Source: a virus. Taken from it: a DNA stretch of 26,043 bases. The position numbers and the translations under genes are program-made. This document shows, in pieces, positions 1 to 26,043 of this stretch; within the stretch, counting starts at the first letter, position 1, and each line of letters opens with the position of its first letter. The stretch spans positions 1 through 26,043 of the IMG/VR virus record IMGVR_UViG_3300043313_000300. One strand, written 5' to 3'. Under the pieces are notes generated by a model. That model searched no databases. It was not told the DNA's origin and worked only from the letters and a program-made list of their open reading frames with translations.

Positions 1-591
1 GTGAAGCCGTTCAAGTTTGGGTCGAGCTTCGCGGGCGCGGAGAAGCCCGAGATCGAGGAGTTGATCAAGACCGAGCTGTCCGGCATCCTGACTCGTCTCG
101 TCGCGGCGTGGCAACGGCGCGCACAGCGAGGGAGATATCTCGCCACTGTGCCCGAGGTCGACCGCGAATTCGAGATCGCCTCCAACAGGGTGCTCCAGTG
201 GATCAGTGAAGAGATGGCAATTTTTGAGGCAGTTCCTGGCGGAAAATTGCCACGATCCCAAGTCACGGGGATTCGGGAGTTGTGGCAGGCCTTCAAGTAC
301 TGGGCGGACGGGTCGACGATGGCCTCGAAGAAGTTCAAAGCGCACCTGACTAGCATCGATGGCGTCTTCGAGGTCTACGCGGAGGGCAACTATCGGGGCG
401 TGAATGTAGCTAAACCGTCTGGGAAAGATGGCAAATATGGCAATTTTCAAAGCACTGCGTCCTCGCGCGCGAGCAAATCGGACGATAGTCCGGTCGAAGA
501 TATGTCTCGCACAGGGGCAAGTGGGGAAAAATCGCAATATTTGCCACAGTCGCCAGCCGACCCGTTTGGCGCAGCTTGGAACAAGATTTGA
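1..591 (+). CDS. DNA primase/helicase, C-terminal part (5' truncated)
   Basis: The reading frame is open from the first base, so the GTG there is probably an internal valine and the gene starts outside the window. The visible 196 residues resemble the C-terminal domain of P4/D5-type phage primase-helicases: a 'PEIEELIKTELSGIL' stretch like the family's 'lLaeLpGIl' segment, then 'EIASNRVLQWISEE' matching the 'ESNPVxxFxEE' segment, and a short 'LWQAFKYWADG' helix that matches the ly..Y..W motif. The ATPase core (Walker A/B) is not in the window. The last 60 residues are Ser/Gly-rich and probably disordered. In the family the protein unwinds and primes DNA at the phage origin; the family A polymerase next door fits that role. 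Five AT-rich 10-mers unlike the surrounding codon use lie inside this gene. Assignment by recognition only, with no catalytic residue visible. Confidence 0.6.
   Translation: MKPFKFGSSFAGAEKPEIEELIKTELSGILTRLVAAWQRRAQRGRYLATVPEVDREFEIASNRVLQWISEEMAIFEAVPGGKLPRSQVTGIRELWQAFKYWADGSTMASKKFKAHLTSIDGVFEVYAEGNYRGVNVAKPSGKDGKYGNFQSTASSRASKSDDSPVEDMSRTGASGEKSQYLPQSPADPFGAAWNKI
215..546. repeat. iteron-like AT-rich 10-mer cluster
   Basis: Five exact copies of two related 10-mers occur within 332 bases: TGGCAATTTT at 215-224 (+), 243-252 (-) and 438-447 (+), and TGGCAAATAT at 429-438 (+) and 537-546 (-). Two of them abut head to tail with a 9-bp step (429-447), and 215-252 forms a perfect 10-bp inverted repeat. 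They are AT-rich islands in a GC-rich gene, using codons such as AAT, TTT, AAA and TAT that neighbours avoid. Similar arrays serve as initiator binding sites in origins; that role here is inferred from position beside the primase and polymerase genes. Confidence 0.5.
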
Positions 592-615
592 CAATTAGGA
601 ATATCGGAGTATGCT
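588..615 (+). promoter_or_regulatory. candidate sigma70-type promoter for DNA polymerase gene
   Basis: A perfect -35 hexamer TTGACA (588-593) is followed after 16 bases by TATGCT (610-615), a four-of-six match to the -10 consensus. The start of transcription would fall near 622, giving a leader of about 33 bases before the polymerase ATG. The -35 box contains the stop codon of the upstream gene. This is the best promoter match I found in the window. Not tested. Confidence 0.5.
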
Positions 616-634
616 TGGAGACATCCAAGCATAC
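609..634. promoter_or_regulatory. perfect 11-bp inverted repeat, likely operator or terminator
   Basis: GTATGCTTGGA (609-619) and TCCAAGCATAC (624-634) are exact reverse complements separated by GACA. The palindrome covers the -10 box and predicted start site of the adjacent promoter, the position expected of a repressor operator. As RNA it would be an 11-bp stem with a tetraloop ending the primase transcript; no T-run follows, which argues against a classical intrinsic terminator. Confidence 0.55.
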
Positions 635-654
635 CGGAACTTAGAAAGGGAGAA

Positions 655-2388
655 ATGAGCTTTCGACTCTCGCTCGACCTGGAGACGTGGTCGGTCGACC
701 ACATGTGGACGATGGGGAAGGAGTTCGTCCGGCTGGCCGGACTCGGCCGTCGCGATGAGCATGGCCTGGAGATCAAGACGACGACCGCGATCGAGAAGAT
801 GATCACGCTGGTCAACATGGCTGAGCCTCTCATCGGACACAACTTGATGGGCTTCGACCTCCCGGTCCTCGCCCGGCTGTATGGCGTGGACCTCCACGCG
901 CTCGTCAAAGCTGGCCGCGTCCGGGATACCAAGATCATGGCCTCGCTGGCTGACCCGCCCCCGGCCCGGATCTCAGCGGCCCAGTCGGAGCGGCTGTACT
1001 CGCTCGACACGGTCTCGGACAAGCTCCTCGGTGACCGGAAGCACGGCGACCTCAAGGCACTCGCGAAGGAGTTCGGCGGGTTCGAGAAGATCCCGGTCGA
1101 CGACCCGCGCTTCGTCGAGTACCTCCGAGGCGATGTCTTGCTGACCGACGAGCTGGAGCTGGTCCTTCCCTGGACCGACTACGCCCAGCGCGAGCACGAG
1201 GTGGCCGCGATCGCTGCGCAGATCATGATCAACGGCTTCAAGGTGAACGCGCCCATGTTGTACCGGCGACGGGATTCGATCCGGGAGATTCGCGCGGGCA
1301 AGATCAAGATCCTCCAGAACGACTACGGGCTCCCGACGCACACCAAGGACGGGAAGAAGCTGGCGAGCGCGCCTCAGAACATGGACGCGGGCCGCGAGGC
1401 GATCCGGTCAGCCTTCTTCGACCTCGGGGCGGAGTACATGCCAGAAACTCCTGGCGGAAAACCCGCCACGAGCGTCGAGGCTATGGATGGAATGATCTTG
1501 CATTACGGCCACCTCCCCGGAGTAACCGAGCTGGCCGAGACGGTCAAGGATCTTGCTGGCCAGCGCGTGATCTATGAGACGGTTTCCGATCATCTCCATA
1601 GCGACGGTCGTGTCCATCCTGCGATTCAGTTCCGCCAGTCGAGTGGTCGCTGGAGTGTCACCAAACCCGGCATGACCGTGATGGGGAAGCGGGACGGGAA
1701 GCACGTCGAGCGGGCGATCTTCGTGGCAGACCCAGGAGACCTCCTGGTCGCCTTCGACCTCAGCCAAGTGGACGCTCGGGCAGTAGCCGCGCTCTCTGGC
1801 GATGTCGGGTATCAGGAGCTGTTCGCGCCCGGCCGCGACATCCATACCGAGGTTGCTCAGCAGATCTTCGGAGATCCTTCGATGCGTGAGGTCGCGAAGC
1901 GTATTAGCCATGGTTGGAACTATGGCATGGGACCGAACCGGATCGTCGCCCAGAACCCGCGCCTCGTTACTCCAGAGATCGCCTTCGCGTTCGAGGACGG
2001 GATGCGTCGACGGTTCCCCCGGCTCGTCGAGTGGAAGGCGGAGGTCGACGCGGAAGCCGCGAGCGGTCGTCTCCTCGACAACGGATTCGGCCGGATGATG
2101 AGACCCAATCCCGAGCGCAGCTTTACCCAAGGTCCGGCCTTGATGGGTCAGGGCGCGGCGCGGGACATCATGATGACCGGGTTGCTCAACCTCCCGAGCG
2201 ACATCCTCCCGATGCTCCGGGTCCAGGTGCACGACGAGATCGTCCTGAGTGTTCCAGGCGATGCAGTGGAGGACGTTCGCCGCATCGTGCTAGAGGCCCT
2301 TCAGTTCGAGTGGAAGGGAGTCCCGATTCTGGCGGACTCTTCACCGGCCGCGCCCGACTGGGCGGGCTGTTATGAAAAGCCAAGCTGA
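655..2388 (+). CDS. family A DNA polymerase with 3'-5' exonuclease
   Basis: This 577-residue protein is the phage replicative polymerase. The exonuclease domain (about residues 1-180) has Exo I 'LDLETW' (Asp8, Glu10), Exo II 'GHNLMGFDLPVL' and Exo III 'YLRGD', so proofreading looks intact. The polymerase domain has motif A 'FDLSQVDARAVAAL', motif B 'REVAKRISHGWNYG' and motif C 'QVHDEIVLS', all with their key Asp, Arg, Lys, Tyr and His-Asp-Glu residues. There is no 5' nuclease domain, as is usual in phage forms of this length. Motif A has Asp where the steric-gate Glu of E. coli Pol I (Glu710) normally sits. The ATG at 655 follows AGAAAGGGAG with a short spacer; no later start would keep the Exo I motif. 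Expression is probably driven by the promoter at 588-615. Confidence 0.95.
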   Translation: MSFRLSLDLETWSVDHMWTMGKEFVRLAGLGRRDEHGLEIKTTTAIEKMITLVNMAEPLIGHNLMGFDLPVLARLYGVDLHALVKAGRVRDTKIMASLADPPPARISAAQSERLYSLDTVSDKLLGDRKHGDLKALAKEFGGFEKIPVDDPRFVEYLRGDVLLTDELELVLPWTDYAQREHEVAAIAAQIMINGFKVNAPMLYRRRDSIREIRAGKIKILQNDYGLPTHTKDGKKLASAPQNMDAGREAIRSAFFDLGAEYMPETPGGKPATSVEAMDGMILHYGHLPGVTELAETVKDLAGQRVIYETVSDHLHSDGRVHPAIQFRQSSGRWSVTKPGMTVMGKRDGKHVERAIFVADPGDLLVAFDLSQVDARAVAALSGDVGYQELFAPGRDIHTEVAQQIFGDPSMREVAKRISHGWNYGMGPNRIVAQNPRLVTPEIAFAFEDGMRRRFPRLVEWKAEVDAEAASGRLLDNGFGRMMRPNPERSFTQGPALMGQGAARDIMMTGLLNLPSDILPMLRVQVHDEIVLSVPGDAVEDVRRIVLEALQFEWKGVPILADSSPAAPDWAGCYEKPS

Positions 2389-2476
2389 CCGACGTCAGAC
2401 TGGCGCGGGCCCTCATGGAGATCGGAGGACCAAGCGGGCCCGGAGCCGGTCTGTTCAAGACAGGAGAGCGATCACG

Positions 2477-2683
2477 ATGGACCTCGACGACCTGACCGGT
2501 CTCGACGAACTGGACCCCGACAAGTCCAGGCGGCCGCCCCGTTGCCCCGAGTGTTGTGTTCACGGAATGCCGCTCGATCGGACTTGCGGATGGTGCGACG
2601 ACGAGGAGGACGGAATGACCGACTGCATCGTCTGGCCGTGGGAGGAACAGTGGGTATGTCATCACGGGATCGGCAAGCGGTGA
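2477..2683 (+). CDS. small acidic Cys-rich protein, possible zinc-binding
   Basis: A 68-residue protein of unknown function. It opens with an acidic stretch 'MDLDDLTGLDELDPD', then has a cysteine cluster 'CPECC', 'CGWC' and 'CIVW', and ends 'VCHHGIGKR'. The paired CxxC motifs and the later Cys/His suggest a zinc ribbon, but this is only a pattern. The start chosen is ATG 2477, preceded by AGGAG at 2462-2466 with a 10-base spacer. The same frame extends back to an ATG at 2372 overlapping the polymerase stop, but that start has no ribosome site, and the added 35 residues are Arg-rich and low in third-position GC. The next gene starts 3 bases downstream. Confidence 0.65.
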   Translation: MDLDDLTGLDELDPDKSRRPPRCPECCVHGMPLDRTCGWCDDEEDGMTDCIVWPWEEQWVCHHGIGKR

Positions 2684-2686
2684 GAG

Positions 2687-2899
2687 ATGCACGAGTGCGA
2701 GTATCACCAAGATCGTTTTGACACGGTCCGCTGCCTGATCGACTGGCACGAGGATAAGGCGGATCGCCATGACCTCCACGGTAACAAGATCAAGTTCGAG
2801 TATCACCTGAAGAAAGCCGAGGAGCTTCGGATCTGGCTCTACGCCCAGACCGGTGAATGGTTCCTGAACCCCCGTCACTACCATCCCGAAGGAGTTTGA
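2687..2899 (+). CDS. hypothetical protein, His-rich, 70 aa
   Basis: I do not recognise this 70-residue protein. It is rich in His, Asp and aromatic residues (for example 'CEYHQDRFDTVRC' near the N terminus and 'NPRHYHPEG' at the C terminus) and has a central charged helix 'KFEYHLKKAEELRIWLYAQ'. There is no signal peptide or membrane segment. It lies between the Cys-rich small gene and the endonuclease gene, with a 3-base gap before it and 2 bases after it, so it is probably co-translated with them. The ribosome site (GGTGAG) is close and weak, consistent with coupling to the upstream stop. Confidence 0.65.
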   Translation: MHECEYHQDRFDTVRCLIDWHEDKADRHDLHGNKIKFEYHLKKAEELRIWLYAQTGEWFLNPRHYHPEGV

Positions 2900-2901
2900 C
2901 C

Positions 2902-3432
2902 ATGACCAAGAAACTCGCAGTCGATCTCGGCCAAGAGTGCATCGACTGTCTACCCGGATCGAAGCGACCAGCGGTCTACCCCGGCCCTCGATGCGCCACG
3001 CACGATCGGGCCAAGATCGCTCGCCAGAAGGAGCAGGCGCACGCTCGTCACATCGAGCGGACCTATGGGATCACCAAGGAGTTGTACGACGAGTTGTATC
3101 GCCTCCAGGGCGGGAAGTGCTATGTCTGCCAGATCGCGACCGGGAAGGCGAGGAAGCTGGCGATTGACCATGACCATCGGTGTTGTCCTGGTCCGAAGTC
3201 GTGCGGGAAGTGCGTACGCGGGCTCGCCTGCGGCCACTGCAATCACGATGTCCTCCCGTGGGTAGGTGACCATGCGTCCGACTGGGATCGCGTCTCCAAC
3301 GTGCTCCAGGACCCGATCGGGGAGCTGCTGCTGAGCGGTGAACTCCTCCAGATCGACGTCGATACACGGTTCGGCCGACTCGCTGGCGCAGTAGTGCACA
3401 AACGAGAGCAGTCTGGTACACTGAAGACATGA
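2902..3432 (+). CDS. endonuclease VII-type HNH nuclease
   Basis: This 176-residue protein matches the recombination endonuclease VII family, a ββα-metal (HNH-type) nuclease group with a structural zinc. The diagnostic run is 'YGITKELYDELYRLQGGKC', then 'CYVCQ', the catalytic 'LAIDHDH', a second Cys pair in 'CGKCVRGLACGHCNHDV', where the final Asn-His completes the site. In T4 the homologue resolves branched DNA before packaging; in actinophages it is a common accessory nuclease, either a junction resolvase or a free-standing homing-type enzyme. The ATG at 2902 has GGAG at 2891-2894 with a 7-base spacer, better than an in-frame start at 2857. The C-terminal 45 residues are not part of the nuclease motif. 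Its stop overlaps the next start (ATGA). Confidence 0.88.
   Translation: MTKKLAVDLGQECIDCLPGSKRPAVYPGPRCATHDRAKIARQKEQAHARHIERTYGITKELYDELYRLQGGKCYVCQIATGKARKLAIDHDHRCCPGPKSCGKCVRGLACGHCNHDVLPWVGDHASDWDRVSNVLQDPIGELLLSGELLQIDVDTRFGRLAGAVVHKREQSGTLKT
3414..3422 (+). promoter_or_regulatory. candidate extended -10 promoter for leaderless gene
   Basis: TGGTACACT is an extended -10 element (TG-N-TANNNT) inside the end of the nuclease gene. The hexamer TACACT (3417-3422) ends six bases before the ATG at 3429, so transcription would start at or very near that A. The downstream gene lacks a ribosome site, as expected of a leaderless mRNA. No good -35 box is present. Confidence 0.3.
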
Positions 3433-3653
3433 CGACGACAACAAGCATCATGACCAGCGGCATCGAGTTGACCGACGACGAGTTGAAGGCCCTCTCGATC
3501 GACGTGATGTGCGTCTGGCTGGACATGTGGCGCGAAGCTCGTGACAACGAGGTCGCGGAGCTGGAAACGTGGGTGACGGAGGAGCACGACGAGCCGGAGT
3601 CCTATTACGAAGCCATCGGGATCGACGACTTCGACGCTTACTACGACCGATAG
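3429..3653 (+). CDS. hypothetical acidic protein, 74 aa
   Basis: An unrecognised 74-residue protein. After a Thr/Ser-rich start it is predicted by eye to be mostly helical and very acidic, with motifs 'ELTDDELKALSIDVM', 'LETWVTEEHDEPESYY' and 'IDDFDAYYDR'. No membrane segment or cysteine pair is seen. It overlaps the nuclease stop by ATGA and has no purine-rich ribosome site; translation may depend on coupling or on a leaderless transcript from the -10 element just upstream. Small acidic proteins in this position of phage genomes sometimes mimic DNA, but nothing here proves that. The stop TAG forms part of the next gene's ribosome site. Confidence 0.65.
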   Translation: MTTTTSIMTSGIELTDDELKALSIDVMCVWLDMWREARDNEVAELETWVTEEHDEPESYYEAIGIDDFDAYYDR

Positions 3654-3663
3654 GAAGATGATC

Positions 3664-3906
3664 ATGGAAAACACAGGCTGGATTCTCCTAGCCGCTTACT
3701 TCATCCCCGCGATCATCGCGATCCTTCGTAGACACCAACAAGTCGGCCCCATTGTGGTCGTCAATCTCCTTCTCGGCTGGACCTTCATCGGCTGGATCGT
3801 TGCTCTCGCTTGGTGCTTCAGCAACGTCACCAAGCCTCCGGTCGGTCCCCCGAACCCACAACGCCAGCTCCCGCCCAGCGGCCTCACCGGCCAGACCTTT
3901 CGATAG
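3664..3906 (+). CDS. superinfection immunity-type membrane protein
   Basis: An 80-residue protein of the superinfection immunity family (Pfam Imm_superinfect, the group that includes T4 Imm). The family core is clear: 'AAYFIPAIIAILRRHQQ' followed by 'VVNLLLGWTFIGWIVALAW', that is two membrane helices joined by a short basic loop. In T4 the homologue sits in the inner membrane and blocks DNA entry by a second related phage. The C-terminal tail is Pro-rich and hydrophilic. An ATG at 3658 touches the AGGAAG ribosome site directly, whereas ATG 3664 gives a 6-base spacer, the same spacing seen in an almost identical junction before the next gene, so 3664 is preferred. The family assignment is firm; exclusion activity in this phage is inferred. 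Confidence 0.85.
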   Translation: MENTGWILLAAYFIPAIIAILRRHQQVGPIVVVNLLLGWTFIGWIVALAWCFSNVTKPPVGPPNPQRQLPPSGLTGQTFR

Positions 3907-3916
3907 GAAGACGATC

Positions 3917-4213
3917 ATGAGCAACCTACCCGCGAACCCGTTCAAGTCCGACGAAGTCGCTCCGCGCGCACCGACCGAGGCTGTGGAAGCGTTCCGCGCC
4001 GCACCCGACGACACGATCCTCCGGGTCCGGAAGAACTTCGGGGGTGAGCGCACCTACACGTACAGCCTGATCAAGGCCGGGGGCGGTTGGTATGCGACCG
4101 GCCAGGTCCATGCTGGCAAGCGTCTGAACTCTCAGGACGTCTTCAAGTTCCTCACCGAGGGACGCCTCGTCAGCCTGGAGCTGGCGCGGACCTTCCAAGA
4201 AATCGAGGTCTGA
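3917..4213 (+). CDS. hypothetical protein, 98 aa
   Basis: I do not recognise this 98-residue soluble protein. The N-terminal third is Pro/Ala-rich ('NPFKSDEVAPRAPTEAV'); the rest alternates short beta-like segments ('DTILRVRKNF', 'RTYTYSLIKAGGGWYATGQV') with a C-terminal helix ('RLVSLELARTFQEIEV'). The start is fixed by AGGAAG at 3905-3910 with a 6-base spacer. It lies 2 bases upstream of the next start codon, in the middle of a run of small genes, and has codon use like its neighbours. It may be a small regulator or host-takeover protein, but nothing in the sequence tells which. Confidence 0.7.
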   Translation: MSNLPANPFKSDEVAPRAPTEAVEAFRAAPDDTILRVRKNFGGERTYTYSLIKAGGGWYATGQVHAGKRLNSQDVFKFLTEGRLVSLELARTFQEIEV

Positions 4214-4215
4214 TC

Positions 4216-4485
4216 ATGAGCGACTCAGGTCCGTCCCCAATGGTCAAGTTCCAGGACTGGGACTCGATCGAGACCTCGTATCGGGAGGCCCTCGACAAGC
4301 ACATCGACGAGGACCCCGACTTGATCAAGACCAAGGAGGGCATCAACGCTCTCGTTATCAACGCTCGGGAGGGCTGGGCTGAGGCGGTCAAGGCCCGGAA
4401 GTCGGCCGCGTGGGCGTGGGCGATCGCGTGCTTGTCTGTGTGCGTCTCGCTGGTCTTCCTGCTGGCGTTGATGGTCGCGCTATGA
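4216..4485 (+). CDS. tail-anchored small membrane protein, 89 aa
   Basis: An 89-residue protein with a charged, helical N-terminal part ('DWDSIETSYREALDKHIDED') and one long hydrophobic segment at the very C terminus ('AWAIACLSVCVSLVFLLAL', residues about 67-87) just after a Lys/Arg pair. This is the layout of a tail-anchored inner-membrane protein with its bulk in the cytoplasm. No family is recognised. It could be an accessory lysis or exclusion protein, but a holin normally has its membrane segments elsewhere. The ATG lies 2 bases after the preceding stop and the stop overlaps the next start as ATGA, so translation is probably coupled. Confidence 0.7.
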   Translation: MSDSGPSPMVKFQDWDSIETSYREALDKHIDEDPDLIKTKEGINALVINAREGWAEAVKARKSAAWAWAIACLSVCVSLVFLLALMVAL

Positions 4486-4688
4486 GCCTCTCCCGGATCT
4501 GGAAGAAGCCCAAGACGTGTGGGGTCGGGCAGGGGATCAAGATGTGTTCCCGCTCGGCCAACCACGCGATCGCGGTCCACTCCGCTTTTCGCAGCGTGAA
4601 CGATGACACGGCGTACGGCCCGATCGTCGTCTTCTTGTGCGACTGGCACTTCTACAATCCCGCGACCGGCTGGGACGGGGCACCATGA
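4482..4688 (+). CDS. hypothetical Cys/His protein, 68 aa
   Basis: A 68-residue unrecognised protein with a basic N terminus ('MSLSRIWKKPKTCGVG') and spaced Cys/His residues: 'CGVGQGIKMCSRSANHAI', later 'HSAF' and 'VFLCDWHFYNP'. The C-x(8)-C ... H ... C-x(2)-H arrangement could bind zinc. It starts within the stop of the preceding gene and ends in an ATGA overlap with the next, so it is embedded in a tightly coupled run between two small membrane-protein genes. There is no signal peptide and no membrane helix. Confidence 0.65.
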   Translation: MSLSRIWKKPKTCGVGQGIKMCSRSANHAIAVHSAFRSVNDDTAYGPIVVFLCDWHFYNPATGWDGAP

Positions 4689-4900
4689 CGCCCGAAGAGG
4701 AGCAGTACCTGAGGAATCAGGGACACGTGGTCGGCAAGGACCGGCCGATCCGGGGCGCGCTGAGCTGCGTCGGGCTCGTCTTCGGCTTGGTCTCGCTGAT
4801 CCGAATCGGCTGGGAATTGGTCACGTGGGACTGGCAAATTCTCGTGTTGGTCGGAGTAGCGTCGGTTATAGGGATCGCGAGTCTGACGGGGGACGAATGA
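4685..4900 (+). CDS. two-helix membrane protein, 71 aa
   Basis: A 71-residue protein with a short charged N terminus ('MTPEEEQYLRNQGHVVGKDR') and two hydrophobic stretches, about residues 24-42 ('ALSCVGLVFGLVSLIRIGW') and 51-67 ('QILVLVGVASVIGIASL'), ending in acidic residues. That is a helical hairpin with both ends on the same side, probably cytoplasmic. The size and topology overlap with small holins and with exclusion proteins, but no lysis enzyme lies nearby, so the role is open. It overlaps the upstream stop by ATGA. Confidence 0.7.
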   Translation: MTPEEEQYLRNQGHVVGKDRPIRGALSCVGLVFGLVSLIRIGWELVTWDWQILVLVGVASVIGIASLTGDE

Positions 4901-5088
4901 TGCCTTGCCTAGGCCACTATGGGCCGGAGATGACGTATCACGCTGACGGACCTGCTAAGGTCCCCGATCATGGACAGAAGCTATGGGCCGGTTCAGCTCG
5001 TTCGGGACCTCGCGATCATTCTCGCGGTCATCGTGTGGTTGATCTCACTGGTCTTCTAGCTCACAAGCCAAAGGGAGACGCGCTGTGA
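4897..5088 (+). CDS. doubtful overlapping reading frame, 63 aa
   Basis: This frame starts in an ATGATG at the preceding stop, has GGGGGA upstream, and ends in a GTGA overlap with the next gene, so its borders look right for this operon. Its content does not: over 4970-5059 only about 30% of its third positions are G or C, against about 79% for the 29-residue frame nested there, and the predicted protein is Gly/His/Arg-rich with no fold visible. I list it because its signals are good, but I think the nested gene is the real one and that this frame is at most translated as a coupling bridge. Confidence 0.25.
   Translation: MMPCLGHYGPEMTYHADGPAKVPDHGQKLWAGSARSGPRDHSRGHRVVDLTGLLAHKPKGDAL
4970..5059 (+). 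CDS. 29-aa single-pass membrane peptide
   Basis: A 29-residue peptide with a short polar start ('MDRSYGPVQLVRD') and one hydrophobic helix ('LAIILAVIVWLISLVF') reaching the C terminus. Codon use is typical of the window, with 22 of 28 third positions G or C, while the overlapping 63-codon frame is poor there. AAGG at 4957-4960 gives a 9-base spacer; an extended -10-like TGCTAAGGT (4953-4961) also lies just upstream. The peptide is too short to name; single-helix phage peptides are often lysis regulators or membrane-protein inhibitors. Confidence 0.55.
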   Translation: MDRSYGPVQLVRDLAIILAVIVWLISLVF

Positions 5089-5333
5089 TTCCTCAGGGGT
5101 ACCCGCTCACCGCTGCGAGGTACGAGGTCGCGGACCAAGTCGACGGGAACCCGATCTACCGGGCTTCCGGCCGGTCCTATGCCGTGGTCGGTTGGATCCA
5201 GATGGCTGGCTCCCTGAGCCATGACGCTCTGGCTCGGTTTGCCCCGGTCCTGGTCGATCTCTCTGACCTGACCGATCTCGCCTTCATCCCGGGTCCCGAC
5301 GATCAGTTCGAGTTCGTCCGAGGCGGCGATTGA
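5085..5333 (+). CDS. hypothetical protein, 82 aa
   Basis: An unrecognised 82-residue soluble protein: 'PLTAARYEVADQVDGNPIYRA' and 'SYAVVGWIQMAGSL', then a helix and the acidic 'DLSDLTDLAFIPGPDDQFEFV'. The beta-rich middle could be a small fold, but no domain is evident. The GTG start at 5085 is supported by AAGGGAG with about an 8-base spacer, and the stop overlaps the next ATG by one base (TGATG). Codon use matches neighbours. Confidence 0.7.
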   Translation: MIPQGYPLTAARYEVADQVDGNPIYRASGRSYAVVGWIQMAGSLSHDALARFAPVLVDLSDLTDLAFIPGPDDQFEFVRGGD

Positions 5334-5428
5334 TGGCCCCCTGGCGTCGCGATCTTCTGGTCTTCTTCGTGGCCTGTGTCGCGCTCATCATGGTCGAGGT
5401 CGTCTTCAACATCGTGTTTCGGGCATGA
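5333..5428 (+). CDS. 31-aa single-pass membrane peptide
   Basis: A 31-residue peptide with a basic N terminus ('MAPWRRD') followed by a hydrophobic helix ('LLVFFVACVALIMVEVVFN'). The start shares its A with the previous stop (TGATG), and its stop overlaps the next start (ATGA), so it sits in an unbroken coupled run. Third positions are strongly C/G. The positive-inside pattern predicts the N terminus in the cytoplasm. Function unknown; it is one of several tiny membrane proteins in this stretch. Confidence 0.6.
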   Translation: MAPWRRDLLVFFVACVALIMVEVVFNIVFRA

Positions 5429-5556
5429 GCGATCACATCGACCCGTTCGGGTGCAAGTACTCGATCGCCTGCATTCTGTGCGGCCGGGTCCACAAGAAGG
5501 AAGACGACGATCGCGTCAAAGCTGAACGAGAAGCGGCCAAGGGCAAGCGAGCATAA
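5425..5556 (+). CDS. 43-aa Cys-containing basic protein
   Basis: A 43-residue protein with three cysteines in 'CKYSIACILCGRVHKK' followed by a charged helix 'DDDRVKAEREAAKGKRA'. The Cys residues and the His in 'CGRVH' could form half of a zinc site. It starts in an ATGA overlap with the upstream peptide gene and is the last gene before the terminase genes. Its stop codon TAA is part of the TAAACT proposed as a -10 element for the small terminase gene. Too short to classify. Confidence 0.6.
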   Translation: MSDHIDPFGCKYSIACILCGRVHKKEDDDRVKAEREAAKGKRA

Positions 5557-5559
5557 ACT
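5554..5559 (+). promoter_or_regulatory. candidate -10 element for terminase operon
   Basis: TAAACT ends six bases before the ATG at 5566, the same spacing as TACACT before the ATG at 3429. If used, transcription would start on the A of the start codon. There is no purine-rich ribosome site before this ATG, in keeping with a leaderless message. There is no visible -35 box, so confidence is low. Confidence 0.25.
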
Positions 5560-5565
5560 CTCCCC

Positions 5566-6087
5566 ATGAATGTAGGCCAAGGGGAGATTGTTTCACGTGG
5601 AACATCACGGAGACGCAATGGCAAGAACGCGCAAGACCGGCTAGCCGAGGGCGAGCGGATGCTCCTCGATCGCGCGCTCGGGATGACCCAGTCCCAACTC
5701 ATGGCCAAGTACGAGTACAGCAAGCGCACCGTCCAGGCTCGGCTGAACGACGCTCTCCAGGCCCGTCTCGCCACGACTGTCGACGCCTACCGCGAACAGC
5801 AGAACGCGGCCCTCGACGAGATCACGGCCAAGTGGGTCGACCAGGTCGAGCAAGCTGAGGGCATGATCAACAGGGGCGCGGCCGCGAAGTCTGACTCGCT
5901 CGTGGAGCGTGGCCACAAGCTGCGCTCGGACGCTCTCAACGGACTGACCCGTGTTGGCGAGAGGCGAGCCAAGCTGAACGGGCTGGACGCTCCGATCCGG
6001 ACTGAGGCAGAGATCCACGTCACCGGAGACCCCGAGCTGGCGGAGATCATCCGTGAGGCCAGGGCGGCCGCATATGCCGGGCTATGA
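5566..6087 (+). CDS. terS: terminase small subunit
   Basis: A 173-residue protein directly upstream of the large terminase. The N-terminal half has a helix-turn-helix-like segment 'GMTQSQLMAKYEYSKRTVQARLNDAL' (around residues 39-65; key Gln, Lys and Arg side chains on the second helix), followed by a long coiled, Ala/Glu-rich helical region and 'ERRAKLNGLDAPIRTEAEI', a phrase common near the end of phage small terminases ('aelnGldaP'). The subunit recognises the packaging site on phage DNA and feeds it to the large subunit. ATG 5566 has no ribosome site; ATG 5659 is an alternative that would lose 31 residues and leave the parS-like site at 5589-5604 non-coding. It overlaps the large subunit gene by 35 bases. 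Confidence 0.75.
   Translation: MNVGQGEIVSRGTSRRRNGKNAQDRLAEGERMLLDRALGMTQSQLMAKYEYSKRTVQARLNDALQARLATTVDAYREQQNAALDEITAKWVDQVEQAEGMINRGAAAKSDSLVERGHKLRSDALNGLTRVGERRAKLNGLDAPIRTEAEIHVTGDPELAEIIREARAAAYAGL
5589..5604. other. parS-like ParB binding site
   Basis: TGTTTCACGTGGAACA lies here; its complement reads TGTTCCACGTGAAACA, an exact fit to the bacterial chromosomal parS consensus TGTTNCACGTGAAACA and to the actinobacterial core GTTTCACGTGRAAC. It falls in codons 8-13 of the small terminase frame. No parA or parB gene is visible in the window, so the host's ParB would be the ligand. I found no second copy. Confidence 0.7.
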
Positions 6088-7567
6088 CGATGAGCGATGG
6101 AGAGCGCGTAACCCAGACGCCCGCCGTGAGCGACGAAAGGCTTGTGTCAATGACCCTGTCCTTTTTGCGTGGACTTACCTACTCCATCACCTTCGACTCG
6201 GGGAGGATGGGCCGGTCACGTGGGGGCGGCATCACAAACGGTGGTATGAGGAAATCGCGAGCTGGGCAGGTCCGCCGCCAGCGGCCCGGACCTACCGTCG
6301 AGGCTACGTAGCTCCAAGATCATCCGCGAAGACCACGACTTGGTTCTTGATCGCTCCGATGTGGGCGGCCGCGTTCGAGTGGGCTCACTTCATCGTCGCG
6401 TTCGCTGACAGCGGAACCCAGGCTGAGATCCACCTCGACACGTTCAAGCGCGAGCTGGAGAACAATGAGTTGCTGAGGTACGACTTCCCCCATCTCTGCG
6501 CCCCGGCTACTGGCGAACGATCCAGGCTTGTGAGCAATAACCGGACGCTGACTATCCGCGAGAACGACTTCGTCTTCGCGGCCAAGGGCGCGGACGCTTC
6601 CTCGCTCGGCCTGAAGGTGGGCAACCGTCGCCCCGATGTGATCATCCTCGACGACATCGAGCCTGACGCTTCGAACTATTCCCAGTATCAGGCGGCCAAG
6701 CGACTCTCGACCTTGATCAATGCGATCCTCCCGCTCAACCTGAACGCTCGGGTGATCTGGTCGGGCACGGTGACGATGGAAGGCTCGCTGATCCATCAAC
6801 TGGTCAAGACCAAGACCGCCCCGAAGGAGGATGTCCCGGCCTGGATTACCGACGAGAACTTCTCGGTCGACTATCAGCCCGCGATCTGGATCGACGACGA
6901 TGGGGACGAGCAATCGATCTGGCCGGAGAAGTGGCCCATCGAGGAGCTGGTCGAGTGGCGACACACCGTGAGCTTCATGCTCAACTTCATGAACGAGCCC
7001 ATCGGGGACGGTGGCTTTTGGCGACCCGAGGACATCAAGATTCTTCCCGGCTACCCCTACCCCCGGACGATCATCTCGATCGACCCCGCTGTCACGAAGA
7101 AGAACTCCTCCGACTTCACTGGGCTGGCGTTGATGAGCCACAACAAGATCAAGAAGAAGGTGACCGTCCGCCGCGTGTGGAAGGTTAAGAAGTCACCCCG
7201 CGAGCTGCGCCACTTGGTCGCCGCGATCCTTCACCAGTTCCCTGAGTGCACGATCGTCCTGGTCGAGACCAACCAAGGCGGGGACACGTGGGCCGACATC
7301 TTCCACGGCCTGCCCGTGAAGTTCCGCGAGGTCAAGCAAACGACCAAGAAGGAAGTCCGGGCCGTCGTACTGCTCAACGGCTACCAGAAGCGCGAGGTCG
7401 TGCACGCTGAACGCCTGCCGGCCCTGGACGCTGAGCTACTGGCCTTCCCGACAGGGTTGAACGATGATCTCCTGGACGCGGTAGGTTCCGGTTATGCTTA
7501 CTTCACCGGAGCCGAGGCCGAAAAGGTCCCGACTGCCGGTCCACCTCGTGACCTGAGTTACGCCTAG
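6053..7567 (+). CDS. terL: terminase large subunit
   Basis: A 504-residue ATP-driven packaging motor and headful/cos nuclease. The ATPase domain has an N-terminal 'WGRHHKRWYEEIA', a Walker A-like 'YVAPRSSAKTTT' (the usual Gly before the Lys is Ala) and Walker B 'DVIILDDIE'. The RNase H-like nuclease domain shows the three acidic clusters 'IISIDPAVTKKNSSDFTG', 'IVLVETNQGGD' and 'LNDDLLDAVGSGYAYF'. Length is normal for the family. GTG 6053 has GGAG at 6042-6045 with a 7-base spacer; ATG 6074 in the same frame is a reasonable alternative and would abolish most of the overlap with the small subunit. The protein docks on the portal encoded just downstream. Confidence 0.93.
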   Translation: MRPGRPHMPGYDDERWRARNPDARRERRKACVNDPVLFAWTYLLHHLRLGEDGPVTWGRHHKRWYEEIASWAGPPPAARTYRRGYVAPRSSAKTTTWFLIAPMWAAAFEWAHFIVAFADSGTQAEIHLDTFKRELENNELLRYDFPHLCAPATGERSRLVSNNRTLTIRENDFVFAAKGADASSLGLKVGNRRPDVIILDDIEPDASNYSQYQAAKRLSTLINAILPLNLNARVIWSGTVTMEGSLIHQLVKTKTAPKEDVPAWITDENFSVDYQPAIWIDDDGDEQSIWPEKWPIEELVEWRHTVSFMLNFMNEPIGDGGFWRPEDIKILPGYPYPRTIISIDPAVTKKNSSDFTGLALMSHNKIKKKVTVRRVWKVKKSPRELRHLVAAILHQFPECTIVLVETNQGGDTWADIFHGLPVKFREVKQTTKKEVRAVVLLNGYQKREVVHAERLPALDAELLAFPTGLNDDLLDAVGSGYAYFTGAEAEKVPTAGPPRDLSYA

Positions 7568-7575
7568 GGAGCCCG

Positions 7576-7662
7576 ATGTTCGACGATCTTGTTCATGTCG
7601 GGGGATGCAACCCCCGTTGTGATCCTCGTTATGGGCACTGGCTGGAAGGCGAGAAGAAGTGA
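7576..7662 (+). CDS. 28-aa peptide between terminase and portal
   Basis: A 28-residue open frame with AGGGAG at 7566-7571 four bases before the ATG and a GTGA overlap with the portal start, so it fits the operon spacing exactly. It contains 'GGCNPRCDPRYGHWLEG', with two Cys that might bind metal. Its centre also encodes a GC-rich hairpin CGGGGG-ATGCAA-CCCCCG (7599-7616). It may be a genuine micro-protein or only a coupling bridge that carries RNA structure controlling portal translation. Confidence 0.45.
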   Translation: MFDDLVHVGGCNPRCDPRYGHWLEGEKK

Positions 7663-9080
7663 GCGATCTCGTCAATGGCCTGAACGCTCTCTACGACGCC
7701 CAGGACGCATACGACGAGGCCCAGAAGTTCTATGACGGGTCCGCGCCGGAGATCTGGACCTCACGTCGCCTGGAGCGCATGCTCCGAGGAGCGACGGGCA
7801 AGTTCCGGGTCAACTGGGCGCGTACGACCGTCACCGCTGTCCTTGATCGACTAGAGATCAACGCGGTCACTTCGACCGTCGAGGCCGAACAGGCCGCGAT
7901 CGAGGCGATCTGGGCTGACAACCTCCTCGGGCTCGAAGCTCCACTCGTGCACGAGGACGCCCTGGAGTTCGGTGACTCGTACGTGATCATCGGAGCGGAC
8001 GAGGACGAGAACGAGATCGAGTTCCGTGTCCACGGCCCGGACGAGGTCCGGATGTTTTACGAGCGCGAGAACCCGCATAAGGCCAAGTACGCGATCAAGG
8101 CGTGGACGGTGGACTCGGGCACCCTGGAGCGGCTCCGCGTGAATCTCTACTACGAGGACAAGATCGAGAGGTGGATCTCGATCCAGAAGGTCGGAGATCA
8201 CTTCGACGACGACAGCTTCCAGAAATTCATCGACGAAGAGGGCGACGAGTGGCCCGAGGAAAACGATCTTGGCGAGCTGCCGGTCTTCCACTTCCGGACC
8301 CGCTTCCCGTACGGCCGCCCCGAGCACAAGGACGCGTACGGCCCTCAGAACATGCTGAACAAGCTCGTCGCTACCCAGATGGCAGCGGTCGATTTCCAGA
8401 CCTTGCCACAGCGGTACGTCCTCCAGGAGGTGGGCACCGCTGAAGCGGGGGCCGCGCCAGCCGACGACGACTTCGACGACGAGCCCGCCAACACGACCAT
8501 GATCACCGACCCGAAGCTGGTCAGCTCACCGGGCTCGGTTTGGTGGCTGCCTGGAGCCAAGGGCGCGGGGCAGTTCGACCCGGTCGATCCGAAGTCCTTC
8601 CTAGAGCCGATCCGCGAGTACGTGAACGCCATGGCGACCACGACCTCGACCCCGCTTCACCTGTATCAGCTCGGCGGCCAGCCTCCGACCGGCTTATCGC
8701 TCAAGCGGGCGGAGATGCCTCTCCTCCACAAGGTCGGGCTCCGTCAACTGTTCTTCGGTCAGGTCTGGAAGAACGCGATCGCATTCGCGCTCCGGCTGGC
8801 TGGGATGGACGTTGACCCCGAGACGATTCAGGTCACCTGGAAGCCAGCGTCGCTCACCGACGAAAAGGACACATGGGACACCTTCGGGCTCAAGCGGGCC
8901 ATGGGCGTTCCACGTCGCCAGATCTTGATGGAGGCGGGATACACTGCCGACCAGTGCGACACTTGGGGATTCACCGAGGAGAACCCGGACGGCCCCGAGC
9001 CTGAGCCTCAGCCAGACCCGAACGCTGATCCGGATCTAGCGGCCGACGACACAAGGGAGAAACCAGACGATGGCGCGTAA
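7659..9080 (+). CDS. portal protein (SPP1 gp6-like)
   Basis: A 473-residue portal, the dodecameric ring at the capsid vertex through which DNA enters and leaves. It matches the SPP1 gp6 family: an N-terminal helical start ('NGLNALYDAQDAYDEAQKFYDG'), 'NWARTTVTAVLDRLEI', a beta-rich middle with acidic 'GADEDENEIEFRVHGPDE', 'NMLNKLVATQMAAVDFQTLPQ', and the helical crown segment 'STPLHLYQLGGQPPTGLSLKRAEMPLL', typical of actinophage portals. The C-terminal 40 residues are acidic and Pro-rich. The start is a GTG at 7659 with GAAGGCGAG upstream. Its end overlaps the scaffold gene by 11 bases. Confidence 0.9.
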   Translation: MSDLVNGLNALYDAQDAYDEAQKFYDGSAPEIWTSRRLERMLRGATGKFRVNWARTTVTAVLDRLEINAVTSTVEAEQAAIEAIWADNLLGLEAPLVHEDALEFGDSYVIIGADEDENEIEFRVHGPDEVRMFYERENPHKAKYAIKAWTVDSGTLERLRVNLYYEDKIERWISIQKVGDHFDDDSFQKFIDEEGDEWPEENDLGELPVFHFRTRFPYGRPEHKDAYGPQNMLNKLVATQMAAVDFQTLPQRYVLQEVGTAEAGAAPADDDFDDEPANTTMITDPKLVSSPGSVWWLPGAKGAGQFDPVDPKSFLEPIREYVNAMATTTSTPLHLYQLGGQPPTGLSLKRAEMPLLHKVGLRQLFFGQVWKNAIAFALRLAGMDVDPETIQVTWKPASLTDEKDTWDTFGLKRAMGVPRRQILMEAGYTADQCDTWGFTEENPDGPEPEPQPDPNADPDLAADDTREKPDDGA

Positions 9081-9684
9081 GACCAGTTCCGAGAAGCAAG
9101 CGGCCGACGTCGAGCCCGATGAGGATGAGGACGTCGAGCCCGACGAGGACGAAGACGAAGAGGACGACGAGGACGAAGACGAGGAAGACGAGTACAAACC
9201 CCCGACCAAGGAAGAGTGGGCCAAGACTCAGACCGCGCTGAAGAAGGCCAACACCGAGGCCAAGCGGTTCCGCACTGAGCTTCGCACGGCTCGCGAGAAG
9301 GCCAAGGACACCGCTGGCGCGGACCCTGACAAGGCAGCGGCCAGGGTCGAGGCCAAGTGGAAGCCGCGTGTCGTACGCGCTGAAGCTCGCGCCGCGCTGG
9401 CCAAGGCTGGAGCTAGGGCATCCGCCCTCACCCGGCTGGCCCGGACCATCGACCTCGACGACGTCGACGTGGATGAAGACGGCGAGGTCACTGGCCTGGA
9501 CGATTTGATCGAGGACTTAAAGGACGATCTCCCCGAGCTGTTCCGCGACGAGGACGACGAAACTCCCCCGCCCAAGAAGCGGCGACTCGGCAAGACCGAC
9601 GCGGGCGCGAAGGGCTCATCGAGCAATGGCGCGAAGCCCAAGTCCAGCTCGGAACGGCAAGCCGCCTCGATTCTTGGTCGCTGA
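9070..9684 (+). CDS. scaffold protein, polyacidic N terminus
   Basis: A 204-residue protein in the standard scaffold slot between portal and capsid. It opens with 'MARKTSSEKQAAD' and an almost unbroken Asp/Glu run (about residues 14-41), then a long coiled-coil-like helix rich in Ala, Lys, Arg and Glu (about 46-115), a second acidic segment ('DLDDVDVDEDGEVTGLDDL'), and a basic, Ser-rich C terminus ('PPPKKRRLGKTDAG' onward). Scaffolds of this kind guide capsid assembly and then leave or are degraded; the basic tail is the usual capsid-binding element. No prohead protease is encoded nearby. Identified by position and composition, since scaffolds diverge fast. Confidence 0.78.
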   Translation: MARKTSSEKQAADVEPDEDEDVEPDEDEDEEDDEDEDEEDEYKPPTKEEWAKTQTALKKANTEAKRFRTELRTAREKAKDTAGADPDKAAARVEAKWKPRVVRAEARAALAKAGARASALTRLARTIDLDDVDVDEDGEVTGLDDLIEDLKDDLPELFRDEDDETPPPKKRRLGKTDAGAKGSSSNGAKPKSSSERQAASILGR

Positions 9685-9686
9685 CC

Positions 9687-9881
9687 ATGGCCGAGTACAT
9701 CGTCCACCTGTCCAGCGACGAGAACCCTCTCCTCACAGCGTGCGGAGAGCTGTGGCAGAACTGGCAAAAGCCCGAGGAATCCCGAGAGCCGGTCGCGTGG
9801 AGTCCAGGAGTTGAGCCAGAGGTCGGAGACACCGAGCGGCTCTGCGGCGCGTGCCAGCGATTAGGCTATAGTTCGAGATAG
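9687..9881 (+). CDS. hypothetical protein, 64 aa
   Basis: A 64-residue unrecognised protein between scaffold and capsid genes, starting 2 bases after the scaffold stop with no obvious ribosome site, so it depends on coupling. Sequence: a beta-like start ('MAEYIVHLSSDENPLLT'), a Trp-rich segment ('LWQNWQKPEES') and a C-terminal 'LCGACQRLGYS' with one CxxC. With the early Cys at about residue 19 this could make a small zinc site. About 95 bases of non-coding DNA follow before the capsid gene, containing the short hairpin GCTCC-GGAGAT-GGAGC (9926-9941) and the capsid ribosome site. Confidence 0.6.
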   Translation: MAEYIVHLSSDENPLLTACGELWQNWQKPEESREPVAWSPGVEPEVGDTERLCGACQRLGYSSR

Positions 9882-9977
9882 ACGTTCTGGATAGGACGTC
9901 GACCCAGACCGTGATGGTCAGCAGGGCTCCGGAGATGGAGCGAGTTACATTCGCTTCTATCTCGAAGGAGATCCCGT

Positions 9978-10901
9978 ATGACACGGGCAAACGTAGACGC
10001 CTGGATTCCAGAAGACTGGTCCAGCAAGGTCTATACCAAGATCATCGCGAACTCCGCGATCGAGGCTCTCGCCACTCCGGTCCCGATGACCGCAGACAAC
10101 AAGCATCTCCCGCGCTCGGCTGGCGTTGGCATCAACGTGACTGCCAAGGGCCAGGCGTACCTCGAAGACACGCTGACTGACGACGAGATCATCCTGACCG
10201 CTCGCAAGCTGACCCGACTGGTCCGGCTGGCGGAAGAGGATCTCGACGACCTGAGCGGCTTTATCAGCGTTCTGGACGTGAAAAAGTCCGACTGGGCCGG
10301 GTCATACGCCCGATTCCTGGACAATGCCTGCCTCGGTGTAACAGCAGCGGAGAACGGGACGACCATCCCCTTCACCTCGCTGTACAACCGGCTGACGACC
10401 ACGGATGCGACCACGGGCTACACCGCGAACGCGAACCGTGTTCAGTCGCTGACGGCTACGCCGCTCACCTATGACAACTTCAATGACACTCTCGGTCTAT
10501 TGGAGCAAGGCGACTACTACGACGAGTCCAACCTCTTCGTCGTCGCCCATCCGTACTACAAGAAGGCGATGCGAGGCATCAAGGACACTTCGAACATCCC
10601 GATCTTCGAGGTCGGCAAGGCGGGCATCCCGTCCACCCTGTTCGGCCTGGACATCAAGTGGAGCATCGGGGCCAAGACCAACGCGACCGCATCCGTTGCT
10701 CCGTCCGGTAACCCGCTTCTCTTCGTGGGCAACCGCGAGCACCTGGTCCTCGGAAAGCGTTCCGGCCCCGAGTCCGTCGTGATCGACGGCCGCTCCGGCG
10801 CATCCGCGACTACCGACGAGACATTGCTGAAGCTCCGCGCCCGGCGCGCCTTCGGCACTGTGTTCCCGCAGGCCTTCGCGGTTCTGGAAGACATTCCCTG
10901 A
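9978..10901 (+). CDS. major capsid protein (HK97 fold)
   Basis: A 307-residue HK97-fold capsid subunit. Recognisable parts are the N-terminal 'WIPEDWSSKVYTKIIANSAIEAL', the beta segment 'VGINVTAKGQAYLEDTLTDDEIILTARKLTRLVRLAEEDLDD' whose pattern is typical of the E-loop and spine helix region, the A-domain motif 'NLFVVAHPYYKKAMRGIKD', and 'PSTLFGLDIKWS', the usual 'lfG.pv..s' strand. The length is that of a mature capsid subunit, with no extra N-terminal delta domain, which agrees with a separate scaffold gene. Translation should be strong: AAGGAGATC at an ideal distance before ATG 9978. A 12-bp hairpin follows the stop. Confidence 0.92.
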   Translation: MTRANVDAWIPEDWSSKVYTKIIANSAIEALATPVPMTADNKHLPRSAGVGINVTAKGQAYLEDTLTDDEIILTARKLTRLVRLAEEDLDDLSGFISVLDVKKSDWAGSYARFLDNACLGVTAAENGTTIPFTSLYNRLTTTDATTGYTANANRVQSLTATPLTYDNFNDTLGLLEQGDYYDESNLFVVAHPYYKKAMRGIKDTSNIPIFEVGKAGIPSTLFGLDIKWSIGAKTNATASVAPSGNPLLFVGNREHLVLGKRSGPESVVIDGRSGASATTDETLLKLRARRAFGTVFPQAFAVLEDIP

Positions 10902-10920
10902 GTCGTGATCTTGATCCTGA

Positions 10921-10956
10921 GCTGGGCGTTGGTTATCTCCCTTTCCAACGTCCAGC
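10921..10956 (+). terminator. hairpin after the capsid gene
   Basis: GCTGGGCGTTGG (10921-10932) pairs with CCAACGTCCAGC (10945-10956): twelve base pairs with a single G-U, closing a 12-base loop. It starts 20 bases after the capsid stop and ends 36 bases before the next ATG. There is no T-run, so it may be a weak terminator, an mRNA 3'-end stabiliser that raises capsid message, or both. Confidence 0.65.
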
Positions 10957-10991
10957 CCAGACAAGCTCCATGATCACCTAAGGAGACCACG

Positions 10992-11582
10992 ATGGCCAAG
11001 ACCAAAAAGGACCAAGACGTCGACGTGACGCTGGAAGTCAACGAGCACGGAACTCTCGCCGGGACAGCCCCGGTCGGCCGTAGTGACGGCGAGTACGAAG
11101 ATGTCGATCCCGCGCTGTACGTATCGACCCGGACCCCGGACAGTGAGACGGTCTCGAAGACCTACACCAAGAAGTTCATCGCTCGCGCCGTCGACTGGGA
11201 GTCGATCCAGGCCGGAGGCGAGGAGTACGAGGCAGCTCAGCACAACGCGAACATCACTGCGACGCGGGCGGCCGCGCTTCAGTCCGGCCTCGTGCCCGTC
11301 GAGGACAGTGGCACGTTCTTCGACGTGGAGAAGCTCCCCGAGGCCAGCGTTGCTCTGGTCTATACCGTCCAGGTCGTACCCAACAATGACGACGCGCCTC
11401 AGACCTACGTGAACCCGAACGACGTACTCAAGGCCCAAGATCCCAGCGAGCCCGGCTGGGCTCCTCAGACCACGGGCGAGTCTCGTCGGGACCCCGGCCT
11501 TCAGGCCCGGAACGACCCGGACGCGAAGTGGACTCAGCCGGAGCCCGTACACGTGACCGACATCGAGGCGGCTAAGGCCTAA
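10992..11582 (+). CDS. hypothetical virion protein, 196 aa
   Basis: An unrecognised 196-residue protein directly after the capsid gene. It begins with a Lys/Asp-rich segment ('AKTKKDQDVDVTLEVNEHG'), has a helical middle ('AGGEEYEAAQHNANITATRAAALQSGLV'), and a long Pro/Asp/Gln-rich C-terminal tail ('DPSEPGWAPQTTGESRRDPG') that looks disordered. Its ribosome site is strong (AAGGAG at 10981-10986). Position suggests a head-associated protein such as a decoration or accessory structural protein, but no family is evident. Its stop overlaps the next start (TAATG). Confidence 0.65.
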   Translation: MAKTKKDQDVDVTLEVNEHGTLAGTAPVGRSDGEYEDVDPALYVSTRTPDSETVSKTYTKKFIARAVDWESIQAGGEEYEAAQHNANITATRAAALQSGLVPVEDSGTFFDVEKLPEASVALVYTVQVVPNNDDAPQTYVNPNDVLKAQDPSEPGWAPQTTGESRRDPGLQARNDPDAKWTQPEPVHVTDIEAAKA

Positions 11583-12010
11583 TGGCTCAGTTCGCCTTCA
11601 ACGTCGGCAAGCTGGAGATAGCCAAAGGTCGAGCCAACGCTGGCTCGACCTCTCTCCGGGCGTGTCTGATCTATGGCACCAAGACCGGCATCGTGGCGAC
11701 ACTTACGACCATGGCCGCGATCGATGCGATCACCTCGGTCGTCTTGTCGACTGAGCGTGTGACAATCGCCTCGGTCACTGCCATCGCTGATCAGACCGAT
11801 AACCGAGCTGAGATCGACGCGGCGACGTTCGCCTTCGTGGCTGACGCTGGCCAGGTCGCGCTCGCCCTGGTCCTGTACGACGCAACGGTCAACACCGACG
11901 ACACGACCAGAACCCCGATCGGGTTCTTCGACACGAACTTCGGAGCCGGGATCGCGATGGACGGCGGGCTCAACGTCACCATCCCGACCGAACTCCTCTA
12001 CGTGGCCTAG
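11582..12010 (+). CDS. probable head structural protein, 142 aa
   Basis: A 142-residue protein of Ala/Thr/Val-rich, strand-forming composition without charge clusters, cysteine pairs or membrane helix. The N terminus 'FAFNVGKLEIAKGRAN' and the C terminus 'NFGAGIAMDGGLNVTIPTELLYVA' resemble short virion proteins in actinophage head modules, possibly decoration or fibre-base proteins. The start shares an A with the preceding stop (TAATG). The gene forms a run with the next two genes, all with similar hydrophobic-alternating composition, which suggests that their products are parts of one capsid appendage; that is inference from order and composition. Confidence 0.65.
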   Translation: MAQFAFNVGKLEIAKGRANAGSTSLRACLIYGTKTGIVATLTTMAAIDAITSVVLSTERVTIASVTAIADQTDNRAEIDAATFAFVADAGQVALALVLYDATVNTDDTTRTPIGFFDTNFGAGIAMDGGLNVTIPTELLYVA

Positions 12011-12012
12011 CC

Positions 12013-12477
12013 ATGGGCGACCATCTAGTCGGCGGCCGGACTATAGCCACGGCCGCAACCGCGAACCATGTCGTCGCCCAGTTCTGGAACCCGCACTCGA
12101 CCTCGCGTATCTGGGTCACCGCGATCGACTTGTGCGCGATCACGGGCGCGGCCCTGTCGAGCATTACGCTGAGGCGATCGAGTGCAAAGGGCGCGACCCC
12201 GAGCGCGACCGAGACACCTGATCTCGACAACGCCTTCGAGCGTGACAATGCCAACGCGGCGGGCATGCTGTTGGAGCTGGCCACGTTCACCACTCAGCCC
12301 ACCCTGGACGCCTCGATCTTGTGGCGATGGTCTCTTCCTGCGTCCATAGGCGCGGGCTTCATGAAACCCTTCGGAAGACCCGGAATCGCTATTCCTCCTG
12401 GCACCGGGCTGTGCATCGTCAACGCGGGAGCTGTGCTGACTCCGGCCTCGGACGTTTCCTTTTCCTTCGCGGTGTAG
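12013..12477 (+). CDS. probable virion protein, 154 aa
   Basis: A 154-residue protein with beta-type alternation: 'ANHVVAQFWNPHSTSRIWVTAIDLCAI', 'AALSSITLRRSSAKG', 'ASILWRWSLPASIGAGFMKPFGRPGIAIPPGTGLCIVNAG' and 'SDVSFSFAV'. The layout, including 'PGIAIPPGTGLCI', is that of small jelly-roll-like modules in phage virion proteins that give a cytokine-like trimer surface. No catalytic motif. It starts 2 bases after the previous stop with little ribosome site, so it is translated by coupling. It is followed by the repeat protein gene. I infer a structural, perhaps fibre-cap, role. Confidence 0.6.
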   Translation: MGDHLVGGRTIATAATANHVVAQFWNPHSTSRIWVTAIDLCAITGAALSSITLRRSSAKGATPSATETPDLDNAFERDNANAAGMLLELATFTTQPTLDASILWRWSLPASIGAGFMKPFGRPGIAIPPGTGLCIVNAGAVLTPASDVSFSFAV

Positions 12478-12492
12478 CGAGGCGGGTGAGAC

Positions 12493-13629
12493 ATGCCCGC
12501 CTATCGCATCGGCAATAACACTTACGCACAGCAGACTCTTTCAGGCGCGGCTCAAGGCGGTATCGAGAACGTCGCATCCGCGAATGGCTCCGGCCAGTTC
12601 GGAGTCGTCGAGCCTTCAGTCATGCCGGAAGGCGCAGCCGCTGGGACCATGTTCCTCGGTGCGCCCGATGTAGGCGTCCCGAATGTTGATCTTGATCCGA
12701 TCCAGGTAGATCTCAGCCTCGGGACGGTGGTCGCGACCCCGACCGTCGCCCTGAGCCCGATCACTGTCACGCTCGGTCAGGGAACCGTTCTCGCGACGCC
12801 CAGCGTCGCCCTGAGCCCGATCACGGTCACGCTTGGCCTAGGTACCGTCCTTCCCGCTGCGCCTCCGCCCAGCGTCGCCCTGTCCCCGATCACGGTCACT
12901 CTCGGCCTCGGGACCGTCGTCGGGACGCCCAGTGTCGGCCTGTCCCCGATCACTGTCACTCTCGGGCTCGGCACGGTCAGCGGTCGACCCAGCGTCGGGC
13001 TGTCTCCGATCACGGTCACGCTCAGCCTCGGGACCGTCTCAGCTCGACCGACTGTCGGCCTCTCTCCGATCACGGTGACGCTCGGCCTCGGGACGGTCTC
13101 CGCTCGGCCGACTGTGGGCCTCTCTCCGCTCACTGTGACGCTCGGCCTAGCCGACCTCAGCCCGGCCATTCCCGGAGGCGGAGCGGTCGCCCTGTCCCCA
13201 ATCACGGTGACTCTCGGGCTCGGGACGGTTTCCGGTAAGCCCAGCGTCGGACTCAGCCCGATCTCGGTCGGGCTTGGCCTCGGGACGGTGTCACCACGGC
13301 CTAGTGTCGGGCTCTCCCCGGTGACACTGTCTCTTGGCCTTGGGACGGTCTCACCCCGGCCCAGCATCGGCCTGACTCCGATCACGGTCACGCTCGGCCT
13401 CGGGACCGTCCAACAGCTCACGGTCCCGGTCGCCAACGTTCAGCTCGCGCCGATCACGTTGAAGCTGGTCGTCCGCGCCCTTCACTTCCACACAGACATG
13501 TACGAGATCCTCCTCGTCCTGGACCGTGCGCCCGAGTTGGTCAGCCTCGATCGAGCGGCCTCGGCCGTTAGACTGGACGAGTCCGGGAGCATGGCTCCCC
13601 CTGATCGTCCGGTAGGTCTGCTGATATGA
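12493..13629 (+). CDS. 20-residue-repeat beta protein, candidate head fibre
   Basis: A 378-residue protein. Residues 1-64 form an N-terminal region with a Gly/Ala-rich end; residues 65-327 consist of twelve full and one degenerate copies of a unit with core 'VGLSPITVTLGLGTV' and a 5-residue Pro-containing linker ('SARPT', 'SGRPS', 'VATPT'); the final 50 residues ('HFHTDMYEILLVLDRAPELV' and after) do not repeat. Alternating Val/Leu/Thr with regular Pro and Gly predicts a stack of short beta strands, a beta-solenoid or beta-prism rod. There are no charged residues in most units. Position after the capsid genes favours a head fibre or capsid-surface rod; a tail fibre is less likely. The spacing is broken at residues 120-127 and 220-231 by insertions of 3 and about 4 residues. 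Confidence 0.75.
   Translation: MPAYRIGNNTYAQQTLSGAAQGGIENVASANGSGQFGVVEPSVMPEGAAAGTMFLGAPDVGVPNVDLDPIQVDLSLGTVVATPTVALSPITVTLGQGTVLATPSVALSPITVTLGLGTVLPAAPPPSVALSPITVTLGLGTVVGTPSVGLSPITVTLGLGTVSGRPSVGLSPITVTLSLGTVSARPTVGLSPITVTLGLGTVSARPTVGLSPLTVTLGLADLSPAIPGGGAVALSPITVTLGLGTVSGKPSVGLSPISVGLGLGTVSPRPSVGLSPVTLSLGLGTVSPRPSIGLTPITVTLGLGTVQQLTVPVANVQLAPITLKLVVRALHFHTDMYEILLVLDRAPELVSLDRAASAVRLDESGSMAPPDRPVGLLI
12685..13473 (+). repeat. about 13 tandem 60-bp coding repeats
   Basis: DNA repeats in phase with the reading frame, mostly 60 bp per unit, with one 69-bp and one 72-bp interval. The conserved core reads like 'ctgtccccgatcacggtcac' and 'ctcgggctcgggacggtc' with silent third-base changes. 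Protein is conserved better than DNA, so the repeats are kept by selection on the protein rather than being recent copies. Recombination between units could change length. Confidence 0.85.
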
Positions 13630-13946
13630 GGAAGCTGTACGTCGGCCAAAAGCCAGCGACGCCTCTCGTCCTGAATGTCTCCGACACTCAGGGTCAGCCG
13701 CTCGTCCTCTCGGAGTGGACCGCTTACCAGGTCTTGATCAAGAGCCCGACCGGGGCCATGATCAACGATGTGACGGCCAATGTCACCATCAACGGGAGCA
13801 AAGCGATCTATACGTGGGGCACGAACTCGATCTTCACTGAGCCGGGCGACTGGCATTTCCAGCTCAAGCTGGCCAAGTCCGGTCAGGTGGCCGATTATTC
13901 CTCGATCGTTACCATCGAGGTCCTTCCGAGTCTGGAGACACCGTGA
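13626..13946 (+). CDS. BppU N-terminal-like or Ig-like small protein, 106 aa
   Basis: A 106-residue beta-sandwich-type protein: 'YVGQKPATPLVLNVSDTQGQPLVL', 'AYQVLIKSPTGAMINDV', 'ITWG'-like strand 'KAIYTWGTNSIFTEPGDWHFQLKLAKSG' and 'SSIVTIEVLP'. The order of strands, starting with a Gln before a Pro-x-x-Phe/Leu strand and ending in 'G.y.f.l......YSSIVTIEV', resembles the BppU N-terminal domain found in phage baseplate proteins and in small proteins of actinophage head genes. Function is not certain: it could be a decoration protein that binds the repeat protein encoded just upstream, with which its start overlaps (ATGA). Confidence 0.6.
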   Translation: MRKLYVGQKPATPLVLNVSDTQGQPLVLSEWTAYQVLIKSPTGAMINDVTANVTINGSKAIYTWGTNSIFTEPGDWHFQLKLAKSGQVADYSSIVTIEVLPSLETP

Positions 13947-14392
13947 CCAACATCATCACCCCGACCGAGGTCGCGGACGTCGTCGGGATCTCAGTCGATG
14001 CAACCGCGATCGCTCGCGCTCAGGCCGTCATCGAGTTGATCATGGACGTGAACCTGAGCGACCCGGTCATCTTCGCGGACAACCTCCTGAGGGATCAGCG
14101 ATCGCTGAAGCGGGCCGTGATGTGGCAGACCGGATTCCTCGACGAGCACCCGGAGGCTCTTACTCGTGCCCCTGACGTCGCCTCCGCGAGGTCGAACGAT
14201 AACGCGGTGATCTTCCGCGAGGGCGTCGAGTCGGGCTACCTGAGCCCGCTGGCGGCCAAGGCACTCTCGCGTCTGAGCTGGTATGGCCGGACCGGAGGGA
14301 CCTCGATCCCGACCCCGGTCGACATGTACGCGGCGAATCTGGCTCAGGACACCGTTAACGACGAGGGCTTCCCTCCGTGGAGCCCGCTATGA
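13943..14392 (+). CDS. head-to-tail connector (adaptor)
   Basis: A 149-residue, mainly helical protein in the connector slot. It opens with 'IITPTEVADVVGISVDATAIARAQAVIEL', close to the start of gp6/gp15-type adaptors ('t...v....g......i..A...v'), has 'LKRAVMWQTGFLDEHPEAL' in the middle, and ends with a 'LSPLAAKALSRLSW' helix and an extended tail. Such proteins form a dodecameric ring under the portal. GTG start at 13943 with GGAG upstream at 6 bases. It overlaps the next gene by ATGA, as expected for adaptor-stopper pairs. Confidence 0.75.
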   Translation: MTNIITPTEVADVVGISVDATAIARAQAVIELIMDVNLSDPVIFADNLLRDQRSLKRAVMWQTGFLDEHPEALTRAPDVASARSNDNAVIFREGVESGYLSPLAAKALSRLSWYGRTGGTSIPTPVDMYAANLAQDTVNDEGFPPWSPL

Positions 14393-14763
14393 TCACTCTC
14401 GCCACAACCAAGATCACCATTAGGCGAAGCGATCAAATCGATGTCTCGGACACTGACCCTTGGGAACGCTCGACTGAAGCGGCTCCTCTGGACCCTCCTC
14501 TCATCCTCGCGACCGGCGTCCGCGCTGCGCTCAACGTCACGCCGTTCTTCCGCTCGGCGCGATCGGAAGCACCCGGTGACACCGAGACGGTCGAAGCCCT
14601 CCTCGCGTGCGACCCGACCGATCTGAGTTTCCACGACCTGGTCGAGGACGAGACGACCGGCCAGGAGTGGGATGTCGTCTGGGTCTTTCACCAGGCTGGC
14701 ATCGAGGGAACCGGGCACACTCAGGCTAAGCTGAGGGCTGTCACTGGACTAGCGAACGTATAA
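14389..14763 (+). CDS. head-to-tail stopper-like protein
   Basis: A 124-residue beta-rich protein following the adaptor. 'LATTKITIRRSDQIDVSD' then 'VRAALNVTPFFRSARSEAPGDTETVEALLACDP' and 'LVEDETTGQEWDVVWVFHQAG' and a final 'RAVTGLANV' are consistent with the SPP1 gp16/HK97 gp7-like stoppers, small beta barrels that close the portal channel. ATG 14389 lies in an ATGA overlap with the connector. The assignment is by gene order and general character. Confidence 0.65.
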   Translation: MITLATTKITIRRSDQIDVSDTDPWERSTEAAPLDPPLILATGVRAALNVTPFFRSARSEAPGDTETVEALLACDPTDLSFHDLVEDETTGQEWDVVWVFHQAGIEGTGHTQAKLRAVTGLANV

Positions 14764-14774
14764 GGGAGACGATC

Positions 14775-15104
14775 ATGGCAGCGGTACCGACTAAGACAAT
14801 CTGGGTCACCTTGCCCACTCCGTACGAGCCCGAGCCCGATGAGCTTCGGGAGAAGTACGGCATCGATCGGGACCTGGTCGTCGGCCTGATCTTCGGGCCC
14901 GGCCGCTGGATCAGCAAGCCACAGTACAAGCGGGCTAAGGACGGCTCCTTCGTCTATGACGACGAGGGAAAAGCGATCCCCGAGGTCGAGGGCGTGGGCG
15001 AGTTTCAGTTCGGGTTCCAGGTCATCGGTCGCCCCGACCGAGTGGCTCAAGCGGCCGCGAATGCGCTCGGGCCGTATATTGATACCGACGACATTCAGTT
15101 CTGA
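14775..15104 (+). CDS. hypothetical protein, 109 aa
   Basis: A 109-residue unrecognised protein between neck genes, with its own good ribosome site (AAGGGAGAC, 14763 region) 11 bases after the stopper stop. It has 'KTIWVTLPTPYEPEPDELREKYGIDRDLVVGLIFG', a Lys-rich middle and the C-terminal helix 'RPDRVAQAAANALGPYID'. It resembles small tail-completion or baseplate-like accessory proteins seen in this place in actinophages, but I cannot name a family. There is no membrane segment. Confidence 0.65.
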   Translation: MAAVPTKTIWVTLPTPYEPEPDELREKYGIDRDLVVGLIFGPGRWISKPQYKRAKDGSFVYDDEGKAIPEVEGVGEFQFGFQVIGRPDRVAQAAANALGPYIDTDDIQF

Positions 15105-15114
15105 GAGGACCTCC

Positions 15115-15306
15115 ATGACTGCCAAGACGATCTTCGTCGAGCACCCGGATTCGCACGCTCCGACCGCGAAGCAACTCAAGGACGCGGGCGTCGACCCGGA
15201 CGAGGCGACCAGCTACGTCAACGAGTCCGGCGTGGGCACGACCTACACCTTCGAGGACTCCAAGAAAGCCGCGCCCAGTGGCTCGGGTCAAACTCAACCG
15301 GCTTAA
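15115..15306 (+). CDS. hypothetical protein, 63 aa
   Basis: A 63-residue soluble protein: 'KTIFVEHPDSHAPTAKQLKDAGVDPDEATSYVNESGVGTTYTFEDSKK', then a Ser/Gly/Pro tail. It looks like a small alpha/beta protein with a flexible end. GAGAGGA precedes ATG 15115. Its end overlaps the next gene by 29 bases in a different frame. It shares 'AKTIFV...P' wording with the previous gene's 'TKTIWVTLP', so the two could be related by old duplication, but the similarity is too short to be sure. Confidence 0.6.
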   Translation: MTAKTIFVEHPDSHAPTAKQLKDAGVDPDEATSYVNESGVGTTYTFEDSKKAAPSGSGQTQPA

Positions 15307-15610
15307 CATCGCCCGGCTGGGTAAATCCGGCCCGGTCACTCGGGCCCTCGCACGCGGCGCGGAGGCTGGCGCACGAGGAGCTAATGCCCGTGCGCCTCGC
15401 GGTGAGCACGACCCGAACCGTGACTACGGCGCAAAGCCTCACCTGGACGAGTCCTACTACTCCGAGACCGAGCCCGGCCGCGCGGCCTTCGGTTCCAACG
15501 TCGAGCACGCGACGTATGTCGAGCTAGGGACCAGGTACATGGACGCCCAGCCGCACTTGCGACCCGCGATCGACGACGCGATCCGAGCCATCGAGGAGAC
15601 CCGGCCATGA
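15278..15610 (+). CDS. HK97 gp10-like tail completion protein
   Basis: A 110-residue protein of the HK97 gp10-like family, which sits at the junction of head and tail. The signature is 'HATYVELGTRYMDAQPHLRPAIDDA', matching the family's 'YapyvE.GT..m.aqPFlrPA'. The N-terminal half is basic and Ala-rich ('RALARGAEAGARGANARAP'), as in homologues. The start is a GTG at 15278 within the previous gene; the ribosome site is poor, so coupling is likely. Its stop overlaps the next tiny gene (ATGA). Confidence 0.85.
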   Translation: MARVKLNRLNIARLGKSGPVTRALARGAEAGARGANARAPRGEHDPNRDYGAKPHLDESYYSETEPGRAAFGSNVEHATYVELGTRYMDAQPHLRPAIDDAIRAIEETRP

Positions 15611-15696
15611 TCAAGAAATCTTGGGTGCCCCGGCTCGTGCTCGTCGTCCTGGCAGGCATCGTTGCCGGGCTCGTGTTGGCGATGGTGATGTCGTGA
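15607..15696 (+). CDS. 29-aa membrane peptide inside tail module
   Basis: A 29-residue peptide with a basic start ('MIKKSWVPR') and one hydrophobic helix ('LVLVVLAGIVAGLVLAMVM'), giving a single-pass, N-in topology. It overlaps both neighbours by ATGA and GTGA, so it is flush with the operon. Nothing in the neck or tail pathway requires such a protein; it might be a small lysis or exclusion peptide or a signal-anchor-like remnant. Codon use is normal for the phage. Confidence 0.6.
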   Translation: MIKKSWVPRLVLVVLAGIVAGLVLAMVMS

Positions 15697-16103
15697 CAAT
15701 CGAGATGGTCGACTGGGAGTGGTCGTTCCGCGAGTGGCTCCGGGCTACCTTCCCCGAGGACAAGGTCTGGTTCGATCCTCCGCGAGGGACGCCGTCCGTC
15801 CCCATGATCACGATCACGGGCCAGATCGGCGGCCGCCCCCATGATTACCTCCCGATCGACAATCCGCGTACGTCCCTCACCGTGTGGGGTCCTCCTGGAG
15901 GCGACGGGCGCAAGGCAGCGGTCGATCTGAAGAACGACCTCGTCGAGGCCCTCATGGAGCTGAACAACGAGTTGCTTGACGACGACGCATTCGCCTTCGG
16001 GGCACGGGTCGACTCGATTCTCTGGGCCCCCGAGCGGTCAGATCCCAATAACGTGATCCCGCGCTATATAGTTGACCTGACGCTGAGCGTTCGAGCGTCG
16101 TAA
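15693..16103 (+). CDS. tail terminator-like protein
   Basis: A 136-residue protein of alpha/beta character following the gp10-like protein, the position of the tail terminator (lambda gpU, SPP1 gp17). Recognisable pieces are the N-terminal helix 'EWSFREWLRATFPE', 'PMITITGQIGG', a strand-helix 'TSLTVWGPPGGDGRKAAVDLKNDLVEALM' in which the small helix after the Gly loop is typical, and the final strand 'NVIPRYIVDLTLSVRA'. It caps the finished tail tube and joins it to the head. GTG 15693 shares GTGA with the previous stop. Confidence rests on order and fold pattern. Confidence 0.75.
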   Translation: MTIEMVDWEWSFREWLRATFPEDKVWFDPPRGTPSVPMITITGQIGGRPHDYLPIDNPRTSLTVWGPPGGDGRKAAVDLKNDLVEALMELNNELLDDDAFAFGARVDSILWAPERSDPNNVIPRYIVDLTLSVRAS

Positions 16104-16117
16104 AAGGGAGAGCCGGT

Positions 16118-16162
16118 CGCTCCAGTGGGAGTGATCATCACCACGTTGGGCTATCGAGCCCA
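16118..16162 (+). other. two adjacent RNA hairpins before the major tail gene
   Basis: CGCTCC-AGTG-GGAGTG (16118-16133, one G-U) and TGGGCT-ATCG-AGCCCA (16147-16162) are two 6-bp stem-loops with 4-base loops in the 73-base gap between the tail terminator and tail tube genes. AAGGGAG at 16104-16110 lies just before them. They may separate expression levels of the neck and tail tube genes. Confidence 0.4.
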
Positions 16163-16176
16163 GATTGGGGCCTCCC

Positions 16177-16716
16177 ATGGCTGACCGGACTAAGATCCGG
16201 ATCGGACCCGGCCGTTTGCTTGCCGCACCCGTTCTCACCGCTGAGCCCGCTGACCTGACTGCCGCGTTCAATGTGGCCTTCCTGGATCTCGGGTACACCG
16301 AAGAGGGCTCGGTCTTCACGATCTCCCCGGAGTTCGAGGACGTCGAGGTCGCTGAGGAAATCGACCCGATCGACATCCTCCCCACTGGCCGCGCCATGAC
16401 GGTCGAGTTCGCCCTTGCTGAGCTGACTGCGATCAACATGCAGTACGTCCTCAACGGCGGCACGATCACAACCGGCACCGGCTTGAAGACCTTCGAGCCT
16501 GCCCTCGCGTCCGCTGCGCCCACCTATCTGGCCCTTGCGTGGGAGGACACTCTCGCGGCCCACAAGGAGCGGTACGTATGGCGTCGGTGCATCCAGACCG
16601 GGGACATCGAGATCTCACGTCGGAAGGCTCCGGACAAAGCTACGCTGAACGCGAGCTTCCGCGTGGCCCTGCCAGCGTCGGGACCTCCGTTCAAGTACAT
16701 CGTCTCGGATACATAA
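16177..16716 (+). CDS. major tail protein
   Basis: A 179-residue tail tube subunit. It follows the gpV/SPP1 gp17.1-like layout: N-terminal strands ('TKIRIGPGRLLAAPV'), 'FLDLGYTEEGSVFTISPEFEDVEVAEEIDPIDILPTGRAMTVEFALAEL', in which the 'G.t.eG.....e.....v.a.......G...v.f.l.e' pattern is strongly typical of tube proteins, then 'RYVWRRCIQTGDIEISRRK'. The subunit forms stacked hexamers. ATG 16177 has GGGG at 6 bases; a TTG four codons earlier is possible but poorer. The two hairpins upstream and the next ribosome site isolate it in its own transcript segment. Confidence 0.85.
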   Translation: MADRTKIRIGPGRLLAAPVLTAEPADLTAAFNVAFLDLGYTEEGSVFTISPEFEDVEVAEEIDPIDILPTGRAMTVEFALAELTAINMQYVLNGGTITTGTGLKTFEPALASAAPTYLALAWEDTLAAHKERYVWRRCIQTGDIEISRRKAPDKATLNASFRVALPASGPPFKYIVSDT

Positions 16717-16742
16717 GCCGAGACTGAAAAGGGAGAGATGCA

Positions 16743-17246
16743 ATGAACGAGCAAAGCCAAGAATTGGTCCCGTGCCTAGAGATCACGATCAATGGGGCAA
16801 CGGGGAAGTTTCGAGCCTTCAGGCGGGCCAATCAGTGGGCGTTGATGCAGTCAGCGGCCGCCGACAAGTCCGGGAAGTACGCCGATGCTCTGGCGGCCAA
16901 CTACACGGTCGCCATGACATCGGTCCTCCCCGAAGACCGCGAAGCCTTCAGCCAGTTCATGATGGAGAACAGCTCAGACGGGGACTACACCGAGGAACTC
17001 TTCGAGGGCCTCGGCCGTCTCTGGGCGGGCGAGACGATGCTCCCTTTGGAGCGCGAGTCGACCGATGGGTCGGCCTCTACGTCTCAAACCAATTCCACGT
17101 CGACGCCGAACTCCTCCGAGTTGGAATCCGATGTCTCGGAGTCAATCCCGACCCTTCCGCAGTGGACACAGGAACAACTGACGGAGCAATTGGATCGGAT
17201 GACGGCCGAGCGACCGGCTGGAGTCTCTACCCCGGACTATCGCTGA
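16743..17246 (+). CDS. tail assembly chaperone, short form (gpG-like)
   Basis: A 167-residue protein between the tube and tape measure genes, the usual place for gpG. Residues 10-100 are the folded part ('CLEITINGATGKFRAFRRANQWALMQSAAA', 'SVLPEDREAFSQFMM', 'LFEGLGRLWAGET'); residues 105-140 are Ser/Thr-rich and probably disordered. AAAGGGAGAG precedes ATG 16743 with a suitable spacer. A canonical slippery sequence inside the gene produces a longer form. It coats the tape measure protein during tail assembly and is not kept in the virion in better-studied phages. Confidence 0.85.
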   Translation: MNEQSQELVPCLEITINGATGKFRAFRRANQWALMQSAAADKSGKYADALAANYTVAMTSVLPEDREAFSQFMMENSSDGDYTEELFEGLGRLWAGETMLPLERESTDGSASTSQTNSTSTPNSSELESDVSESIPTLPQWTQEQLTEQLDRMTAERPAGVSTPDYR

Positions 17247-17413
17247 GAGAACTGTTCGCGTTCACGTACGCGATCGTCGCTCAAGGCAAGGACGAGAACG
17301 ATCTCTTCCGGCTGGATCACTGGCTCGGGATCGGCCCCGACCCAAGCGCGCAAGAGAAAAGGGAGCGGATAATGCTCCTCTCTGGTCTCGGGGAGGTCGT
17401 AAGAGTCAAGTGA
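16743..17413 (+). CDS. tail assembly chaperone, frameshifted long form (gpGT-like)
   Basis: After the TTG at 17046-17048 a -1 slip would carry ribosomes into the frame that ends at TGA 17411-17413, giving a protein of about 223 residues. The T-specific part from 17048 reads 'GARVDRWVGLYVSNQ...' and, after the short form's stop, 'GLSLRELFAFTYAIVAQGKD' and 'DLFRLDHWLGIGPDPSAQEK', the helical region that typically follows in T. No separate start codon or ribosome site serves the second frame. The stretch 17049-17246 would be read in both frames; G's frame has about 71% GC at third positions and T's about 57% there. Confidence 0.7.
17042..17048 (+). promoter_or_regulatory. -1 ribosomal slippery heptamer CCCTTTG
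   Basis: In the G frame the codons are ..CTC CCT TTG.., so the heptamer is C CCT TTG, an exact X XXY YYZ site. Slipping lets CCT and TTG decode as CCC and TTT. It is the only canonical -1 site I found in the overlap of the two frames. I cannot judge a downstream stimulatory structure. Confidence 0.65.
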
Positions 17414-17426
17414 GGAGGTGACCGCG

Positions 17427-20400
17427 ATGGCGTTCGGATCGCTCGCTGAGCTGTACGTCGAAGTCAAGCCGGACACTTCCAAGTTCGGGCCTCGGCTCGT
17501 CCGCGATCTTGAGCGGAAGTATCGGCGTGGGATCTCGATCCCGGTTCGCCCCGATACTCGTCGATTCGCTGCTGAGGTCTCACGCACTGCCACGCACGCG
17601 GGCAAGGCGGCCGGTCGGTCCTATAACACGGCCTTCAACAAGACGGCCTCGAAGTACTCCTCCGGCATCAATCGCGGCCTGTCGGGCGTGGCCGGGATCG
17701 CTGGCCGGATCTTCACCACGGCGGCCAAGGCGGCCGCGATCGGCGTCGTGGCTGCCACTGCGGCGGTCGGGGTCGGCCTAGCCAAGGCAACCAACAAGGC
17801 GGGCGCATTCGACAAGACGATGCGCCTCGCTGGCACGACCATGAAGGCCACCTCGGGCCAGATGAAGGGCCTCACCGATCTCGCGATCGAGATGGGCGCG
17901 AAGACCTCGTTCTCGGCCCAGGGTGCCGCTGACGCGATGATGGCCTTGGCCAAGGGCGGCATGAAGCCAGCCCAGATCCAGGCTGGCGCACTGAAACAGA
18001 CGCTTACCCTTGCGTCGGCTGGCGGACTTGAGCTCGGAAACGCGGCCGACTACATGGTGCGCGGCCTCGGGGCCTTCCACCTGAAGGCCAAGCAAGCCAG
18101 CCGGGTCGCCTCCGCGCTCGCAGGGGCCGCCAACGCCTCGACGGGGACCGTCGAGAACATGGGCCTAGCCCTCCAGCAGGTAGCTGCCACAGCGGCCTCC
18201 AGCGGCCAGAGCATCGAAGAGACAACGGCGGCCCTGGCGGCCTTTGATAACGCTGGCATCCGAGGCTCCGACGCGGGGACCTCGCTCAAGACCATGCTCG
18301 CTCGCCTGGTCCCGATGACCGAGAAGGCAAAGGGCAAGTTCAAAGAGCTGGGCTTGATCACCGAGGACGGCGCGAACCAGTTCTTCAAGGCTAACGGCGA
18401 GATGAAGTCGATCACCCAGATCGCAGGCATCCTCGACAAGGCCCTCGGCGGGCTGAGCACCCAGCAACGTATCTCGGCCATGAACACGCTCTTCGGGAGC
18501 GATGCAACACGGGCCGCGACGATCCTCATGAACGAGGGCTCGGACGGACTCGCCAAGTATGTGAAGGCCACCTCTGATCGCGCGGCCGCCGAGAAGTTGG
18601 CCAAGACCGCGACCGAGGGCTACGCAGGCGCACTGGAGCGGATCAAGGGCTCGATCGAGACCGTTCAGATCATCGGGGGTAAGGAGTTCCTCCCTGGCAT
18701 CACAGACGCGCTCAACGGCGTCTCGAAGTGGCTGGAGAAGAACCAGGGAGCGATCAAGACCGTCTTCTCAGTGGCCGCTGGCGCGCTGGAGGCCTTCGGT
18801 GAGACCGCTGAGGTCGTCCTCGGCGGGTTCCTCTCGGATCTGTCCGGCGGCAAGGACTTCAAATCCTTCGCTGACAACCTCGCCCAGAATCAGGTCGAGA
18901 TCGCGACGTGGGGCGTCAACGCGATTGACACCTTCATCGCAGTCGGTCAGGGCGTAGTCGGCTGGGTCACCCCGTTCCTGGACAGCCTCGCGTCTGCCAA
19001 CATCGGCGCGGCCCTGTTCATGGAGACCACGATCGGGTTGATGGAGAACCTGAAGGTCATCGCGGAGTACACGGGCAACTTCATCGGCGCGAACATGCTC
19101 GGCAACGCTATCGAGCAAAGCAAGGGGCAGGCGAAGGCGTTCCGGGACAGCGCAGCGAGCACTAACGAGCTTGCGACCTCGCTCAAGACCGGTCTAACCC
19201 CGGCCCTGGAGAAGGCACGTAACCGCGCGGCCGCGATGCGCGACACAGCGATCGCCAAGGCCGAGACCCGTGAGGCGACGTACGCGCTTTCGCGGGCGAT
19301 CGACAAGGTCGGCAAGTCCGGCGACGTCGCCAAGAACAAGCTCCTGAATTACAACATCGCCTCAGGCGAGGGCACCAAGGCTCAGCGCGCCTTCGGGAGT
19401 CGCGTCCTCGCTGTCCGTGGCCGGATGATCGACCAAGCTCTGGCCGGGATCAAGGCGGGTGACTCTCAGAAGGAACTGACCAAGCGGTGGCAAGACGGCA
19501 AGGACGCGCTCTATCGCGAGTTCCGTCAGATGGGCTTCTCCAAGAAGCGCGCCCAGGAGCTGACCGACAAGTACGGCAAGATCCCCGGCAAGAGCGAGAC
19601 CAAGATCACCCAGCCGGGCATGTCGAAGGCCCGTCAGGACACTAAGGATCTCGACAACAAGATCAACGGCCTGAACAACCGGACCGTCAAGATCATGGTC
19701 GCCCTCGGGAAGCAAGGCTTTTCCCGGCAAGGCCTCCAGGAGACTGTCGACCGGCGTGTCCGTCACGGAGGCCGCCTCGCGGGCGGAGGCCGTCTCGACG
19801 GTCCAGGCACGGGTACGTCCGACTCGATCCTCGGGGTCGAAGCCGGAACCCACGAGGCCATCGCCCGAGTCAGCAAGGGCGAGTGGGTCGTCAACGCGAA
19901 GTCGTCGGAGAAGTACGACGAACTCCTCAGCGATATCAACGCTGACGCCCTCGCGGGCGGCGGGAAGATCCGGCAGAACGTCAAGGTCAACACGTCGCAC
20001 CCGGCGCGGGCCATGGGGGCGATTCCTGGTCAGGTCGACTCCGTGGCCGACGCTATGGCGACCCGGACCTGGAAGGCTTACCAGAAGGTCATCGAGAAGA
20101 TGGGCGGGGGCATCGGCCACGGCTCCAAGAAGCATGTCCGCTGGCACGGTGGCACCTTCACCGAGCGGTACGCGAACACGCTCAAGGCCGCTCAGAAGGC
20201 TGACGGCAAGTATCTGCCAGTGATTCAGGGCGGCTTCCGGCCGCGCACGAGCTTCTCCGGCTCCAGCCACGCGGGCGACGCGATCGACACTCAGTGGAAC
20301 TCCAGCCGCCTGTCTGCCATGAACCGGAAGGGGTCCTACGCCTGGCACCGGACGCCCTCTCAGGGGCCGTGGGGACACCACATCCACGCCATTCCGAAGA

Positions 20401-20684
20401 AGGGGATGGGCTACCCAGGTGGGTCGGGAATCTGGCAGCAGGGTGACGCAGCTCGCGGAGGGAACGGGCTGGCGACTGGAGGCACGGTCAATCAGGCGGG
20501 CTGGGCTAAGGTTGGGGAGCGCGGCGAGGAGATGATCCGGGCCAACAAGGGAGACAAGGTGACCCCGCTGAACCAGCCGATCTCGATCCAGCTCAACCTC
20601 GGTGACGATCTCCGCTACATCATTCAGGGACAGATCGACGACAATAACGAGTTCCATGCTGGGATCGGGAGGCTGAGCCGCTAA
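17427..20684 (+). CDS. tape measure protein with peptidase-like segment
   Basis: A 1085-residue protein that sets tail length and is ejected with the DNA. Residues about 75-115 are hydrophobic and followed by 'MKGLTDLAIEMGAKTSFSAQGAADAMMALAKGGM', the TP901-type tape measure signature; long Ala/Lys helices fill the middle. Near the C terminus 'SGSSHAGDAIDTQ' (His948, Asp954) and 'WGHHIHAIP' (His985, His987) resemble the zinc sites of M15-type D-Ala-D-Ala peptidases, which would help cut the cell wall. ATG 17427 has AGGAGG at 17413-17418 with an 8-base spacer; the GTG at 17418 overlaps that site and is rejected. Stop overlaps the next start (TAATG). Confidence 0.93.
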   Translation: MAFGSLAELYVEVKPDTSKFGPRLVRDLERKYRRGISIPVRPDTRRFAAEVSRTATHAGKAAGRSYNTAFNKTASKYSSGINRGLSGVAGIAGRIFTTAAKAAAIGVVAATAAVGVGLAKATNKAGAFDKTMRLAGTTMKATSGQMKGLTDLAIEMGAKTSFSAQGAADAMMALAKGGMKPAQIQAGALKQTLTLASAGGLELGNAADYMVRGLGAFHLKAKQASRVASALAGAANASTGTVENMGLALQQVAATAASSGQSIEETTAALAAFDNAGIRGSDAGTSLKTMLARLVPMTEKAKGKFKELGLITEDGANQFFKANGEMKSITQIAGILDKALGGLSTQQRISAMNTLFGSDATRAATILMNEGSDGLAKYVKATSDRAAAEKLAKTATEGYAGALERIKGSIETVQIIGGKEFLPGITDALNGVSKWLEKNQGAIKTVFSVAAGALEAFGETAEVVLGGFLSDLSGGKDFKSFADNLAQNQVEIATWGVNAIDTFIAVGQGVVGWVTPFLDSLASANIGAALFMETTIGLMENLKVIAEYTGNFIGANMLGNAIEQSKGQAKAFRDSAASTNELATSLKTGLTPALEKARNRAAAMRDTAIAKAETREATYALSRAIDKVGKSGDVAKNKLLNYNIASGEGTKAQRAFGSRVLAVRGRMIDQALAGIKAGDSQKELTKRWQDGKDALYREFRQMGFSKKRAQELTDKYGKIPGKSETKITQPGMSKARQDTKDLDNKINGLNNRTVKIMVALGKQGFSRQGLQETVDRRVRHGGRLAGGGRLDGPGTGTSDSILGVEAGTHEAIARVSKGEWVVNAKSSEKYDELLSDINADALAGGGKIRQNVKVNTSHPARAMGAIPGQVDSVADAMATRTWKAYQKVIEKMGGGIGHGSKKHVRWHGGTFTERYANTLKAAQKADGKYLPVIQGGFRPRTSFSGSSHAGDAIDTQWNSSRLSAMNRKGSYAWHRTPSQGPWGHHIHAIPKKGMGYPGGSGIWQQGDAARGGNGLATGGTVNQAGWAKVGERGEEMIRANKGDKVTPLNQPISIQLNLGDDLRYIIQGQIDDNNEFHAGIGRLSR

Positions 20685-22579
20685 TGGGTTCCAACATCCT
20701 GACCAACCTGATCGCGACAGCCGTCTCCGAGACCGCCCCGACGCTGAACCAGAACTCCAACCTCAAGCTCGGTGTCCGCGACTTCACGGCCAAGGACTCC
20801 AACGCTTACGTCTACTGGACCCGGAACTTCCCGCTCAAGGCGACGATCCTCTCCGCCAAGCTCGTCTTCTACACACTGAACGAGGCGGGGTCGGGGACCC
20901 GTGGCTTCAAGTTCACCCGGCTGGCAGTCGGTTTCTCCGACTCCAAGGTCGTATACAACACGCGCCCGGTGACCTTCATCGCGGGCGACAAGACTGTCTC
21001 CGACGTGCTCCCGTGGCTCGACAAGAAAAAGTGGGAGCTAGACATCACGGACTGGATGCAGTCCATCGCCAACGGCGGGCCCTGGTCCGGCTTCCGGATC
21101 GTCCCAACCGTCCCCGAAGACAATGTCCTCTGGATCTACTCCGAGCTATGGACCGACCCGGCCTTCCGTCCTCGAGTCGAGGTCACCTGGTCCGACGCGC
21201 CTGGTACTCCGACAGGGCTGTCACCGGCCGGCGGACGAGCGGTCGGGGTCGCGAAGCCTGTCGTTAAGGCTCAGTTCGTCGACGTCTCCGGCTCGGTCGC
21301 TCTCCAGTCGGTCCAGGTCCAGCTCAACGCGACCGACGCATGGTCGGCCCCGACGTACGACTCCGGCGCGGTCCCTTGGCCGGTCCCCGAGTTCGACCTG
21401 AACAACCCGCCGAGCCCGGCTCCCGCGTACGCCGGACTCGCGGACGGGGCGACGACCTTCTGGCGGATTCGCTTCCAGGATGGGGCCGGGATCTGGTCCC
21501 CCTGGTCGGCCGCGACCACGTTCAAGCGGGACGACAAAGGCGTCCTGACGCTGAATAACCCGCCCTCGGGGACCCCGAAGGTCGAGGACGCGACTCCCCC
21601 GATCTCGTGGACCTTCACGGGTGAGACCCAGTCGGCCTACCAGATCCAGATCAAGCACAAGGTGAACAATGTCGATCAGATCGACTGGGATACGGGCAAG
21701 CTCACATCCGCGATCACCTCGCTGACGGTCCCGACTGGCAAGATCAACGAGCCGACCAACACCACGTACACGATCACGATCAAGATCTGGGACACCAAGC
21801 AACGCGAGGGCACTCCCGGAGATCCGCCGTACGTCGAGATCGTCCGCGACTTCACCTTCATCCCTGGAGCCACGACCGGGACCACGGCTCTCACAGCCGT
21901 GCCCGACGCTGGCGGGAAGCCCAAGGTCGTCCTGACCTGGCAGGCGGCCACGTTCCCCGATCGCTTCAACATCCTGCGATACGGCACTGGCGGCTCCCCG
22001 AAGGTGATCGCGGCCTCCCTCGACCCGAACGACACCTTCGTCTCAGGCACGACGCACACCTGGATCGATCGCACCCCGAGCCCCAAGCGATCGCTGACCT
22101 ATGCGGTCCAGCGGGTCGTGAACGACATCGCCTCGACGACCAACGCAACGGCGATCGCGACGGTCAACTCTCGCGGACGTTGGCTTCAGGAGCCGATTTC
22201 TGGCCTGGAGCTGTTTATCGGGTCCAAAGAGGACGTCGAGATGGCCCTGAACGCGACTGAGAGCGTCCTCCAGGGCATCGCGCCCGATTCCGTGCCCGTG
22301 GCTATCAATCAGTCCCAGGGCGGCCTGGAGGGCACCATGGCGGGCCTCCTGACTACTACCCCGGACGGCACGACGGCGCAGCAGTGGCGCGATATCTATA
22401 TGCAGCTTCGCCGGATGCGGGTCAAAACGCTCTACCTGACCATGGACGACTACACCTTCGCGGTCGTCGCCCAGGAGTTCACGTACGCCCGGAAGATCAA
22501 ATCGCCCCGGCTGGCGTTCGAGATCAGTTTCAAGTTCTACCAACAGGACTCGATTAACTCGATCTTGCTCGGGAGCTGA
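20684..22579 (+). CDS. minor tail protein with DNRLRE-like and FN3-like domains
   Basis: A 631-residue protein just after the tape measure, the place of distal tail or tail-tip proteins. Residues 1-165 look like a DNRLRE-type beta domain ('TILSAKLVFYTLNEAGSGTRG', 'WELDITDWMQSIANGGPWSGFRI'), a module otherwise typical of cell-surface proteins. Next come beta-sandwich repeats, with 'TTFWRIRFQDGAGIWSPWSA' as a fibronectin-like strand set (about residues 170-500). The C-terminal 120 residues ('WLQEPISGLELFIGSKEDVEM', 'FEISFKFYQQDSINSILL') are mixed alpha/beta and probably the tail-binding part. A tip adhesin or distal tail role is inferred. The TAATG overlap couples it to the tape measure gene. 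Confidence 0.75.
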   Translation: MGSNILTNLIATAVSETAPTLNQNSNLKLGVRDFTAKDSNAYVYWTRNFPLKATILSAKLVFYTLNEAGSGTRGFKFTRLAVGFSDSKVVYNTRPVTFIAGDKTVSDVLPWLDKKKWELDITDWMQSIANGGPWSGFRIVPTVPEDNVLWIYSELWTDPAFRPRVEVTWSDAPGTPTGLSPAGGRAVGVAKPVVKAQFVDVSGSVALQSVQVQLNATDAWSAPTYDSGAVPWPVPEFDLNNPPSPAPAYAGLADGATTFWRIRFQDGAGIWSPWSAATTFKRDDKGVLTLNNPPSGTPKVEDATPPISWTFTGETQSAYQIQIKHKVNNVDQIDWDTGKLTSAITSLTVPTGKINEPTNTTYTITIKIWDTKQREGTPGDPPYVEIVRDFTFIPGATTGTTALTAVPDAGGKPKVVLTWQAATFPDRFNILRYGTGGSPKVIAASLDPNDTFVSGTTHTWIDRTPSPKRSLTYAVQRVVNDIASTTNATAIATVNSRGRWLQEPISGLELFIGSKEDVEMALNATESVLQGIAPDSVPVAINQSQGGLEGTMAGLLTTTPDGTTAQQWRDIYMQLRRMRVKTLYLTMDDYTFAVVAQEFTYARKIKSPRLAFEISFKFYQQDSINSILLGS

Positions 22580-22581
22580 CC

Positions 22582-23748
22582 GTGATCAATCTCGGCCTCT
22601 CTTCAGCGGATTTGAAGCTGTTCCAGACCAGTCTCTACACGCCTCCGGGGTACAACCTGAAGGTGACGGTCCAGATCCTCGATCTGAATCACAACTACAT
22701 CTCCGACGTGTCCCGACTGCTCATCGGCGGCCAGGTCAACAAGTCGTTCTGGGACATCGTGACGTCCGGCGCGACTTTGGAGCTGAACGATCCGGACAAT
22801 CAGGTCGGCTTCGATACGGCCAACCCGAGCGAGGGCGCGCTCTACATGGACCGGATGATCAAGATCGTTTACTCGGTCTATTCCAACATCCTCCCCAAGT
22901 GGGTCGACGTCCCGCTGTTCTGCGGCCCCGTGATCAAGGTGGCCCGCGACGACGCAATCGTGTCGATCGAGGCTCAGGGCAAGGAGGCCCTCTGGGTCGC
23001 GCCTCAGATGGCCTGGACCTCCAAGACCTACCCGAAGGGATACCGGCTCACCTCCGCGATTCGGGACCTTCTCGGAGACAAGGGAGGCGAGAAGCGGTTC
23101 GACCTCCCCGAGTGGACACGTGGGCTCAAGAAGGATTACTCGCTCAAGACCGAGACGCCGACTTGGGACATGGCCCGGAAGCTGGTCGGTTCCCGGCTGA
23201 TTCAGCAACTCTTCTATGACGGGCGCGGGTATCTCCGGCTCCGCACCTGCCCGACGACGCCGGTCTTCACCTTCTCTGAAGCGGTGATGACGACCGTCCC
23301 GAAGCTCGTCTTCGAGTCCGACGCGGTCCGGAACACGGTCCGGGTCAAGGGGGCCACGCCTGAGGGCAAGGCCCAGCTCGTGGGAGTGGCCGAGCTACCC
23401 TCGACCGATCCGTCCGGCTCGACGACGCTGGGCGTCGGCGGCAAGAAGCGACGCCTCGTGGAGTTGATCGAGGACGCGGACCTCAATACTCAGGGCGAGG
23501 TCGACGGGGAGGCTAAGGACACGATGGAGTCACTCGACCTCCAGAACATCACCTTCGACTTCGACTCCTTCCCGATCCCCCACCTGGAACAGGGCGATGT
23601 GTTCAACGCCTCGACCCGCGACTTCGCTCGCAACCTCCGGGCCAAGAACTTCTCGATCCCGCTCAAGCAAGAAGACGGCGGGACGCCACAGACCAACGGG
23701 ACGTATCGACGCCTGGTCCCGACGACCAGGAAGAAGCGCAAGAAATGA
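22582..23748 (+). CDS. minor tail protein (tail hub-like)
   Basis: A 388-residue protein likely to form the tail-tip hub. N-terminal strands 'LKVTVQILDLNHNYISDVSRLLIGGQVN', with 'TSGATLELNDPDNQVGF', match the first domain of phage hub proteins of the gp27/Gp44-like fold, where a Asp/Asn rich loop 'DPdN' follows a strand. A middle domain contains 'IVSIEAQGKEALW', another typical strand of this class, and the end is strongly basic ('RRLVPTTRKKRKK'). GTG 22582 with GGGAG and a 6-base spacer. No catalytic motif is seen. Confidence 0.75.
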   Translation: MINLGLSSADLKLFQTSLYTPPGYNLKVTVQILDLNHNYISDVSRLLIGGQVNKSFWDIVTSGATLELNDPDNQVGFDTANPSEGALYMDRMIKIVYSVYSNILPKWVDVPLFCGPVIKVARDDAIVSIEAQGKEALWVAPQMAWTSKTYPKGYRLTSAIRDLLGDKGGEKRFDLPEWTRGLKKDYSLKTETPTWDMARKLVGSRLIQQLFYDGRGYLRLRTCPTTPVFTFSEAVMTTVPKLVFESDAVRNTVRVKGATPEGKAQLVGVAELPSTDPSGSTTLGVGGKKRRLVELIEDADLNTQGEVDGEAKDTMESLDLQNITFDFDSFPIPHLEQGDVFNASTRDFARNLRAKNFSIPLKQEDGGTPQTNGTYRRLVPTTRKKRKK

Positions 23749-23760
23749 GAGGATTAGGCC

Positions 23761-24723
23761 ATGTCTGACAACACTCAACAGGGTGGGCTTGACACCATCC
23801 ACACGGACGAGATCACACTCCTGAACGGAGTCGTGGTCGCGGACGGTGCCAAGGTTCAGCGGATCAAGGCTGGGTACGGCGCGGACGGCATCCTCCGCGA
23901 TGTCACGCCCAACGATGGGCTCCCGATCGGGGCCGCATACTTGGACGTCCCACTGACCGCTGGGACAACCACCTTCACCACGGCGGCCAACGGCGCAGCG
24001 ATCGACACGCTCGGGTTCAACTGGGCTTGCATCCAGATGTCGGCGGGCTACACCGGCATGACCGCTCTCACGGTCCAGGGCAGTAACGACAATGTCAACT
24101 GGGTCACGCTGGCGATGTCTCCGATCGGCTCGACTTCGTCGGGCATCGCGACCGCGCTGGGTACAGCGATTGCGATCTGGCACGGTCTGATCCCGACTCG
24201 ATACATCCGCTTTGTCCCGGTCGGCACCGGATCGGCCTTGACGCTGACGCTGACCATCCGACTCTTGGGCGAAGCGTTGGTCCTGAACTCTCAGGGCGTC
24301 AACGCGGCGGCCGCGCTGAACTCCATCGCTGCCAGCGTTGCTCCAGCGATCGCTGACTCTGCGCTCGCGATCGGCACGTCCTCGGGTAACGGCTTCCAGG
24401 TCCGGGCAACGAGCACGGCCGACCAAGCGGCGACTCTTCTCGTCCCAGCCGTCTCTGGCCAGTTCCCCTATATCACCGGAATCCATTGCTCGGTCCAGGG
24501 CTCAGGCGCGACCGCGAGACGGGTCCAGCTCGTCGCGGCCGCGACCGCTCTCATTGAGCAGAACGTCGTGTGTCCGCCCAATGACAGTGTCAGCCGGATG
24601 TTCCGCAATCCCTGGAAGCCCAGCTCGGCCTCCAACGTCGCGGTCAACCTCGCGGTGACCGGAGTCGTCTCAGCGACAGGCGTCTGGGACGTCGTCGTCG
24701 AGGGTTACTACCAGTCGAGCTAG
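23761..24723 (+). CDS. virion/tail protein with fibre-base N terminus, 320 aa
   Basis: A 320-residue protein beginning 'GGLDTIHTDEITLLNGVVVADGAKVQRIKAGYGADG', in which 'dG.kVQriK.gyGaDG...dV...n.lPi' is a recurrent N-terminal phrase of phage tail and virion proteins. The rest is Ala/Thr/Gly-rich beta structure with 'ALTVQGSNDNVNWVTLAMSP', similar to discoidin-like or jelly-roll binding modules, repeated in part at the C-terminal half ('GIHCSVQGSGATARRVQL'). Possibly a cell-binding protein at the tail tip. GAGG at 23749-23752 precedes ATG 23761. Confidence 0.65.
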   Translation: MSDNTQQGGLDTIHTDEITLLNGVVVADGAKVQRIKAGYGADGILRDVTPNDGLPIGAAYLDVPLTAGTTTFTTAANGAAIDTLGFNWACIQMSAGYTGMTALTVQGSNDNVNWVTLAMSPIGSTSSGIATALGTAIAIWHGLIPTRYIRFVPVGTGSALTLTLTIRLLGEALVLNSQGVNAAAALNSIAASVAPAIADSALAIGTSSGNGFQVRATSTADQAATLLVPAVSGQFPYITGIHCSVQGSGATARRVQLVAAATALIEQNVVCPPNDSVSRMFRNPWKPSSASNVAVNLAVTGVVSATGVWDVVVEGYYQSS

Positions 24724-24725
24724 TC

Positions 24726-26043
24726 ATGGCGGACGAGTACGGGACGATTGTCAACGTTGCGACGACCAACGTCGGGGAATACCTGACGGCAGACGTCCCC
24801 GTAGGCTCGGCCGTGCTCCCGGTGACCGACGCGGGCACCTTCGACGAGCGGGGCGGCCAACTCCTTCTCAACGGCTTGGTCTATGCGTACACGGGGATCG
24901 ACATCGCCCTCAACGTTGTGATCTTGAGGACCGGGGGCGGGCTGTTGCTCGTGCTCGGTTCCGGGATCACGGTGGAGGCTTTCGCGGACGACCGGATCGA
25001 GATCTACCCTCCGCGCCCTGAGAAGAAGGCTCTCGTCGACTTCGGGAACGAGGAAGGCGAGGCGGTTTACGCGATCGTCCCTCACGAGCTGACGGCGGTC
25101 ATTCAGGACGGCTTCCGCGAGGAGGGCTTCCGCGAGCCTGTTCTGGTAGAAGAGCGGCGCGTTGGCGAGCTGTACGTCAAGGATGTGTCCGCGACCCTCC
25201 CTGATCTCGGGCCCATCGAGGCGACCCTTGGCGATGGCACGCCTCCGATCGCCAGTCCGACTCCGGTTGTCTCCGGCTGGGTCGGTGCACTCCACGTCAA
25301 GTGGGCCGCGATCTCGGACTCTGAGCTTCCTCTCTACGAGGTCCACATCTCGACGACGGATAACTTCACCCCGGACGCCACGACCTTGGTCGGGACCACG
25401 ACCGCGACATCGTTCACCATTCGCTCTCTCCCGGACGATCTCCTCCTGGCGTACGACACGGTCTACTTCGTCAAGATCGTGGCCACAGACAGCGACGGGG
25501 CCGCGCCAGCGGGCAATCAGGGCTCGGCCGAGCTTCAGCCGGTCACCGGCCCTGACATCTCGGCGGGCTTCGTGTACGCGGGTTCGATCCAGGCTCCTCA
25601 GATCGAGGGCGGGGAGGTCAGCGCGGACCTGGTCCTGACCGGCTCCCTCAAGACCGCACTCAGCGGCGGCCGAACCGAGATCATCGGCAACGAGATCGAT
25701 ATCTACGATCCGACCGGCCAGCCGGGGATCGTGCTCGCGCCCCAAGGGTCGGTCTTCCGTGGAGACGCTGAGATCGGCGGCCTGACGGTCACGGACGCCA
25801 TGTCGATCCGGGGCATCGCCAACGAGCTGAGCACGGGTGCTGAGCTGGCTCTGGCGGCCGGGATCACGGCCCCGTCCACTGGCCCGAGCGTCGTCCAGGA
25901 CTGGGACTCGGTCCTCTTCACCAAGGCGGGCGACGGGACCTTCAACCCGTCCAACATCACCTCGGTCCAGTACCTCTCAGGCTTGTGGATCTGTGGCTAC
26001 CGCGACGGCGGCACGTACCGGGTCTATCGCTTCAACACGGACG
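24726..26043 (+). CDS. large minor tail protein, 3' truncated by window edge
   Basis: Starting 2 bases after the previous stop, this frame stays open for 439 codons to the end of the window. It contains an N-terminal beta domain (1-165) with a short internal repeat 'GFREEGFREP', an FN3-like domain at about residues 175-275 ('ALHVKWAAISDSELPLYEV' to 'YFVKIVATDSDG'), then strand-rich 'ISAGFVYAGSIQAPQIEGGEVSADL', 'TEIIGNEIDIYDPTG' like many actinophage fibres, and from residue about 415 'SVQYLSGLWICGYRDGGTYRVYRF', which looks like the first blade of a beta propeller. It is probably the main receptor-binding or central fibre protein. Confidence 0.75.
   Translation, partial: MADEYGTIVNVATTNVGEYLTADVPVGSAVLPVTDAGTFDERGGQLLLNGLVYAYTGIDIALNVVILRTGGGLLLVLGSGITVEAFADDRIEIYPPRPEKKALVDFGNEEGEAVYAIVPHELTAVIQDGFREEGFREPVLVEERRVGELYVKDVSATLPDLGPIEATLGDGTPPIASPTPVVSGWVGALHVKWAAISDSELPLYEVHISTTDNFTPDATTLVGTTTATSFTIRSLPDDLLLAYDTVYFVKIVATDSDGAAPAGNQGSAELQPVTGPDISAGFVYAGSIQAPQIEGGEVSADLVLTGSLKTALSGGRTEIIGNEIDIYDPTGQPGIVLAPQGSVFRGDAEIGGLTVTDAMSIRGIANELSTGAELALAAGITAPSTGPSVVQDWDSVLFTKAGDGTFNPSNITSVQYLSGLWICGYRDGGTYRVYRFNTD

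Follow-up and report, generated by a model that had tools for sequence, protein, structure and literature searches.

A repeat-built protein as the probable shaft of a neck fibre in an exchangeable slot between phage capsid and adaptor genes

What is a protein made almost wholly of a single 20-residue motif doing between the capsid and neck genes of a phage? The window analysed here, the whole 26,043-nucleotide stretch of the IMG/VR virus record IMGVR_UViG_3300043313_000300, has its terminase, portal and tape measure genes placed as in a siphophage. On the plus strand it encodes a capsid scaffolding protein (9070–9684), the major capsid protein that anchored our comparisons (9978–10901), a 196-residue protein in the first position after the capsid gene (10992–11582, a similar-sized gene occupies this position in most relatives), a phrog_644 protein (11582–12010, E 1.3e-5), a 154-residue protein (12013–12477), the 378-residue repeat protein in a single open frame (12493–13629), a 106-residue BppU/Ig-like protein (13626–13946) and the head-to-tail adaptor or connector ring (13943–14392, matching phrog_22288, which is common to annotated adaptors). 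Two side observations concern this map: the scaffolding protein gene contains a short acidic tandem repeat at 9106–9191 (GACGAGGACGAA), and a 631-residue protein (20684–22579) matches phrog_37549, of the head-and-packaging class, yet lies past the tape measure gene. We propose, with a probability of about 0.62, that the repeat protein forms the shaft of a fibre at the neck (collar), carried on the BppU/Ig-like protein as a mount at the head–tail adaptor, where it would help adsorption. The role would be ordinary and the build unusual, as the fibre consists only of repeats and two short ends.

The array (12685–13437) comprises 12 units of 20 residues, with units 3, 8 and 12 lengthened to 23, 24 and 24 residues by 3, 4 and 4 extra residues. 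It is preceded by 64 N-terminal residues without a known domain (12493–12684) and followed by a degenerate 13th unit (13438–13497, VQLAPITLKLVVRALHF) and a charged C-terminal tail up to 13626. Together the 13 units cover residues 65–335, starting at residues 65, 85, 105, 128, 148, 168, 188, 208, 232, 252, 272, 292 and 316; 11 of them are well conserved, unit 1 having diverged, around the core VxLSPITVTLGLGTV (consensus V-[GA]-L-S-P-I-T-V-T-L-G-L-G-T-V-S-x-x-P-[ST]). A preliminary description made from the sequence had counted twelve to thirteen copies interrupted by insertions of 3 and 4 residues; 13 units and both insertions (units 3 and 8) stand, and the third break, in unit 12, had gone unmentioned. 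Identity of the protein with itself at lag 20 is 0.554, against 0.116 ± 0.020 in 2000 shuffles (shuffle maximum 0.191), and a degenerate DNA core (YTNNNNCCNATHNNNGTNNNNYT) was counted 10 times in the window, against an expectation of 0.08. The codon differs in 47.5% of 760 aligned identical-residue pairs between units, and the core positions L3, P5, V8 and L10 are constant despite varying codons. Because the residues are the same and the codons differ, the array is old and has been maintained by selection on the protein. Third-position G+C of the gene (0.76) is slightly lower than that of its neighbours (0.77–0.84). An antisense open frame of 219 residues across the array (12777–13436, minus strand) was judged a by-product of the GC-rich repeat. 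A second IMG/VR assembly, 99.994% identical over 15,427 bases, carries the same array with no insertion or deletion.

Composition within the unit is as regular as its length. The array is almost uncharged, as had been described, with 10 charged residues in 251 (residues 65–315), many of them Arg at unit position 18, compared with 14 in the last 63 residues of the protein. Hydrophobic residues occupy unit positions 1, 3, 6, 8, 10, 12 and 15 with Thr, Ser and Gly in between, an alternation that fits a two-faced strand, and Thr-x-Thr is present in 9 of the 13 units.

Searches of Pfam, PHROGs, NCBIfam and PDB sequences returned no family or relative for the repeat protein, in agreement with the earlier impression of an unrecognised family, and tblastn against INPHARED phage records found no relative either. 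Its sole other copy in IMG/VR belongs to the further assembly of the same phage. Scans of IMG/VR and the GTDB genomes with the unit pattern yielded, besides this phage, single, unrelated or out-of-frame chance matches only. At the sensitivity used, the 20-residue unit thus appears private to one phage in IMG/VR, INPHARED and the GTDB genomes. Matches on Pantoea and Erwinia plasmids were dropped: the one examined (H30) adjoins a replication initiation gene, in a stretch with no annotated genes, and was put down to repetitive DNA translated by chance. Translated repeats near the replication gene of a Pantoea agglomerans plasmid (L114) are 41% identical to the array and were taken as DNA repeats read by chance.

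The array was folded alone with AF2 from a single sequence, leaving out fragment pile A4, in which each copy aligned to itself. The model has one strand of about 10–12 residues in most units (pLDDT about 60–73), no helix and disordered ends, the N-terminal 64 residues among them. The regular beta structure anticipated earlier is thus what the monomer model gives, and the array model speaks against a disordered chain. Foldseek with this model returned nothing significant (E above 1). VIA-align placed it on parallel beta-solenoids (beta-helical antifreeze protein 3p4g, Z 17.8; HxuA, Z 13.1; VacA p55, Z 12.7), scores that repeats inflate and that imply no homology; single-sequence models of near-perfect repeats, moreover, tend toward solenoids. 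With low confidence, the array may therefore be described as a beta-solenoid-like rod. With one rung per unit, such a rod would be about 6 nm long (13 × 0.48 nm); extended as in trimeric spirals, it would be several times longer. A far more speculative idea, to which we give very little weight, is that a beta-solenoid with an outer Thr-x-Thr ladder binds a regular surface such as a polysaccharide lattice, ice or a mineral, or assembles with itself in the manner of a functional amyloid; if it did, the neck fibre would be an adhesive without any lectin domain.

Low complexity, lack of charge, the disordered ends of the model and the lack of any database relative would also suit a minor repeat protein, partly disordered or prone to aggregate, that acts as a spacer or as a packaging or assembly aid and plays no part at the virion surface. 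Against this, old repeats with synonymous divergence point to selection on the protein, and the gene overlaps that of the BppU-like mount, so that we regard such a role as improbable.

Gene order in relatives bears more directly on the question. The major capsid protein shares 37–51% identity with its counterparts in Streptomyces and Microbacterium phages. We compared annotated phage records and 80 IMG/VR loci with a related capsid protein; the counts given below cover 66 loci. From the capsid gene to the adaptor gene there is one ordinary gene, joined in some phages by a large appendage gene. Judged from this gene order, the repeat gene sits in an exchangeable appendage slot. Tail fibres occupy it in phage KimJongPhill (gp15, phrog_16641, E 1.7e-75) and locus L018 (E 3.6e-9). 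Others hold polysaccharide deacetylases (PF01522, E 1.2e-9 in L019 and 1.8e-8 in L062, and L046 alike by reading) or pectin-lyase-like proteins (phrog_32881, E 5.5e-16 in L055; by reading of the sequence in L048, L071, L074 and L082). An N-terminal stretch, MTATGYTSGDPNKV...GDTMTG, is common to most of the relatives' slot proteins and absent from the repeat protein. The pectin-lyase-like spike genes (L055:6249–8702, L074:10519–13617, L048:10736–12727, L071:11134–13026 and L082:4452–6257) accompany an adaptor with a fused Ig-like domain, and their products are probable neck-mounted depolymerases. The deacetylase genes in the neck slot are of NodB type (L019:7335–8834, L062:5822–7366, L046:9851–11455). 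L018:10989–12129 has tandem Ig-like genes, one separate (122 residues) and one fused to the adaptor.

Adaptors of appendage-bearing relatives are either extended at the N-terminus by an Ig-like domain or immediately preceded by a gene for an Ig-like protein. Such a domain was found on or beside the adaptor in 15 of 15 loci with a slot protein and in 2 of 51 without (L012 and L073), for which Fisher's p of 5e-13 overstates the association, as the loci are kindred and kinship was not corrected for. On the capsid tree, 10 slot changes and 9 Ig changes were placed; of five supported independent contrasts, about four agree and none runs the other way, a number too small for significance by itself. 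KimJongPhill and its sister Zuko illustrate the pattern: their capsid proteins are nearly the same, and the former has both the fibre and an Ig–adaptor fusion (257 residues) whereas the latter has neither (adaptor of 156 residues). KimJongPhill gp15/gp16 (Zukovirus) and the pectin-lyase and deacetylase relatives resemble our locus in the slot, in the Ig-like domain joined to the adaptor and in its optional presence, and differ in having an Ig domain that is part of the adaptor chain and shows no detectable sequence kinship to the 106-residue mount.

This pattern also bears on a capsid-surface decoration, in which the rod would bind the capsid lattice together with the two small proteins encoded before it. 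The repeat gene does lie among capsid genes, separated from the capsid gene itself by three small ones. However, relatives of the capsid protein occur without such a protein or with unrelated spikes, which speaks against any need for the capsid surface, and the presence of a slot protein tracks the Ig domain on the adaptor. We consider the decoration unlikely. The capsid-surface array offered in the preliminary description thus gives way to an attachment at the neck (head–tail adaptor), the place to which the 66 relatives point.

The partner on which a neck fibre would sit is encoded immediately downstream. The mount gene starts at 13626, 4 bases before the end of the repeat gene (ATGA), consistent with the co-translation that had been suggested. 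An AlphaFold model of the mount with seven relatives is a confident beta-sandwich (pLDDT 83, pTM 0.72). The best structural matches are a phage 80alpha baseplate chain (Z 8.2) and the NF5 baseplate (Z 7.5); TP901-1 BppU (4v96, residues 19–128) scores Z 6.6, and BFVD matches include proteins named BppU domain. Antibody and filamin domains score Z 6–7 in the same match list. The predicted fold thus bears out the earlier BppU/Ig-like assignment, which is safe as a fold class; closer kinship with BppU is supported chiefly by gene context. Pfam (E 1) gave no match for the 106-residue protein, hence none to BppU_N, and a genome-collection search with the mount alignment also returned no match. No sequence similarity was detected between the mount and the Ig domain fused to adaptors (hhalign probability 1.5; HMM E about 5), and the case for its docking on the adaptor accordingly rests on position and fold.

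Relatives of the mount are gp9 of the Streptomyces satellite phage MiniFlayer (annotated tail fiber; 25% identity, E 1e-8) and proteins of the IMG/VR contigs L097–L106 (30–35%), and their genes always lie directly after a long fibre gene and directly before the adaptor gene; the 4-base overlap of fibre and mount genes recurs in L099–L106. MiniFlayer (gp6–gp9) and L097–L106 share with our phage the order phrog_644 protein, long fibre, BppU-like mount and adaptor, and their mount, adaptor and phrog_644 protein are homologous to those described here. MiniFlayer gp6 matches phrog_644 (E 2.4e-44). Direct BLAST of the 11582–12010 product against gp6 gave no match, and their kinship is drawn from the PHROG that both match; the product is a probable member of the appendage module. 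The 12013–12477 product, between the phrog_644 and fibre genes, had no relative in the collections searched and would belong to the module by position. For MiniFlayer, an adsorption module has been proposed that comprises a tail fibre gene and the three hypothetical genes next to it, and transmission electron microscopy showed short fibres and attachment to the neck of the helper (PMC10690885). The earlier suggestion that four neighbouring proteins form one head appendage holds insofar as the neighbouring genes act as one appendage module in MiniFlayer and its relatives.

The fibres themselves differ. Those of the MiniFlayer type have 1376 residues (MiniFlayer) or 1841–1871 (L100, L103 and L105), with LamG lectin domains (PF13385, E 2e-34 in L100; E 2e-18 in MiniFlayer gp8) and sparse VxVxPMTGSGT-type repeats, whereas the repeat protein has 378 residues, repeats only and, by Pfam, no LamG. 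The VxVxPMTGSGT-type motif is enriched in MiniFlayer (6 against 0.7 expected). We do not claim homology of the unit to these motifs, as the unit HMM scores MiniFlayer no higher than shuffles. A profile of the conserved LamG-fibre C-terminus (QVIVYLHHVDPIVYL type) was not found in the repeat protein; a weak pairwise likeness to the LamG-fibre motif, EILLVLDRAPELVSLDRA, was equalled by 21 of 500 shuffles. As to the contigs of 11–19 kb from which the L097–L106 proteins come, several small ones show the MiniFlayer-like order of a phrog_644-like protein (L105), a LamG fibre of about 1850 residues, BppU-like mount and adaptor; G+C is about 0.35–0.37 in L100 and L105. They may be unrecognised relatives of the MiniFlayer satellite that carry this neck-fibre module too.

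Baseplates are where BppU-like mounts are best known (PMC6669499), and the fold would suit a tail-tip or baseplate fibre that is encoded in the head–neck region by chance. In MiniFlayer-type phages, however, the same mount gene lies directly before the adaptor, and MiniFlayer lacks a long tail, its short fibres being podovirus-like (PMC10690885); the tail genes of our phage follow the adaptor and include structural genes of their own at 20684–23748. A fibre at the tail tip is therefore very unlikely.

In lactococcal phages a BppU-type sandwich has been modelled as a collar ring from which stalks project with exchangeable carbohydrate-binding or pectin-lyase-like tips (PMC6669499), and tip exchange of this kind has been described (PMC10684548). 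Our module would function similarly, with the mount on the adaptor and a fibre that can be exchanged. The neck passage structure, or collar whiskers, of the lactococcal 936 and TP901-1 phages resembles our locus in using the BppU N-terminal sandwich as mount on the connector ring and in its exchangeable distal parts, some of them pectin-lyase-like or esterase-like as among the slot relatives (PMC6669499). It differs in joining mount, coiled-coil stalk and tip in one chain, whereas our phage has a separate mount gene (12493–13629 for the fibre, 13626–13946 for the mount), a beta-repeat stalk and no recognised tip. The predicted fold of the separate 106-residue protein corresponds to the lactococcal-type sandwich, with other Ig-like folds scoring nearly as high. 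Neither a coiled-coil stalk (array model) nor a C-terminal carbohydrate-binding or lyase domain (Pfam, PHROGs and NCBIfam) was found in the repeat protein. The gp12 neck appendages of phi29 are likewise collar appendages with an enzymatic or binding role (PMC9863714), likened here by description, with no sequence relation claimed.

From the observed position, partner family and co-occurrence we infer how a neck fibre would be assembled and used. The 106-residue protein would dock on the adaptor ring in place of the relatives' adaptor-fused Ig-like domain, as its position, size and fold suggest. The mount would in turn be bound by the repeat protein through its charged C-terminal tail, a docking that the 4-base gene overlap and the MiniFlayer-type gene order make probable. 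The 13 uncharged units are modelled, at low confidence, as stacking into a beta rod with the alternate hydrophobic residues inside and Thr, Ser and Gly outside. The rod would project at the collar and could aid adsorption through its regular Thr-rich face and the N-terminal 64 residues; alternatively, it may be a spacer that bears a small partner, for instance the 11582–12010 or the 12013–12477 product. No LamG or other receptor-binding domain was recognised, so that this reading has to assume a shaft lacking a known tip.

The comparison ties a repeat protein of unknown family, built from a compact, very regular beta unit for which the collections searched gave no relative, to a recognisable and exchangeable neck-appendage slot in phages from Streptomyces, Microbacterium and metagenomes. 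A module of mount plus fibre would be common to a long-tailed phage and MiniFlayer-type satellites. The comparison also offers a testable rule, by which a neck appendage is to be expected where an Ig-like or BppU-like domain stands at the adaptor, and the slot yields candidate enzymes and adhesins that would act at the neck rather than at the tail tip.
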